64,000 nucleotides of DNA from Pseudomonadaceae bacterium (GTDB taxonomy: Bacteria; Pseudomonadota; Gammaproteobacteria; Pseudomonadales; Azotimanducaceae): contig JANSXA010000002.1 of the NCBI GenBank assembly GCA_024743175.1, positions 62,001 through 126,000 on the forward strand. The letters are read 5' to 3'. This document shows, in pieces, positions 1-64,000 of this stretch (within the stretch, counting starts at the first letter, position 1; every line of letters starts with the position of its first letter). A program made the position numbers and the translations under genes. The notes beneath the pieces were generated by a model. That model was not told the origin of the DNA. It worked only from the letters and a program-made list of their open reading frames with translations, and did not search any database.

Positions 1-97
1 AGTGATCAGGATCATAAAATCAGACTTTTGCCACATCCATTTGTCCGCTCATTTGTTGCCTTAAACGTGAGTTTGCCACAGGTGATTCTGTATTCCC

Positions 98-2296
98 TCA
101 GTCAAACGGGCGATAGGGCCGCGTGGAAAAAGGATTGCCCAGACTCACATAGATAGAGTTTTGCCCGCCTTCCGCCAACCCGGCTGCAAAATAGACTGGG
201 CCCAGGGGCGTATTCACACCCGCATAAACTGAACCCGCTGAATGCCAGTTATCAGGCCCATCTCTGAATGCATCATCCCAGGTGCTACCGATCTCAAGAC
301 TTGCACCCAGAAAAATGGGCAATTTGGCCAGCGTGAAATCTCTCGACCCATTCAGCCGTAAAAATCCCATGTGCTGGCCGCCAAAGCGATCAACCGGGTA
401 ACCCGATAGTCTGCCCAGGCCACCGAGAACAAAATAGCTTTGAATCGGCGCCTCGTCACTGACCGTTGACCCCAGAATTGTAGACAACGCAATCTGGGCG
501 CGGCCCGTGGAAAAGGCCTTCATCGCCGACAAGTGAACCTGTTGGTAATCATCGCCACCAGTTGGACCGCCAGAATCCAGAGCAGTTAAGCGCACCAGCG
601 ATCCGCGGGAAGGTCTATTTGTACGGTTTAAAGTATCGAGGCGGTAACTCAGCGACACCTCACCTATGTCAAATTCCCGTTCGGGAATATCTATCTGACC
701 AACCAGCGTATCCGCAAAACCCAGCAGGCGTCGCCAGGCAAGTTCAACCTCAGAAGCCTGACCAAGCTGGCGGCCAAACGAAATCATACCGCCGGATTCC
801 TGCAGACGCAGGTCAGCAAGCGCTGCCTCATCATCGTCAGCATAAATCCGAATATTGTTACGTTGGTATCCCAGCTCAAAGCGCGAGAAAAACCGGCCGT
901 CCCGAGTCCAGGGCTGGAACCATTCACTGCGTATACCTTGTTCAATGCCCAGACTGAGACGGGTACGCCACTGCGCGCCTAACTCATCCAGACCGGTCTT
1001 CAGATAGGACACGCCCACATTGAAATTAGCATCAGACGAAAAGTCTTCTTCCAGCTGCAGACCAAACTGAAGATAGTCTGGACCCCAGACTTTCGCCTCG
1101 GCATTAACCGACAGTCCCTGCATCCCATCTCTTTCCACCAGCGCGTAATCAATTCGTTGATAAAGCCCCGTGCCATACAAGCGCGCGATTCTCCGATCCA
1201 ATACTCTGCGGTCATAAGGCTCCGGAATTTCAATACCTAATCTGGCCAGCACAACATCGCTGCCCAGGCCGGAATTGTCTGTGACATCGACAAACTCGAT
1301 CATCGGTGGATCAACAGGTCCGATTTGCCCTGGGACCGATTTCTGCAGGGCGGGACCTGTGATAGAGGCCAGCACCTCCAGTTGCCCTGATACCAGCTGA
1401 CTTGCTGCATAACCTGGTTGTACTGCGGCCAGCGTATTCGCAAAATCAAGCGTATCAATCCCCTGGACGTCTGGCCTTATAATGACATCGTTTGCGGCCA
1501 GAGTAGCGATCTGCTCATCCGCGTTTCGTCGCGTAATCATGTTGACCACTTGCTGGGTTACGGCAAGCACAGAGTTGATATCAGTTTTCGCCAGTAGCGG
1601 TGATGTAATATCAACGGCAATGACGTGGTCAGCACCCATTTCTCGAGCGACATCTATGGGTAGATTCGCAGCAATGCCGCCGTCGACCAGATACTGATCT
1701 GCAAGCTCTACCGGCGTGAATACGCCGGGCAAGGACAGACTCGCACGCACACTTAGTGCCAGATCGCCTTGTGATAACACAACGGCGTCACCGCTGGTCA
1801 GCGAGGTTGCAACCGCACGGAACGGTATCTCCAGCCTGTCAAAATTTATCACCCCTTCACCACGCTGCAACAGGCGCCGTAACAGCTGCGTAACGTTCTG
1901 CCCTTGCGAAACGCCCAACGGCAGTTTGAGCTGCCCATCGGAAAACCCGATGCTTGCTTTAACCAGGTAGTCAAAGTCTCCGCGTTTAAGCTGGATCGGC
2001 ACCGTCGGTCGACCTGGGTCGTCGCGCAGCACATCTTCCCAGTCAATAGCCGCGATCGCAGCCTCTATTTCATCAGCGGTCATACCAGTTGCATACATCG
2101 CGCCGATAATGGCGCCTGCGCTGGTGCCTACCACATAGCTGATTTTTACATCGTGCTCCTCAAGGGCCCTGATCACGCCGATGTGCGCGCCACCTTTAGT
2201 GCCACCGCCACTGAGGACCAGTCCTACTTTCGCGGGCTCTGCCAGGACACTGCAAAATGGTATGCAGCTCAAAATCAGACAGACAAGTAATCTCAT
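98..2296 (-). CDS. Patatin-like phospholipase with C-terminal outer-membrane barrel
   Basis: Predicted exported lipid acyl hydrolase of the RssA/PlpD-like type. From the ATG at 2296 the protein begins with a signal peptide (MRLLVCLILSCIPFCSVLA). A patatin domain follows: glycine-rich oxyanion segment GGGTKGG near residues 30-36, nucleophile elbow GTSAG (Ser59), and the DGG of the Ser-Asp dyad in YLVDGGIAANLP. The second half carries a POTRA-like segment and a barrel of the bacterial surface antigen (D15/BamA) type, as in PlpD, which is a type Vd autotransporter. A GTG 18 bases upstream is possible, but the ATG has GAAGGA just before it and a cleaner signal peptide. About 732 residues. It lies divergent from the crotonase gene. 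The family assignment is firm; the substrate is not known. Confidence 0.88.
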   Translation of the reverse strand: MRLLVCLILSCIPFCSVLAEPAKVGLVLSGGGTKGGAHIGVIRALEEHDVKISYVVGTSAGAIIGAMYATGMTADEIEAAIAAIDWEDVLRDDPGRPTVPIQLKRGDFDYLVKASIGFSDGQLKLPLGVSQGQNVTQLLRRLLQRGEGVINFDRLEIPFRAVATSLTSGDAVVLSQGDLALSVRASLSLPGVFTPVELADQYLVDGGIAANLPIDVAREMGADHVIAVDITSPLLAKTDINSVLAVTQQVVNMITRRNADEQIATLAANDVIIRPDVQGIDTLDFANTLAAVQPGYAASQLVSGQLEVLASITGPALQKSVPGQIGPVDPPMIEFVDVTDNSGLGSDVVLARLGIEIPEPYDRRVLDRRIARLYGTGLYQRIDYALVERDGMQGLSVNAEAKVWGPDYLQFGLQLEEDFSSDANFNVGVSYLKTGLDELGAQWRTRLSLGIEQGIRSEWFQPWTRDGRFFSRFELGYQRNNIRIYADDDEAALADLRLQESGGMISFGRQLGQASEVELAWRRLLGFADTLVGQIDIPEREFDIGEVSLSYRLDTLNRTNRPSRGSLVRLTALDSGGPTGGDDYQQVHLSAMKAFSTGRAQIALSTILGSTVSDEAPIQSYFVLGGLGRLSGYPVDRFGGQHMGFLRLNGSRDFTLAKLPIFLGASLEIGSTWDDAFRDGPDNWHSAGSVYAGVNTPLGPVYFAAGLAEGGQNSIYVSLGNPFSTRPYRPFD

Positions 2297-2448
2297 TATC
2301 CTTCGATCCAACACTCAGTGATAACGAATCCTGGCGTAAGGACTGACGAAGGGGAAGCATAAAGGCCAGGTGTTCGATCAAGTGACATTTTGCGTGTTGT
2401 CACCAATTAGCGTTACGCTGACCCAATAGAGAAACGGGGAAGCAGAAC

Positions 2449-3219
2449 ATGCCGGAGCAATACGTCACGATCGAGCGAAACGGACCGCTCGCGCTGGTGC
2501 GATTTGATCGTAAAAAGAACCTGAATGCTTTCGATAGCCAGCTGATTATTGAACTCACTGACGTCGCCAGGTCGTTTCATGACGACCTGGAAACCCGGGC
2601 AGTGGTTCTCACCGGCTCAGCAGACTATTTTTCGGCTGGCGCCGACCTGGAAGATCTGGCCAGCCGCAATGACCCGAGTTTATCTGACCTGGAAAAACGG
2701 CAGATCTTTTATCGCGGCGGTAGATTATGTGATGCCTGGGAATCCATGCCGCAGATCACCATCGCCGCTATGGAACGACTGGCCGTGGGCGCGGGTGTCG
2801 CGTTGCCGCTGGCCTGTGACTGGCGGGTGATGGGAAAAAGCACCTATCTCTACGTACCTGAAGCAAAAATAGGATTAAACCTGCAATGGGGTGCACTACC
2901 CCGGTTGATAAACCTTGTTGGACCTGCACGGGCTAAGAGGATCTGTCTGTTATGTGAACGCATGGATGCGGATACCGCGCTTGCGTGGGGACTTGTCGAA
3001 GAAATCGCCGCTGATGGAGAGGCCGTAGACGTGGCGATGGAACTTGCCAGTCGGGTTGCAGAGATTCCACCGGTGGCTGCAAGCATGATTAAAGAGGCCG
3101 TTAACGCTACCAGCACTGCACTGAATCATATGGCAAGTTATGCAGATGCCGACCAGAGCCAGCTGAGCGCAGCAACAAAAGACGCTCGGCAAGCCAGCGA
3201 CCATTTCAACAGAAAATAA
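2449..3219 (+). CDS. Enoyl-CoA hydratase/isomerase (crotonase) family protein
   Basis: A 256-residue crotonase-fold protein acting on an acyl-CoA thioester, with an oxyanion-hole segment FSAGADLEDL and the second segment GAGVALPLACDW. Of the two glutamates of classical enoyl-CoA hydratase, the one in the CELAMMCD-type segment is replaced (VALPLACD), while the one in VPEAKIGL is kept. Isomerases of the family also often use a single acid, so hydratase activity is not assured. The start ATG has the Shine-Dalgarno-like ggggaagc 6-8 bases upstream. It lies tail to tail with the SDR gene. Confidence 0.85.
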   Translation: MPEQYVTIERNGPLALVRFDRKKNLNAFDSQLIIELTDVARSFHDDLETRAVVLTGSADYFSAGADLEDLASRNDPSLSDLEKRQIFYRGGRLCDAWESMPQITIAAMERLAVGAGVALPLACDWRVMGKSTYLYVPEAKIGLNLQWGALPRLINLVGPARAKRICLLCERMDADTALAWGLVEEIAADGEAVDVAMELASRVAEIPPVAASMIKEAVNATSTALNHMASYADADQSQLSAATKDARQASDHFNRK

Positions 3220-3286
3220 TTTTCTGCAGAGACAAAGTGCAATCCATCAAATGCCTGGCTGCTGACATTTGCCCCGAAAGGCAATG

Positions 3287-4159
3287 CTAAGGGCGTAAAA
3301 GCTCAGGTGGCTCGTCCCGGTGAAACCCGTTGAACGTCTTGACGTTGCGCGCTTCAGCCGGCTGGAAAACAAAACTACTTGCGCCATTGTGCATGCCGCC
3401 ATCTACGCGAAAGTCCGCACCGGTGACATACGCAGCCATTTCTGACATCAGGAAGACAACCATAGCCGAGATTTCTGCAGCGGTACCGTGCCGACCCAGC
3501 GGGATCTTACGATCGATACTGGCAAGTGCATCCCAGTCTTCTTCCGGGTATCGGTCAAGACCTGTTGTCGCTATAAACCCCGGAATCACACAATTCACTC
3601 GCACGCCAGAACGACCCCACTCTGTCGCAGCTGTAAACGTGAAATTCGAAAGCCCCGCGCGCGCCGCGCCATTGTGTCCCATGCCCGGCATGCCTGACTC
3701 ATAATCTGCTCCGATATTAACAATGCTACCGCCCCGCTCGCGCATACACTGTTTATAGACTTCCCGGGCCACCAGAAAATAGCTGGTCAGATTATTATGC
3801 AGAACGGCATTCCAGGCGTTCAAACTCATATTTTCCAGATGTGACGGAAACTGTCCGCCCGCAGCATTCACCAAACCGTGCAGTGGTCCGTGTAGCTCAA
3901 TCACCCTGCTGACCAGGTCGATCACCGCAGCTTCATCGCGCAATTCAACCGCATGGCAACCCAGAACCACACCACCGTCAGCAACAATCTCAGCCTCGGT
4001 GCGTTGCAGCTTGGTCAAAGTCCTGCCAGCCAGCACCAGCCTGGCGCCAAGACTGGCCAGTTCGTGGGCGATACAGCGTCCCAGACCACCGCCACCACCC
4101 GGAACAAATATAGTCTGCCCTTCGAAAAGCCCTTCTCTGAACCCGGATTGATACGCCAC
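3287..4159 (-). CDS. SDR family oxidoreductase (dienoyl-CoA reductase-like)
   Basis: A short-chain dehydrogenase of 290 residues with a Rossmann nucleotide-binding motif, GGGGGLGR, near residue 22, and the typical GVRVNCVIPGF segment. The usual YxxxK catalytic pair is not present: the corresponding stretch reads HNGAARAGL, so Tyr and Lys appear replaced by Asn/His and Arg. This is the pattern of the 2,4-dienoyl-CoA reductase-like and citronellol dehydrogenase-like SDR branches rather than a random loss. The start is GTG with a strong gggagg 6 bases upstream. Proximity to a crotonase suggests acyl-CoA metabolism, which is an inference. Confidence 0.85.
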   Translation of the reverse strand: MAYQSGFREGLFEGQTIFVPGGGGGLGRCIAHELASLGARLVLAGRTLTKLQRTEAEIVADGGVVLGCHAVELRDEAAVIDLVSRVIELHGPLHGLVNAAGGQFPSHLENMSLNAWNAVLHNNLTSYFLVAREVYKQCMRERGGSIVNIGADYESGMPGMGHNGAARAGLSNFTFTAATEWGRSGVRVNCVIPGFIATTGLDRYPEEDWDALASIDRKIPLGRHGTAAEISAMVVFLMSEMAAYVTGADFRVDGGMHNGASSFVFQPAEARNVKTFNGFHRDEPPELLRP

Positions 4160-4253
4160 AGCTGCCTCCCTTGATCGTGATGCCTACATACTCGGGCAAA
4201 GCAGAATAAAGTGGTAGCCTACAGGTGTGTTTTCAGCCAGGGAGTGAGCATCG

Positions 4254-5270
4254 ATGACAGAAAGTACCAAGCGGCCGGACACCGTTCGCCTGCAGAGAAT
4301 TGCTAAAGGGTTCTGGGAGTCAGCAGCATTCATGAGTGCCGTAGAACTTGGCGTTTTTACCGCAATTGCTAACGGCAGCAATACCATCGAATCTGCCGCA
4401 GCTGCTTTAAAGATTGAACCGGTAAATGCAGAACGATTACTCACCGTTCTGACGGCAATGGAACTGATCACCAGAAACGATGAGCAGTTCAGCAACACCG
4501 CAGACGTCGATCGGTTTCTGGTCGAAGGCAAGCCAACCTACGCAGGCCCCTGGATGCTGTTCAGCAAACCCCGCTGGGAGACCTGGGGGAATTTGACTGA
4601 ACACCTGAAGGTTCCAGCGGCGGAGCAACGCGTGCTCGGTATGTACGATGATACTTTTACCGTTGAGCGCGCACGTGAATACCACGAAGCAACCTATTCT
4701 ATCGGCATGGGTGCCGCACGCCGGTTTCATCGCCAGGTTGATCTGAGTGGCCGCACAAAGATCATGGATCTTGGTGGCGGCTCCGGTTGTTACTGCATCA
4801 TTGGCGCCCAACAGCATCCCGGTTTGAGAGCAGAGGTACTGGATCTGCCACCTGTGGTGGTTGTTACACGCGAGTATTTGAAAGACAACGGCGTCGAAAA
4901 CGAGGTGATTGCAACGGCATGCGACTTTACCCGCGATGCGCTGCCCCAGGATGCGGATGTGGCCATCATGGCATCCAACCTGCCGCAGTACAGTCGGCCA
5001 ATCATTGCCGACGTTGTGCAGCGTGTTTACAACGCACTGTTACCCGGCGGAGAGTTCCATCTGATTGGAGAAATGCTCGATGCTGATGGATGTGGGCCTA
5101 TTGCACCTGCACTCTGGGGGCTGTCTGAGGCCGTCAGTCACTCGACCGGACTGGCACACTCGGTGTCTGATTGTGCAGACTATTTTACTGCAGCCGGTTT
5201 TAAACAGATTCAGATAGACGAATTTATTCCAGATACATTGACCCGGATCAGTGGCACCAAACCAGACTAA
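4254..5270 (+). CDS. SAM-dependent methyltransferase (O-methyltransferase family 2-like)
   Basis: A 338-residue methyltransferase. The N-terminal ~100 residues resemble the winged-helix dimerisation domain of plant and bacterial O-methyltransferases (acetylserotonin O-methyltransferase type). The catalytic domain has the SAM motif I DLGGGSGCYCI near residue 172 and a later acidic/proline region (NLPQYSRP, GEFHLIGEMLDADG). It begins at an ATG with gggag ten bases upstream. It is divergent from the SDR gene with under 100 bp between them. The substrate is unknown; enzymes of this type methylate hydroxyl groups on small aromatic or polyketide molecules. Confidence 0.83.
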   Translation: MTESTKRPDTVRLQRIAKGFWESAAFMSAVELGVFTAIANGSNTIESAAAALKIEPVNAERLLTVLTAMELITRNDEQFSNTADVDRFLVEGKPTYAGPWMLFSKPRWETWGNLTEHLKVPAAEQRVLGMYDDTFTVERAREYHEATYSIGMGAARRFHRQVDLSGRTKIMDLGGGSGCYCIIGAQQHPGLRAEVLDLPPVVVVTREYLKDNGVENEVIATACDFTRDALPQDADVAIMASNLPQYSRPIIADVVQRVYNALLPGGEFHLIGEMLDADGCGPIAPALWGLSEAVSHSTGLAHSVSDCADYFTAAGFKQIQIDEFIPDTLTRISGTKPD

Positions 5271-5301
5271 CAACTGCCATTTGCGGAATGAACACCGTTC
5301 C

Positions 5302-6222
5302 TCAAAGGTTCCGTAGCGTTTCATCAGATCGGAACGGCAACGTCAGCTGCATCGCAATCGACAGCGCTTTACCCGTACCATTGCCAATGGCTTCAAGTTC
5401 AGTTTTAGCCGAAAACGTACCGAACAGCCGATCCCACAGGATGATAGAGCAGCCGAAATTGGTATCACTTTCCGACCTCTCTTTAGAGTGATGAAGTTGA
5501 TGCCACTCAGGCGTGGTAAACAACCACCCATAGACACCCGATCGCAGCGGCAGGTTTGCGTGATTGGTATAGGCAGAAAATATTCGAAACGTCAGCGCTA
5601 CCGCCACAACGGCTTCGCTTGCGCCCAGGAATGCCAACGTCATCGCTGGTCCTAAGTTGAGCGCGAGGAATTCCAAGGGATGTGTTCGATCTGCTCGAGC
5701 TGCACTCATCTTGGTAATGTGATGGTGGGTGGCATGCATCCGCCAGAAGAACATCACCCGATGCTGCAGGCGGTGTAACCAGTAGTAGATGAACTCGGAC
5801 ACGAACATGCCAATCAGCGCAGCGCCTAACAGCCCGAGGCTGGTTGTTGCATCCAGCTGAAAAGGCACAAAGCTGGCATCACGCAGCCAGGCAAAAGCAT
5901 CTGATATGGGCGTATCGTAAAAATCACCGTAAAGGGGTGCCCAGATGAGGTAAACGCAACCCACCCAGAACACGTCTTCTGCGAATTCCTTCCAGGTCAG
6001 CAGCCAATCACCGCGTTTGGGTGCCAATCGTTCAACAATCAACAGCATGGGGATAGGACAGAACAGAAGAATGGAAGTCAGCTGGCCTGCATCTGTCCAT
6101 CCTGTGGCATAAGCGGTTGCCACGAGCAACATAGCCCCAAACACAACCAAAGGTTGCGGAAGTGTCAGCAGAAAATCTCGCCACGTCCCGTTCTGCTGTC
6201 GCTCAATAGTTTTCGTTTGCAT
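5302..6222 (-). CDS. Sterol desaturase / fatty acid hydroxylase family membrane protein
   Basis: An integral membrane di-iron oxygenase of 306 residues. Hydrophobic segments surround the histidine clusters expected for this superfamily: HRLQHR, HATHHHIT and HQLHHSKE. These bind two irons in sterol desaturases, alkylglycerol monooxygenases and carotenoid hydroxylases. The N-terminal ATG at 6222 is followed by a short charged stretch and then the first membrane span. It is transcribed convergently with the methyltransferase, 31 bp apart, and divergently from the ATP-grasp operon. The substrate, probably a lipid or sterol-like molecule, cannot be read from sequence. Confidence 0.87.
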   Translation of the reverse strand: MQTKTIERQQNGTWRDFLLTLPQPLVVFGAMLLVATAYATGWTDAGQLTSILLFCPIPMLLIVERLAPKRGDWLLTWKEFAEDVFWVGCVYLIWAPLYGDFYDTPISDAFAWLRDASFVPFQLDATTSLGLLGAALIGMFVSEFIYYWLHRLQHRVMFFWRMHATHHHITKMSAARADRTHPLEFLALNLGPAMTLAFLGASEAVVAVALTFRIFSAYTNHANLPLRSGVYGWLFTTPEWHQLHHSKERSESDTNFGCSIILWDRLFGTFSAKTELEAIGNGTGKALSIAMQLTLPFRSDETLRNL

Positions 6223-6450
6223 ATCAGCTACCCGCTTCTTCCTGCCCGCCTTACTTGTACTTACCGCAAAGCCTCAACAGGCTTAAGGATGCATCAGGAA
6301 CTGTTCAACTGCCAGCCGCATCGCAACCCGCAATACTGATTTAATTCGATATAACTGTTATTCGTGCCCGATTGTAACGTAAGCTTTAGTGCTGACAGCC
6401 ACACGCCAGTTACCTCCGCCGCTACAACCTTTGAACAACTGAGAGTTTGC

Positions 6451-7887
6451 ATGGATTGGAAAGAATACAACGCGCATGATTTCTACGATGAACTCATAAA
6501 GCCTGGTGGCGAGCCGCGTGACGCTGCGGCAAAAGTTGCCAACTACATCGCCAGACTCTCCAACAAACAGATCAGGTCGCGACAAACCGCCGCTGAAAAA
6601 GCCCTTATTGAAATGGGCATCACATTCACAGTTTATTCGGAAGGCGAGAACATCGATCGCGCCTGGCCTATGGATATTATCCCCCGAATCATTGATGCGG
6701 GCGAATGGGAGACGGTACAAAAAGGACTCGCGCAACGGCTGAAAGCGCTGAATATGTTCATCGACGATGTTTATCACAACCAGGACATCGTGAAGGAAGG
6801 CATCGTACCCTCGGAGTTGCTGGATTCATCAAAAGACTTCTTACCCCAGTGTGTTGGCATCACACCAAAACACGGGGTCTGGGCGCACATTTGTGGATCC
6901 GACCTGGTTCGGGACGGTGACGGCACTATTTACGTGCTGGAAGACAATCTTCGGGTGCCGTCAGGGGTCTCCTATATGATTGAAAACAGGGCCGTAACCA
7001 AGCGCGTCTTTCCCGAATTGTTCAGCAATGTGCCGATCCGCCCGGTGGATGCCTATCCGCATCAACTGTTCGACATGCTGGTCGAGGTATCTCCGCGCGA
7101 CAAAGACGATCCGGAAATAGTGGTCATGACACCTGGCGTTTTCAACTCTGCCTATTTTGAACATTCCTTCCTGGCTCAGCGTATGGGCACTGAGCTGGTT
7201 GAGGGATCAGACCTGGTTGTCGAAAACGACATTGTCTATATGCGGAATATCGAGGGCCTCAAACGGGTCGACACGATATATCGCCGGGTCAACGATGCGT
7301 TTTTAGATCCGGAAGTTTTTAATCCTGAGAGCAAACTGGGTACACCCGGGCTTTTTGCCGCCTGGGCTAAGGGTAACGTTGCTCTTGTAAATGCACCCGG
7401 CGCAGGTGTCGCTGATGACAAAGTACTCTACAGCTATGTACCGGACATCATCCGGTTTTACCTCTCTGAAGAACCCATACTGGCAAACGTGCCCACGTAT
7501 CGATGCAGTGATCCCGAACAACTGAAATACGTCACCGATCACCTGGAAGCACTGGTTGTTAAACCCGCAAACGAGTCCGGCGGATACGGTATGTTAGTTG
7601 GGCCCGCTGCTACGAAGGCTGAAATTAGTGCTTTTCGTAAACTGATCAAAGAAAACCCGCGGAATTATATTGGCCAGCCTACCTTGCAGCTTTCAACCGC
7701 GCCGACCATTACAGGTGAGACTATCGAACCAAGGCACCTGGACCTGCGCCCTTTCATCCTGCAGGGCAAAGAATCCTGGGTAACACCGGGTGGCCTCACA
7801 CGCGTTGCGTTGCGCAAAGGTTCGCTGGTCGTGAATTCAAGCCAGGGTGGCGGTAGTAAAGACACTTGGATTGTGGGGGAGCGTTAA
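6451..7887 (+). CDS. Circularly permuted ATP-grasp protein (DUF404/407 type)
   Basis: A 478-residue cytoplasmic ATP-grasp ligase of the circularly permuted type 2 group. Diagnostic stretches are EDNLRVPSGVSYMIENR and KPANESGGYGM, both typical of this family. An upstream in-frame ATG (6364) would add 29 residues that do not resemble the family start; ATG 6451 (MDWKEYNAHDFYDE) fits the usual N-terminus. The next gene begins one base after its stop, so the two are surely co-transcribed. ATP-grasp and alpha-E proteins form a widespread conserved pair thought to make or modify peptide-like bonds; the biochemical product is not established. Confidence 0.9.
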   Translation: MDWKEYNAHDFYDELIKPGGEPRDAAAKVANYIARLSNKQIRSRQTAAEKALIEMGITFTVYSEGENIDRAWPMDIIPRIIDAGEWETVQKGLAQRLKALNMFIDDVYHNQDIVKEGIVPSELLDSSKDFLPQCVGITPKHGVWAHICGSDLVRDGDGTIYVLEDNLRVPSGVSYMIENRAVTKRVFPELFSNVPIRPVDAYPHQLFDMLVEVSPRDKDDPEIVVMTPGVFNSAYFEHSFLAQRMGTELVEGSDLVVENDIVYMRNIEGLKRVDTIYRRVNDAFLDPEVFNPESKLGTPGLFAAWAKGNVALVNAPGAGVADDKVLYSYVPDIIRFYLSEEPILANVPTYRCSDPEQLKYVTDHLEALVVKPANESGGYGMLVGPAATKAEISAFRKLIKENPRNYIGQPTLQLSTAPTITGETIEPRHLDLRPFILQGKESWVTPGGLTRVALRKGSLVVNSSQGGGSKDTWIVGER

Positions 7888-7888
7888 A

Positions 7889-8839
7889 ATGTTATCGTCA
7901 TTGGCTAATCGTGCCTATTGGGTAGCTCGCTACCTCGAACGTGCGGAAAATACCGCTCGACTTATTCAGGCGTATACCAACCTGTCATTGGATCTGCCCA
8001 GCGATCTGAAAAGCGACTGGGCAAACCTCATTGAAGTGAGTGGTACCGGTGACGAGTTTCGCAAGCTCGACTACAAACCCCTGGAGAAAAATGCAGTACG
8101 GTTTTTGTGTGCAGAGAAAAAGTGCCCAGGATCAATTTTGAACTCGATAAAATCTGCTCGCGAAAACCTTCGCACCCTGCGCGAGGTGGTACCCAAAGAG
8201 GCATTCGAAACGGTTAATGAACTGTATCTGTTTGCCAATGAGAAACTGGACAAAGCCGGATTGCGTAAAAATCGCTTTGCCATCCTCAACGAGGTGATCG
8301 AACGATGTCAGCTTGTGACGGGGCTCCTGGCTGGCACGATGAATCAAACCGCCGCTTATCAATTTATCCGCCTGGGTAGAAATCTGGAACGTGGTGACAT
8401 GACAACCAGAATACTGGATATGGGTTCTGATCTACTCAGTCAGGAAGAGCAGATGGGGGCGGAAAACGTCATTTCCATGTGGGTAAACGTGCTTCGTTCA
8501 CTGAGCGCTTACCAGGCTTATCGATTGTCTGTGCAGAGTCGTCTTACACCGGTGCGCGTGCTCTACTTTTTACTCGCTGACAAGGACTTTCCGCGAACGC
8601 TTACACACTGTCTGCTGGAAGCGCAGACCTGCGCCGAAAAACTACCTCGCAGTGAGCAGGTGACACAATCCATTCAGCATGCGCTGGACGTACTTAACTC
8701 GATGAGTTTACGCGGCCTGGTCCGAGAAACATTGCACGCAGACATCGACCGCCTGCAGCTCGAGTTGTTGAAAATCAACGATCAGATTGCAACCATCTGG
8801 TTCGAACCACACGACGAGCAGCCTGCAAAAACAGGCTGA
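7889..8839 (+). CDS. Alpha-E domain protein (DUF403)
   Basis: A 316-residue, mostly helical protein of the alpha-E/DUF403 family, recognised by its start MLSSLANRAYWVARYLERAENTARL and later LGRNLERGDMTTRILD. The ATG at 7889 sits one base after the ATP-grasp stop and is preceded by gggggag within the end of that gene; an earlier frame-consistent start inside the ATP-grasp gene lacks family support. The protein is the usual partner of circularly permuted ATP-grasp enzymes. In many genomes a transglutaminase-like or proteasome-like gene follows; here a pyrophosphatase-like gene takes that place. Confidence 0.9.
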   Translation: MLSSLANRAYWVARYLERAENTARLIQAYTNLSLDLPSDLKSDWANLIEVSGTGDEFRKLDYKPLEKNAVRFLCAEKKCPGSILNSIKSARENLRTLREVVPKEAFETVNELYLFANEKLDKAGLRKNRFAILNEVIERCQLVTGLLAGTMNQTAAYQFIRLGRNLERGDMTTRILDMGSDLLSQEEQMGAENVISMWVNVLRSLSAYQAYRLSVQSRLTPVRVLYFLLADKDFPRTLTHCLLEAQTCAEKLPRSEQVTQSIQHALDVLNSMSLRGLVRETLHADIDRLQLELLKINDQIATIWFEPHDEQPAKTG

Positions 8840-8878
8840 CGTTCGTAACCTACCGGAATTTCAAAAGGCCTTAGCTAG

Positions 8879-9487
8879 ATGTCAGAAACAAATGTTGGTG
8901 TGCTCAACGATTATGCCTATCGACAAGCTCATCCGTGGCACGGGGTAAACCCAACCGTTGGCGCAGATGGCCTGATCGTTTACATCGAGAACACCTCACA
9001 CACTAAAATTAAATACGAACTGGATCCCGGCAGCGGCCTCCTGAAAGTGGACCGACCACAACAGACCTCCGCTTTACCACCGGCAGCATACGGATTTGTA
9101 CCGCAGACGCTATGCGGTGCAAAAGTGGCTCAGTTGAACGCCCGCTTGCGTGGTGACCGCGCCGCCCTGGATGCATTTGTGCTCAGCGAACGGCCCATCG
9201 AGGTGCCTGGCGTGCTTGCTCAGGTCCGACTTATCGGTGGCATCCCTGTGCGCGATGAGAATTATGTTGACGACAAACTTATTGCAGTGCTGCACAGAGA
9301 CGCAGCATTTGGCGCAATCCAGGATATCAGCGAAGTGCCGATTTATCTGATGGAACGCATCTGCCACTACCTGGTACAGGAGTCGTCATTGAATACTGCG
9401 GAAGTGGGTGATCCCTTTGGTCATGAACGGGCAGCCGTTTTGCTTGCAGCAGCAATAGACGACTACCACGCAAAATACTCCGGCTAG
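8879..9487 (+). CDS. Inorganic pyrophosphatase-like protein, catalytic Asp replaced
   Basis: A 202-residue homologue of family I inorganic pyrophosphatase. The match is clear: HPWHGVNP near the start, IKYELDPGSGLLKVDRP, PAAYGFVPQTLC, and VRDENYVDDKLIAV. Active-site residues compared with the E. coli enzyme: Asp65 is kept (D93), Asp67, the base that activates water, appears as A95, Asp70 is kept (D98), Asp97/Asp102/Lys104 are kept (D126, D131, K133), and the Tyr141-Lys142 pair is not visible. About 13 residues are inserted before the first Asp cluster. It starts 39 bp after the alpha-E gene, probably in the same operon. It may be a non-hydrolysing or altered phosphate-ester-binding paralogue. 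Confidence 0.78.
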   Translation: MSETNVGVLNDYAYRQAHPWHGVNPTVGADGLIVYIENTSHTKIKYELDPGSGLLKVDRPQQTSALPPAAYGFVPQTLCGAKVAQLNARLRGDRAALDAFVLSERPIEVPGVLAQVRLIGGIPVRDENYVDDKLIAVLHRDAAFGAIQDISEVPIYLMERICHYLVQESSLNTAEVGDPFGHERAAVLLAAAIDDYHAKYSG

Positions 9488-9553
9488 CGCCCGCAGATTG
9501 CTTTATCTGAGATGGCTTGGCAAAGTCTTCCGATACAACAACCGGGTAAAACA

Positions 9554-9757
9554 ATGAACGACATTGAGTATCGCGATTTCTGCGCAGCAGCTGCCCTGTC
9601 AGGTTTGATTGCACGAATGGACGAAGACGATGACAGTCTGCGGCATCATTATCATGTGTTATGTCGTGAATCTTTTCGTGCTGCGGACGAAATGGTGGAA
9701 GCCATTGATGGGCTGCGTAGATATCGCAGACATACACTGCTTCCTGGCCTGCTGTAG
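9554..9757 (+). CDS. Small hypothetical protein
   Basis: A 67-residue ORF starting MNDIEYRDFCAAAALSGLIARM, with a gggtaaaaca stretch upstream of its ATG. The pattern of an alanine-rich helix (AAAALSGLIAR) followed by SFRAADEMVEAI resembles small phage-type proteins of the form xYFAAxALxGLL...AYxxADxMLxA. I recognise this layout only loosely. It follows the pyrophosphatase-like gene by 66 bp in the same direction. A start 14 codons earlier is possible but has no better ribosome site. Confidence 0.5.
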   Translation: MNDIEYRDFCAAAALSGLIARMDEDDDSLRHHYHVLCRESFRAADEMVEAIDGLRRYRRHTLLPGLL

Positions 9758-9970
9758 AGCTTTCCACAGTCTGCAGAACCATTTCACCCGCAGCCTGCTC
9801 TTCGAAATCCTGCAGAACACGCAGCGTCATTTCGAGGAGTTCTGCTTCATCCACCGGATCATCGCACCCAGCAAGCACCAGGATTAGCTGCCCGCCCGGC
9901 GAGCACACAGAGATGGTATCAACGATATCTACCTGTTAGTCTGAGCGGACACGTTTCATGAGGGGAGATC

Positions 9971-10708
9971 ATGACACGACCACTTCGATTCCTGTTCGGC
10001 CTTATCGCCTACTTTTTCTTTTTTGTAACTTTTGTTTATCTTGTTGGATTTGTAACCAACCAATATGTGCCTCGCAGCATTGATATCGGGCCCATTATCG
10101 GGACCTGGCAGGCTGTGATCATCAATATTGCGTTGATTGCGCTGTTTGGCATTCAACACAGCGTTATGGCGCGCCCGGGTTTCAAAGCAGCATTAACGCG
10201 CTTCTGGCCACAAGCCATCGAACGCAGCCTGTACGTCATGCTTACTGGCGTTGTTCTGTGTTTAATCTACTGGTTCTGGCGACCTGTTCCTGGTGAGCTA
10301 TGGTCGGTAGAGGGTGAATCGCTGCGGTTGCTGCTCTGGGTGATTGCTGCATCCGGCTGGGGTATTGTTTTTATCTCCACTTTCCTGATCAGTCATTTTG
10401 AACTGTTCGGCTTACATCAGATCTGGAGCGATCTGCGCAGTCGCAGCTTGCCAGCACTGACTTTCCGGCAACCCCTGTTTTACAAGCTGGTACGGCATCC
10501 AATTTATACCGGCTTCCTGCTGGCTTTCTGGGCCACTCCGGATATGACTTACGGACATCTGCTGTTCGCTGTGGGCATGACGATCTACATCATTATCGGT
10601 ATTCGATATGAAGAGCGAGATCTCAAAAACGATCTCGGTGAGGTGTATGAAGAATATTCGCGTCAGGTTGGCATGGTCATCCCCGGGGTGGGCAAAAACA
10701 GACTGTGA
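9971..10708 (+). CDS. mddA: Methanethiol S-methyltransferase-like membrane protein
   Basis: A 245-residue integral membrane methyltransferase of the NnrU/isoprenylcysteine carboxylmethyltransferase fold. MddA-like stretches include FGIQHSVMARPGFK near residue 57, ERSLYVMLTG, and the C-terminal SAM-binding part YKLVRHPIYTGFLLAFW with RYEERDL. MddA methylates methanethiol with SAM to dimethylsulfide independently of DMSP. A good ribosome site (gggga) precedes the ATG. The gene stands alone, 200 bp after the small ORF and tail to tail with the RND pump gene. The close resemblance supports the symbol, but substrate specificity is inferred. Confidence 0.8.
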   Translation: MTRPLRFLFGLIAYFFFFVTFVYLVGFVTNQYVPRSIDIGPIIGTWQAVIINIALIALFGIQHSVMARPGFKAALTRFWPQAIERSLYVMLTGVVLCLIYWFWRPVPGELWSVEGESLRLLLWVIAASGWGIVFISTFLISHFELFGLHQIWSDLRSRSLPALTFRQPLFYKLVRHPIYTGFLLAFWATPDMTYGHLLFAVGMTIYIIIGIRYEERDLKNDLGEVYEEYSRQVGMVIPGVGKNRL

Positions 10709-10731
10709 AGCCACTGAACCTGGGTACCTGT

Positions 10732-13700
10732 TCAGGCGTTCAGTTTTTTACCCAGAGCGATGCGGTAAAAAACGGGTACCGCGATTAGTGTCAGCAGTGT
10801 AGCAAAGGCTAATCCACCCATAATGCAGACTGCCATCTCACGGAAGAAGGCATCGCGCAGTAGCGGTGACATGCCTGCAATGGTTGTAGCCGTCGCTAAC
10901 ATCACAGGGCGCAGGCGACTGATACAGGCGGCCGCGATAGTCGCCAGCGACTGTTCATCTTCCAGCAGGCGTTTGTCTATTTCATCAACCAGTACAATAC
11001 AGTTTTTAATCAGCATGCCGGATAGACTTAAAAACCCGAGAAAGGAGGGAAACGTGAAGGCAAGGTCTGTGGCCAGCAAGCTCACAACCACACCACAGAT
11101 TATCATTGGCACGGTCAACCAGATGACTAACGGTTGCTTTATCTTGCCAAACATCAGCACAGTGACTATCAGCATAATACCCAGGGCCATAGGAATTTTG
11201 CTTGTTAGAGTCGTCATGGCTTCCAGGTTTGCCTCGTACTCTCCCCCCCACTCCAGGTGATACCCCGGCGGTAGTGTGATCGCCTCTACTTCACCTCTGA
11301 TGTCGTCAAAAACTCTCGTGGCATTTTGACCTACCGGCGGGTTGGCCTGTGCAGCAATCGTCCGCATTCGATCTCGCCTGAAAATCATACTGTCTTGTGC
11401 TTCCAGGTCGATGCCGGTGATGACCTGCGACAGAGGCACGTAGGTCTGCTGTAGCGAACTCCAGATCTGTCGATCTTGTATGGCACGCATATCGGTCAGT
11501 TCAGACCGAGGTGCGCGTGCTGTAATGGTTAACAGCTTATCGTCATCACGATAGATACCAATGGGTATACCGGCTGTTGAAAAAGCGGTGGCTGTGGCAA
11601 GGTCGTTTCTGCTGATTCCCACCTGGCGTGCCCGACGCTCATCAAATTGCGGTACCAGCGCCAGCTCTCTCTGGCGCCAGTCTGTTTTCCGATCTATCAG
11701 GTCATGAGAGAGGTAAACCGCCAAAGCCTGCTGGGCAAGTGCACGCAGTATATTGGCGTCGGGTCCTGAAAAGCGCGCTTCTATCTTGGACGTGCCGCTG
11801 GGGGTGAACTCCGTACGCCTTACTGACAGCTCCGCATCGACGCTCTCGCTCTGCAGGAAATCTGCAACACGAAGCCTGGTTGTATCAATACTGGCGATAT
11901 CTTTGACCCTCAGGACCAGTTGCGCGTATGCGGGATTAGGTTGCTCTGGTCTCACCGTTGCAGAGAACCGCGTAGTACCTCGACCGATAAAACTCGTTAC
12001 AGCGGCTACGTCCGGATCTGCCTGCAGCAGAGGCTCAAGGCGTTCAACCTCTGCGGCGGTTGCACGTATGTCCATACCTTGCGGCAGGCGCATATCAACA
12101 AATAGCAGCGGTGAGTTTGTGGTCGGGAAGAACCCCTGTTTTACAAACCCGAAACCCGCGAGACAGGACGCGGTGATGGCCACAAGAACAAACGTAGCAA
12201 ACCAGCTGTGTCGGAGGCTGAAACCCAACAAGCGGCGATACGGTGCGTAACCCCAACCGCTGTAAAGCGTTTGTTCGGAAGCCGCTTGATTGGACTTCAA
12301 CAGATAACTGCCCAACAGCGGACCAACAGTTACCGCGAGGATCCAACTCAAAAGCAATGAAATCGCGACTACCTGAAACAACGAACGTAAAAAATGACCA
12401 GGGTTATCGTCCGCGAGCCCAATCGGACCAAATGCAGCGATCCCGATGACTGTGGCCCCTAACAGAGGTGCAGCAGTTCGTCGTACGGATGCAGCCGCTG
12501 CGTCTTTTGCCGAGAATCCACGCTGTACGCCAGTCACCATGCCTTCAGCAACAACAATTGCGTTGTCCACCAGCATCCCCATAGCAATCATCAGCGCGCC
12601 AAGAGAAATACGTTGGAGCTCGATACCGGCAATTGTCATCAGGTACACCGTTCCCAGCACGGTTAACATCAAAATGCTGCCCACCACTGCACCGGCACGC
12701 CAGCCCATAAATACACACAGTGCAACCACCACGGTCAAAATAGAGAGTCCAAGATTTACCAAAAAATCATTCAGCGACTCTTCTACCACTGTATGCTGAG
12801 CATAAATCGACTCGTAAGTGACACCGACGGGTAAGGTGCTTAGCAACTCCCGCATGCGCCGATCAACGGCTTTCCCAACCTCCACCACGTTCTGGCCATC
12901 AACAACAGAAACGCCCACTGTAAAAACCCGTTGACCCTGGTGACGGATAATTTCTAAAGGTTGTTCTACCGGCCCACGAGTAATACTGGCCACTTCCGCG
13001 AGGCGGACAAATTCGATCGAACCCGGACGACCGATACGCATCTCACCGATCGCCTTCACATTCTCAAACGCGTTGCCTTGAGAAAGGCGCAGGCGACGAT
13101 CTCCATAGGCAATTGATGCTGCAGGCATCACCTGATTTTCTTCGCCGATACTACGGAATACAGCATCTGTTGGCAGACCGAGGCGCACCAGCTGCTCATG
13201 ATCCAGCTCTACAAACAGGGCCTCTTCAGGTACACCAGACGTAATGACCTTTGCCACATGGTCTACAGTATTCAGCCCGGTTTCAAACAGCCTTGCGATA
13301 TCGCGAATCTCATTCTCTCGATAACCTGGCGCGGCTACCGCATAAAGAATGCCGTATACATCGCCGAAATCGTCTTCGACAATGGGACCCTGGATGCCGG
13401 GCGGCAGTCGCATTGCCCCCTCTCCCACACGTCTACGCAGTTCATCCCAAATCTGCTGTACATCTTCGTTATCGTACTGTTCCTGAATCTCAACCTGAAT
13501 TTCTGAACGACCCGCCACGGACTTGGACGTAAGGTGTTTTATATAAGGCAGTTCCTGCAATGACGCTTCAATGACATCGGTAACTTCCTGCTCAGTTTCC
13601 ATAGCAGAAGCTCCGGGATACGCGGTTACTACATAAGCCTGTTTTAGCGGAAACTTAGGGTCTTCAAGACGCCCGACTTTATCAACGCCATATAACCCGC

Positions 13701-13770
13701 CGAACAGACATGCAAACGTCAGCAACCAGGGATACAGCGGATAATCGATGGACAGGCGAGCCAGGTTCAT
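10732..13770 (-). CDS. RND efflux pump inner-membrane permease
   Basis: A resistance-nodulation-division permease of about 1012 residues, the usual length, with the duplicated layout of membrane bundle plus large periplasmic loops. The TM4 proton-relay segment reads MGMLVDNAIVVAEG: the first Asp of the AcrB Asp-Asp pair is kept and the second is Asn, as in many non-AcrB RND pumps. The ATG at 13770 gives MNLARLSIDYP, the common start; a GTG four codons earlier is possible. It is the last gene of a tetR-adaptor-permease operon, 16 bp after the adaptor. An outer-membrane factor is not encoded here. Confidence 0.92.
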   Translation of the reverse strand: MNLARLSIDYPLYPWLLTFACLFGGLYGVDKVGRLEDPKFPLKQAYVVTAYPGASAMETEQEVTDVIEASLQELPYIKHLTSKSVAGRSEIQVEIQEQYDNEDVQQIWDELRRRVGEGAMRLPPGIQGPIVEDDFGDVYGILYAVAAPGYRENEIRDIARLFETGLNTVDHVAKVITSGVPEEALFVELDHEQLVRLGLPTDAVFRSIGEENQVMPAASIAYGDRRLRLSQGNAFENVKAIGEMRIGRPGSIEFVRLAEVASITRGPVEQPLEIIRHQGQRVFTVGVSVVDGQNVVEVGKAVDRRMRELLSTLPVGVTYESIYAQHTVVEESLNDFLVNLGLSILTVVVALCVFMGWRAGAVVGSILMLTVLGTVYLMTIAGIELQRISLGALMIAMGMLVDNAIVVAEGMVTGVQRGFSAKDAAAASVRRTAAPLLGATVIGIAAFGPIGLADDNPGHFLRSLFQVVAISLLLSWILAVTVGPLLGSYLLKSNQAASEQTLYSGWGYAPYRRLLGFSLRHSWFATFVLVAITASCLAGFGFVKQGFFPTTNSPLLFVDMRLPQGMDIRATAAEVERLEPLLQADPDVAAVTSFIGRGTTRFSATVRPEQPNPAYAQLVLRVKDIASIDTTRLRVADFLQSESVDAELSVRRTEFTPSGTSKIEARFSGPDANILRALAQQALAVYLSHDLIDRKTDWRQRELALVPQFDERRARQVGISRNDLATATAFSTAGIPIGIYRDDDKLLTITARAPRSELTDMRAIQDRQIWSSLQQTYVPLSQVITGIDLEAQDSMIFRRDRMRTIAAQANPPVGQNATRVFDDIRGEVEAITLPPGYHLEWGGEYEANLEAMTTLTSKIPMALGIMLIVTVLMFGKIKQPLVIWLTVPMIICGVVVSLLATDLAFTFPSFLGFLSLSGMLIKNCIVLVDEIDKRLLEDEQSLATIAAACISRLRPVMLATATTIAGMSPLLRDAFFREMAVCIMGGLAFATLLTLIAVPVFYRIALGKKLNA

Positions 13771-13786
13771 TGAGCGTTGCACATTT

Positions 13787-14845
13787 TCAAAGCTGGTTCG
13801 CCGGGTCGTTGATCACACGGATCCGCATACCTTCCTGAAGTTGGCTGGCTCCCGCCGCCACCACAAGCTCACCCAGCTCCAAGCCGTCGGAAATACCAAC
13901 ACCGCGCATACCCGGTTCGGCGACCACGACTCTACGCGGGCTGACCTTATGAGTTAAAGGGTCATACACCCAGACGAGAAACTGACCATCGGGCGCACTG
14001 ATAATCGCCGTCGGCGGAACGGCAATCTGCGTTTGTTCATCGCTTGAATTCAGTTCAAGCTGCACCAGGGCTGTCATGCCCGGCAACAGGTTATGCTCAG
14101 GGGGTCTGGGCATCGTAAAGGACGCCATGAACGTCTGCGCAACCGCATTAGCTTCGCCGGTATTCTCTCGATAGGTGAGCGGAAACTTTTCTCCAGGTAG
14201 AAAATCGAATTCAGCAGTGATTGATTTAACTCGTTCCTGGGTCACTGTTGCGACAATGTCTTCTGGCAAGCTGACGGTCACTTTCAGCTCTGAGAGGTCA
14301 GAGAGCCGGAGAATCTTATCCCCATTGGTGACCTTGCTGCGATTGTCTACGTACCTGCGCGCAACAAATGCATCAAAAGGTGCCGTGAGGCGGCTTTTCT
14401 CAAGCCGCGCTTCAGCCTGGTCAAGCCGCACCTGACTTAAATCAAACACCGCCTGCGCTTCATCAAGGGCTGAGCGGGATATGCCGCGCTCTTTAAACAA
14501 TGCTGCTCTACGTTCCAGATCCTGTTTCGCGAGACGCGATTGTACCTGGGCTTCCCGGACTGCCAGATCGAAATCTGTAGGGTCTAATGCAGCCAGCAGA
14601 TCTCCTCTGGCTACAGCCTGGCCTTCTCTCAGCGGCAGCGCTGCCAACACACCTTCCACCTCGAATGACACATCCACAGTCTGCGCGGCGTCCAGCCGTC
14701 CGATAAACTGGTGTCGGACAACAGCTTCATGGGCAGAGACCTTGAACAGTTTTGCGGGTCGTACAGCCTGCTCTACTACCGGCACCACTTCCCGCTCACA
14801 CGCAAACAGACAGCAGATAGCCGTCACCATCCACACATTTCTCAT
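13787..14845 (-). CDS. RND periplasmic adaptor lipoprotein
   Basis: A 352-residue membrane fusion protein. The N-terminus MRNVWMVTAICCLFAC is a lipoprotein signal with the modified Cys at residue 16. The lipoyl/hairpin region follows (VEGVLAALPLREGQAVARGDLLAALDPTDF), with the helical hairpin, a beta-barrel (DAFVARRYVDNRSKVTNGDKILRLSD) and a membrane-proximal domain. Its start overlaps the tetR stop as ATGA, showing translational coupling. It bridges the RND permease and an outer-membrane channel supplied from elsewhere. Confidence 0.92.
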   Translation of the reverse strand: MRNVWMVTAICCLFACEREVVPVVEQAVRPAKLFKVSAHEAVVRHQFIGRLDAAQTVDVSFEVEGVLAALPLREGQAVARGDLLAALDPTDFDLAVREAQVQSRLAKQDLERRAALFKERGISRSALDEAQAVFDLSQVRLDQAEARLEKSRLTAPFDAFVARRYVDNRSKVTNGDKILRLSDLSELKVTVSLPEDIVATVTQERVKSITAEFDFLPGEKFPLTYRENTGEANAVAQTFMASFTMPRPPEHNLLPGMTALVQLELNSSDEQTQIAVPPTAIISAPDGQFLVWVYDPLTHKVSPRRVVVAEPGMRGVGISDGLELGELVVAAGASQLQEGMRIRVINDPANQL

Positions 14846-15387
14846 GCGGAATACAACCTGGCAAGTTCAAGCAGTTCAAGGTGCAGGCGATGACGCTCGC
14901 CACGCGAAAGTGGCAACAACTTCAGCATCTCCAGGAGGCGCAGCCCTTCTACCGCAAGTAACAGTACCCAACCCATCTCTGCATGTGCACTGCCCGCGGC
15001 CGCTTCTTTAAATGCCACCAGGGATTCTTCTCTCGCCGGTGTGAGCATTTCCGGATCTTCTGCTGCAGCTGCGAGGATTGCTCGGCCCATGGCTTTCTGT
15101 GCGGGGCTCTGCTCATACTGCTCGTTTATTCGCGCAGTAAGCGCCACGTTCTTTCCGGAGCTGTCTGCATCTCTATAGGCTTTTGTTCGATTGGCAATCT
15201 GCGCTAAGAAACTCTCCAGCATGCCTTCCAACAAAGCCTGCTTAGAAGGGAAATGGTAGAGCACACCGCCCTTCGAGACGCCAGCTGCGGCGGCCACCGC
15301 ATCAATGGTCAAATGTGCAGCCCCGGATTGTTCAACAATCGACGCAGCAGCCTCAAGAATAACTGCTCGTTTATTTTTCTGCGCCAT
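14842..15387 (-). CDS. TetR family transcriptional regulator of the RND pump
   Basis: A 181-residue TetR repressor. The N-terminal helix-turn-helix is plain: ILEAAASIVEQSGAAHLTIDAVAAAAGVSKGGVLYHFPSKQALLEGML. The C-terminal ligand domain resembles the TetR_C_37-type domain of short regulators. It is the first gene of the tetR-adaptor-permease operon and overlaps the adaptor by ATGA. A perfect palindrome about 40 bp upstream of its start is the likely operator, so it probably represses its own operon and is released by a pump substrate. Confidence 0.92.
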   Translation of the reverse strand: MAQKNKRAVILEAAASIVEQSGAAHLTIDAVAAAAGVSKGGVLYHFPSKQALLEGMLESFLAQIANRTKAYRDADSSGKNVALTARINEQYEQSPAQKAMGRAILAAAAEDPEMLTPAREESLVAFKEAAAGSAHAEMGWVLLLAVEGLRLLEMLKLLPLSRGERHRLHLELLELARLYSA

Positions 15388-15426
15388 ACCTGTCTCTGCT
15401 CAACTCAAACTTCAACCAGCTACTAA

Positions 15427-15440
15427 ACCGTCCAGACGGT
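15427..15440. promoter_or_regulatory. Probable TetR operator
   Basis: Perfect inverted repeat ACCGTC-CA-GACGGT, 40-53 bp upstream of the tetR start. On the minus strand it follows a TATACT that could serve as a -10 box. Such palindromes in front of autoregulated tetR genes are typical operators. Seen in sequence; the function is inferred. Confidence 0.7.
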
Positions 15441-15652
15441 ACAGTATAGTGGGAGCCTGTGGCAGATCAATTGTTAACTGCTCTGCGCATTTGCACCGCC
15501 TGTACCGTTGCAGAGAAAAGTTAAACCCCAAAACAATAGAGTTGAATGCATTATTTGGGAAGATTTGTTACCCTTGCCGCCCCCGCGCCTCGAAAACGTT
15601 CGCGAAACTTAAAAAAATTAGTTTCGAGGCTAACTAAATTGGAGAGACTCTT

Positions 15653-18271
15653 TTGCAGATACAACGTAGCAAAATAAGCCAAGCTGTGACCGCAGCGATC
15701 GCCACGATGGTGGCTGGATACGCAACCGGCCAGGAAGCCCGGCCAATTGAAGAAGTTGTTGTCACCGCGACGAAACGCGCCGTACCCATGCAGGACATCC
15801 CCGTGGCGGTTCAGGCGCTGACTTCAGATACCATCGACGATTTTGGTATCGCTAACTTCGAAGACTATCTGATCCAGTTACCTGGCGTGACCGCTGGTGG
15901 TAGCGGCCCGGGTCAGAACACCATCTATATTCGTGGTCTGGCCTCCACCACACCCAACCTGACCACCGCTGGTGTTGCGGGTCTGGCGCCCAACGTGGCC
16001 CTTTATCTGGATGAGCAACCGCTTTCGCAGCCGGGTCGCAACCTCGACGTATACGCGGCCGACCTGAACCGCATTGAGGTGCTGGCCGGACCCCAGGGCA
16101 CCCTGTTTGGTGCCAGCGCGCAGGCGGGTAACGTACGCCTGATCACCAATAAACCCGATACCACCGAGTCCTACGGCAAATTTAATGTGGGTACCTCCCT
16201 GACCAAAGGCGGCGATCCGAGCAGCAACCTGGAAGCTGTATTGAACTGGTCAATTGCCGACAACTTCGCTTTACGGGCAGTCGGCTATACCGACAAGCAG
16301 GGTGGTTACATTGACAGTGTCGCCGGTACCCGCGACGTAAGCGAAAGCGCGCGTTTCCGCACAGCGGACACCGTTCGCGCAAATGGTGAAGTTGTTGGCA
16401 GCCGCGTGGGATTCCAGGCAGGCGCCGATTTAACTGGCGTGGAATTCCGGCAAGCCACCAGTATCGAAGAAGACAACATTAACGAAACTCAGTATCGGGG
16501 TGGCCGCTTAAGCGCCCTGTGGGACATCAATGAAAACTGGAGTGCCAACGCCTCTGTGATGCAGCAGACATTGGATTCTGACGGTGTTTTCTTCGCTGAC
16601 CCGAACCTCGGGGATATGGAAATTCAGCGCTTTTCTGACGACAAAATCGAAGATGAGTTCACCAACTCAAACTGGACCATTGAAGGTCGGGTTGGCGCTC
16701 TGGAAGTCCTCTATACCGGCGCATTCACCGATCGTGAAACAGAACAGCGAGTCGACTATGCTGACTACCTGTTTGTCGGTCAGTATATTCCGTACTACAT
16801 CTGCGATAGCACAGTGAGCTATCCAGGTGCGGCGGCGCCTACCGGCGTGTGTCAGGCACCAAACCTGTACGTCGACTCCACAACGGAAACCGAAGTGTGG
16901 TCCCACGAGTTCCGCGTCACCACGCCCATGGAACATTCCGTTCGCGCCACCGGTGGCATATTCATGAGTGATCTCGAACTGCGCGAGCGCAACGATTTCA
17001 CCTATCCGGGCAACACCAGTGCCAATGTCTTTGGTAGCCCGGGTTTTTTCCCCAACTTTCCAATGGCACCCCAGGACACTTCTGACCCGGGGCCTTTCCC
17101 TGCGGAAGTGATTTTCCGCAATGACGTCGAACGCACTGACGAACAGCAAGGTGTATTTGGTGAAGTGACCTGGGATATCAATGAATCCTGGGCGGTTACC
17201 GCAGGCGCGCGCTATTACGACATCGAAGTAGATTTCAAAGGCAGTGCCAATGGCTCATTCTGTAACTCCTTTCAGCCTGATGTGCAGAAATTTGGTACAA
17301 ATATCAGTGACTTGTACGACGGCGATGGCAGCTATACCTATCGCGGCTCGATCGGCAGCAATGTGTGTGGGGACAACATTTTGTTTACCCGTGATCAATC
17401 GCTTGCTGAGATTGAAGCTGCGGGCTTGACGCCTACCCAGGCTGAAGGCGTGTTTAATGCCCTGCGAGCGCCTGACAATGCACAAACTGATGGGGTCATC
17501 GGCAAATTCAGCGTTGCCTGGACCCCCAACGACGACATGATGTATTACTTCACCTGGTCTGAAGGCTTTCGGCCTGGTTTGCTGAACCGACCCGGTGGCG
17601 CCCCGGGGCCGGATGGTTTTACCGTACCTTTTGAACTCGATACCGATGATGTCGTCAACTACGAAGCAGGTTGGAAGCTGGACCTGCTGGATCGCACTTT
17701 GCGCCTGAACGGTAGTGTGTTCTTTGTGGAGGTGGAAAATCTGCAGACAACCATCTTTGATACAAGCATCACAAACCTGTTCTTCTCGGACAACGCCGCC
17801 GACGCGGAGATCATGGGCATCGAGGGTGACTTCATCTGGAACGCCTCACAAAACCTCACCGTCAGCGGTGCATTCTCTATCCTGGATAGCGAAATCACCA
17901 ACGTGATCACACCAACCGGGGATGTACGTGAAGGTGATGAGCTTTCCTATGCACCGGATTTCCAGGCTAACCTGAGTGCGCGTTACACGTGGTACATGGA
18001 CGGCGGTATGACTGCACATGTTATGCCACACGTCTCTTACTCTTCGGAAGCCCAGAGTGACGTGGTTGTCATCAATAACTCTGAAGTGGACAGCTGGCTT
18101 CTGACGGGTATCACAATGGGCATTGCGAAGGACGCATGGTCTGCGGTTCTGTTTGTCGACAATCTGTTTGATGAGGAAGCCGAGCTGTCCCGTAGTTTTG
18201 TCTTCGACAGAGAGCGCGTGACCTATGCCCGCCCGCAAACAGTTGGCTTACGCTTCTCGTTTGATTTCTAG
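15653..18271 (+). CDS. TonB-dependent outer-membrane receptor
   Basis: An 872-residue TonB-dependent receptor. The start is a TTG (ggagag seven bases upstream) because the signal peptide (residues 1 to about 26, ending near GYATGQE) must be included and no ATG serves. The TonB box and plug follow: RPIEEVVVTATKR, PGVTAGGSGPGQNTIYIRGL, and LNRIEVLAGPQGTLFGASAQAGNVRLITNKP. The barrel ends in VGLRFSFDF with a C-terminal Phe. It resembles the large pesticin/sphingomonad-type receptor group of oligotrophs. The next gene starts 12 bp later, so the receptor and the sulfotransferase form an operon. Its ligand is unknown. Confidence 0.92.
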   Translation: MQIQRSKISQAVTAAIATMVAGYATGQEARPIEEVVVTATKRAVPMQDIPVAVQALTSDTIDDFGIANFEDYLIQLPGVTAGGSGPGQNTIYIRGLASTTPNLTTAGVAGLAPNVALYLDEQPLSQPGRNLDVYAADLNRIEVLAGPQGTLFGASAQAGNVRLITNKPDTTESYGKFNVGTSLTKGGDPSSNLEAVLNWSIADNFALRAVGYTDKQGGYIDSVAGTRDVSESARFRTADTVRANGEVVGSRVGFQAGADLTGVEFRQATSIEEDNINETQYRGGRLSALWDINENWSANASVMQQTLDSDGVFFADPNLGDMEIQRFSDDKIEDEFTNSNWTIEGRVGALEVLYTGAFTDRETEQRVDYADYLFVGQYIPYYICDSTVSYPGAAAPTGVCQAPNLYVDSTTETEVWSHEFRVTTPMEHSVRATGGIFMSDLELRERNDFTYPGNTSANVFGSPGFFPNFPMAPQDTSDPGPFPAEVIFRNDVERTDEQQGVFGEVTWDINESWAVTAGARYYDIEVDFKGSANGSFCNSFQPDVQKFGTNISDLYDGDGSYTYRGSIGSNVCGDNILFTRDQSLAEIEAAGLTPTQAEGVFNALRAPDNAQTDGVIGKFSVAWTPNDDMMYYFTWSEGFRPGLLNRPGGAPGPDGFTVPFELDTDDVVNYEAGWKLDLLDRTLRLNGSVFFVEVENLQTTIFDTSITNLFFSDNAADAEIMGIEGDFIWNASQNLTVSGAFSILDSEITNVITPTGDVREGDELSYAPDFQANLSARYTWYMDGGMTAHVMPHVSYSSEAQSDVVVINNSEVDSWLLTGITMGIAKDAWSAVLFVDNLFDEEAELSRSFVFDRERVTYARPQTVGLRFSFDF

Positions 18272-18283
18272 GCCAGCTCAACT

Positions 18284-20269
18284 GTGGCAGAAAACAGTGA
18301 GCAAGCTGGTCTTCATCTGGCGAAGGTCAGGCAGAAGATCAGCGGCGGAGACTTTTCTGCTGCGTTAGACGACTTGGAAGATATTCTGCGGCAATCGCCG
18401 CAGAATATCGAAGCCCTCTACATGCTCTGTGTTGCGCAGAGGTATACGGGCGATTTTAAATCCGCCCTGGCTAATCTGGATCAACTCAAAACGTTGTCCC
18501 CGGCTTACAGCCGCGCGCATCAGGAAGAGGGACATGTGCGGCGTGCTTTAAAACAATGGGATGCGGCTTTGAGTGCTTACACCCGGGCGTTGCAACTCAA
18601 CCCTGCACTGGAGGCCAGTTTACGCGCTCAGCTCGATATCCTTACTGAACAGGGCAGAGAACGCTCAGCCATCCGCGTCCAGGCGCAACTCGAAGCGCTT
18701 CTGAAATTACCACAACCTCTGCGCGTAGCTAAAGAACTGGCAGCTCAAAATAAACTGCTGCAAGCAGAAGAAGTGTGCCGGGCTTTTTTACAGCAGAACC
18801 CTCGTAACGTTGATGGCATGCGTGAACTGGCAGAAATAGGCTCGCGCTTAGGTGTTTTAGAAGACGCGGAGTTTCTGCTTGAGAGCGCTGTTGCTTTCGA
18901 ACCGGACTCCATCCCGGCGCGCATGGACTATGTGCAGATCCTGCGCAAACGGCAGAAGTTTGCTGCCGCGCTCGAACAGGCACAGACCCTTCTGAAAACA
19001 AACCCGCAAAACCCACAGTTTCGCTCGCTCTGCGCTATTGAATATATGCAGACCGGGCAATTCGACACTGCAATCAGCTATTTAGATGAAGTTTTACGTC
19101 AGGTGCCCTTCGATGCAGTCACTCTGACAACCAAGGGGCATGCGCTGAAAACCTGTGGGCGCAGTGCTGAAGCTGTCGAAGCTTACCGCACGGCTGTGCA
19201 ACACAATTCCGAGCACGGGGAAGCCTACTATTCGCTGGCTAACCTGAAAACTTACCGTTTCACTGACGACGAGCTCAAGCTGATGCACCAGCAGGCGCAA
19301 AACAGTAACCTGGGTTTTATGGATCGTATCTACCTGCACTTTGCACTCGGCAAGGCTTACGAAGACCAGCAGGCGTATGAGTCAGCATTCGAACACTATG
19401 CCCACGGCAATCAACTGAAAAAAGCACAGAGCCGATACGACGCCGAACGCATGTGTGAGGAGATCAATGAAACCATAAAGGTCTGTTCGCGCGAACTCTT
19501 TTCCCGACACCAGGGACACGGGCATCCAGCGCCAGATCCAATTTTTATTCTTGGCTTACCCCGCGCGGGTTCTACCCTGCTGGAACAGGTTCTGTCGTCC
19601 CACAGTCAGATTGACGGCACCCTTGAACTACCTAACATTTTGTCATTGTCGCAGCGCCTACGCCGGCGGCAGAGTGATGCGCACAGCGGCTATCCGGATG
19701 TACTTGCAGATCTGAAAGCAGAAGAGTTATACGCTTTTGGCAAGCAATACATCGAAGATACGCGTATCCACCGTCAGGGTGCACCTTTTTTTATTGACAA
19801 AATGCCGAACAATTTTCGCCATATTGGTCTCATCAAACTGATCCTGCCTAACGCAAAAATAATAGACGCCCGGCGCAGTGCAATGGCCTGTTGCTTCAGC
19901 GGTTTCAAACAACTGTTTGCAGAAGGCCAGGAGTTTTCTTATGACCTGCAGGATATCGGCCAATACTACAGAGACTATGTCAGCCTGATGCAACATTGGG
20001 ACGACGTCTTACCGGGCACAGTGCTGCGCGTGAATCATGAAGACGTTGTCGACAATCTTGAGCGCGAAGTTCGTCGCATGCTGGATTTCTGTGACCTTGA
20101 ATTTGAACCCGCGTGTTTGACCTATTATGAAACCGAGCGGAATGTGCGAACACCCAGTTCAGAACAGGTACGGCAACCCATTTTTCGCGACAGCGTCGAG
20201 CAGTGGCAACACTTTGAGCCCTGGCTTGACCCCCTGAAGTCCTCACTTGGCCCGGAGCTGCTCAACTGA
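18284..20269 (+). CDS. TPR-sulfotransferase fusion protein
   Basis: A 661-residue protein starting at GTG. Residues ~1-400 are tetratricopeptide repeats (for example AALDDLEDILRQSPQNIEALYML, AYTRALQLNPALEASL). The C-terminal ~250 residues are a sulfotransferase domain with the PAPS 5'-phosphosulfate loop FILGLPRAGSTLLEQVLSSH and a later 3'-phosphate region (DARRSAMACCFSGFKQLF). The combination of TonB receptor and TPR-sulfotransferase recurs in marine and freshwater proteobacteria. It may sulfate a surface or imported substrate. Only 2 bp separate it from the BCCT transporter, so all three genes are likely co-expressed. Confidence 0.88.
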   Translation: MAENSEQAGLHLAKVRQKISGGDFSAALDDLEDILRQSPQNIEALYMLCVAQRYTGDFKSALANLDQLKTLSPAYSRAHQEEGHVRRALKQWDAALSAYTRALQLNPALEASLRAQLDILTEQGRERSAIRVQAQLEALLKLPQPLRVAKELAAQNKLLQAEEVCRAFLQQNPRNVDGMRELAEIGSRLGVLEDAEFLLESAVAFEPDSIPARMDYVQILRKRQKFAAALEQAQTLLKTNPQNPQFRSLCAIEYMQTGQFDTAISYLDEVLRQVPFDAVTLTTKGHALKTCGRSAEAVEAYRTAVQHNSEHGEAYYSLANLKTYRFTDDELKLMHQQAQNSNLGFMDRIYLHFALGKAYEDQQAYESAFEHYAHGNQLKKAQSRYDAERMCEEINETIKVCSRELFSRHQGHGHPAPDPIFILGLPRAGSTLLEQVLSSHSQIDGTLELPNILSLSQRLRRRQSDAHSGYPDVLADLKAEELYAFGKQYIEDTRIHRQGAPFFIDKMPNNFRHIGLIKLILPNAKIIDARRSAMACCFSGFKQLFAEGQEFSYDLQDIGQYYRDYVSLMQHWDDVLPGTVLRVNHEDVVDNLEREVRRMLDFCDLEFEPACLTYYETERNVRTPSSEQVRQPIFRDSVEQWQHFEPWLDPLKSSLGPELLN

Positions 20270-20271
20270 CT

Positions 20272-22260
20272 ATGAATCATACTGAAAATGCGAACGTTGC
20301 CCTGCCATCTCCCGCACCACTCAACGCACCCGTCTTTTATATCTCCGCCAGCTTGCTGACGCTGATCATCGGGGGGTCCGCTTTAGCCCCTGATTTTGCA
20401 AACGAGCTGTTTGGCAGTATGCAGAGCGCAATTATTGTAAATGGCAGTTGGTACTACGTACTGGTGGTCGCCATTATTATGGTCAGTTCGTTTGCCATAG
20501 CGTTAACACGCTTTGGTGATATAAAACTTGGACCCGATCATGCTGAACCCGATTATTCGCTGATTTCCTGGTTTGCAATGCTGTTTGCCGCCGGTATGGG
20601 CATAGGCTTGATGTTCTTTGGCGTCGCTGAGCCGGTGATGCATTTTCTCAACCCACCTTCCGGCGTTGGCGGCACCGTAGACGCGGCCAAAGAAGCTATG
20701 AAGCTGACGTTTTTCCACTGGGGCCTGCATGCCTGGGCGATTTATGCCATTGTTGCGGTCATCCTTGCCTACTTCGGTTTCCGACACGGCTTACCGCTGA
20801 CGTTACGTTCTGCCCTGTATCCATTAATAGGTGAACGCATCTATGGACCTATCGGCACCGCGGTGGATGTGTTTGCCATTCTCAGCACCACCTTCGGTGT
20901 CGCCACCTCCCTGGGTTTCGGCGTCGAGCAGATTAACTCGGGCTTGAACTTTCTGTTTGGTGTGCCAAAAAGTGCAACTGTCCAGGTCGTTCTGATTATC
21001 GTAACAACCTTCCTGGCCACCATATCCGTAGTGATGGGTCTGGATGCCGGCATCAAACGCCTATCTGAAATCAATATGATCCTGGCCGTAACTTTGCTGA
21101 TTGGCATTCTGCTGCTGGGACCAACGGTTTTTCTGCTGCAGATGTTCATGCAGAACACCGGTGATTATCTGGCAGACATCGTTGGCAAAACTTTTAACTT
21201 ATATGCATACGAACCAACGGACTGGCTCGGAGGTTGGACCATATTCTACTGGGGTTGGTGGATCAGCTGGGCACCTTTTGTTGGCTTGTTTATTGCGCGG
21301 ATTTCAAGAGGACGTACGCTTCGCGAATTTGTACTCGGCGCTCTGGCTGGCCCCACTTTGTTTACGCTGTTCTGGATGACTGTCTTTGGCAATTCCGCTA
21401 TTGAACTCATTCTGCATCAGGATGCACAAGCCCTGGCCGCCGCAGTTCAGCAGGACTCATCAGTAGCGCTTTTCAAGTTTCTTGAGAGCTTCCCTTTATC
21501 TGAAGTACTTACCGGTCTGGCTATTGTCATGGTGATGGTGTTCTTCATTACATCAGCAGACTCCGGCGCCATGGTGCTCAACATGTTGTCTTCCGACGGA
21601 AGAGACGATACACCTCTACCGCGACGGATTTTCTGGATGGCCATCATTGGCCTGTCTGCCATGGTGCTCTTGCTGGCTGGCGGATTGTCAGCGCTACAGA
21701 CGGCTGCCATAGCCAGCGCCCTACCTTTTTCCCTGGCTATTCTCGCGGCCATCTGGGGTTTTGTGAAGGCGCTGTCAGTAGATCATGCCAAACGTCAGAC
21801 GCAACTACTGACCGTCATGGCTCCCACAGCTGCGGCAAGCCCCACCGACTGGAAGACACGCCTCAACAACCTGTTGCACTACCCTCGACAGCCTGATGTC
21901 GACAACTTCATCAGCACCGTTGTTAACAAAGCAATGGTTGATTTTGCAACAGAGTTGCGAAGTCATGGACTGAAAGCAGAGGTAGACCTTGGCGAGGATG
22001 CTGAGTATGCAACTCTGAGTGTGCTGCATGGCGACGAGATTGATTTCATGTACCAGGTACATACACATCAGCACATATTACCGAAAGAGACGTTTTTAGC
22101 TGCTGACGATAAAGCCAGCGGCACCTACTATCGGGCAGAAGTCCATTTGAACGAAGGCAGCCAGGACTACGATATTATGGGCTGGACTGCAGAGCAGGTA
22201 TTGCACGATATTCTCGAGCAATATGAGAGGCACCTGCATTTTCTGCACGTCCTGCGTTAG
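20272..22260 (+). CDS. BCCT family betaine/carnitine/choline-type transporter
   Basis: A 662-residue sodium- or proton-coupled transporter with about 12 membrane spans. The family signature is clear: SWFAMLFAAGMGIGLMFFGVAEP and WTIFYWGWWISWAPFVGLFIARISRGRT, which contains the conserved Trp-rich substrate box. An unusually long C-terminal cytoplasmic tail of ~150 residues (from about DWKTRLNNLL) resembles the BetT-type osmosensing extension. Substrates in the family are betaine, choline, carnitine or DMSP. It is the third gene of the TonB-sulfotransferase operon. Confidence 0.9.
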   Translation: MNHTENANVALPSPAPLNAPVFYISASLLTLIIGGSALAPDFANELFGSMQSAIIVNGSWYYVLVVAIIMVSSFAIALTRFGDIKLGPDHAEPDYSLISWFAMLFAAGMGIGLMFFGVAEPVMHFLNPPSGVGGTVDAAKEAMKLTFFHWGLHAWAIYAIVAVILAYFGFRHGLPLTLRSALYPLIGERIYGPIGTAVDVFAILSTTFGVATSLGFGVEQINSGLNFLFGVPKSATVQVVLIIVTTFLATISVVMGLDAGIKRLSEINMILAVTLLIGILLLGPTVFLLQMFMQNTGDYLADIVGKTFNLYAYEPTDWLGGWTIFYWGWWISWAPFVGLFIARISRGRTLREFVLGALAGPTLFTLFWMTVFGNSAIELILHQDAQALAAAVQQDSSVALFKFLESFPLSEVLTGLAIVMVMVFFITSADSGAMVLNMLSSDGRDDTPLPRRIFWMAIIGLSAMVLLLAGGLSALQTAAIASALPFSLAILAAIWGFVKALSVDHAKRQTQLLTVMAPTAAASPTDWKTRLNNLLHYPRQPDVDNFISTVVNKAMVDFATELRSHGLKAEVDLGEDAEYATLSVLHGDEIDFMYQVHTHQHILPKETFLAADDKASGTYYRAEVHLNEGSQDYDIMGWTAEQVLHDILEQYERHLHFLHVLR

Positions 22261-22336
22261 CCGGCAGACACCTGTCTACGCGAGGCGTATCTGCATGTTG
22301 TTTGTTGATACTACCCCCTATCAGCGCTAACAGAAC

Positions 22337-23293
22337 CTATCTGTTTACAGTCAACGCCCACTCCTGCAACCATGCAGGCTCGGCCAGCAGCCACAATTGT
22401 TCGTTCACCATGTATTCACGAGGGTACAGGCCATCGGCACTTGCGGTACCCGCTTGAATCTGCTCCAGGCTAGCCTTGAGATCCTTCACGTCACTTAGTG
22501 CAAGCTCTGGTGCGCCAGGTGGTGCAACCCTGTGCGCACCGAATATCCGGCTGCCTTCAGATGCATTTGCCAGTACGTTCTCAGCCGCGTACATATAATC
22601 GCCCATGCTGCTGTTTGGCAGAAACGCATACAACGGGCCGGGGTAAATGAAATCACCGCTGAAAAGCATTCCCGTTCCCATATCCAACAGCGAAATGGAG
22701 TCGGTAGTGTGACCGGGCGTATAAAGCACCCGCAAGCGTCGATCGCCTAACGACATGATCGAGTCTGGCGCAAGCCATTCATCTATCTTCAGCGTTGGCA
22801 AAGCTACACCTTCAGAACTACCCAGGTGCTCTGCCCAGGTGAGTGTTAAAACGTTACTTCTGGCCCGTTCGCGGATATAAGGCAGATCAACAACCGCAAC
22901 GCGTTCAAACGTGACCGTATTACCCGTATGGTCATAGTGAAAATGCGAAGGTACAAAGGTGACCGGCTGTTCAGTCAGAGATTCAACAACACCGCGAATG
23001 TCCCGGAAACCAGGGCCGGCATCAAACAGTACTGCTCGCTCGCTGCCTATGATCAGATAACTGTAATTCTGTTGAGCATATCGAGGTTCTCCAATCGCGT
23101 ACGTTCGCGGCCCGAGCGCCTCAATGGTGAAATAATCGTCATACCATGTGGTTTCAGCACCTTCGTCAGCAGCGTCGAGTAACGGTGGTGGCTCGCCACT
23201 ACTCAGGAATTCAATCAGAATTCGATGCCGTTGTGAGACGCCTGCCCAGCAGACCAGACACAGCACTATGATCAGCGTGACCACATATCTCAT
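22337..23293 (-). CDS. MBL fold metallo-hydrolase, membrane-anchored or secreted
   Basis: A 318-residue metallo-beta-lactamase fold hydrolase. The zinc motif SHFHYDHTG gives ligands His117, His119, Asp121 and His122; GHTTDSI and the GAHRVAPPG region supply later ligands. Residues 3-18 form a hydrophobic signal or anchor (YVVTLIIVLCLVCWAG). ATG 23293 is chosen because it has aaagggga at the right distance; the longer reading frame starts at a TTG without support. It is divergent from the MFS gene. Substrate unknown; lactonases and cyclic-nucleotide hydrolases are among the relatives. Confidence 0.83.
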   Translation of the reverse strand: MRYVVTLIIVLCLVCWAGVSQRHRILIEFLSSGEPPPLLDAADEGAETTWYDDYFTIEALGPRTYAIGEPRYAQQNYSYLIIGSERAVLFDAGPGFRDIRGVVESLTEQPVTFVPSHFHYDHTGNTVTFERVAVVDLPYIRERARSNVLTLTWAEHLGSSEGVALPTLKIDEWLAPDSIMSLGDRRLRVLYTPGHTTDSISLLDMGTGMLFSGDFIYPGPLYAFLPNSSMGDYMYAAENVLANASEGSRIFGAHRVAPPGAPELALSDVKDLKASLEQIQAGTASADGLYPREYMVNEQLWLLAEPAWLQEWALTVNR

Positions 23294-23350
23294 CCCATTC
23301 CCCTTTGGCTGTAGGATCGTCATGTTAAAGAATGAATGACTTAAGATAAA

Positions 23351-24682
23351 ATGGCGGAAAAGACAGCCGGACCCATGCTTCAACAATCATTAAAAGACAG
23401 CGCAGAACGCGTTTACGACGCCATCTATGAGGAGGAAGATGCGCGCGTATGCAAAGACATTTCTGACTCCGCCTGCTCCAGTGTACCGCAGAATTTTTTC
23501 CTTAATGCCTCTGCCGTCGCGCTTGGCAAACTCGCAGATGCGTTGGCGAACACAAAGACCACCCTGCCCTGGCTACTGACCAGTATGGGCGCCCCGGGTT
23601 GGATCGCTCCGTCGCTGGCACCCATACGCGAGAGCGGCTCGATGTTGCCGCAGCTCGCCATCGGTAGCTGGGTTCGACAGGCTGCTATACGGAAATGGTT
23701 TTATTGCGCGGGCGCCATCGCACAGGCGTTGTCACTATCTGGCATTGTTCTGAGCGCTGTATTTCTTCAAGGCGCTACCGCAGGCGTCAGTATCCTGATG
23801 TGTGTGATATTTTTCAGTCTTGCCCGCGGATTCTGCTCTGTCGCCTCGAAGGACGTGATGGGTAAAACGGTGCCCAAAACCAGGCGCGGACGGGTGAATG
23901 GACTGTCAGCCAGTATTGCAGGATTTGGTACGCTCATTGCTGCAGCGCTGCTGTATCACCTGCAGGCGGGTATCGTCGCTTACAGCATTCTTATTGCAAC
24001 CGCGGCTCTATTCTGGCTGCTGGCCGCCTGGATGTATGGCCGCATAGACGAAGATGAAGGCGCTGTCGAAGGTGCGATTAACGGCCTGTCGGAAGCGTTT
24101 TCCAGCTTCGTGTTGTTGCGCGATGACAAACCCTTTCGCAATTTTGTTATCGGCCGCGCGCTCCTGGTGGGAACCGCTTTGTCTGCCCCCTTTCTGGTGA
24201 TCATGGCGCAGCAGCGAGGCAACACAGATCTAGTATTTTTTCTTATTGCACAGGGCAGCGCGGCGCTGCTCAGCGGACACTTCTGGGGAAAATTTGCTGA
24301 TCGGTCAAGCCGCAAACTTCTGCTGACCAGCGGCGTTGCGGCGGGTACGCTTGGCGCATCGATCTTCTTTCTTGAGGTTTATCAACCTTCACTGACACAC
24401 ACCCCGTGGTTCCTGCCCGCCTGCTTTTTTGTCCTTATGGTTCTACATGATGGCGTCAGGCTCGGACGCAAAACGTATCTCGTCGATCTAGGTGGAGCGG
24501 AAAAGCGAACCGACTACGTAGCGCTCTCAAACACATTAATCGGTGTAGTATTGCTTGTCGCAGGTGCGATCGCCTCGCTAGTGCAAACGCTCGGCAATGC
24601 GGTTGCTATATTGTTGTTTTCGTTGCTGGCATTCATAGCCTGCATTTTCGTTTATAAACTGCCCGAAGTTCAGGAAGAATAA
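23351..24682 (+). CDS. MFS transporter
   Basis: A 443-residue major facilitator superfamily protein with two membrane bundles. It has a long cytoplasmic N-terminal stretch (~60 residues) before the first helix (FLNASAVALGKLADAL...), and a basic loop DVMGKTVPKTRRGRVNGLSAS typical of MFS loops. The ATG lies 58 bp from the divergent MBL gene and has a weak ribosome site. It is followed 8 bp downstream by cytidine deaminase, suggesting co-transcription and possibly a nucleoside-related substrate, which is only an inference. Confidence 0.82.
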   Translation: MAEKTAGPMLQQSLKDSAERVYDAIYEEEDARVCKDISDSACSSVPQNFFLNASAVALGKLADALANTKTTLPWLLTSMGAPGWIAPSLAPIRESGSMLPQLAIGSWVRQAAIRKWFYCAGAIAQALSLSGIVLSAVFLQGATAGVSILMCVIFFSLARGFCSVASKDVMGKTVPKTRRGRVNGLSASIAGFGTLIAAALLYHLQAGIVAYSILIATAALFWLLAAWMYGRIDEDEGAVEGAINGLSEAFSSFVLLRDDKPFRNFVIGRALLVGTALSAPFLVIMAQQRGNTDLVFFLIAQGSAALLSGHFWGKFADRSSRKLLLTSGVAAGTLGASIFFLEVYQPSLTHTPWFLPACFFVLMVLHDGVRLGRKTYLVDLGGAEKRTDYVALSNTLIGVVLLVAGAIASLVQTLGNAVAILLFSLLAFIACIFVYKLPEVQEE

Positions 24683-24690
24683 GAATTACT

Positions 24691-25095
24691 ATGCAAACAG
24701 AAGACCCTCGAGTTTCAGATGCGCTGCATGATGCTGCCGAAGCCAAGAATGACGCTTACGCACCCTATTCGGGATTCAAAATGGGCGCCGCGGTGGTGAC
24801 AGACAGCAATGCGGTGGTAAAAGGTTCACTGGTGGAAAATATTTCTCTGGGTCTTGCCATGTGTGCGGAGCGGGTAGCGCTTTTTTCCACCGTTGCAAAC
24901 AATTCAGGCAAACCCGAAATCCTGGCTTTAGTTTCCCGACGCACAGACGGCCAACTGACCTGGCCATGTGGCGCCTGCCTGCAGGTTGCTATGGAACTGG
25001 GGGGCGCAGAACTGCTGGTGGTTGCGTCGGACGGCAAGAATACAGAAACTCGACAATTGAAAGAGTTAGCGGCACATCTGCCACACAAAAAGTGA
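24691..25095 (+). CDS. cdd: Cytidine deaminase
   Basis: A 134-residue zinc-dependent cytidine deaminase of the short tetrameric type. Ligands and acid are visible: MCAERVAL (Cys58, Glu60) and WPCGACLQV (Cys93, Cys96). The nucleoside-binding YAPYSGFKMGAA stretch near residue 23 is also typical. It deaminates cytidine and deoxycytidine in pyrimidine salvage. The stop overlaps the next gene's GTG as GTGA, so translation is coupled. Confidence 0.92.
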   Translation: MQTEDPRVSDALHDAAEAKNDAYAPYSGFKMGAAVVTDSNAVVKGSLVENISLGLAMCAERVALFSTVANNSGKPEILALVSRRTDGQLTWPCGACLQVAMELGGAELLVVASDGKNTETRQLKELAAHLPHKK

Positions 25096-26102
25096 TTCAA
25101 AAAAGTACGCACTGGCCAAAACTGTTTCTTCTGCTGTGTGTTTTCGGTAGCCACCCTTGTTTCGGACAAAGCTTGTTGGATGCCGCAACTCATGCCTTCA
25201 ACGAGTTACGTCTGAATGAAGCAAACCAGTTGCTTGCTGAGTTTTCAGAACAGCAAGCTGCCACTGCCAGAAGTTTGTATCTGACCGCACGCATCGCTGT
25301 TTTACAGGGCCAGCTGGAGGCTGCCAGTAGTGCGGCGAGTGCATGCCAGGAAAAATTTCCGCGTGAAGCTCTTTGTTATGAAGCTAGAGGCGAAACCGAA
25401 CTGGTGAAACTGCTTCTGCAGGGCGGCATCCTGAGAAAGATTGGGGCTGCCCGCTCCGCTCGAAAAGCACTGGAACGCGCGGTGGAATACGATGCTCTGA
25501 ACATGCGCGCCAGAATCCTTCTGGTCAGGTTCTACACCCTTGCTCCCTGGCTGCTGGGCGGCAGCAAATCAAAAGCGAGAGCCCAGATTGAAATCTGTCG
25601 AGGATACGACCCGGCATTTGGTCACGAAGCGCAGGCGTTGTATGACCTGGGAGTAGGTGACACCGCTGCTGCGGTACAGGGTTTCGCCAAGGCCCAGGCA
25701 CTTTCACCAGGTGAGCGTGATCCCGCCCTGTTCCTCGCCAAAGCCTACCTTGCGGACAAACAGCTCGAAGCCGCTATAACCACGCTCGAGAAGCTCGTAG
25801 AACGATATCCGCGCTTTCAGGAAGCCTGGCTCGAACTCGGCAGGATAGCTGCTGACAATCAACTCGAAAGCGAGCGTGGCAAAGCCGCGCTTGAATACTA
25901 TCTTACGGATGTGGAGGGTGAATCCGATGCTCGCAGAGCTCAGGCTTATACCACCCTCGCGCGTTTATACCTCAACGAAGACCAGATGTTACGTGCCATC
26001 TCTCTGCTGCGCAGAGCTCAGACTGAACAACCTGACAACAAAACGATCAACCACTTTTTAGCCGACCTATGTCGTAACAACCCGGGTAACTGTCGCGCCT
26101 AG
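25092..26102 (+). CDS. Exported TPR repeat protein
   Basis: A 336-residue protein starting at a GTG that overlaps the cdd stop (GTGA). The N-terminus MIQKSTHWPKLFLLLCVFGSHPCFG is a signal peptide. The rest is a string of helical repeats (ALERAVEYDALNMRARILLV, AITTLEKLVERYPRFQEAWLELGRIA, AISLLRRAQTEQPDN) characteristic of TPR scaffolds. Periplasmic TPR proteins often organise protein complexes. A longer reading frame beginning inside cdd is not supported. It ends tail to tail with the cytochrome c genes, overlapping by 4 bp. Confidence 0.8.
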   Translation: MIQKSTHWPKLFLLLCVFGSHPCFGQSLLDAATHAFNELRLNEANQLLAEFSEQQAATARSLYLTARIAVLQGQLEAASSAASACQEKFPREALCYEARGETELVKLLLQGGILRKIGAARSARKALERAVEYDALNMRARILLVRFYTLAPWLLGGSKSKARAQIEICRGYDPAFGHEAQALYDLGVGDTAAAVQGFAKAQALSPGERDPALFLAKAYLADKQLEAAITTLEKLVERYPRFQEAWLELGRIAADNQLESERGKAALEYYLTDVEGESDARRAQAYTTLARLYLNEDQMLRAISLLRRAQTEQPDNKTINHFLADLCRNNPGNCRA

Positions 26103-26401
26103 CTCTCGCGACCATAGTGAGCCGCCAGCGCGTTAATCTCCTGGTCGGTCAGCTCCGCTGCCATCCCATTCATAATCGCATTGACCCTCGGCCCGTCACG
26201 ATAAGCGCGCAACTGCAATCGCAGGTAACGTTCCCACTGACCATTGAGATTAGGGTAACTTGCAACAAGCGCTTTGCCTTGAGCGCCATGACAGGCCACA
26301 CAACCTTTTTCCTGCGCCAGTGCCGCGCCATCCAACGGCTCGGAACCACAGGCAGACAGAAGACTAAGGATAAAGCCCGCTACAATAAATCTGATCGCCA
26401 T
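26099..26401 (-). CDS. Monoheme cytochrome c lipoprotein
   Basis: A 100-residue cytochrome c553/c5-like protein. The N-terminus MAIRFIVAGFILSLLSAC is a lipoprotein signal with Cys18 as the anchor. The heme motif is CVACH (Cys34, Cys37, His38), and the likely axial Met lies in NAIMNGMAAELTDQEI. It follows the second cytochrome gene by 11 bp. It probably passes electrons in the periplasm to a terminal oxidase or other respiratory partner. Confidence 0.88.
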   Translation of the reverse strand: MAIRFIVAGFILSLLSACGSEPLDGAALAQEKGCVACHGAQGKALVASYPNLNGQWERYLRLQLRAYRDGPRVNAIMNGMAAELTDQEINALAAHYGRES

Positions 26402-26412
26402 GTCGTACCTCT

Positions 26413-26727
26413 CTATGAAGGTTTGTTGAAAAATTCGGAAATCTTGGTGATCTCTTCATCACTGAGCGGGGCAGCTTGCCCATTCATCTGATTACCGTGT
26501 TCGACCCCATCGCGAAAGTAGCGCAAACGGCTGACCAGATAGGCGACGTTCTGGCCAGCCAGATTGGGGTATCGCTGATCAATCGATATGCCTTTCATGC
26601 CATGACAGGTCACGCAGTGGTATTTCCACGCCAGGTCTTTGCCTTCATCTGAGGCACAAACCACCTGAGCCATACACAGACCGGTCAGCACAACAACGAT
26701 CTGCAGAGTGTTTTGAATCGACTTCAT
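26413..26727 (-). CDS. Soluble monoheme cytochrome c
   Basis: A 104-residue periplasmic cytochrome c of the c553/c4-half type. The signal peptide ends near VVCA^SDEG, the heme motif is CVTCH (Cys38, Cys41, His42), and the axial Met probably lies in GNQMNGQAAPLSDEEI. The ATG at 26727 starts a canonical signal peptide; a TTG 21 bases upstream is less likely. Together with the lipoprotein cytochrome downstream it forms a two-gene unit. The similar C-terminal half (xMNGxAxxLxDxEI) shows that the two are paralogues from a tandem duplication. Confidence 0.88.
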   Translation of the reverse strand: MKSIQNTLQIVVVLTGLCMAQVVCASDEGKDLAWKYHCVTCHGMKGISIDQRYPNLAGQNVAYLVSRLRYFRDGVEHGNQMNGQAAPLSDEEITKISEFFNKPS

Positions 26728-26770
26728 AAAATGTCCGTTTAAAACCAAAAAGAGGCCAGCCGCACTGTTT

Positions 26771-26876
26771 GTCTAAATAATAGAGAGACATAGCCGAACT
26801 GGGAGCAGGATATTATAGACTTTATTTAGACCTATCAAGGTTTGTTTCTGATATAACCAACTATGTCTATTATTTG
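26771..26876. repeat. Nested inverted repeats in the cytochrome c / coiled-coil intergenic region
   Basis: GTCTAAATAA at 26771-26780 is matched exactly by TTATTTAGAC at 26822-26831. A second, overlapping pair is AAATAATA-GAGA-GACATAG at 26775-26793 and its complement CTATGTC-TATTATTT at 26861-26875, differing only by the 4-base GAGA insertion. The surroundings are AT-rich compared with neighbouring coding DNA and lie upstream of both divergent genes. This may be a paired operator region; no regulator is identified. Confidence 0.6.
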
Positions 26877-26997
26877 TCCATTTAATATCTGAAGATGTCT
26901 ACTGGTTGCCAGGTATTCACTGGACAAACTGTGAGGTTGAGCAAAAATATTAAATGCCACCCCTGCGGATTAGTTCACATCTGTGACACTGAGCGCG

Positions 26998-28209
26998 ATG
27001 ATAATCGCCGGATTGCCGCACTATCAGTTGTTCTCAACAAGCGCCGCTCAAAACATGCTTGATACCATCATCAGCTTTATTGTCAGCGAACCCCGAACCG
27101 TGGCGATCTGCGTCGCCGCCGGATTGTTCTGCCTGTGGCTGGGCTGGATGATTCGGGGATTGGGCATTACTCGCAGGGAAACGACACTGAAACAAGCGGT
27201 CCTTGATGCCAAAAGATCGATCCCACAGCTGGAGACCGCCGTACGCAGCCGGGAACAACAGATCGATCGCTTGAATCTTGAGTTAGGATCGCAGCGTGAG
27301 CGCATGAAAGAACTTGATCAAACCGCTGCTCAGCAGGATTCCGAAATCAAAAGCCAAGCCAGAGAAATCCGCACTTTGACGACTGAACTCAGTTCAGCCA
27401 AGAAACTTCAGGAGTCGGGCAGTCTTCTGCTACAGGGCAGCGAATACGACGACATCACTGACAACCTTGATGCGCAAAGCCAGCGTCGAATCAACATTGC
27501 CGAATCGCTGTATGAAGAGTTGCGCAAAACTCTGTCTGAGCGAGAGGAAAAAATAGCCCAACTGGAGTTGCAGCTGGACAGCTCTGCCAATGGAGCTGCA
27601 AAACCTGCGCAAACTGTTGGCACCGAAACCAGCGCCGAAGTAGACGCACTGCAGGATCAGATTAATGCCCAACAAACAACCATCTCGCGGCTGGAAACTC
27701 AGCTCTGGGAATTACGCCAGGATCGTGAAATGTTGTCCGATCTTGCCCGCAGCCGATCCAAGAACAACCAGACCCTGCAGGAAAACCAGGAGGAACTCCA
27801 GTCTCGTGTGCCTGAATTGGAAAAGGCCCTGGAGCAACTCGGCGCCATAGTCCAGGACAGGGAGGCGTCAATTCGACTGCTGCACAACGAACTCGACCAC
27901 ACCACGAAAGACAAAAAACGTCAGCAGGACGAATTACAGAACTGTATTGCGGATATGAAAGTGCAGGAAGAGGCGAGAGAAGCTTTAGAGTTACGTATCA
28001 TCGAACTGAGTGAAGAAATACAGACACAGCAGTCGGCCATGCGGGACCTGCAATACTCCCTCGACCAGAGCGAATCCTGGCTGAGCAAATTTAAAGTTTC
28101 TGCAGCAAAACGCAGCGATGAACTGGCAAACGTTATCGCGGAGCGTGATGCTCTGATAGAAATGCAACAGAGCGAACAACAGAATACATCAAAGACGCAC
28201 AGCGCCTGA
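26998..28209 (+). CDS. Membrane-anchored coiled-coil protein
   Basis: A protein of about 403 residues that I do not recognise as a named family. A single hydrophobic anchor near residues 30-50 (VAICVAAGLFCLWLGWMIRGLG) is followed by a long, highly charged coiled coil rich in Glu, Gln, Leu and Arg (QRERMKELDQTAAQQD, DELQNCIADMKVQEEAREAL). This layout suggests a cytoplasmic scaffold on the inner membrane, like cell-envelope or division-associated coiled coils. The start is uncertain: GTG 26983, ATG 26998 (chosen) or ATG 27055. It is divergent from the cytochrome pair, across the inverted-repeat region. Confidence 0.7.
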   Translation: MIIAGLPHYQLFSTSAAQNMLDTIISFIVSEPRTVAICVAAGLFCLWLGWMIRGLGITRRETTLKQAVLDAKRSIPQLETAVRSREQQIDRLNLELGSQRERMKELDQTAAQQDSEIKSQAREIRTLTTELSSAKKLQESGSLLLQGSEYDDITDNLDAQSQRRINIAESLYEELRKTLSEREEKIAQLELQLDSSANGAAKPAQTVGTETSAEVDALQDQINAQQTTISRLETQLWELRQDREMLSDLARSRSKNNQTLQENQEELQSRVPELEKALEQLGAIVQDREASIRLLHNELDHTTKDKKRQQDELQNCIADMKVQEEAREALELRIIELSEEIQTQQSAMRDLQYSLDQSESWLSKFKVSAAKRSDELANVIAERDALIEMQQSEQQNTSKTHSA

Positions 28210-28213
28210 TTCA

Positions 28214-28234
28214 ATCTCACATTCATTGTGAGAT
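28214..28234. terminator. Hairpin between convergent genes
   Basis: A perfect 8-bp stem ATCTCACA / TGTGAGAT with a 5-base loop (TTCAT) lies between the stop of the coiled-coil gene and the stop of glutaminase. Its position between convergent genes suits a bidirectional terminator, although no clear T-tract follows. Confidence 0.55.
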
Positions 28235-28247
28235 CTCCTGACGCCGA

Positions 28248-29162
28248 CTAAAACACCGATCTTCCCGTGAGCGACGTGAACTCCTCCAGAGCCATGATTC
28301 CACGCACAGAATTGCCGTGATCGTTGAGCTCGGGACTCCAGACCGCAATGCTCAACTCCCCAGGAACAACCGCAACAATTCCACCACCCACCCCGCTTTT
28401 ACCCGGCAGACCCACCCGATACGCAAATTCGCCTGCCTCGTCATAAAAACCAGAGGTCATCATCAGCGCGTTGATTCGCTTCGCCTGATTCGACGCCACC
28501 ATTACCTCCCCGGACGCTGGCACAACACCTCCGTTAGCCAGATACAGGAAAGACCTTGCGAGTCCGGCGCAGGACATATTGATAGCGCATTGGTAACAGT
28601 AAACCTCCAGCACATCCTGCACCGCATGTCGCAGGTTATTCTGCCCCTTCATGTAGTTGGCAAGGGCAAGATTGGTAAATGCTGTCTCCCGTTCGGATGC
28701 AGCAACCAGATCATCGTAGAACACATCCTGACAACGCAGCTTGCGAACAAAGTTGAGCATCTCCTTGTTAGGCTGTTCAAGCGAATCAAGAAGGCTATCA
28801 ATAATGACCAGAGCGCCGGCGTTAATAAACGGATTGCGTGGAATGCCTTTGTTTAGCTCCAGTTGTATCAACGAGTTAAACGGATTTCCCGATGGCTCCA
28901 CACCAACACGCTGCCAGAGAGTGTCCCCGGATAATTTCATACCCAGAGTCAAATTAAACACTTTGGATATACTCTGAATCGAAAAACGCTCCTGAGCATC
29001 TCCAACCTGAAACTGTTGTCCATCAACAGTTTCGATTGCGATGGCAAATTTGTCCGGGCTCACGGCAGCCAGCGCAGGGATGTAATCTGCCACCTGCCCC
29101 AGCCCAACAGATGACTTCAGCTGAGCGTAGATTTCTTCCAATAGGCTCTGATAATCTTTCAA
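28248..29162 (-). CDS. glsA: Glutaminase A
   Basis: A 304-residue serine-dependent glutaminase, which converts glutamine to glutamate and ammonia. Typical stretches are GQVADYIPALAAVSPDKFAIAI, the nucleophile region FSIQSISKVFNL (Ser64-x-x-Lys67), and NPFINAGALVIIDSL. The length matches the ~305-residue family. The start is TTG at 29162, with gggtga upstream; no ATG gives the full N-terminus. It may help in nitrogen supply or acid resistance. Confidence 0.93.
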   Translation of the reverse strand: MKDYQSLLEEIYAQLKSSVGLGQVADYIPALAAVSPDKFAIAIETVDGQQFQVGDAQERFSIQSISKVFNLTLGMKLSGDTLWQRVGVEPSGNPFNSLIQLELNKGIPRNPFINAGALVIIDSLLDSLEQPNKEMLNFVRKLRCQDVFYDDLVAASERETAFTNLALANYMKGQNNLRHAVQDVLEVYCYQCAINMSCAGLARSFLYLANGGVVPASGEVMVASNQAKRINALMMTSGFYDEAGEFAYRVGLPGKSGVGGGIVAVVPGELSIAVWSPELNDHGNSVRGIMALEEFTSLTGRSVF

Positions 29163-29437
29163 GCGATTTCACCCTGCAGCCATATGGGTTTTTCAGCGTC
29201 TACAAACTTCATTCGGCTGGCGTTTCCACCAATCGGTAAACTAATGCGTGCCCGTAATTTACGCAAATCAAGCATAATCGTAAAAGACATCGTCTGATTT
29301 CAGCTGAGTTAAAATTCCGCGACACACTAACAGAGCATCTGTCATTACCCTATGTCTGGCTCAGGTTTTTTTGCGGATGTTCGAGCTGTCTCATCATATG
29401 CTTCCCTGGCGGACCCGGTCGATCAGGATGTGATGAC

Positions 29438-29731
29438 ATGCCCAGCGGCACGCTTGGCAAACGCGCAGGCGAAACCTTCCAGTTGGCTGATCGTGAAGAC
29501 CTGACGGAAGTTGCAGGCAACAACACGCTCGTGACGCTGGTGCAGCTTGCACCTGCACAGAGCGCGTTTGGCGCAGCCTCGGGCTGGCATGAGGCCTTTG
29601 AACGGCTGAAGGACTACCTGGAGCGAGGCGTTACCGTAACCAACCCTCAGCGGTTTGACGAGTTGAAGGAGCTCTACGCTACTCTGTCATCCAGCAATCA
29701 GGATGATTCAAATACTTCCGGCGGAGGCTGA
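29438..29731 (+). CDS. Hypothetical protein
   Basis: A 97-residue ORF with no family that I recognise. It contains FQLADREDLTEVAGNNTLVTLVQL and a charged helical region WHEAFERLKDYLERGVTVTNPQRFDELKELYATL, and ends in a Gly-rich tail. AGGA lies 9 bases before the ATG. The composition is that of a real protein rather than a shadow frame, and nothing lies opposite it. It stands alone between glutaminase and the CPBP gene. Uncertain. Confidence 0.5.
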   Translation: MPSGTLGKRAGETFQLADREDLTEVAGNNTLVTLVQLAPAQSAFGAASGWHEAFERLKDYLERGVTVTNPQRFDELKELYATLSSSNQDDSNTSGGG

Positions 29732-29796
29732 CCAAGCGCTTAACGATAGCTGCTGCATCAGTTTTTCAGAATCTCAACCTGTAGTGTGTGCTCCAT

Positions 29797-30249
29797 CTAA
29801 CCCCCTCGCCGCGCCCGCCCTGGTAAACGCGGCGTATTGATGAATGTAAAGACCCAGTGGATACCCATCACTAATAACAGGTCAAAGTGCTGATCCATTT
29901 GCCGGCTCAGCATCATGCCAAAAAGGAACGCAGCGACACACCACTGCCATCTCCAGCGTAATGTAAAAAAGTGAATGCCTGCAAAAACAAAATTGACTGC
30001 GAGTGCTGCAATAAGCAGGTCAACGCCACGGCCATCCAGATAATAGGGAATCGCAAGCCTGAACACCCACTCTTCCCACGCGGATACTGCACCGAGATAT
30101 ATCACCCAGCCTGACTTTTCGAGGCGCCAGTCCCGGTCGATGTAACAGGCATAAAGACTGAGGACCACAAGTATCACGAAACCCATGAATAAATATAAAG
30201 ATGGCTGGGCGAGCGCATTTGTCAGGCTTGCACTGAACAGACCTCGCAT
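29797..30249 (-). CDS. CPBP family intramembrane glutamic protease
   Basis: A membrane protease-like protein of the CPBP (Abi) family. Motif 1 is SAWEEWVFR (Glu59-Glu60...Arg64), motif 2 is FAGIH (Phe89, His93) and motif 3 is HWVFTFIN (His131, Asn138), so the catalytic set is complete. The ATG at 30249 gives 150 residues. The same frame stays open for 52 further codons upstream with protein-like content (RHGLPGAVLGSICFLHPE) up to the RDD stop at 30406-30408, so the true start may be a rare upstream codon. It is last in the quinoprotein-RDD-CPBP operon. Confidence 0.75.
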   Translation of the reverse strand: MRGLFSASLTNALAQPSLYLFMGFVILVVLSLYACYIDRDWRLEKSGWVIYLGAVSAWEEWVFRLAIPYYLDGRGVDLLIAALAVNFVFAGIHFFTLRWRWQWCVAAFLFGMMLSRQMDQHFDLLLVMGIHWVFTFINTPRLPGRARRGG

Positions 30250-30405
30250 CTCTGGATGCAGGAAACATATTGATCCAAGAACAGCACCGGGCAGACCGTG
30301 TCTTAAAAATACAGCTCTGAACGTAGCCAGGCGCCCACCGGTAAAATCCGGCGGCCGTTGGAGCCGACGTTGACTGGGCGAGGTGACGGGCTGCAGTCTG
30401 GCGCC

Positions 30406-30885
30406 TCAGGCTTGCTGTAGTGCTACACGAGCCACCACAGCTGTGCCTGATGCCAGGTCGTGCAGACAACGACGATCGCGGCGCAGGACAAATGCCTGAT
30501 CAATCAACGGCAGCAGCGCCCAGAAACCAACTAATGAGAACAGCAAAGGTAGATACAACAAGGGGAAAAACAGCGCGCGGATCAGGATAAGTCGCCACCA
30601 CGGCGCTTTTTCGCCGGATGTTGCATCAACAATCATAATGCCCATTACCATTTTGCCAACCGTCTGCCCACGGCGATGCAACAGCCACCCATTAAGCAGC
30701 AGATAACCGGCAACGCCAAGTCCGATACCGCGTAACCAGATTTGATTGCCCGCATAAGCATCAGCCGTTTCCATAGCACCGGAAACCAGCATGACCAGGA
30801 AACTAACCAGCGGCACGAGCACAAAATCGATGGCAGACGCGACCAGACGACGTCCCGTATGTGGACTTTGCAGAGCAGTATTCAT
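30406..30885 (-). CDS. RDD family membrane protein
   Basis: A 159-residue integral membrane protein of the RDD family. It begins MNTALQSPHTGRRLVASAIDFVLVP with the Arg-Asp pattern (GRRLVASAIDF) and ends with HDLASGTAVV. The family's role is not well known; members are linked to ion or small-molecule transport. Its ATG overlaps the quinoprotein stop as ATGA. The TGA stop is followed in the same frame by the CPBP reading frame. Confidence 0.83.
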   Translation of the reverse strand: MNTALQSPHTGRRLVASAIDFVLVPLVSFLVMLVSGAMETADAYAGNQIWLRGIGLGVAGYLLLNGWLLHRRGQTVGKMVMGIMIVDATSGEKAPWWRLILIRALFFPLLYLPLLFSLVGFWALLPLIDQAFVLRRDRRCLHDLASGTAVVARVALQQA

Positions 30886-32468
30886 GGTGAAGTCTCCTCC
30901 GGCAGCTCGAACACCAGAAGCGCATTACCGGGTTTCTGACCGAACGAGCCGTATCCTGATATGGCGATAAGCAGATTATCAGCCAGTACCGGGCCATGCG
31001 CATCAATTGCACCACCTTTTGCGGCTACGCCGTTCACCGTATCAAACTCGATCTGGGTATCGTAGGACCACACAAGCGCTCCATTTACCGAATCGTAAAC
31101 TTCTAACAACCCATCCAACGCACCGGCGACAACAACACCATCAGCAACTGTGATCCCTGCAGACAGTCCGCTCCAGCACTGACGGCCTTCACATCTCTGG
31201 ACACGCGGAGCTGACCAGCGATTTTTTCCTGTGGCGACGTCTAACGCAAACATACCGGGCTCAGCCTCATCGGTTCCGGGCAAGGCAGGCAGATCGCTGA
31301 TCGGAACAAAAAGCGTTGCGTTCTGCTGGTCAACAGCCATACCCCAGTGAACACCGCCCAGAGCACCGCCCCGGCCTATGCGCGTATGCCAGATGGTGGA
31401 GCCATCATCCGGGTTGATTGCCCAGATATCGCCTGATTTCTGTCCGGCTAATACGGCATCCCGGCCATCTGGAAGTGTGACCAGAATAGGTGGTGCCCCA
31501 AAATCAACGTCAGGACCCATCGGATCAGGACAATTCACACCGCCTGCGGCACAGGCCATGTTGAAGGCATCATTCTCAGTGAACTGAGAGATCCAGCGAG
31601 GTTCTCCGGTATCGATATCCACTGCAAAAATTGCGTCAGATGTCGCTGTGGTTGGGTGGCTGTAGTTCTGTCCTGTACCAAAGTACAACAGGCGTCGTTC
31701 CACATCCAGGGTGGGCGCACCCCAGACCGGTGCACCGCTGGGGCCGTGCTCTTCGACAAACAGATAATGCCGCCCTGTCACTTGTGGTTGATCAGGAATA
31801 GTGCGCCTGTACCAGTTGGTCTCACCCGTACGCAGATCCAGTGAAGCCAGCGCACCGCTTGTTGTACAGCAGCCGTAAAAAGGGTTTGCGGACAGACCAA
31901 TCTCCATCGAGGATAGCGGCACAAACACCTGGTCTTCAAAAACCAATGGACTACCAGAGAATACGGGCACCGGGTTGTCATCATTCACATGACGATGCCA
32001 GATTGTTGTACCACTGATTGCGTCGACGGCAAAGACCCCGGTTTGACGACCGGCGATGACCAGCACAGTTTTACCATCGATCACACCGTGACTGATGGCA
32101 GTGGATGGATCGGTTACTGCCTCGTTAACCCAGCGTGTACAACCGCTGTCCCGATCCAGCGCAACCAGGCCAACATTGGCATCGCCGATGAAGATGGTAT
32201 CTTCAGTAACAAGTGGAAACACGCGTGGAGTTTGCGAACCAAAGCCATATGCCCATTTCAATTTCAGGTTTGCAGCGTTTCCCCCGTTTATGACTGTATC
32301 TCGCGCAAATCGCTGGCCTTTAAAATCGATTCCCCAGCCAGTCTGATAAAGCTTGCTCAGACCCGGTGTCGAACTGCACTGCGCCTGAATATAACCTGGC
32401 ATCAACAGCAACGCTGCAAGGCAACACAACACACGAAAGCTTAGCCGCAGGTTTAGAGTTGCAGGCAC
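30882..32468 (-). CDS. Exported PQQ-type beta-propeller (quinoprotein-like)
   Basis: A 528-residue exported protein. The GTG start has aggggaga 7 bases upstream and is followed by a signal peptide ending near GYIQA^QCSST. The body consists of repeated beta-propeller blades with the PQQ-like W/G signatures (VALDRDSGCTRWVNEAV, AVDAISGTTIWHRHV, ALDVATGKNRWSAP, VYDSVNGALVWSYD). It could be a PQQ-dependent dehydrogenase or a propeller without cofactor. It lacks a fused cytochrome c domain. It heads an operon with RDD and CPBP membrane proteins. Confidence 0.82.
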   Translation of the reverse strand: MPATLNLRLSFRVLCCLAALLLMPGYIQAQCSSTPGLSKLYQTGWGIDFKGQRFARDTVINGGNAANLKLKWAYGFGSQTPRVFPLVTEDTIFIGDANVGLVALDRDSGCTRWVNEAVTDPSTAISHGVIDGKTVLVIAGRQTGVFAVDAISGTTIWHRHVNDDNPVPVFSGSPLVFEDQVFVPLSSMEIGLSANPFYGCCTTSGALASLDLRTGETNWYRRTIPDQPQVTGRHYLFVEEHGPSGAPVWGAPTLDVERRLLYFGTGQNYSHPTTATSDAIFAVDIDTGEPRWISQFTENDAFNMACAAGGVNCPDPMGPDVDFGAPPILVTLPDGRDAVLAGQKSGDIWAINPDDGSTIWHTRIGRGGALGGVHWGMAVDQQNATLFVPISDLPALPGTDEAEPGMFALDVATGKNRWSAPRVQRCEGRQCWSGLSAGITVADGVVVAGALDGLLEVYDSVNGALVWSYDTQIEFDTVNGVAAKGGAIDAHGPVLADNLLIAISGYGSFGQKPGNALLVFELPEETSP

Positions 32469-32506
32469 AATATTCTCCCCTTTATTGGTAGCTACTCAAC
32501 TGACCG

Positions 32507-33685
32507 TTATTCTGACGCAGGCAAGTCCCAGGCAGGCTCAATGTTAACCATCAGCTTGCCTGGACCGCCGAGCTGACCCGGTACAGTTTCTTCACCCTCA
32601 GCATAACAAATACTTTTCAGATGTTTTGTCAAAGACGCAACAGCAATCTGGCCTTCCAGACGCGCCAGATGAGCGCCAAGACAGTTGTGGATACCAAAGC
32701 CGAGCGCAATATGGGCGTTGGGTTTCCGGTCAATAATAAACTGATCCGCATTGTCAAAAACCGATTCATCCCTGTTAGCAGATGCGATCAGGGGTAGTAC
32801 AAGGGCCCCTTTAGGGATGTCGATGCCTGACAAGGTTGTCTGAGTCGTGGTGCGCCGAATGGTGGCTGAAAAGGGTGAATAAAAACGCAGCGTCTCTTCC
32901 ACAAAAGTTGGAATCAGACTCGGATCGACTTTAAGTTGTTCGAAGGTTTCAGGCATCTCGTTGAAAACCCGCACGCTGCCGGTAATCAGACTCGTTGTTG
33001 TTTCGTTGCCAGCGATCAGCAGTAAGCCGCAGAAGCTCAAGACTTCGTTATCCGTCAGCTTGCCATCTTCGGTTTCGGTTTCGACCAGTCGACTGAGCAG
33101 ATTGTCTTCAGGCTGTTTCCGCAGTTCCGCAATCCGCTCAAGGAAGTAGGTGTCCATTTCGAGCTGAGCTTTCTGCACTTCTGCGTCTGGTTGCGCAAAC
33201 AGAATTTCGCCAATGTTGCTGAATATTTTGTCAGACCAGTATTTAAACTGCGTCATGTCGCCACCCACCACGCCGAGCATGTGTGCGATCACCGTCACCG
33301 GCAAGGGCGCTGCTAAAGCCGCAACCAGGTCGAGCTCCCGCTTCTGGCACATCTCTACAACCAGTTCTTCGCTGCGCGCTTCTATCAGCTTTCGCTGACT
33401 CTCCACGAAACGAGGTTTAAAGGCATAACTCACAAGTTTGCGCAGTCGATTATGGACCGGTGGGTCGCTGAACAACATCGACGGTCTGATTTTCTTTTCT
33501 TCTTCGCTGCGCAGGGAAACATCCGACGAAAATGTTTCGTTATCTCTGAGGATGGTCATGACATCTTCATAACGCGCAACCGCATAGGGCGCATCTGCCT
33601 GCTCCTGAACCACTGGCTGGTCTCTGCGCATGGCAGCCCATGTGTCATAGGGGTTTTGAGGCTGCTCGGACGTTGCTTCGCTCAT
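32507..33685 (-). CDS. Cytochrome P450
   Basis: A soluble bacterial P450 of 392 residues. The heme-binding loop FGFGIHNCLGAHLAR holds Cys335, the I-helix oxygen-binding segment is AGNETTT (225-231), and the K-helix ExxR is ETLR (264-267). ATG 33685 is used because gagag sits just upstream; a GTG three codons earlier is possible. No ferredoxin or reductase gene is adjacent, so redox partners must come from elsewhere. Similar P450s hydroxylate terpenoids or fatty acids; the substrate is unknown. Confidence 0.93.
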   Translation of the reverse strand: MSEATSEQPQNPYDTWAAMRRDQPVVQEQADAPYAVARYEDVMTILRDNETFSSDVSLRSEEEKKIRPSMLFSDPPVHNRLRKLVSYAFKPRFVESQRKLIEARSEELVVEMCQKRELDLVAALAAPLPVTVIAHMLGVVGGDMTQFKYWSDKIFSNIGEILFAQPDAEVQKAQLEMDTYFLERIAELRKQPEDNLLSRLVETETEDGKLTDNEVLSFCGLLLIAGNETTTSLITGSVRVFNEMPETFEQLKVDPSLIPTFVEETLRFYSPFSATIRRTTTQTTLSGIDIPKGALVLPLIASANRDESVFDNADQFIIDRKPNAHIALGFGIHNCLGAHLARLEGQIAVASLTKHLKSICYAEGEETVPGQLGGPGKLMVNIEPAWDLPASE

Positions 33686-33770
33686 ATCTCTCACCAGGTC
33701 TCAAGTCGTTTCACTGAGGAACAGTGTATGAAGATTCCGTGGTGCTTCGTAGGGGCTGCAGGAAATAAAT

Positions 33771-35345
33771 TCAGGACACAGAATCGCCCGCACCTGCCAC
33801 TTTATACGTTGGGTCTTCGTAGTAGTTCACTTCAATCAATGCCTCAGCATTCGCCAGCAAAGCCCTGCAATCAGCAGACAGGTGCCGCAGATGAACTTTC
33901 TTACCCACCTTGGCGTATCGCTCGGTGATTTTGTTCAGCGCCTCGATTGCAGACATGTCGGCAACCCGGCTCTCTTCAAAATCGATAACCACATGGTCGG
34001 GATCTTCCAGCACATTGAACTTTTCTGCAAAGTTTGTCGTGGACCCAAAGAAAAGCGGCCCGTAAATCTCGTAATGCTTCCAGCCCTGCTCATCGAAGTA
34101 CTTACGCGCTCGTATACGCACCGCATTGTCCCAGGCAAAAACCAGCGCCGAAATGATGACGCCAACAACTACAGCAACAGCCAGGTTATGCAGGATCGCA
34201 GTCACCAATGTGACCAGAACCATCACAAATATGTCTGACGCAGGCATGCGTTGAAACACTTTCAGGCTTGCCCATTCAAATGTGCCAATAGCCACCATCA
34301 TCATCACACCGGTGAGTGCAGCCATAGGCAACAACTCGATCACCGGAGCGCCATACATGATGAAAACCAGAAGCATCACTGCCGCCACAACACCAGACAG
34401 TCTTGCTCGCGCACCAGAAGAAATGTTAATCAGACTCTGCCCCAGCATGGCACAGCCACCCATGCCTGAAAACAAACCGGACAACACATTGGCGGTTCCC
34501 TGAGCAACACACTCTTTATTACTGCGACCGCGAGTCTCTGTAATTTCATCAATGATGTTTAGCGTCAGGAGACTTTCAATCAGACCGACGCTGGCCACAA
34601 TCAAGGCATACGGAAAGATCAGTTCAAGGGTCTCCAGACTGAACTCAACCATGGGAATGTGGAAAGGTGGAAACTCCCCCGCAATGGACGTGATATCGCC
34701 GACGGTTTTGGTGTCAATGCCTAACCCTGTCACGATCCCGAATACAGCAAGAATTGCAACCAAGGAGGCAGGCACGGCTTTGGTAAGTTTTGGCAGCAGC
34801 CAGATAATCAGCATGGAAAAGACCACCAAACCAGAGAAAGTAGCCAGGTCTGCACCACTCAGCCAACTGCTGTCACCAGCTCTGAACTGGTCGATCTGAC
34901 TCATAAAAATAATGATTGCGAGGCCGTTCACGAAACCAAAAATGACCGGGTGCGGTACCAGGCGCATCACTTTGCCCAGGCGAAAGATGCCAGCCAGCAG
35001 TTGCAGGATGCCTGCAAGCACTACCGTGGCAAAGACATACTCGACCCCATGCGACAGGGCCAGAGACGCAATCACCACGGCTATTGCACCTGTTGCGCCG
35101 GAAATCATGCCTGGCCGACCGCCCAGCACACTGGCTACCAGGCCCATAACAAAGGCCGCATAAAGCCCGGTAAGCGGCGACAGGCCAGCAATCAGAGCAA
35201 ACGCAACTGCTTCAGGCACAAGTGCCAGGGCCACAGTCAGGCCGGACAGTATTTCTGTTCGGTAATTAACCGTTTGCACCAGAGCAAAATATTTCAGATA
35301 TGTATTTTTGATAGAAAACCCGTAACGCCAGAATAAAAACAACAC
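33771..35345 (-). CDS. SulP family anion transporter with STAS domain
   Basis: A 524-residue inner-membrane transporter of the SLC26/SulP family. The membrane part begins EILSGLTVALALVPEAVAFALIAGLSPLTGLYAAFV, a hallmark, and spans about residues 30-400. The C-terminal STAS domain contains DFEESRVADMSAIEALNKI. Members move sulfate, bicarbonate or other anions. The N-terminus is uncertain: the first codon used is GTG, with a further GTG at 35279 nearer the conserved start. Confidence 0.88.
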   Translation of the reverse strand: MLFLFWRYGFSIKNTYLKYFALVQTVNYRTEILSGLTVALALVPEAVAFALIAGLSPLTGLYAAFVMGLVASVLGGRPGMISGATGAIAVVIASLALSHGVEYVFATVVLAGILQLLAGIFRLGKVMRLVPHPVIFGFVNGLAIIIFMSQIDQFRAGDSSWLSGADLATFSGLVVFSMLIIWLLPKLTKAVPASLVAILAVFGIVTGLGIDTKTVGDITSIAGEFPPFHIPMVEFSLETLELIFPYALIVASVGLIESLLTLNIIDEITETRGRSNKECVAQGTANVLSGLFSGMGGCAMLGQSLINISSGARARLSGVVAAVMLLVFIMYGAPVIELLPMAALTGVMMMVAIGTFEWASLKVFQRMPASDIFVMVLVTLVTAILHNLAVAVVVGVIISALVFAWDNAVRIRARKYFDEQGWKHYEIYGPLFFGSTTNFAEKFNVLEDPDHVVIDFEESRVADMSAIEALNKITERYAKVGKKVHLRHLSADCRALLANAEALIEVNYYEDPTYKVAGAGDSVS

Positions 35346-35453
35346 AAAACCGCCCGCTTACGTTGAGAAACGCAAACGCCGAAGCACAAGACCTCATGTC
35401 ACGGGAGTGAATGAACAAGTGGGAACCAGACGAAGCTCGCAGTGTCGACAAAC

Positions 35454-35489
35454 TTTCCTGCAGCTACAGTAAAACTATAGTACAGGAAA
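35454..35489 (-). terminator. Candidate terminator hairpin
   Basis: TTTCCTG at 35454-35460 is matched by CAGGAAA at 35483-35489, with further short pairing inside (TAC/GTA, AGT/ACT). It lies after the YehS-S4 gene pair and before the SulP start on the minus strand, so it could end the YehS transcript. Confidence 0.4.
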
Positions 35490-35566
35490 CAGTGGTGCAG
35501 CTTGCGCGAGCGGGCCGCATGTTACCGGGACAGACTTAACCTGTCGAGGGAAGAACTCACACCCAT

Positions 35567-36040
35567 TCAGCTGATATCGTCAGTGCCTCGCAGTTTGATC
35601 TGCAATCCAGCCAGAAAATTGCGCAGAACCTGGTCTTTGCAATCTCTGTAATGTGGATGGCCCGGTCGACGGAAAAAGGCGGACAGTTCGTGTTTGCTGA
35701 TATCCAGACCGGCCAACGATAGTATTGAGAGGATATCTTCAGCTTGAAGATTGAACGCAATTTTCAATTTCCGGAACACTATATTGTTGTTCATTGATTT
35801 TTCGGGTTCTGGCAAGGGACCATCTTTTCTACCGCGGCGTTCATTTATCAAACCATTGAGAAATGTTGCAAACACCGAATCACTGATTTCTTCATACTCC
35901 GGATCATCTTCTTTTTTCAGCCAGGCAATCACTTGGGCCCTGTAGACCCTGTGATCGGCCTGTGCGAAAAGAGCGATAACCTGTTTGTCATCCAGGTCAA
36001 GGATGTAGCGAATCCGTCGCAGACAATCGTTAGCTTTCAT
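35567..36040 (-). CDS. yehS: DUF1456 family protein (YehS-like)
   Basis: A 157-residue protein with two copies of the DUF1456 repeat: one from MKANDCLRRIRYILDLDD and one from MNNNIVFRKLKIAFNLQAEDILSIL. The E. coli homologue is YehS; its role is not well established. The start overlaps the end of the S4 gene by 11 bp, so they are co-transcribed. Confidence 0.88.
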   Translation of the reverse strand: MKANDCLRRIRYILDLDDKQVIALFAQADHRVYRAQVIAWLKKEDDPEYEEISDSVFATFLNGLINERRGRKDGPLPEPEKSMNNNIVFRKLKIAFNLQAEDILSILSLAGLDISKHELSAFFRRPGHPHYRDCKDQVLRNFLAGLQIKLRGTDDIS

Positions 36041-36329
36041 TGTTTTTCAACAGTCCACTGTCATCGCTTGGGGCACCAAGTTCAATCACGATTTTGTCGG
36101 TTTCGAATTCAACAGTATCTCCACTGACTATTTTTTTACGCTTCTGAGTTTCGACCTTGCCATTGACCAGGACCTGCCCCGCTGCCACCACTGCTTTGGC
36201 CTGGCCACCGCTTGTAACCATCCCTTCAAACTTCAGGATCTTATACAGCTCCACAGGCTCGCTTGTGATTTCTACCTTACGAAGTTGAATGGGATGTTCT
36301 TCACCTTGGTCATTCTCGTGAATGGTCAT
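36030..36329 (-). CDS. S4 domain RNA-binding protein (YbcJ-like)
   Basis: A 99-residue protein built around a single S4 RNA-binding domain: LYKILKFEGMVTSGGQAKAVVAAGQVLVNGKVETQKRKKIVSGDTVEF. This resembles YbcJ/YaaA-type small S4 proteins that bind ribosomal or structured RNA. The ATG has only a weak ribosome site. The gene overlaps yehS at its end. Confidence 0.85.
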   Translation of the reverse strand: MTIHENDQGEEHPIQLRKVEITSEPVELYKILKFEGMVTSGGQAKAVVAAGQVLVNGKVETQKRKKIVSGDTVEFETDKIVIELGAPSDDSGLLKNNES

Positions 36330-36512
36330 AACACAAAACCTGTGATCGTTTGGATGGATTGCCTGTTTGCTGGACCAGGAAGAGCTGGCCGGGACGCATC
36401 GTACGCGGGTGAACCCGAAACTGACAGGCCTTTAGCCTCCTATAAAACCCACCGGGCAACGATAATGCGCTTCAGGTAATCTGCGCGTCCAAACCACTTA
36501 GATTGAATTTGG

Positions 36513-37724
36513 TTGAAAACGAAACAGAAGAACAAATCGAAGCCGGCAGAGTTCCGTTTTGGCTGGGCCATGGTGCTGCTGGTTGCACTGGGCGCGGCGG
36601 TTGCACACGCATTTGGACGATTCAGCTACGGCTTGCTGTTACCCGCAGTGCGTGACGACCTCGGCATGTCAAATACCCTGGCTGGTCTGGTCGGCGGTGC
36701 CAACGTCGGGGCTTATCTGTTAGGCACAATGGTGGTTGCGTGGGCAACCAGCCGATACCGCTTGCTCACAGTCCTGCGACTGGGACTTGCCCTGGCAACT
36801 AGCGGTCTGTTGCTTGCAGCCATCGCCAATACACCATTACTGTTAGCCGCCGGTTTATTCATTGCCGGAATAGGTGGCGCCTGCGTGTGGATTCCTGCGC
36901 CGGTGATCGCCGCTGATGCATTACCTGCAGCACATCGCGGCCTCGCGGTTGGACTTATGGGCTCGGGTATTGGCCTTGGTATTGCTTTTGTCAGTCTGCT
37001 CAGCGGCTCTCTTAGATCAGATCTTGGTGATCAGGCCTGGTCCAGTGTCTATCTGATCCAGGGGTTTATCGGTCTTGTTGTAGTCATCGCGGTTCTTGTT
37101 GTGGTCCGTCATAAACAGGCCCAACCCAGGGGTGGCGCGGGCATTGGTGGTTTTGGGGCGCTGCAGAGAATGCCTGGCTGGATACCGCTAACTGTCGCGT
37201 ACTCTACATTTGGCTTCATGTATCTTTTAGTGATGGGTTTCCTGACCACCAGACTCGAAGATGACAGCGGCTGGAGCAGTGCAGATGCGTCTGCTGCTTT
37301 CACCATGATGGGTGTATCAATGATCTTCGGTGGCCCTCTACTGATTGGCTTAGCGCAACGAATAGGTGCGCGCTGGACTACCGTGATCGCCTTCGGGCTC
37401 TGGCCGGTTTTTATTGGCATCGTACTCACTGGTGTGCACACAGCAACCTTAGCCGCCTGCATCGGTCTCGGCCTGCTGTTCAGCGGAATTCCCTCGCTTA
37501 TGACGCTGTATGTGGTCGAAAATACATCTGCCCAGAACTACGGGCCCAGTTTTGCTGCCGCCACTCTCGCTTTCGGCATAGCACAAACTGTGTCCCCTCC
37601 TGTTGGCGGAGCAATTGCAGACTTGAGCGGCTCGTTCACACTTGTTTTTCTGTTAGCAAGCGCCATGGGTTTGGTTGGGTTGTGCGCGGGTTTGCGAATG
37701 CCAAGGGGCAATACTGCTTCGTGA
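36513..37724 (+). CDS. MFS transporter (YbfB/YjiJ type)
   Basis: A 403-residue major facilitator protein with twelve predicted spans. The first helices AHAFGRFSYGLLLPAVRDDLGMSNTLAGLVGGANVGAYLLG are typical of the YbfB/YjiJ branch. The start is a TTG at 36513; the later ATG would remove part of the first helix. It is divergent from the S4 gene and tail to tail with the DUF442 gene. Confidence 0.85.
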   Translation: MKTKQKNKSKPAEFRFGWAMVLLVALGAAVAHAFGRFSYGLLLPAVRDDLGMSNTLAGLVGGANVGAYLLGTMVVAWATSRYRLLTVLRLGLALATSGLLLAAIANTPLLLAAGLFIAGIGGACVWIPAPVIAADALPAAHRGLAVGLMGSGIGLGIAFVSLLSGSLRSDLGDQAWSSVYLIQGFIGLVVVIAVLVVVRHKQAQPRGGAGIGGFGALQRMPGWIPLTVAYSTFGFMYLLVMGFLTTRLEDDSGWSSADASAAFTMMGVSMIFGGPLLIGLAQRIGARWTTVIAFGLWPVFIGIVLTGVHTATLAACIGLGLLFSGIPSLMTLYVVENTSAQNYGPSFAAATLAFGIAQTVSPPVGGAIADLSGSFTLVFLLASAMGLVGLCAGLRMPRGNTAS

Positions 37725-37734
37725 TGTCCAACTT

Positions 37735-38643
37735 TCAACCATTTGGAGTCGGCGCCACATAGGTACGCACCCGGTTTTCGAGTTCAGCGCTGGTGAGCCC
37801 TGCTTTCTGCGCAAGTGCAATAGATTGGTCAATATTCATGTGATGGTCCTCTACCAGGTGCACAGCAAGCCAGGCGCTGGCCCGATTCCCGCTGGAGCAA
37901 TGTAGCCACAACGGCTGTTTATGATGTTGTTTTACCAGAGCAGATATGCGTTGCATGGCCCTCTGGTCAAAGCCTGGTCCATCGGTGGAAATCGGCACCT
38001 GATAGTAGGTGAGCCCAGCCTGGGTGACTGCTCCTGCTTCGTCCCAGTCCATCTCTTGCGCATTGCGCAGGTTAATCACTACTTCAACGCCGGCATTCTT
38101 CGCTGCCTGAATACCTGCGGCATCAGGTTGGGCAGAAAAATACAGGTGTTTGACCTGCACCACATTCTCAGCCTTACCCCAGGTTTGTGCAGCGCTGATA
38201 TCTGCTTCAGTAACAGCCTCTCTGCGCTTACCTTTATTCTGGTGATGAAGTCCGCCATGCGGCCCCTTACCACGCTGCCCTTTGTGTTTAGCTGAGCGTT
38301 GCTGATTCGGCGGATGGCCAAGGACAAGCCCCCGCTCCTGCGCCCTGATTGCCATCTTGGCATGGTTCTCTGCACGCAGGCGCGCCCGCTCTTCATCACT
38401 GGTTGCACTTTGCATACGCTCCCGCATATTCGATCGCTCTTCTTCAGTCATCAACTCTTTACCGGTCACGTAAATTGGATTCTGCTGTGAAGCAACCTCG
38501 TTACCATCTTCTGACAGGGGCTCGCTTCGGGCGTGCACGCTCGCGCCAACTAACAGAACTGTGAACGCCAACAGCAACCTGCTCAGCAACGTTCTGACAG
38601 AGGTTCCGCGCCTACCGCTGCCAGTGCATGAAAACCTACTCAT
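37735..38643 (-). CDS. Exported DUF442 / cysteine-phosphatase-like protein
   Basis: A 302-residue protein. ATG 38643 has ggag seven bases upstream and opens a signal peptide ending VLLVGASVHA. Residues ~45-150 are a charged, low-complexity linker rich in Arg, Gln and Glu. The C-terminal domain (VKHLYFSAQPDAAGIQAAKNAGVEVVINLRN...) is the DUF442 phosphatase-like fold with the HCSSGNRAS signature (HCx5R P-loop). In BigR operons of other bacteria a DUF442 domain is fused to a persulfide dioxygenase (Blh); here such genes are neighbours. Function is inferred. Confidence 0.8.
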   Translation of the reverse strand: MSRFSCTGSGRRGTSVRTLLSRLLLAFTVLLVGASVHARSEPLSEDGNEVASQQNPIYVTGKELMTEEERSNMRERMQSATSDEERARLRAENHAKMAIRAQERGLVLGHPPNQQRSAKHKGQRGKGPHGGLHHQNKGKRREAVTEADISAAQTWGKAENVVQVKHLYFSAQPDAAGIQAAKNAGVEVVINLRNAQEMDWDEAGAVTQAGLTYYQVPISTDGPGFDQRAMQRISALVKQHHKQPLWLHCSSGNRASAWLAVHLVEDHHMNIDQSIALAQKAGLTSAELENRVRTYVAPTPNG

Positions 38644-38713
38644 CTCATTCTCCAATTTGTTAAAAGCTGTTTATTTCCTGATGTGGTTAATCCGAATCTT
38701 CATGTTGTGGGGC

Positions 38714-38929
38714 TTACTTGGAGGACATCAGAATACCTGGGACCGACTGAACCAGAATGAAAACACCAACCACCATCAGAAGGCTCGTTGCTGCCGCTTG
38801 CAGCATGGACAGCCTTCCCAGCACAACAAGCGCAAACACGCTCAACTGCAGCGCGCCGCTTACAAACTGCGATGGCCAGCGATGGCCAGCAATTGCCAGC
38901 TTTTCAGATTGGCCGACCAGATAAATCAT
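38714..38929 (-). CDS. Small membrane protein coupled to the metallo-hydrolase
   Basis: A 71-residue protein with two hydrophobic helices (QFVSGALQLSVFALVVLGRL and AATSLLMVVGVFILVQSVPGIL). Its ATG (38929) overlaps the TGA of the upstream MBL gene as ATGA, so translation is coupled. Small two-helix membrane proteins (DUF2892/YgaP-tail-like) commonly accompany persulfide dioxygenases; I cannot assign this one to a family with certainty. The start is certain by context rather than by length. Confidence 0.6.
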   Translation of the reverse strand: MIYLVGQSEKLAIAGHRWPSQFVSGALQLSVFALVVLGRLSMLQAAATSLLMVVGVFILVQSVPGILMSSK

Positions 38930-39816
38930 GCTGACAGATCCCCGCACGCCTGCGTATCGAGCGGGATCTTGAAGTAGCGTGTGCCGTTATCCTCTGCCGG
39001 GGGAAAGTCGCCACCGCGCATATTGAATTGCACCGACGGCAGCAGCAGTTTCGGAGCCGAAAGCCCTTGATCGCGCGCATTTCGCAGGCCCACAAAATCT
39101 GCAAGGGATATCCCGTCATGTACATGAATATTGGTAGCCCGCTGTTCTGCGACGGTGGTCAAATGACAGAATTCTTCCCGTTCTTCGGTGCCATAGTCGT
39201 GGCACAGGTAGAGTTCTGTCTCCGACGGAAGCGCCAGAATCCGTCGAATCGAGCGATACAGGGTTCCCGCATCCCCACCAGGGAAATCCGTGCGCGCAGT
39301 ACCATAGTCCGGCATAAAGAGTGTATCGCCCACAAACGCTACGCCTGCAATGACGTACGTCAGACAAGCGGGCGTATGACCGGGTGTTTCAAGAACCGAT
39401 ACATCAAGATCGCCAACTCTGAATGCGCTTTGAGCGCACAGGAGATGATCAAATTGATGACCGTCTGCAACGAACCCGGACTCCACATGGAATACATCAG
39501 CAAACGTCTGCTGCACCTGGGTCACCAGATGGCCGATGGCGGTTTTGCCCCCCAGCCGGTGCTGCAAATACGAAGAAGCAGAAAGATGATCTGCGTGTAC
39601 GTGGGTATCCAGAATCCACTGTACCTTCAGCGAATTCGTTTTGACGAAATCGATAATCTGCTGAGCACAGTTGGTATCGACCCGCCCGGAGGCAGGATCG
39701 TAATCAAGCACTGCATCAATAATGGCGCAATCACCAGTGTTCGGGGCGCTGACCACATAGCTGTAAGTGAAGGTTACCGGGTCAAAAAAAGTCTCGACAA
39801 TTGGCTTCCCTGTCAT
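38926..39816 (-). CDS. Persulfide dioxygenase-like MBL fold protein
   Basis: A 296-residue metallo-beta-lactamase-fold protein of the ETHE1/Blh (persulfide dioxygenase) group. The motif THVHADHLS (His72, His74, Asp76, His77) and the downstream GTARTDFPGGDAGTLYRSI, a stretch diagnostic of persulfide dioxygenases, are present. Such enzymes oxidise glutathione persulfide to sulfite with a mononuclear iron. A near-consensus sigma-54 promoter lies ~42 bp upstream and a FisR-like activator gene is divergent. Together these indicate control by sulfane sulfur. Confidence 0.88.
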   Translation of the reverse strand: MTGKPIVETFFDPVTFTYSYVVSAPNTGDCAIIDAVLDYDPASGRVDTNCAQQIIDFVKTNSLKVQWILDTHVHADHLSASSYLQHRLGGKTAIGHLVTQVQQTFADVFHVESGFVADGHQFDHLLCAQSAFRVGDLDVSVLETPGHTPACLTYVIAGVAFVGDTLFMPDYGTARTDFPGGDAGTLYRSIRRILALPSETELYLCHDYGTEEREEFCHLTTVAEQRATNIHVHDGISLADFVGLRNARDQGLSAPKLLLPSVQFNMRGGDFPPAEDNGTRYFKIPLDTQACGDLSA

Positions 39817-39857
39817 ATTTTTAAACCATAAAGAATAACTATATTCTCTATGGTTAT

Positions 39858-39874
39858 AGCTAGAATCGTGCCAA
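39858..39874 (-). promoter_or_regulatory. Sigma-54 promoter of the persulfide dioxygenase gene
   Basis: On the minus strand TTGGCACGATTCTAGCT matches the sigma-54 consensus YTGGCACGrNNNTTGCW, with the -24 GG and -12 GC in correct spacing and only one mismatch (TAGC for TTGC). The dioxygenase ATG (39816) lies about 30 bp beyond the expected start site. Confidence 0.8.
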
Positions 39875-39898
39875 CTAAAAACTCAATAAAAACAACTG

Positions 39899-39912
39899 CA
39901 TAGCATACTATG
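39899..39912. promoter_or_regulatory. Inverted repeat in the FisR/PDO intergenic region
   Basis: CATAG-CATA-CTATG, a 5-bp inverted repeat with a 4-base spacer, lies between the sigma-54 promoter and the longer palindrome upstream. It could be a regulator half-site pair. Weak on its own. Confidence 0.4.
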
Positions 39913-39922
39913 AGACCCCAAC

Positions 39923-39941
39923 TGTCATATTCGTCATGACA
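39923..39941. promoter_or_regulatory. Candidate upstream activator site
   Basis: TGTCAT-N7-ATGACA, an inverted repeat with exact 6-bp arms, centred about 60 bp upstream of the -24 element of the dioxygenase promoter. Position and symmetry fit an enhancer site for a Fis-type activator encoded next door. The activator gene itself starts at 39973, so the site could also act on it. Confidence 0.55.
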
Positions 39942-39972
39942 TACCTGGCGCTTTCTGCCAAAATTGGCAGAT

Positions 39973-41307
39973 ATGGCAAGCACACCTGACCCTAACAGCG
40001 CGCTCTCAGAAGATGTCGTCATGATCCTGGACGCTCTACCCCACCCGGCAATTGCGCTCAGCACTGACTACCGCATCCTCGCCGCTAACCGCGCATACCG
40101 AGATCTTTACTCATTTGCAGCGGGCCCCATCCAGAAGCGCTGTTTTGAGGTCTCCCATGGATATTCCGTTCCCTGCGACAGGGCTGGAGAATCGTGCCCA
40201 CTCAAAGACAGCCTGGACTCTGGAGAGAACACGCAAGTACTGCATATTCACCACTCGCCCCGGGGCGAGGAATACGTAAACGTGGAGATGTGGCCGGTCA
40301 AAGAACCCGGAACCGGGCAGCCTCGATACTTTATTGAGCAGATACATCCGTCCTCAGCAGGCTCCACACATTCTGCGCCCAACGGTTTAGTGGGACGCTC
40401 GTCCAAGTTCAAAGAAATGTTGGAATTGATTGAACGTTGCGCCCCAAGTACCGCAACAGTGATGTTGCTGGGTGAATCCGGCACCGGCAAAGAGCTTGCT
40501 GCTCAGACCATCCACCGTTTGAGCAACAGAAACAACCAGCCCTTTGTACCCGTAGAGTGCACCGGCTTACCGCAATCGTTGTTTGAAAGTGAGTTGTTCG
40601 GCTATGTGAAAGGAGCCTTTACCGGTGCCAACACCGACAAGCCAGGTTTGGTGGCCGCGGCGCAAGGTGGCACGCTATTCCTGGATGAGGTGGCCGACAT
40701 CCCCCTGAGCGAACAGGTTAAGCTGTTACGCCTGCTCGAAACCAAACGATACCGTCCAGTCGGCAGCAGCGACCAGCAGGAAGCTGACTTCCGCCTCATT
40801 TGTGCAACTAACAAAGATCTAAACGCGATGGTAAAGGAGGGTCTGTTTAGAGAAGATCTGTACTATCGCCTCAATGTATTTGACATCCAGCTCCCAGCGC
40901 TGCGAGAACGCAGAGGTGACTTGGAGCTGTTGATAGACACGCTGACAAAACGCCTGGGGTTAACCCGTGTTTCATTTAACGCCGAAGCGTTAGCGTGCCT
41001 TAAACACTATACATTCCCGGGAAACATCAGAGAGCTGCGTAACATCATTGAGCGCGCTTCCCTCCTGGCAACCGACGGCAGAGTCGGGTTGCGCCACCTA
41101 CCCAGGCAATGCACGTCAGAGACAGGGTTAACCCGCGATTCCAACGAAACTGATAATGCAACAGTAATGACCTTACAAGAAGCTGAACGGCGATACCTTA
41201 AGCAGGTCATCAGTGCCCACCAGGACGACCGCAAACAACTCGCAAAAAAACTTGGTATCAGTGAACGGGTTTTGTATCGCAAACTGGCAGAGCTGCGTTC
41301 GAGCTAA
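39973..41307 (+). CDS. fisR: FisR-like sigma-54-dependent sulfane-sulfur regulator
   Basis: A 444-residue bacterial enhancer-binding protein. The N-terminal PAS-like sensor carries Cys57, Cys68 and Cys75, with spacing of 11 and 7, exactly that of Cys53/Cys64/Cys71 of FisR, which senses sulfane sulfur. The AAA+ domain has Walker A GESGTGKE (167-174), the sigma-54 contact loop GAFTGA (214-219) and Walker B GGTLFLDEV. The C-terminal helix-turn-helix is KQLAKKLGISERVLYRKL. ATG 39973 is preferred over a TTG three codons earlier. It is divergent from the dioxygenase gene. The symbol rests on these features, not on a search. Confidence 0.87.
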   Translation: MASTPDPNSALSEDVVMILDALPHPAIALSTDYRILAANRAYRDLYSFAAGPIQKRCFEVSHGYSVPCDRAGESCPLKDSLDSGENTQVLHIHHSPRGEEYVNVEMWPVKEPGTGQPRYFIEQIHPSSAGSTHSAPNGLVGRSSKFKEMLELIERCAPSTATVMLLGESGTGKELAAQTIHRLSNRNNQPFVPVECTGLPQSLFESELFGYVKGAFTGANTDKPGLVAAAQGGTLFLDEVADIPLSEQVKLLRLLETKRYRPVGSSDQQEADFRLICATNKDLNAMVKEGLFREDLYYRLNVFDIQLPALRERRGDLELLIDTLTKRLGLTRVSFNAEALACLKHYTFPGNIRELRNIIERASLLATDGRVGLRHLPRQCTSETGLTRDSNETDNATVMTLQEAERRYLKQVISAHQDDRKQLAKKLGISERVLYRKLAELRSS

Positions 41308-41318
41308 GTAGAGAGATT

Positions 41319-42152
41319 TCAGACACCCGACTTTGCAGCTACGTGGCTCCCGTAAATAGTTGCATTCACCTCCGGATCCCCGACTACACCGGGACTGAAT
41401 TCGTACACAAACACACCCATGATTCGCAGGACATCCCCTTCTACCGGAGTAACCCGATGCAGGGAATTGCAGCCTTTGAAGATGCACAACGCGCCGGGTT
41501 CGCGCCCTACTGCAACTATTGTGTCATCCCGCTGACCCTGCAGAACGGCGCTGACATGTGAATAATTCTGCTCAGAGTCTGACCGTGTGTTGGGCGACAT
41601 CTGAAACTCTCCGCCGATGCTGGAGGGCTGAATCATTAATGTCATGGTAAACGAGTTATCTGCGTCGAAATGCCAGGATGACTCATCTCCGGACTGATAA
41701 CAGACATAGTTAGCGGGTTGATACGGGTCTTCGTTCTCATAGAGATTCCCTTCATTTACAATCTCGCTGACAAGCTGCCTAACATCCTCAGAGTGATAAA
41801 ACGCCTTCAGCACGGATTCTTCGGCCAACTGATCATAAGCAATCATGCGCACGCTGGACCGATCCTGCAGATTGCGTGCATGATCATCCGGAAATGTTTC
41901 GTCTTTCTGACGATGAAGGTAGCAGTTCCTCAGCGAGTTGTTGTGGTTTGCATAAGGCTGGAGATCCTTCGCCTCCTGCGTCATTGCAGCCAATGCCTCA
42001 GGCGTTACAAATTCAGGGAGCACACAGTAAAGGTTTTCTTCAAGCTCCGCCCGCAAGCGCTCGACAAGTTCTTTTCTCGCTGTATTCAAACTGTCGGCTA
42101 TCGGATAAGCCTGATCATTAACAATTCCACTCGTGCCCACCGCCCTGCTCAT
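41319..42152 (-). CDS. 2-oxoglutarate/Fe(II)-dependent oxygenase
   Basis: A 277-residue non-heme iron oxygenase. The facial triad appears as WHFDADNSFT (His161, Asp163) and NSLHRVTPVEGDVLRIMG (His232), with Arg243 as the 2-oxoglutarate ligand. This group includes HalD/ArpA-like enzymes acting on amino acids and small peptides. It starts at ATG 42152 and is tail to tail with the fisR gene. The substrate is unknown. Confidence 0.83.
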   Translation of the reverse strand: MSRAVGTSGIVNDQAYPIADSLNTARKELVERLRAELEENLYCVLPEFVTPEALAAMTQEAKDLQPYANHNNSLRNCYLHRQKDETFPDDHARNLQDRSSVRMIAYDQLAEESVLKAFYHSEDVRQLVSEIVNEGNLYENEDPYQPANYVCYQSGDESSWHFDADNSFTMTLMIQPSSIGGEFQMSPNTRSDSEQNYSHVSAVLQGQRDDTIVAVGREPGALCIFKGCNSLHRVTPVEGDVLRIMGVFVYEFSPGVVGDPEVNATIYGSHVAAKSGV

Positions 42153-42254
42153 GTTATTTCCACTGTGTAAATTTTATGGGGTGAACCGTAGCACATGATA
42201 TTGCAGGTCGGCACCAGCCGATCGCGGCTGGCGTTGTGTAGATGTCATCTTCGG

Positions 42255-43430
42255 TTATGCCCGCAGGTGGTGTCTCTTTTCAAACTCGGCCGCTGGCAGC
42301 GGCTTGTCAAAGAAATAGCCTTGCAGAATGTCGCAACCCAAATCTCGCAGGGCATCAGCGCACTCTTCATCCTCGACACCTTCGGCTACCACACTCAGAG
42401 AGAAGTTTTTCGCCAACTGCACAATGGTTTTCACTATAGCGGTATCCATGGCGGACTGCTTCATGGCGCGAACAAAAACCTGATCGATTTTAAGCTCATC
42501 AGCAGGCAGCGAACGGAAGTAGGCGAGCGATGAATAACCGGTACCAAAGTCATCTAAGGAGACGCGGACACCCAGCGCACGCAGCCTCGATAAACGCTCA
42601 AACATCGCCTGCTGATCATCAGACATTATGCTTTCTGTAACTTCAACAATCAGGCGTTTTGGCTCGACATCGTACAGTGCCAACGCATCTTTAATAGTGA
42701 AATGTAACGCGTCATCCTGCAGCGCACTAGGAGGAACATTGATGGAAACACTCGCGTCTCCCTGCCATCTTGCACACTGTGCAATAGCAGATTTTGCGAT
42801 CCACGCAGTGAGCGGTCTGATGACTGGCAATCGTTCAGCAATGCCCATGAATTCATTAGGACTGATGATTTTGCCTTCGCTGGGCAGCCATCGGATCAGT
42901 GCTTCGGCGCCAACAAAATTCCGATACACCGCATTCATTTTGGGTTGAAAGAAAAGCACAAACTCACCCCTGGTTAAAGCTGTGTTGAGTTTGTTTCCAA
43001 ACTCAACTTCATTAACTGCATGCTCGATCAGGTCTGGTGAGTAAATACAGAAGGGCTGGTTATGGCGCTTTGCGTGAGAAAGCGCGGTAGCCGCCCTGGC
43101 AACGGCTGCCTCTTTTGTGTCTGCCCCTGTAGCAACATAGGTAAAGCCTGCGTTGATCGGTAATTTGACACTCTCGCCGACACCTTCGTAAGCAGCATTA
43201 GATAAACGCAATAACTTGTTCGCTGCAAGATTTACCTGCCCGTGGCTTAGATCCCCACGCAACAGGACGGAAATACGACCGCTGCGTTCAATCACTACCT
43301 GGTCGTTATTGCGCGCCCAGCTACGGACGCGACTTTGCAACTCACTGTGCAGTAGCTTGTAACTTTCTGATCCGTGCTGCGCAATCAGGCGATCGGGATC
43401 GTTCACTTCAATGGTGGCTACAACGCTCAT
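42255..43430 (-). CDS. EAL-domain cyclic-di-GMP phosphodiesterase with degenerate GGDEF-like domain
   Basis: A 391-residue protein. The N-terminal ~135 residues have a GGDEF-like fold without a GGDEF motif. The EAL domain begins around residue 145 and keeps its key residues: EAL (Glu176), Asn231, Glu263, the DDFGTGYSS loop (293-301) and Lys314 in LKIDQVF. It should therefore hydrolyse c-di-GMP. It lies 10 bp after the HD-GYP gene in the same direction, forming a two-gene signalling unit. Confidence 0.88.
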   Translation of the reverse strand: MSVVATIEVNDPDRLIAQHGSESYKLLHSELQSRVRSWARNNDQVVIERSGRISVLLRGDLSHGQVNLAANKLLRLSNAAYEGVGESVKLPINAGFTYVATGADTKEAAVARAATALSHAKRHNQPFCIYSPDLIEHAVNEVEFGNKLNTALTRGEFVLFFQPKMNAVYRNFVGAEALIRWLPSEGKIISPNEFMGIAERLPVIRPLTAWIAKSAIAQCARWQGDASVSINVPPSALQDDALHFTIKDALALYDVEPKRLIVEVTESIMSDDQQAMFERLSRLRALGVRVSLDDFGTGYSSLAYFRSLPADELKIDQVFVRAMKQSAMDTAIVKTIVQLAKNFSLSVVAEGVEDEECADALRDLGCDILQGYFFDKPLPAAEFEKRHHLRA

Positions 43431-43440
43431 GTCGGGCTAC

Positions 43441-44616
43441 CTAAATGAAATACTCTTGACTGTTCAGCCCATGAGCGCCAGGTGGAAGCTCACGCACAAT
43501 CCAGCGGGCCTCATCCCCTGTAAGCGTGCTGTCTCTCAAATTCACCATCACGGGAGATGCCAGCCGGGATTTCTGCGCATCCAATACAACAAGAATCTCA
43601 GGCTTCAAGCGCCGGGCTTCGTTTTGACTGACAACAATAGCCACTTCGCCAGAATTGAGCTCCACCAGAGCACTCACCGGAAATAGACCTATAGCCTGTA
43701 CAAACTGCTCCACAAGCGCGCCTTGAAACAACTGGTTCTTGCAATCCAGTAACTCCTGAATAGCGTCAAACGAGCAACGGCCAGCCGCATGCGGACGACT
43801 GCTTATCATGGCGTCATAAGTATCAATCGGGCCTGCAATTCTGGCCAGCAGAGGTATGTCGTTACCTGATAAGCCGTTTGGATAACCAGAACCATCGTGA
43901 CGCTCATGATGCGACTCAATAATCATCAACACTTCAATATCGAGGTGCTTGGACTTCTTAACCAGCTCAGCGCCTAAACGGGTGTGCTCACGGACCTGTT
44001 GGGATTGTTCTTCAGTCAATTTTTCAGTGTGGTTGAATAACTCGGGGGGTAACTGTGTCATCCCGATATCGCTCATTGCGCACCCCGTGACAAGTTTTTC
44101 CAACTCGTCACGCGGCAAACCAATGTGACGGCCTATGATGGCCGCCCATATAGCAACGGCAATACTGTGATTAAAACGATACACACCGGTATCTTTGAGA
44201 CGGGCTAAAGCAGCAACGGCATCTCCGTTGTTGAAGACGCTCTCTATCAATGGACGAACGGCCTTCTTCACCTCATTCATGTCCGTTTCCAACCCTGATC
44301 GCAGGGATGAAAAAACCGAATCAAGTGTTTCGCTGGTGGACGCGAAAGTGATTTGCGCTTGCGCAAAGTCTGCTTTCAGTTTGAGTTTTTCGCGCTTAGC
44401 TACAGTCTTGGATGCCAGTGGGAGTACAACATCACTGCCGTGATAATCTGCGTCTACAAAAACGTGGTCAACATGCTTGGCAACAAACATCACGTCGTCA
44501 TCATCTCTGACAACAAAACCCTGTACGGAAAAAGGTGTATCTAACCAGGGGCGATCGAGTTCAGCTACAAACATGCCGGGTTTCAGATGCATTGCCGGTA
44601 ACTCTACTAAGCGCAT
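43441..44616 (-). CDS. HD-GYP domain protein with altered HD motif
   Basis: A 391-residue protein with an N-terminal DUF3391 domain and an HD-GYP domain. The GYP part is intact (HDGSGYPNGLSGNDIPLLARI, His240-Pro246), and His150, His211 and His236 are kept. The HD pair, normally HDIGK, reads SDIGM (Ser182-Asp183-Ile184-Gly185-Met186), so a metal ligand and the family Lys are missing. This suggests a c-di-GMP-binding regulator or altered enzyme rather than a standard phosphodiesterase. It is first in a pair with the EAL protein. Confidence 0.88.
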   Translation of the reverse strand: MRLVELPAMHLKPGMFVAELDRPWLDTPFSVQGFVVRDDDDVMFVAKHVDHVFVDADYHGSDVVLPLASKTVAKREKLKLKADFAQAQITFASTSETLDSVFSSLRSGLETDMNEVKKAVRPLIESVFNNGDAVAALARLKDTGVYRFNHSIAVAIWAAIIGRHIGLPRDELEKLVTGCAMSDIGMTQLPPELFNHTEKLTEEQSQQVREHTRLGAELVKKSKHLDIEVLMIIESHHERHDGSGYPNGLSGNDIPLLARIAGPIDTYDAMISSRPHAAGRCSFDAIQELLDCKNQLFQGALVEQFVQAIGLFPVSALVELNSGEVAIVVSQNEARRLKPEILVVLDAQKSRLASPVMVNLRDSTLTGDEARWIVRELPPGAHGLNSQEYFI

Positions 44617-44855
44617 AAATTCCTCGGGATGGCTCGAGCCTGCTCCGGATTACCGCCAGGACTGAAGTCAGTTGTTTTGCCCATACTCATTCAAAAATCA
44701 ATTGCACGCATGAGTATAGACAGCCGACAGAGATGCAACCTCAAATAACGAGAACCGGTTACTGTTCAGGCACTTTTCTGCCCTATACTTTTGCTGCTTG
44801 AAGACAGCTGTGTCTGTTCACGCCTCCTTTACGCCCGATGTGAGGATATGCGTTC

Positions 44856-45560
44856 ATGAAAAGAACATTTACTGCGCCACCCCCAAGCGCTTTGCTCAAT
44901 GAAGCACTTACCCCTCTGCAATTCTCACTGCTGATGTTGCAGGCGCCGCGTCTGGCCCAGGCACCGAAGGGTCGCGGTGAGCGCGTGCTGGTCTGGCCAG
45001 GATTCGGCGCAGGCAACTCATCGACACTGGTGCTGCGCAATTTTCTGCGCTTTCTCGGCTACCGCCCGCAGGGGTGGTCGCTGGGAACCAACAACGGCGA
45101 TGTTCTTGACACCCTGGAACAGCTGAAAGCGGACCTGCTTGCTGAAGCGTCAGCAGAACCTGTATTTCTTGTTGGCTGGAGCCTGGGCGGCTATCTGGCA
45201 CGTGAAGTCGCGCGGGATTGTCCTGACAAAGTTAAACACGTTGTGACGTTAGGCAGCCCGGTAGTCGGCGGCCCGAAGTACACCTCTGTCGCTGCCGCGT
45301 TCGCGCAACGGGGAGAATCAGTAGATGAGATCGAACGGATGGTTGATGCCCGGTACGACAAGCCGCTGACGGTTCCAGTAACTGCAATTTACTCAAAAGC
45401 CGACGGCGTTGTCACCTGGGAGGCATGTATCGATCATCGCAGCCCCGACGTTGAGCACATTGAAGTGTTCAGTTCTCACACCGGTCTTGGCTTTTCACCC
45501 CAGGCATATCACATCCTCGCGGATCGTCTGGCTGCGAGCAGCAAAACCAATGGAAAATAA
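44856..45560 (+). CDS. Alpha/beta hydrolase
   Basis: A 234-residue esterase/lipase-type hydrolase. The nucleophile elbow GWSLGG places Ser109, and a VLVWPGFG oxyanion region lies near residue 45. The remaining catalytic His is probably in FSSHTGLGFSPQAYHIL. It overlaps the next gene by 11 bp. The substrate is unknown. Confidence 0.83.
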   Translation: MKRTFTAPPPSALLNEALTPLQFSLLMLQAPRLAQAPKGRGERVLVWPGFGAGNSSTLVLRNFLRFLGYRPQGWSLGTNNGDVLDTLEQLKADLLAEASAEPVFLVGWSLGGYLAREVARDCPDKVKHVVTLGSPVVGGPKYTSVAAAFAQRGESVDEIERMVDARYDKPLTVPVTAIYSKADGVVTWEACIDHRSPDVEHIEVFSSHTGLGFSPQAYHILADRLAASSKTNGK

Positions 45561-46203
45561 CGGCAACAACATTGAGGTGGCACTGTTTCCAATACCCAAT
45601 GTGGTGGCATTCCCTGGCGTTGATCTGCCATTGCACGTCTTTGAACCTCGATACCGCCAACTGATCAACGATTGCGTCGGCAGCAATCGATTAGTTGGTG
45701 TCAGCCATACACTGAAGACCATACACCAACCCACAAAGCAGCAGACTCTGGAGCAGGCTTTGAGCTCCAACCAGGCGACCTACAAGCCACGGGAAGTGTT
45801 CTCCGCCGGTGTCTGCGAAATTCTGGAAACGACTTCGGATGGCCGCATCATCGCCAACGTGTCCATAAATCAAAGACTGAACCTGGTTGAGGAGATGCAG
45901 TCCCTGCCTTATCGCATCGTTTCCTGCACAGAACTTGAAGATGAAACTTCTACTACACCTTCTGAAGACGCAAGTCTGCAGAATTCAATCAATGCACGGC
46001 TAATTGAAATCGTCGGAAGCGAGCAGCCTGAACTGGCGAAGGCACTGGTCGATCCTGAGTGGAAAAATATTGAACCCGCTGAATTCAGCTTCAGGATCTT
46101 TCAGTTTTTACGTTTTGAGGCCGATCTTATGCAGATGATTCTGGAAGAACAAAGTGCCAACACACGCCTTGAAATGATCTGGGATCTGCTACGCCCGAGG
46201 TAA
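45550..46203 (+). CDS. LON peptidase substrate-binding domain protein
   Basis: A 217-residue protein consisting of the Lon N-terminal domain without the ATPase or protease (LFPIPNVVAFPGVDLPLHVFEPRYRQLINDCVGSNRLVGV). ATG 45550 lies within the end of the hydrolase gene, so the two are translationally linked; earlier starts inside that gene lack support. Stand-alone Lon-N proteins are widespread with unclear function. Confidence 0.85.
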   Translation: MENNGNNIEVALFPIPNVVAFPGVDLPLHVFEPRYRQLINDCVGSNRLVGVSHTLKTIHQPTKQQTLEQALSSNQATYKPREVFSAGVCEILETTSDGRIIANVSINQRLNLVEEMQSLPYRIVSCTELEDETSTTPSEDASLQNSINARLIEIVGSEQPELAKALVDPEWKNIEPAEFSFRIFQFLRFEADLMQMILEEQSANTRLEMIWDLLRPR

Positions 46204-46229
46204 AACACATTACCTGGCAAGTCACCCGC

Positions 46230-46745
46230 TTATATTGCTTTCCAATAGAGGTAAGGATAGTTCAGCGTCGGATGCTCACATTCTACATAGTCATGAGATT
46301 CAAAATAGGACCGCGACACCCGCTGCGCTTTCACAAGGAGCCCCTTACAACCTGATTTGCGCGCTTGTTCCGCCATCGCCTGCTGCAGGATTCTGCCAAC
46401 ACCAGATCTCTGTGAACCAGCATGTACGTAAAGCCCGTGCAGCAACGCACAGCGGCTTCCAGACTGACCGACAAAGCTGGTGTTCCTGGACAGTGCGGCC
46501 ACCCCTTTTCCGCTGCCACTTTGTTCGAACACGAAGCATTGGAACTCAGTCAGATCTGCCTCTGAATACTGCAACATCGGCAGAGTGAGACGTTTTAAGC
46601 GATCAGGAAGCAGCCAGCTTTCAACAGCGGATGCAATTATACTGTTCACCACAGCCAGATCGGCGACTGCTGCCGTTTTGACCCTGGATGGCGTATCTGC
46701 AATCACGTGACTACTTTTTGGTATAACTAGACTTTTTTTCGACAT
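46230..46745 (-). CDS. GNAT family N-acetyltransferase
   Basis: A 171-residue acetyltransferase. The acetyl-CoA-binding motif A is recognisable in LHGLYVHAGSQRSGVGRILQQAMAEQARKSG, and a typical C-terminal segment is VSRSYFESHDYVECEHPTLNYPYLYWKAI. The acceptor substrate is unknown. The gene is divergent from HiPIP. Confidence 0.83.
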   Translation of the reverse strand: MSKKSLVIPKSSHVIADTPSRVKTAAVADLAVVNSIIASAVESWLLPDRLKRLTLPMLQYSEADLTEFQCFVFEQSGSGKGVAALSRNTSFVGQSGSRCALLHGLYVHAGSQRSGVGRILQQAMAEQARKSGCKGLLVKAQRVSRSYFESHDYVECEHPTLNYPYLYWKAI

Positions 46746-46855
46746 ATCAGAGCTAGCAGGTCAAAACGATAGAATATCATCGCAAAATGACAGATAATAG
46801 AGGGAATGAATAAAGATCGTCCCATTTTTGTCCAACTATGTAAAAGGTAAACGCT

Positions 46856-47188
46856 ATGAAGCTTGTAACAAACCGACGTAATTTCATCCGCAAATCTGCA
46901 CTGATTGCAGTTGCCCCAGCTGTGACCTACACCAGCCAGGTCGGCGCTGAAGAAGTCCTGATTGACGAAGCGGATCCCGCCGCGGCCGCCCTGGGATACA
47001 AACACGACGCAACTGAAGTTGATGTTGCCAAGTATCCAAAAAAAGCCGGTGCAGAAGGCGCCAAACAGTTTTGCTGGAATTGCTCCCTCTACCAACCTAA
47101 AAGTGATGAACTCGGCGGCTGTCAGATCTTCCCTGGGAAAAACGTCGCTGCCAATGGCTGGTGTAATGTCTGGGCACCAAAAGCCTGA
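46856..47188 (+). CDS. High-potential iron-sulfur protein, Tat-exported
   Basis: A 110-residue HiPIP. The N-terminus has a twin-arginine signal (NRRNFIRKSALIAVAPAVTYTSQVGA). The [4Fe-4S] ligands are Cys73, Cys76, Cys89 and Cys103 in FCWNCSLYQ, GGCQIFPGK and GWCNVW, with the usual spacing. It carries electrons in the periplasm, commonly to respiratory or photosynthetic complexes. It is a single gene divergent from the GNAT. Confidence 0.95.
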   Translation: MKLVTNRRNFIRKSALIAVAPAVTYTSQVGAEEVLIDEADPAAAALGYKHDATEVDVAKYPKKAGAEGAKQFCWNCSLYQPKSDELGGCQIFPGKNVAANGWCNVWAPKA

Positions 47189-47198
47189 CTTTACCCTG

Positions 47199-48236
47199 TC
47201 AGGTAACGCTCTTCAGCACGCCTTCCATCCGGTAGGCGTGTGCTGCTGAACCTGCAAACAATGCACTTTTCTCCGCGTGTGAAAAATACATTGCTAAACG
47301 TTTGAAAGCATTCCAGCACACCTGGTAGCTGCACCACCGCTTCTGCACAGGAAAATTTGATTCAAACATTGCCCGGGATGGTGAAAAAGCTTCGATACAA
47401 AAGTCGACCCAGCTCTGCCAGGCAGCCGCCACCTCTATCGACCCTGGGGGTAAAGTGCGGTCACCCGAATAGTCAGGCATCCGTATCGGCAACGCGCCCA
47501 GCTTAACGAATACATTCTGCCGTCTGGCAACCTCTGCAATCAGACCGCGCCACTCCTCAAACACCTCTGCTGTCTTACCCCGGTAAGGACCACCCAGAAT
47601 CGGACTACCCACATGGTTGAGTACAATCGTCAGATCGGGGTGTTTATCCGCCAGCGCTGCCACTTCCTGCAACTGCGTGTGATAAACCCATATATCCAGA
47701 GTCATATCCATCCGGGTGAGCACTGCTGCTACAGCGTCTACCTGTGGGCTCATTAACAGTTGTGCGTCGGGCGAAACGTTTTGAATCAGGTCAGATGAAT
47801 GCCATCCGCTGGAAATTCTGATGCCGCGAAAACTGCCGCCAGAAAACTCAACATGTTTCTCCAGAAGCGGCTCAACTTTGTCTCCCAACATCACATCTAC
47901 ATTGCCAAACATGACGTCGCACGCCCGAGCAGAACCAAATCCACCGCTGGCACTCATGGCTGCCTGGCCTCGAACAAATTCAGTTTCACCAAGAGACCGC
48001 TCTTCTAACGGCCCGCGCTGGCGGTACATCGAATGACATTCAGCAAAGACAGAGGCGACAATCCTGTGGCCGCTGGCCATGTCTGCCGCCAGCTCGGGAA
48101 GCAGGTAGGTATATCCGTTGCGTAACCACAGATGATGATGGGGATCGACAATGGCTATATCCGGCTCCAGGATGTCCTCCTGCAGCTTGTTAAGCCAGTT
48201 GTCATCCGGCGCTGTTTGTCCCGTATTGGCTGCCAA
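47199..48236 (-). CDS. Amidohydrolase-2 family metal-dependent hydrolase
   Basis: A 345-residue TIM-barrel amidohydrolase. The metal motif DPHHHLW lies near residue 31, with later histidine/aspartate positions in VLNHVGSPILGG and MFESNFPVQ. The family includes lactonases and decarboxylase-like enzymes such as fuconolactonase. It starts at a TTG two bases after the stop of the redoxin gene, so it is in one operon with that gene. Substrate unknown. Confidence 0.85.
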   Translation of the reverse strand: MAANTGQTAPDDNWLNKLQEDILEPDIAIVDPHHHLWLRNGYTYLLPELAADMASGHRIVASVFAECHSMYRQRGPLEERSLGETEFVRGQAAMSASGGFGSARACDVMFGNVDVMLGDKVEPLLEKHVEFSGGSFRGIRISSGWHSSDLIQNVSPDAQLLMSPQVDAVAAVLTRMDMTLDIWVYHTQLQEVAALADKHPDLTIVLNHVGSPILGGPYRGKTAEVFEEWRGLIAEVARRQNVFVKLGALPIRMPDYSGDRTLPPGSIEVAAAWQSWVDFCIEAFSPSRAMFESNFPVQKRWCSYQVCWNAFKRLAMYFSHAEKSALFAGSAAHAYRMEGVLKSVT

Positions 48237-48238
48237 GT

Positions 48239-49357
48239 CTAATCCAGGTCTAACGGTCGATAGTAGTCCTTACCAGCTTCGGCAAACTCAGTGCGAAACT
48301 TCATGAAAGACTCTCCCGCTGATCCTTCTTCTGAAAGCGTCAGGTCCTGCCGGAAGAAATTTATACTGTCAGGATGCAGAGTGCGTGCCATCAGCCAGTA
48401 ATGCTCGGCTTTTTCGGCATAACCTTTTTCACGAAAAAAGTTACCCAGTCGAAAAGCAGCTTCAGCCTTTTCCTGCTCCGGCGTCCGCCTGCGAATGTTA
48501 TCAGTGACCTCATCAGCCGCTTGAACATAGACACTGGCGGCGCCGTTGCGCACCCAGTCTTTCAGTGCAGGCGCGTATGCATCCGTACCACCAAAGGGGT
48601 GTGTTTTGGCGTATGTGCCTTCGTCGATACGTACAATATTACCTGCCTCGTCAACCCAGGCTGCTGAGGGCACATTGACAAAGTTGAACGCGCTGCTGAT
48701 GGCGTGGTTGACGTCGACGATCTGAACATAGCTGGCTTTGGCTGCATCAAATATCGGTCCGGCTACAGCTTCGCCACCAGTATCCTGAGCTGCAGAGATA
48801 ATGACAAAGTCAGGGTCGTTTAATTCTTCATAAATAGATTGCCACACGGACACATCAAGTTGGCAGCCTCACCACGACGACCAGGTGATGATCAGAGCTT
48901 TCTTGCCCTTGAAGTCAGACATTCTAACGACATTACCCTGTCGATCCTGTATTTCAAATTCAGGCGCTTGTGCATTGGCGAACATAGATTGCCGGGTTGC
49001 CGGCATCTCACCGAAACTCCAGACCCGGGCATCGTCGTCAACAACCCAGGCCTGCTCCATCAAATCTGCAAAAGCGCTGACGTTGATCCACTGTTGGTCG
49101 TCTACAGTCTTGAGCAGATCAGAACCCTGCTGCAACGGAATGCACAACTCGCCCAGACAGGCACCTTCGGGCTTGAGGGTAAAACCATTTATCCTGGTCA
49201 GATCTTCTGGCAACACCCATAACCCGGGTTCTTGCAGGATACGTTTTACTCCAACCGCTTTGTCGCGAGCCAGGACGGTGGCACCTCTTTCCGGGCCGAG
49301 GCCCGTTTTCTCGAATGGGGTTCGCAGGTCCGGATGGGCCATTATTGCAGGGGCCAT
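48239..49357 (-). CDS. Redoxin/TlpA-like protein with in-frame TGA, probable selenoprotein
   Basis: A single reading frame of 373 codons is interrupted by one TGA at 48869-48871. The N-terminal half has a segment GFTLKPEGACLGELCIPL and then a redoxin domain from FANAQAPEFEIQDRQGNVVRMSDFKGK. The thioredoxin-like motif reads WSSW-(TGA)-GCQLD, so the TGA replaces the first Cys of a CxC motif and Cys165 follows as GC. After it come VNVPSAAWVDEAG with the expected cis-Pro, and a TPR-like tail. A selenocysteine at residue 163 is the simplest reading; a nonsense mutation of a Cys codon is the alternative. ATG 49357 has caggag upstream. Confidence 0.78.
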
Positions 49358-49429
49358 ATGATCTCCTGGCTTAAGTGTCGAAAAACTAAGCTGGTCGGTT
49401 GGAGCATATCAAGAAAACGTCGTGCTGAT

Positions 49430-50197
49430 TCACTGCCCCTCCTCGGTCGATTTAGACCCCAGTCTTTCGATGACATCCAGCAGTACGCCGGGTAGAGGGA
49501 AAACTATTGTGGAGCTCTTTTCTCCGGCAATTTCCGTCAGGGTCTGCAGATAACGCAGCTGCATGGCACCATTTTCCTGGGATAACAGTTTTGCCGCTTC
49601 CACCAGCTTGCCCGCCGCCTGCTCTTCGCCGTTGGCATGAATTACTTTGGCACGGCGGACGCGCTCTGCTTCAGCCTGTTTGGCGATGGCACGAATCATA
49701 CTTTCGTCGATATCGACGTGTTTAATCTCGACGTTAGACACTTTTATGCCCCACTGGTCTGTCTGCTGGTCGAGGATTTCCTGGATATCGTGATTCAGCC
49801 GTTCACGTTGTGCCAGCAGTTCGTCCAGTTCATGCTGACCGAGCACAGAACGTAGAGTGGTTTGGGCCAGCTGGCCGGTCGCTTCCATAAAGTCTTCAAC
49901 GTTGATGATGGCGCGTTCAGAATCTACTACCCGGAAATAGAGTACAGCATTCACTTTGACCGAAACGTTGTCCTTCGTGATCAGATCCTGAGTGGGTATG
50001 TCGGATACCACCGTTCTCAGATCCACTCGCATCATCTGTTGCAGAATTGGAATGATGATGACCAGGCCAGGCCCTTTCACTCGATAAAATCTACCCAGCA
50101 TAAACACCACACCCCGCTCATATTCACGCAGAATTCTAAATGCGGAAAAAAGCAGGCCGACTACGACGGTGATGATGACTATCGCAAAAATTTCCAT
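49430..50197 (-). CDS. Slipin (SPFH/stomatin-like protein)
   Basis: A 255-residue SPFH-domain membrane protein with one N-terminal hydrophobic segment ([15 protein letters not shown]) and a stomatin-like body ([40 protein letters not shown]). It starts 2 bp after the NfeD gene stop. Slipin and NfeD are well-known partners; the slipin is the membrane scaffold and the NfeD1b protease cleaves it. Confidence 0.92.
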
Positions 50198-50199
50198 CT

Positions 50200-51588
50200 C
50201 TAACTCTCCTTGCTGACTTCTAAAACAAGCCCATCAATGCCGTCCACACGAACGTCATCCCCTTCAGAACAGGTACTGCGGCTGCGCGCACGCCAGGATT
50301 CCCCAAACGCCCACACCTGACCCTGAAACTCATTTTCGTGTGGGATGAATGTTTGGGTAACGGTGGCATGCCCGCCGATCATGGCTTCCATACCAGAAAC
50401 AACTTTCTGCGCGCGGGCGCGCACGGCCATGCCGACAATAAAAAATATCGCCATGCCGGTGGTTACGGCAAACGAAACAATGATCGTGATAGGCAGCTGG
50501 TAACCTGGCACCTCACTGTCGAACATCATCATAGATCCCAGCACAAACGCGATGACGCCTCCGATACCGAGCACGCCAATGGTGGGACTGACTACTTCAG
50601 CAATCATCAGAGCCACACCTACACCTAACAAAGCCACGCCCACATAGTTGACCGGCAGCAGTTGCAAGCCGTAAGCACCCAGCAGAATACAGATAAGCCC
50701 TGTGACTGCGGGAATAAACAAACCCGGGTTGTAAAACTCAAGCATCAGCGCATAGAGGCCGACAATGAGCAGGCCGTAAGCAATGCTCGGGTCTGTAATG
50801 GTCGCGAGCAGATCGTGACGCCAGTCAGACTCAACGGTGTGGATTGTAGCGCCACCTGTATCGAGGGTGGCCTCACCAGCCGCCGTGGTCACCACCTGAC
50901 CATCAATCAGGTTCAACAGTGCCTCAAGGTCCTCGGCTATAAAATCAATGACATTCATTTCAAGAGCGACAGACGCTCGCAGATTTGCGCCTTCGCGCAC
51001 CGTCTTCTCAGCCCACTCGATATTACGGTCACGCAGTTCAGCCAGTCCCTGCAGATAAGCCACCGCATCATTCACCACTTTTCTACCCATCGCATCAGCA
51101 GGCATCACAGCAGGAGCAGGCGTTGTGGCGACCTCTTCGTCGTCCTGCGCAGCGGCTGGGGGTTGTGCGGGCGCTTCGCTGGGCAGGGCCTGGGGCGCAA
51201 TACTGACCGGCGTTGATGAGCCGATATTAGTCGCGGGCGCCATCACAGCAATATGGCTGGCGTAGCTGATGTATGTACCTGCACTCGCCGCGCGAGCACC
51301 GTTTGGCGCAACGTAGGAAATAACCGGAATGGGGCTGGCCAGAATCGCCTGCACCAGATCTCGCATGGCCTTATCCAGCCCGCCGGGGGTATCCATGCGC
51401 ACTATCAGCGCGTGAGCACCAGCCTCGTCTGCGTCCTCAATGCTGCGAATCACCAGATCAACACTGGCCGGACCTACGGCACCCTTCAGATCGACGAGCC
51501 ATACCTCCTCAGCGGAGGCGCTCGATGCTGCGAGGACAGCCCACATCAGCAGCGCGACAACACTAAATGGCAAAAATAACTGGCGCAT
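50200..51588 (-). CDS. NfeD family serine protease (ClpP-class)
   Basis: A 462-residue membrane-bound protein with a signal peptide ([26 protein letters not shown]), an N-terminal ClpP-fold serine protease domain ([42 protein letters not shown], with the nucleophilic Ser in RAASAGTYI), a linker of about 100 residues, four membrane spans, and a C-terminal OB-fold NfeD domain ([14 protein letters not shown]). It precedes slipin in the same operon. Confidence 0.92.
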
Positions 51589-51657
51589 GCTGCTGATACT
51601 ACGCCGCCAGCAAGAGAATGCCAGGCCCTTAACATCCAGTGCGCTGCGGCTCTCAGG

Positions 51658-53142
51658 CTAAAAAGATGAGATGCCACTCCATTCCATAAACCGATAGAGC
51701 CCACGTCGCCACAGCGATTCATCTTTATAATGGCTGTATTCAACAGAATACTGACGGTTATCCCTGTTGCGCCAGGCGTCGTCAAAATAGATCTGCGCAT
51801 CGGCGATCGACGAATCTGCAGTTGTGCCCGTCACCACCACGTTTGTTTCCAGATTGAAGTTTTCAAGATTACGCCTTGTCAGATTTGCGGACCCGGAAAT
51901 GAGAACGGCACGATCCGCCTGGCCACTGACTAACAACATCTTTGCGTGACATTGTTCCCCTTTCGTGTAGCACCATCTGACATCAATCCCCGCTCTGACC
52001 AGTTCCGCGGCCACAGGCCGGTTGGGTATACCGTTCTTCTCCCGACCAAAGGCGTCTTTGTTCGGATCCAACAGCACGCGCAGCACAGCTCCACGCTCAT
52101 GCGCCGACTTCAGAGCTTTAACAATGTCGCGATCTGACAGATAGAACATCATCAGATCCAGTTTGGTTCCCACTCCAGCGGCTTGCAGGTGAGATAAGTA
52201 CGCCGCTTTGATTTTGCGCTCAGTAACGACCTGTGCCGTGGCCGTGGTTTCAGCGTCGGATGTTGTGTCAAACGAGAATTCGAATGGAATCTCAGGCTGA
52301 CCGGAAAGGGCCAGTACCGCGTTCTCTGTGGCCAGAAGGTCGGCAGCTGCGGGACCCGAGAAACGAACCGCTGCGTTGCGGTGTGCACTGCTGCCATCGT
52401 GTGGGTTAGCGGAGGTGATAAAGCCAACATAACCATCACCCTGGTCTGCTATCAGTACTTTTCTATGATTCGCCTTGAAATTAACCAGCTCCAGATAGGT
52501 TCTCAACGAGACACGTCCCGGGCCCACGGGATTTGGCAGAGTTGATGCTGTTGTATTGCCGAAGGGCTTGATAAAGATGCGCCAGAAAAAAGAGTAAACC
52601 GGGTTACTGTCACGCAGTTGACGCAGATCTGTGATCACCACCGGTATACCCGCCGCTTCGAGCTGTTGAAATTGAGCTGAGGGCAAGCCGCCGTAGAGTG
52701 TGTTCAGGGGGTCTGTAATCACCACCATGTTAATACCAGGCACCTGCGCTTTTCGAGCAATAAGTGCCTCGGTCAATTCACTGGACAGAGCACGTGTGGT
52801 TTCCGGAACCGGCCCCTGGAAGTCGTTGTACAGAAACATATCAAGCACGATCAGTTTTTCAGCAGCACTGATTATTCGAAACAGGTCATCAAAAACATCC
52901 TGCTCGACCTGACGCTGCCCATTTTCGTCAATCCAGGTTGAATCGGATAGAAACACAACTTCTTCTGATGCTCTGTGGGCACCCTGATAGGAAATACCCT
53001 CGGGCAGCGGCTTAAAACTGTGGCAGCCCATCAAAAGCAACGGAATAGTAAACATTTGTGATAAGCGGACAATTATTGCAACTCTTCTTTTTCGACTACC
53101 GATCATATTCAGCCAGCTGTCTTTACTGATGTGTGCAATCAT
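51658..53142 (-). CDS. Phospholipase D family lipoprotein-like protein
   Basis: A 494-residue PLD-superfamily protein. The first HKD motif is intact (NHRKVLIADQGDGYVG), but the second reads HAKMLLVSGQ, where the Asp of HxKx4D is Ser. It may be a degenerate phosphodiesterase or a cardiolipin-synthase-like protein. An alternative start at 53106 gives MIGSRKRRVAIIVRLSQMFTIPLLLMGC, a lipoprotein signal, and may be the true start. It is divergent from the sulfatase gene. Confidence 0.83.
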   Translation of the reverse strand: MIAHISKDSWLNMIGSRKRRVAIIVRLSQMFTIPLLLMGCHSFKPLPEGISYQGAHRASEEVVFLSDSTWIDENGQRQVEQDVFDDLFRIISAAEKLIVLDMFLYNDFQGPVPETTRALSSELTEALIARKAQVPGINMVVITDPLNTLYGGLPSAQFQQLEAAGIPVVITDLRQLRDSNPVYSFFWRIFIKPFGNTTASTLPNPVGPGRVSLRTYLELVNFKANHRKVLIADQGDGYVGFITSANPHDGSSAHRNAAVRFSGPAAADLLATENAVLALSGQPEIPFEFSFDTTSDAETTATAQVVTERKIKAAYLSHLQAAGVGTKLDLMMFYLSDRDIVKALKSAHERGAVLRVLLDPNKDAFGREKNGIPNRPVAAELVRAGIDVRWCYTKGEQCHAKMLLVSGQADRAVLISGSANLTRRNLENFNLETNVVVTGTTADSSIADAQIYFDDAWRNRDNRQYSVEYSHYKDESLWRRGLYRFMEWSGISSF

Positions 53143-53204
53143 ATAATGCCATCAAAAACATATTATCGCTGACAGACAGCTGAGAAACATTCCAAGGGGA
53201 AAAA

Positions 53205-54806
53205 ATGACAAAAATTAATCTCATCTGCTGGACAATTCCATTGGTGGCTTTGTTGTGTCCGCTCAGTCTGCAGGCAGAGCAGCCCAATGTGATATTTATC
53301 CTTACAGACGATCAACGCTACGATGAGATGGGCTTTCTTAACCCGATTCTGCAGACTCCGAACATGGATGCGCTTGCAGCCGAGGGTGTGCACTTTTCAA
53401 ATGCGTTTGTTACAACCGCTCTATGCTCGCCCAGTCGGGCAAGCATTCTGACTGGCCAGATGATGCACAATCACGGCGTTGTCGACAATAATCGACCTTT
53501 ACCCGAGGGTCTGGAACTGTTTCCCGCCCGCCTGCAATCTGCAGGTTATCAAACCGCGTTCATCGGCAAGTGGCATATGGGTGGCAACAGTTCAGAACCG
53601 CGACCGGAATTTGATTACTGGGCAAGCTTTCCGGGCCAGGGCACATACTACCCAAAGAACGCGTTTGGCGGGGTAACCATGCTGAACGTAAATGGAGAAC
53701 AAGTCGCGCAACAGGGTTACATCACTGACGAGCTGACTGACTACCTTCTGGATTTTCTGGAAAATCGAGAGACAGAAAAACCTTTTTTTGCATATCTTTC
53801 GCATAAAGCAGTACACGCAATGTTCGAGCCTGCAGAGCGGCATGAAGACCAATACAGCGATGCGGATATCAAGCTGGGGGAGCCTCCAGCAGAAGATGCA
53901 GACATTCCCTTGTGGGTGCTGAATCAGCGCAACAGCTGGCACGGCTCTGAATTCCCGTACCATTCTGAACTGCCATTAAAGGAATTCAAACGTCAGTACC
54001 ACCGCACCCTTTCAGCAGTCGATGACAGCATCGGCAGGATACGCCAATGGCTTAAGGACCATGAGCTTGCCGACAATACCGTAGTCATTTTAATGGGCGA
54101 CAACGGTTTCCTGTTCGGTGAACACGGCTTGATCGACAAGCGCAACGCGTATGAAGAATCCATGCGGGTGCCGCTGTTGGTTGCAGCACCGGGTCGGTTC
54201 AGAGCAGGACAGCAGGTCGAAAAAATAGTGGCCAACATCGACATCGCGCCAACGATTTTATCTTTCGCGGGAGTACAAGCGCCGCCACATTACGACGGCA
54301 TGAGTTTCGCAGGGCTTCCGGCTGCTCCAGAGAAACAAGCAGGTCCACGCAAAACGGCACCCTGGCGGGACGCATTAATCTACGAGTATTACTGGGAATT
54401 CAACTATCCACAGACACCAACAGTATTTGCGATACGCACAAATCGCTACAAGTACGTGCAGTATCACGGTGTGTGGGATACAGAGGAACTTTTCGACCTG
54501 ACGTTGGATCCACGGGAAGAAACTAATCTGATCGAAGACCCTGACCTTCTGGCCGTTAAAGTTGACCTGCGCCAGCAGCTGTATACATCTCTTACCGATC
54601 GCCAGGGTCAGAATACAGTGCCGTACACTCAGAAATACAATCAGGGCGCTGTGTTCCGACATGCAGATCGATCCAAAGCAGCAGAATATCCGGAAAAGTG
54701 GCTGAGGCGTAAAGGCGCCCCTGACCGCTGGGAGCATGTCATTCCTGATGGTCCGACAAAGGCGCAGCAGCTGAAAATTGTGAATGAGGCGCTAAAAGAC
54801 CGGTAA
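53205..54806 (+). CDS. Exported sulfatase (type I, Cys-type)
   Basis: A 533-residue sulfatase with a signal peptide ending in PLSLQA. The formylglycine motif LCSPSRASILTG gives Cys74 in CxPxR form, with metal ligands TDDQ at 34-37 and a GDNGFLFGEHG segment near the middle. The substrate could be a sulfated polysaccharide, glycosaminoglycan or aryl sulfate; similarity to arylsulfatase- and iduronate-sulfatase-like proteins is general only. Activation needs a formylglycine-forming or anaerobic maturase enzyme encoded elsewhere. Confidence 0.9.
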   Translation: MTKINLICWTIPLVALLCPLSLQAEQPNVIFILTDDQRYDEMGFLNPILQTPNMDALAAEGVHFSNAFVTTALCSPSRASILTGQMMHNHGVVDNNRPLPEGLELFPARLQSAGYQTAFIGKWHMGGNSSEPRPEFDYWASFPGQGTYYPKNAFGGVTMLNVNGEQVAQQGYITDELTDYLLDFLENRETEKPFFAYLSHKAVHAMFEPAERHEDQYSDADIKLGEPPAEDADIPLWVLNQRNSWHGSEFPYHSELPLKEFKRQYHRTLSAVDDSIGRIRQWLKDHELADNTVVILMGDNGFLFGEHGLIDKRNAYEESMRVPLLVAAPGRFRAGQQVEKIVANIDIAPTILSFAGVQAPPHYDGMSFAGLPAAPEKQAGPRKTAPWRDALIYEYYWEFNYPQTPTVFAIRTNRYKYVQYHGVWDTEELFDLTLDPREETNLIEDPDLLAVKVDLRQQLYTSLTDRQGQNTVPYTQKYNQGAVFRHADRSKAAEYPEKWLRRKGAPDRWEHVIPDGPTKAQQLKIVNEALKDR

Positions 54807-54823
54807 CAGCAATGTCGTGGGTG

Positions 54824-55828
54824 TTATGGCAAAGCGCTTAGCCATTCGACCAATCTTGCATTCACAGCATCCGGCTGCTCCTGCGCCATCCAGTGTCCGC
54901 TGTCAACAGTGTACTCTGACAACTGACTACACATTGCACGCATAGGTTCTGCTAACGTCGAGGTTATTGTTTCACAGGTTGTATCGAAGCGTCCGTGCAG
55001 AAACAGAACCGGCATGTCCAGCGGTTTGTCATCAGCCTGCGCCGTAAACGCCGCGTTTGCTGCGTGATTCATATACCAGCTACCCGGACCGAAAAAAGTG
55101 TTTTCGCGCAGATGGCGGGCATAGGTTTGCAGTTCCACTTCACTGATCACTGACTCATCTCTGGGGACGTCAGGTACCTCACCTCCACCAAACCAGCCGT
55201 TTTGCTGGCGTACCAGAGCTGTTGCGGAAGGCGCTCCCAGGTTTTCAGGACTACCTGACCGAAAAAGTGCTTTGGCGACCTTTTCAGGCGCGGAATCGAA
55301 CGTTGCCGTGGCTTCATCAAAGTGTTCTTCGTAGTAGCACATGTATTCCCATTGCCCAGCTGGATACTGCTCCAGCGGATAAAGCGCGCGATCTACATGC
55401 GGCAGTATGCCTGCCCAGCCCTGTTCAAGGGTGTTATAAGGAACGCAAAGATTTGCCACAGCAGCGCACTTCTCCGGATAAAAGCGTGCGAGAGTCCACA
55501 CCACTGGAGAGCCCCAATCGTGGCCTATCCAGATTGCCTGTGTTTTGCCCAGGCTTTCCAGCAGCTCAAGCATATCCTGGACAGATTCCCGCAGAGCGTA
55601 ATCTTCATGCCGATGATACACACTCGACTGGCCGTAGCCGCGCATGTCGGGCGCTACAGCAAGGTAGCCGAGCTCCGCAACAACCGGCAGCTGATGGCGC
55701 CAGCTGAGAGACAACTCAGGCCAGCCATGTACAAAGATTACTGCAGGTGCAGCGGGATCACCGGCATGCAGGTAATGTGTGGTATGACGCGCATTCGAGA
55801 ATGTGTCGGTCTTTAAGGGGCTGGTCAC
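54824..55828 (-). CDS. Epoxide hydrolase-like alpha/beta hydrolase
   Basis: A 334-residue hydrolase of the epoxide-hydrolase branch. FVHGWPELSLSWRHQLP holds the oxyanion motif HGWPE, and GHDWGSPVV places the nucleophilic Asp104 where lipases have Ser. The acidic residue and His (DSGHWMAQEQPD) are at the C-terminus. It starts at GTG. The ligase gene on the same strand ends 15 bp upstream, so the two may be co-transcribed. Confidence 0.85.
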   Translation of the reverse strand: MTSPLKTDTFSNARHTTHYLHAGDPAAPAVIFVHGWPELSLSWRHQLPVVAELGYLAVAPDMRGYGQSSVYHRHEDYALRESVQDMLELLESLGKTQAIWIGHDWGSPVVWTLARFYPEKCAAVANLCVPYNTLEQGWAGILPHVDRALYPLEQYPAGQWEYMCYYEEHFDEATATFDSAPEKVAKALFRSGSPENLGAPSATALVRQQNGWFGGGEVPDVPRDESVISEVELQTYARHLRENTFFGPGSWYMNHAANAAFTAQADDKPLDMPVLFLHGRFDTTCETITSTLAEPMRAMCSQLSEYTVDSGHWMAQEQPDAVNARLVEWLSALP

Positions 55829-55843
55829 GATAGGACTACCCTG

Positions 55844-57400
55844 CTACTGGCGATTACGCAGATCTTTCCGGAGAATTTTCCCTGAGGCACTCTTTGGAAT
55901 CGCATCGATAATCTCAAGCTCGCGTATCTGCTTGTAGCTCACCAGATGTTCACTGACCAGCGCCTGAATTTCTTCGAGGCTGACCGTTTCATCCGGCGGC
56001 GTCGTCACAAATGCCTTCGGGATCTCACCCGCTTCATCGTCGGGAATGCCAATCACCGCCACGTCTGCCACTTTCGGATGCGTGATCAGGAGCGCTTCAA
56101 GTTCAGCCGGCGCAACCTGGAAGCCCTTGAACTTAATCAACTCTTTCATCCGGTCAACGATCGACATGTGGCCATGTTCGTCGATGATGGCGATGTCACC
56201 CGTGTGCAGCCACCCGTCTTCGTCGATCGTCTCTGCCGTTGCTTCTGGATTGTTCAGATACCCGGTCATCACCTGAGGGCCGCGCACCCAGAGTTCACCG
56301 CGCCCACCTACCGGCTGATCTTCTTCGGTGTCTGGATCAACAATACGGCTCTCAGTATTGGAAATGGTAACGCCACTGGTGCCAGGCCGATAATCCCCTT
56401 CAGGCGTTGAATGACTCACGGGGCTGAGTTCGGTCATACCAAAACCCTGGACTACCTCGCAACCGAGGCGGGCAGCTGCCTTTGCCGCGAGTTCCGCACC
56501 CAGCGGTGCCGCGCCAGAAAAGACCTGTTTGATTGAGGACGTATCATAATCGTCAACAATCGACGCGTTGGCAAGACCAAGAACAATAGGGGGCACTGCA
56601 AAGAATCGAGTGATCTTCAGGTCCTGCACTGCCTGTAGCGCTTCAACCATGTCGAAACGCGGCATGGTAATTGTTGTCACACCATTACTGAGCAGCCCGT
56701 TCATCAATACCTGCATGCCGTAAATATGAAAAAATGGCAATGCCGCGAGCGCAACTTCGTTTTCTTTGTAGCGAATAGCGTGTTTACACTGTTCTATGTT
56801 TGCGACGAGGTTCCGGTGCGAGAGCATTACCCCTTTTGGCAGCCCTGTTGTACCCGATGAATAAGGTAGTACTACTGTGTGTGTGGCCACTTCAACAGGC
56901 ACCTGATCGATAGGCGCCGCAAAGAGATCAGCCAGAGGTGTGGTGCCCGGTAGTGCTTCACCGATCACAACCACTTCTTTAACCTGCGTGCCTTCAATCG
57001 CCGCAAGCGCCGTTTCCGCGAACATAGGCACGGTGACTAACATTGTTGCGCCAGCATCGTTCAGCTGATGTCGAACTTCTTCGGCACCGTAAGTTGGGTT
57101 GATCGTGCTTACTGCAGCGCCGGCAACGGCCACACCGTGAAAAACAACGGCATATTCCGGTAGGTTTGGCGCCATCAACCCGACCACACTGCCCGGACTG
57201 ATGCCGCGCGCAGCCATGCCACCTGCAAGCGAAAAAATTGCGTCTTTCAGCTCTGCAAAGGTATAAGAGCTGGCACCGCTGGTATCTCTTATCGCAACGC
57301 GATCAGCAAGTTCGTCAACTTTTCGCAAGACGTGAGCGGTAATTGTTACATCGGGTATATCGACCTCTGGTAGAGGGCTGGCGTGAATAATATTTGGCAT
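55844..57400 (-). CDS. AMP-dependent acyl/aryl-CoA ligase
   Basis: A 518-residue member of the ANL (4-coumarate-CoA ligase-like) family. The AMP-binding motif YSSGTTGLPKGVMLSH lies near residue 180; later QGFGMTELSPVSH and GWLHTGDIAIIDEHG are the typical A5/A8 motifs, and the C-terminal PKSASGKILRKDLR provides the catalytic Lys. It activates an aromatic or fatty acid with ATP and CoA. It lies upstream of the epoxide-hydrolase gene. Confidence 0.9.
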   Translation of the reverse strand: MPNIIHASPLPEVDIPDVTITAHVLRKVDELADRVAIRDTSGASSYTFAELKDAIFSLAGGMAARGISPGSVVGLMAPNLPEYAVVFHGVAVAGAAVSTINPTYGAEEVRHQLNDAGATMLVTVPMFAETALAAIEGTQVKEVVVIGEALPGTTPLADLFAAPIDQVPVEVATHTVVLPYSSGTTGLPKGVMLSHRNLVANIEQCKHAIRYKENEVALAALPFFHIYGMQVLMNGLLSNGVTTITMPRFDMVEALQAVQDLKITRFFAVPPIVLGLANASIVDDYDTSSIKQVFSGAAPLGAELAAKAAARLGCEVVQGFGMTELSPVSHSTPEGDYRPGTSGVTISNTESRIVDPDTEEDQPVGGRGELWVRGPQVMTGYLNNPEATAETIDEDGWLHTGDIAIIDEHGHMSIVDRMKELIKFKGFQVAPAELEALLITHPKVADVAVIGIPDDEAGEIPKAFVTTPPDETVSLEEIQALVSEHLVSYKQIRELEIIDAIPKSASGKILRKDLRNRQ

Positions 57401-57555
57401 AAATGATCCGTCGCGTTAAAGCATGCATTTGGAAGGCGCATAATTTAAAGGATATTTCCTGTAACAGCGACTGCTATCCGTTGGAATCTAAAATCCCGCA
57501 ATTCTCTCCGGAGTTGACTCAGTTCGGTTATATGGACCGGCCATGACACAAGGTC

Positions 57556-58569
57556 TCAAGTAAATTGGTCCACCTGATCGATATACCTGGCGATAAGGTC
57601 TTCGGACAGAAAGCTCGCTGTAAAACTGTTTTTCGCTAACTGCAGTGCCTGTGTTCGAGTCAGACCGAGCTCCGCCTCCATAGCCATAAAGTTCTCATTC
57701 ATATACCCGCCAAAATAGGCAGGGTCATCCGAATTAACAGTGACGCGCAAACCCTGATCCAGAAGTTCGAGAATATTGTGGTCTGCCATCTGATCGAATA
57801 CACGCAGACGGATATTGGAAAGGGGGCAAACCGTAAGGGGTACCTGTGTAGCCACCAACCTGGACATCAGGTCGGCATCTTCGATCGAACGCACGCCGTG
57901 ATCAATGCGATCGACCTGCAACACGTCTAAAGCACCCCAGACATAACCGGGCGGGCCCTCTTCACCGGCATGCGCAACCGCAAGGTAGCCTTGCTCTCTT
58001 GCTGTCTTGTACAAACGCTCAAACTTTTCCGGTGGGTGAGCCAGCTCAGAACTGGCCAGACCGATGGCAACAAACTGATCCCTGAATGGTGCTGCCTGCG
58101 CAAGAGTCCGCAGAGCGTCTTCTTCCGAGAGGTGTCTCAGAAAGCTGAGGATTAAGAGCACTGACTGGCTCCAGCTGTCTTGCGCTTCGGTGATCGCTCT
58201 CTTGAAGCCGCTCATCATTGTCGAGAATGAAACACCATTTGGTAAATATGTTTGCGGCTCTACCATTATCTCGGCATGCACCACATTCTGCTCTTTACAC
58301 TTCAGCAGGTAGTCCATCATCAAATGATAGAAATCACTTTCGTCCTGAAGTACCGACGCGCCGAGATAGTAGAGATCGAGAAAACTCTGCAGATCCGTAA
58401 AATCATAGGCGGCCTCAACTTCTTCTACTGATGCATACGGCACCTGTACAGAATTCTTCGCGGCCAGCTGCAGCAATCTCGACGCTTGTAAACTGCCATC
58501 AATATGCAGGTGCAATTCCGCCTTTGGCAAAGCACTTAACCATTGCGATGTGATCGGCATTTCACTCAT
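57556..58569 (-). CDS. Adenine deaminase (adenosine deaminase family)
   Basis: A 337-residue zinc deaminase. Metal ligands HLH (His20, His22) and the AHAGEEG segment, DRIDHGVRSIED and NSDDPAYFGG (Asp pair) are all present. The stretch LTVCPLSNIRLRVF with PLSN matches adenine deaminases (Aah1 type), while adenosine deaminases usually have PTSN, so adenine is the probable substrate. The start at 58569 gives the family-length protein; an upstream start extends into noncoding sequence. Confidence 0.85.
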   Translation of the reverse strand: MSEMPITSQWLSALPKAELHLHIDGSLQASRLLQLAAKNSVQVPYASVEEVEAAYDFTDLQSFLDLYYLGASVLQDESDFYHLMMDYLLKCKEQNVVHAEIMVEPQTYLPNGVSFSTMMSGFKRAITEAQDSWSQSVLLILSFLRHLSEEDALRTLAQAAPFRDQFVAIGLASSELAHPPEKFERLYKTAREQGYLAVAHAGEEGPPGYVWGALDVLQVDRIDHGVRSIEDADLMSRLVATQVPLTVCPLSNIRLRVFDQMADHNILELLDQGLRVTVNSDDPAYFGGYMNENFMAMEAELGLTRTQALQLAKNSFTASFLSEDLIARYIDQVDQFT

Positions 58570-58843
58570 AAAGCTGCACCGCCTTTTCTCGTTGGGGATT
58601 TCGTCAGTACAATTATCCAGTCGAACCTTACCGAAACACAACCGCCAAAAACTGCGCTGTAACCTCCAAACAAGTCGGTGCCCGGTAATTCTAACAGCTA
58701 TATTTAGTGGCCCCAAATTGCCTGCTGCTGATGCGTCTTTCGCCAAAAATGTCAATTTTCACGATGAATTCACGACCGTGAGTCTATTGTTTGACCTTGG
58801 CTTTCATATACAACACGTGAAAGTAGTAGCGAAGGAGCTTGAA

Positions 58844-59347
58844 ATGACCCAGCGATTGGCCATATTGAACAACAACCTTGACGACGCGGACGCTGTCGTC
58901 AACAGCCTGCGCGACAAAGGCTATACAGATGACGACATTTATGTCGTCACCAAACATGACATCATTCTCGAAGATCTACCAGAAGCAGACCCGCGTCAAT
59001 ACTCAGACCTGCTGCCTACTTTGAAAAAGGGCGCAGGCGTCGGCGGCGCTCTGGGCCTGTTCGGCGGCCTTCTTATGGTCACGCTTCCTCCCGCAGGTAT
59101 CGCGGTCGGTGGCGGTGCCATCGCAGCATGTGCTGCCGGCGGTGCTGTTCTTGGCGGATGGGCCACCTCACTGATTGGCATAAGACTACCCAACTCCAAA
59201 CTCGAAGACTTCCAGACTGCGATCGAAAACGGCAAGACGCTGATCCTGGTAGACGTAGAGGAGAAAGAGACCCGATCTCTGATCAGCGAACTTAAAAAAC
59301 TTCGGAACGTTGATATCGAAAACATATCCGAAGTAGAAACGGCTTAA
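58844..59347 (+). CDS. Glycine-rich DUF1269-like stress-type protein
   Basis: A 167-residue protein. N-terminal residues 1-60 form a stress-protein-like fold (RLAILNNNLDDADAVVNSLRDKGYTDDDIYVVT). A hydrophobic glycine-rich middle (residues ~65-115, AGVGGALGLFGGLLMVTLPPAGIAVGGGAIAACAAGG) may insert into membranes. Its C-terminus, EDFQTAIENGKTLILVDVEEKE, matches the general 17M/DUF1269 layout. ATG 58844 has ggag upstream; a longer frame from 58550 lacks support. It lies 13 bp before sodB, probably in one operon. Confidence 0.7.
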   Translation: MTQRLAILNNNLDDADAVVNSLRDKGYTDDDIYVVTKHDIILEDLPEADPRQYSDLLPTLKKGAGVGGALGLFGGLLMVTLPPAGIAVGGGAIAACAAGGAVLGGWATSLIGIRLPNSKLEDFQTAIENGKTLILVDVEEKETRSLISELKKLRNVDIENISEVETA

Positions 59348-59360
59348 GCGGAGCGTCTGT

Positions 59361-59969
59361 ATGCAATTTGACCTGGAACCTCTACCCTTCGAGAAAGACG
59401 CCCTTGCGCCTTACATCGGCGCAAAGACCGTCGAAATTCACTATGAGAAACATCATGGCGGTTACATCAGCAAACTGGATGCTGCGCTCGACGATGAAGA
59501 GACACGTGCTCAAAGCCTGACTGACATCATGCTCAACAGCGACGGCACTGTTTTCAATCTTGCAGCGCAGGTCTGGAACCACAATTTCTACTGGCAGTCC
59601 CTCACTCCCGAGGCGCAAACTCTTGACGATGAGATGCTTTCTACGTTGCTGAATGACTCCTTTGGCGGCCTTGAAACATTTAACAAGCAGTTCGCTGAGA
59701 CAGCCGCTGGTCAGTTCGGCTCCGGCTGGGCATGGCTTGTATTCGACCCTGACGAGCAACGCCTGAACATCACAAGTACGTCGGACGCAGACAACCCATT
59801 ACTCGACGGCCAGATTCCTCTGCTCACGCTCGACGTCTGGGAGCATGCCTACTATCTCGATTACAAAAACGACAGAGCCAGCTACATTGACGGATTTCTA
59901 AGCGGCCATATTAACTGGTCGTTTGCGCAACAGAATCTAACGACAGCAACAAAACGCGCACCCTTATAG
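59361..59969 (+). CDS. sodB: Superoxide dismutase (Fe/Mn)
   Basis: A 202-residue superoxide dismutase. The metal-binding pattern is seen in EIHYEKHHGGYISKL (His27), WNHNFYW and DVWEHAYYLDYKN (Asp and His), as in Fe/Mn enzymes; the sequence AAQVWNHNFYW is closer to the iron type. It converts superoxide to oxygen and peroxide in the cytoplasm. It follows the DUF1269-like gene by 13 bp. Confidence 0.93.
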   Translation: MQFDLEPLPFEKDALAPYIGAKTVEIHYEKHHGGYISKLDAALDDEETRAQSLTDIMLNSDGTVFNLAAQVWNHNFYWQSLTPEAQTLDDEMLSTLLNDSFGGLETFNKQFAETAAGQFGSGWAWLVFDPDEQRLNITSTSDADNPLLDGQIPLLTLDVWEHAYYLDYKNDRASYIDGFLSGHINWSFAQQNLTTATKRAPL

Positions 59970-60021
59970 AAACAGTCCCGCATCGTGTTACGCTGAGCAG
60001 ACACTCTAGCGCGGTGAATAC

Positions 60022-60798
60022 ATGTCCATCCAACTTCGTCAGATCTGCCTGGTCGCACGCCAGCTTGAGCCCGCGATTGAGGACTTGACTGCAATCCTGG
60101 GTATTAACCGTTGTTATGTCGATCCTGGGGTTGGCGTCTTCGGCCTGGAAAACACATTAATGCCCGTAGGCCGCAACTTTCTCGAAGTTGTAGCACCGGT
60201 GCAGGACAACACTGCCGCCGGTCGCTACCTTGATCGACGCAATGGTGATGGCGGTTATATGGTGATCACTCAGATCGACACTTTTGAACACCAGCAGACC
60301 ATTCGACAGCGTGCGCTGGACAATGGCATCCGGGTGGCACACGAGTCCCAAAGAGACGGCTGGAATCTGTGCCAGCTACATCCAGGTGATCTCAAAGCTG
60401 CATTTTTAGAACTGGAATACGACGCCCACGAAGATTTCGATGGACACTGGAACCCCGTTGGCGGGTTCGGCTGGGAAGACAAAGTCAAACAGGACGTGAC
60501 TGTCGATTTTATCGGTGTTGAACTGCAGGGAGACGATCCGGTCGAGCTCGCGGAAATCTGGGGTGCCGTAGCAGGTAGCCCTGTGCATCGTGACGGCGCT
60601 GAGCTTTCGATGACCTTAAACAATGTCAAGGTGCGCTTTGTGGAAGCGCAGGATGGACGCGGACCTGGCCTGGGCGGTCTGGACATCAGTGTCAAAGATC
60701 GATCCCATATTCTCGATGAGGCTAAGAAGCGCAACTGCTACGTCAGTGATGATCAGGTCGATATCTGCGGCACTCGATGGTATCTGCATGACGCGTGA
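60022..60798 (+). CDS. VOC family (glyoxalase-like) protein
   Basis: A 258-residue vicinal-oxygen-chelate protein with paired beta-alpha-beta-beta-beta units; the N-terminal unit begins IQLRQICLVARQLEPAIEDLTAILGI and the second starts about residue 150 (TVDFIGVELQGDDPVELAEIWGAVAG). Such proteins include dioxygenases, isomerases and resistance proteins; the function cannot be read here. It is 52 bp after sodB. Confidence 0.75.
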   Translation: MSIQLRQICLVARQLEPAIEDLTAILGINRCYVDPGVGVFGLENTLMPVGRNFLEVVAPVQDNTAAGRYLDRRNGDGGYMVITQIDTFEHQQTIRQRALDNGIRVAHESQRDGWNLCQLHPGDLKAAFLELEYDAHEDFDGHWNPVGGFGWEDKVKQDVTVDFIGVELQGDDPVELAEIWGAVAGSPVHRDGAELSMTLNNVKVRFVEAQDGRGPGLGGLDISVKDRSHILDEAKKRNCYVSDDQVDICGTRWYLHDA

Positions 60799-61224
60799 TT
60801 TGACTGAGGTACAAATTCCTCACAAAACCGCAACGAGGCTACACAAGCCCTGACCCTGTGGGTGTTAAGTTAACTCAAAGGATTTTTTTGAGTAGATATT
60901 TTGACAACCTACATGTTGAGATCATCAAGACGGGGCTCGCTGGTTGTAAGATACGACCAGAAGCCGCTGCTTTTCAGCAGCCGGTTTGCCGCCTGGCGCT
61001 ACAAGCGCAAGCTGGGCAAATCGCACTGGGAGATTGTTACCCAAGGCGATGACCAGCGTCAGCCGGAAAATGATCAAGCGCTCGCCAGTTAATCACCGCA
61101 ATATTCAGCAGCAGACACGCCTGCGCATAGCAATCTGCCGATTCTGATGTCCGCCTGAGACAATCATCGGTATCATGCCGTCCCCGCGATCTTGCGCGCT
61201 TTGCTCAACCTGGACTGACTGAAC
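60799..61224. other. Gap between VOC protein and Tex; one weak ORF
   Basis: A stretch of 426 bp without a convincing gene. A 59-residue ORF from an ATG at 60913 (MLRSSRRGSLVVRYDQKPLL...) is basic and aromatic but lacks a ribosome site, so it may be a small protein or chance. No clear tRNA, hairpin or repeat was seen. The promoter of tex is probably here. Confidence 0.5.
60913..61092 (+). CDS. Possible small basic protein
   Basis: A 59-residue ORF, rich in Arg, Lys, Phe and Trp (SSRFAAWRYKRKLGKSHWEIV), with no recognised family and no clear ribosome site. The charge and length suit a small nucleic-acid- or ribosome-associated protein, but this is a guess. It sits alone between VOC and tex. 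Confidence 0.3.
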   Translation: MLRSSRRGSLVVRYDQKPLLFSSRFAAWRYKRKLGKSHWEIVTQGDDQRQPENDQALAS

Positions 61225-63615
61225 TTGAATACCGCTTTGCTGCCTTCTCTGCTGCCTTCCATTCCCCAACGCATCGCTGATGAACTCTCCGTAAAAACAA
61301 GTCAGATCGATGCTGCTGTTGCATTGATCGACGAAGGTGCAACGGTTCCGTTTATCGCACGCTATCGTAAAGAAGCAACAGGCGGTCTGGATGACACCCA
61401 GCTGCGCCACCTGCATGACCGACTGGGTTATCTGCGGGAGCTTGAAGAACGTCGCCTGTCCATCGCAAAAGAAGTTAATGAGCTTGGCAAGCTGAATGAG
61501 GATTTGCGCAAGAAAATCGCTTGCGCAGAAACCAAACAACGCCTGGAAGATCTTTATCTGCCGTACAAAGTGAAGCGGCGCACCCAGGCTGAAATCGCCA
61601 GAGAAGCTGGTCTTGAAAGTCTCGCAGATGAACTGCTTGCAGACCCAACACTCGACCCCGAAGTCTGTGCAGCCAGGTACCTGCGAGAGCCTTTTACAAC
61701 TGACTCAGGCGACAACCCTGGCGTTGCAGACGCCAAAGCCGCCCTTGATGGTGCCAGCGCAATCCTCACCGCCCGCTTCAGCCAGGATGCAGATCTGCTG
61801 ACCGATCTGCGCGACATGCTCTGGCAGCAGGGGATTGTTGTCTCTGAAGTACTCAAAGACAAAGAATCCGAAGGTGCCAAGTTTCGCGACTACTTTGACT
61901 ATTCTGAGGCCATCGCCAAAGTACCTCCGCACCGAGCGCTTGCCTTGTTGCGTGGTCGCTCAGCAACAATTCTACGCCTGGCTCTGAAGCTACCGGAAGA
62001 ACTCGAAGCCACAGGCTGGAGCGCTGAACATGGTCCTTGTGAGCGACGTATCGCCAGTCATTTTGGTTTAAGTGATGAAGGTCGCGCCGCAGATGCCTGG
62101 ATTGCCAGCGCAGTGCGTACAACGTGGCGCGCCAAGTTATCGTTCTCTATTGAAGCAACCTTGTTTGGTGAATTGCGACAAACCGCCGAACAGGAAGCTA
62201 TTCGGGTGTTTGCGCGGAACCTCGAAGACTTACTGTTGGCAGCTCCAGCAGGCCATCGTGCCACCCTCGGTCTTGACCCAGGGATACGCACGGGTGTGAA
62301 GGTCGCAGTTGTGGATGGCACCGGCAAACTGCTGGATACCGCGACCATTTACCCGTTTGCACCAAAGCATGATGTAAGCGGCAGTGTTGCCACGCTACAG
62401 AGCCTTGCCCGGAAATATGCTGTCGAACTCGTGGCAATTGGTAATGGCACCGGCTCCCGTGAAACGGAACAGCTCGTCAACCAGCTCAAGCAGGATCAGC
62501 CTGGTTTAGGTCTGGTGCCAGTAGTCGTTTCAGAAGCTGGTGCGTCAGTTTATTCAGCGTCAGAATTTGCCGCGCGCGAATTCCCCACCCTGGATGTCAG
62601 CCTGCGCGGCGCGGTCTCTATTGCCAGACGCTTACAGGACCCATTAGCCGAACTGGTTAAGATTGAGCCTAAGGCCATTGGTGTTGGACAATACCAGCAC
62701 GATGTCAGCCAGACTTATCTGTCGCGTGCGCTGGACACTGTTGTAGAAGATTGTGTTAACCGCGTGGGCGTGGATGTGAATACCGCGTCTGCACCGTTGT
62801 TATCGCGCATTGCGGGTTTAAGTTCGAGTCTGGCGGAAAATGTGGTCGCCCTGCGGGACAAGCAAGGTGTGTTCAGACGCCGCGAAGAACTGCTCAATGT
62901 ACCGCGCCTGGGTCCAAAGGCTTTTGAGCAGGCTGCAGGGTTTTTAAGAATTGCTAACGGCGACAATCCACTGGATGCATCCGCCGTACACCCGGAAGCA
63001 TACCCGGTTGTTGAACGCATTTTGAAAGATCTGGCGACACCTGTCGATCAGGCCATGCGCAGCCCGGAGCTACTCAAAAAAATCGATCCGCAGAAATATA
63101 CTGATGACAAATTTGGCCTGCCAACGGTTCAGGACATTATTGCTGAACTGGAGAAGCCGGGACGAGATCCGCGCCCACAATTCAAGACCGCAACCTTCAA
63201 GGAAGGCGTTAATGAGTTAAAAGATCTTGCCGCCGATATGGTGCTGGAAGGTGTTGTCACCAATGTGACCAACTTCGGCGCCTTTGTTGACGTCGGCGTA
63301 CACCAGGATGGGCTTGTGCATATCTCAGCTCTGGCAGATAAGTTCGTGAAAGACCCTCATGAAGTTGTCAAAGCTGGTGATGTTGTGCGTGTTAAGGTCA
63401 TGGATGTTGATGTGTCGCGCAAACGCATCAGCCTGACGATGCGCCTGGGTGAGACCGTGGACAAAGCTCACACGCAGAAGCCACAGTTAGATCCATCATC
63501 CACCCGCAGGCGTAACAACAATCAGCGTAAGGACCGGCGTAAGGGGCAAGTCCCACAAACAAATAAACCCCAGGGCGCCATGGCAGATGCTTTTGCCAAA
63601 GCGCTTAAGAAGTAG
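61225..63615 (+). CDS. tex: Tex family RNA-binding transcription accessory protein
   Basis: A 796-residue Tex protein. The N-terminus [39 protein letters not shown] is a hallmark. A YqgF-like domain follows ([23 protein letters not shown]), then helix-hairpin-helix motifs ([19 protein letters not shown]) and a C-terminal S1 domain ([31 protein letters not shown]). The start is TTG at 61225. It modulates transcription and RNA stability and overlaps the MFS gene tail by 11 bp. Confidence 0.93.
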
Positions 63616-64000
63616 TTTGCGACTGCTGCCTTCCCCGCGCCCAAACAAGCGTAACCAGCATTAAAAACAAGGCCGGTGCTGTACTGATCAGCAGTACCGA
63701 CCAGCCGAAGTAAAAGAGCACAACGCCGGCAAGCAACGAGGCAGCCGCAGAAGCACTGAAGACACTGAAATCATTTAACGCCTGAGCGCGAAATCTTTCT
63801 GATGGGTGATAACTCTGCACCAGTTGAGTTGTCCCGCCGACAAACAGAAAATTCCAGCCTATTCCCAGCATCACCATAGAAAACCAGTAGTGCATCAGGT
63901 GATGACCTAAAAGCCCGATGCATAACGTGGCTGCCAACGTGATTGTGCCTAAAGCCATGACGCGAGACAGGCCAAGTCTGGTAATCAGCCATGGCGTCAT
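63605..64000 (-). CDS. MFS transporter, C-terminal part (cut by window edge)
   Basis: The last 131 residues of a major facilitator protein running off the right end of the window. It begins [26 protein letters not shown], includes [38 protein letters not shown] (typical of the second MFS bundle) and ends in a charged tail. The start lies beyond 64000, so length and substrate cannot be judged. Confidence 0.8.

Follow-up and report, generated by a model that had tools for sequence, protein, structure and literature searches.

A probable UGC-type selenoprotein encoded across an in-frame TGA in a redoxin gene

The window analysed here, a stretch of 64,000 nucleotides (C14:62001-126000 of a 4.72 Mb genome that is 98% complete in 18 contigs), carries on its minus strand a gene (49357-48239) that, judged by its sequence and those of its relatives, almost certainly encodes one intact selenoprotein, a thioredoxin-fold oxidoreductase of the UGC-containing ResA/TlpA/Prx-like kind. 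The gene translates into 372 amino acids with a single TGA (48869-48871), at residue 163 in the context WSSW-*-GCQLD, and ends with a TAG (48241-48239). By alignment with homologues the TGA is predicted to encode selenocysteine (Sec), as the first residue of a W-U-G-C active site. A preliminary description, made from the letters of the DNA, had taken the gene for a probable selenoprotein, and this is supported by the presence of selA, selB, selC and selD in the genome, by homologues with cysteine and by a conserved SECIS-like hairpin.

The interrupted frame and its protein

When read with translation table 11, the gene falls apart into two separate ORFs of 162 and 204 amino acids, so that the standard code splits it at its active site. 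Both the single minus-strand frame with one TGA and the split to be expected in an automatic annotation had been pointed out before, and translation confirmed them. Open frames on both sides of a TGA are not rare in the window: at least 100 open codons on either side were found for 4 of its 2411 TGAs, and frame openness was therefore rejected as evidence for the redoxin TGA. Two of the other three (17255 and 17846) fall within an 872-aa ORF but on its antisense strand. The third (30406-30408, in 29797-30885 of the minus strand) has an RDD-family ORF on one side and a CAAX-protease-like ORF on the other; as these are different families, they are probably ordinary neighbouring genes. The case for the TGA at 48869-48871 rises above chance because one redoxin domain spans it.

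The read-through protein scores 36.4 bits with Redoxin (PF08534, gathering cut-off 26.6) over residues 127-247 and 35.3 bits with AhpC-TSA (PF00578, gathering cut-off 26), and thus belongs to the redoxin/AhpC-TSA superfamily. The PF08534 domain crosses the TGA, in line with the earlier placing of the TGA inside a redoxin active site. The upstream half alone reaches 20.5 bits with PF00578, under the cut-off, and the downstream half alone has zero Pfam matches at E <= 0.001. An AlphaFold2 model based on 7 sequences is poor (mean pLDDT 56.2, pTM 0.40); its secondary structure suggests an N-terminal domain at about residues 26-117 and a helical C-terminal part at about residues 260-360, on either side of the redoxin domain (residues about 127-247). 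Given the quality of the model, its fold matches in the PDB (Etrx2, ResA, SdbA and others) count for no more than agreement with what the sequence search gave.

The column of residue 163 as well as G164, C165 and P230 are invariant in a 13-sequence family alignment that holds both Sec and Cys forms. Cys165 (TGC codon at 48863-48865) is the likely resolving cysteine of a Sec-Gly-Cys motif. Of the thioredoxin-type motif that had been proposed, Sec at the first active-site position stands, but the usual UxxC spacing does not, as a single Gly separates residue 163 from C165 (UxC). The N-V-P at residues 228-230 (48668-48676), noticed earlier in the redoxin part behind the TGA and presumably the cis-Pro loop of the redoxin fold, is conserved as well, N228 and P230 being invariant and V229 nearly so. 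What was not expected is a second pair of cysteines, Cys67-X4-Cys72 (49142-49159), which is invariant in the N-terminal part of Sec and Cys forms alike. The protein looks cytoplasmic, a signal peptide not being evident by eye at its N-terminus. A Sec paralogue in one of the relatives (L089:3814-4935) does have an apparent signal peptide by eye, unlike the window protein, which suggests that members of the family work in different compartments.

An amidohydrolase gene (PF04909, 47199-48236, minus strand) starts with a TTG at 48236, two bases past the stop of the redoxin gene, and band-7 and NfeD genes are found upstream (Pfam). The close junction had been read as a maintained operon. The junction is real, but the idea of a conserved operon was dropped, since tblastn (E <= 1e-4) gave no match for the amidohydrolase, band-7 or NfeD gene in the loci of the relatives, many of which have only about 1.5 kb of flank. 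The adjoining ORFs in loci with longer flanks (L050, L051, L053, L054, L083 and L091) differ by eye.

Homologues and selenium machinery

Matches to the protein were found in 122 of the 195 related genomes searched, and all 49 matches listed down to E 1.4e-91 have exactly one TGA. At the 45 loci compared, a non-random set in that the four Cys loci were picked as long matches without a stop, the column of residue 163 holds TGA in 41 and TGC in 4 (L085 in genome G043, L086 in G146, L087 and L088 in G148). Five TGA loci are duplicates of proteins already counted, leaving 40 distinct proteins, 36 with Sec and 4 with Cys in the same column. The TGA thus stands where homologues have Cys, as is typical of bacterial selenoproteins, and the cysteine-containing homologues for which the preliminary description had proposed a search do exist. 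GC follows the site at 45 of 45 loci and W precedes it at 44, with Y in L084. A partial 46th match (L056, residues 133-187 only), in which a Cys aligns without the following GC, was not counted. Another copy (G059:C80:11153-11845) contains a TAG besides the TGA and is perhaps a decaying copy or an assembly error.

The source genome itself has three TGA copies, namely the window gene, one on C5 (62% identical) and one on C9 (30%). In a 369-genome sample of the class, two genomes besides the source genome (G284 and G505) had a match at E <= 1e-20, both with TGA before GC. In a tree of 41 rows, the WSSW sequences form a branch of 32 rows, all with Sec (support 100/97). Outside this branch, Sec and Cys rows occur together in two clades, L084 with L087 and L088 (100/99) and L090 with L085 (100/98); such mixing would mean repeated exchange between Sec and Cys, on joins that have long branches and were flagged by the program as possibly false.

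The selenium machinery, named earlier as something to look for, is complete in the source genome. In the profile search selA (518.4 bits), selB (424.3 bits) and selD (270.9 bits) all score over their cut-offs and selC is found as a tRNA-Sec with 71.7 bits (gathering score 47). The genes selA, selB and selC lie in a row on C7 (276126-279444), with selD at 290569-291483 of the same contig, and ARAGORN independently places a tRNA-Sec(tca) next to selB. Between selC and selD, within locus L082 (G000:C7:273001-292500), an element of about 9.3 kb resembles a prophage, having a tyrosine integrase and a match to a lambda-type tape-measure protein. The 23 bases at the 3' end of the tRNA-Sec (6355-6447 of L082 according to ARAGORN) are repeated exactly just past the integrase gene (copies at 6426-6448 and 15697-15719), which fits attachment sites, so that selC looks like the integration site of the element. 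The same region holds a 667-aa ORF (L082:17476-19479, minus strand) that joins a pyridine-nucleotide-disulphide oxidoreductase domain to a selD part following it.

For 59 of the 195 genomes the matches listed include one that carries a TGA and has an E value of about 4e-25 or lower. Of these genomes, 53 have selA, versus 55 of the 136 genomes without a TGA copy (p about 3e-11 by Fisher's test, or 3e-9 with selA counted by cut-off, shared descent being ignored). The selA match exceeds the curated cut-off in 49 of the 53; in G009, G057 and G065 it consists of pieces of 140-263 bits and in G103 of only 45 bits. In six TGA genomes (G010, G031, G032, G079, G086 and G115) neither a selA match nor a selB above the cut-off was found, and G103 likewise lacks a selB above the cut-off. 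All seven are draft assemblies with a completeness of 73-96% and between 50 and 520 contigs; in G031, G032, G086 and G115 there are partial matches to selB, of 170-195 bits. It is therefore likely, though not proven, that a sel gene was missed in these assemblies. For the genomes with Cys copies only (G146 and G148) the profile search yielded neither a selA match nor a selB above the cut-off; G043, which has one Cys and one TGA copy, has both selA and selB. Several relatives contain short SelB-like frames of 369-421 aa whose match to the selB model is confined to its first 257-332 positions (G009:C42:15817, G031:C367:12930, G032:C42:15484, G115:C8:90814 and G086:C207:38), in G009 alongside a full selB.

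A conserved hairpin and the alternative readings

The check for a stem-loop after the TGA that had been suggested turned up a SECIS-like hairpin (48837-48854, minus strand) conserved in the TGA forms. Its core stem pairs 48852-48849 with 48843-48840 (U-G-(C/U)-C with G-G-C-A) and closes an apical loop CGUGU (48848-48844), with G and U at loop positions two and three; the loop starts 20 nt downstream of the UGA. The two outer pairs are less conserved, and the window gene lacks the outermost of them. With a core stem defined by inspection of these same genes, the full core was found in each of the 33 distinct 42-nt stretches from TGA forms, versus none of the four Cys genes. Since the core pairs scarcely vary (one is C-G or U-G, three never change, and all shuffles score alike), they provide no covariation. 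RNAalifold finds the same hairpin unprompted, and both-sided changes occur at the two outer pairs: C-G is replaced by U-A in 6 rows and broken in 8 of 33, and G-C is replaced by C-G in 2 rows and broken in 1. The remote class-level genes L099 and L100, which are outside the 33, show TGTC-CGTGT-GGCA by eye.

As an isolated sequence the hairpin of the window gene folds no more strongly than shuffled sequences (z -0.76 to 0.07), and its minimum-energy fold is not the hairpin of the family. The bacterial SECIS model, as given in the consulted part of PMC13188914, has an apical loop 16-37 nt after the UGA with a G in the first two loop positions. The distance of 20 nt and the loop CGUGU agree with it, in a hairpin that is weak as a single fold. 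A bare SECIS pattern gave 7 matches in the whole genome versus 2 in a reversed control. Three of the 7 are the redoxin copies, and the other 4 have no long open frames on both sides, so that the pattern by itself points to no further selenoprotein.

The conservation of this stretch extends to its synonymous codons. For this analysis the synonymous codon use of 32 distinct, nearly full-length WSSW sequences (the 45 loci minus five identical, one partial, three remote Sec and four Cys) was compared with draws from the codons of the gene in question. The codons of residues 169-171 are frozen as GTG (32 of 32), CCC (30 of 30) and GTG (32 of 32). The mean excess codon identity is 0.43 over residues 164-176 (7 columns) versus 0.06 in the 158 other columns, and the stretch ranks best of 158 sliding windows. 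The rank test gives p 2.5e-5 for a stretch selected for its position behind the TGA, with no correction for relatedness.

Three other readings of the TGA were weighed and rejected on the conservation, the Cys homologues and the scores of the split domain. If a Cys codon had mutated to a stop, or a base were a sequencing error, the gene would be dead or misread, and a TGA is indeed one base away from a Cys codon and splits the frame under table 11. The same column, however, has TGA in 36 of the 40 distinct proteins, which come from many genomes, and in the three copies of the source genome, the sequence is conserved on both sides, and synonymous codons are frozen just after the TGA, which makes a pseudogene or misread base exceedingly improbable. 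We consider it just as implausible that the TGA is read as another residue, either as Trp by a changed code or through a near-cognate tRNA, giving W-W-G-C. Codes with TGA for Trp do occur in other bacteria, but here the aligned residue is Cys in all four homologues without the TGA, TGA also terminates several homologues and selA, and the genome has the full selABCD set.

The TGA might also be a genuine stop, kept for regulation, between a truncated protein of 162 aa and an independent one of 204 aa. An in-frame GTG (48853-48851) opens the 204-aa ORF and is preserved in 32 of 32 sequences. This GTG, however, lies inside the conserved hairpin, and the neighbouring CCC and GTG codons are frozen too; moreover, the redoxin domain scores only with both halves present and each of the four Cys homologues is one uninterrupted frame. 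Two separate products are accordingly very unlikely, and the reading as one selenoprotein is retained.

Proposed function and relation to known redoxins

In the mechanism that we propose, SelB bound to the hairpin would deliver Sec-tRNA(Sec) at the UGA during translation. Residue 163, as a selenolate, would then attack a disulfide or peroxide substrate, and Cys165 would resolve the product through a U-G-C selenenylsulfide. The Cys67-X4-Cys72 pair plausibly relays electrons and may form a second redox centre, with the helical C-terminal part as a plausible binding site for a partner. A broader proposal is offered tentatively, as it may well not hold: WSSW-UGC would be a distinct subfamily that has become fixed, with duplications in some genomes, mostly within a single gammaproteobacterial family, its Cys form not met in the genomes searched, and the combination of Sec-Gly-Cys, the N-terminal CX4C pair and the helical partner-binding part would make it a two-centre selenium relay enzyme.

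Among solved structures, the best sequence matches of the window protein are ResA, TlpA and Etrx2 (for example PDB 1st9, 1jfu and 2yp6), over the redoxin domain only. These are thiol-disulfide oxidoreductases with a CxxC site instead of Sec-Gly-Cys.

The Global Ocean Sampling survey of marine sequences (2008) already lists, in the consulted part of its text, a family 'Prx-like (UGC-containing)' with pfam00578, a UGC motif and 46 sequences (PMC2398784). Parts of later reviews use the names 'UGC-containing Prx-like' and 'UGC-containing TlpA disulfide reductase family' (PMC9312934, PMC13188914). By these descriptions the family shares with the window protein a pfam00578 or TlpA-like domain and Sec in a UGC motif. 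No literature on UGC selenoredoxins was found under the names WAxxUGC or ResA-like selenoprotein, and in the parts consulted the term UGC is absent from PMC12013277 and the term UGC-containing from PMC5029168. A family name thus exists, to which the literature consulted, as far as its accessible parts go, assigns no biochemical role.

Among the closest described families is NCBIfam NF041054 (WAxxUGC_long, ResA-like WAxxUGC motif-containing protein), with which the window protein is homologous over most of its length and shares U-G-C. The best stretch aligns residues 48-252 with positions 8-205 of the 354 in the model (E 3.1e-70), and the score of 237.2 bits is below the curated cut-off of 300, so that membership is not reached by score. 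The C5 copy is likewise below it (230 bits), whereas the C9 copy (L084) is over it with 489.8 bits. The window protein differs from the model by WSSWUGC instead of the WAxxUGC of its name, by a longer N-terminus and by its separate, well-supported tree branch (100/97). The selenoprotein reading itself stands, but not the novelty of its kind, since UGC selenoproteins were already catalogued in NF041054 and the ocean survey. By these comparisons the predicted selenoprotein is of a known kind, on a branch that the NF041054 model does not cover at its cut-off, and which, with its well-conserved SECIS-like hairpin and natural Sec and Cys relatives, offers material for testing why Sec is kept.
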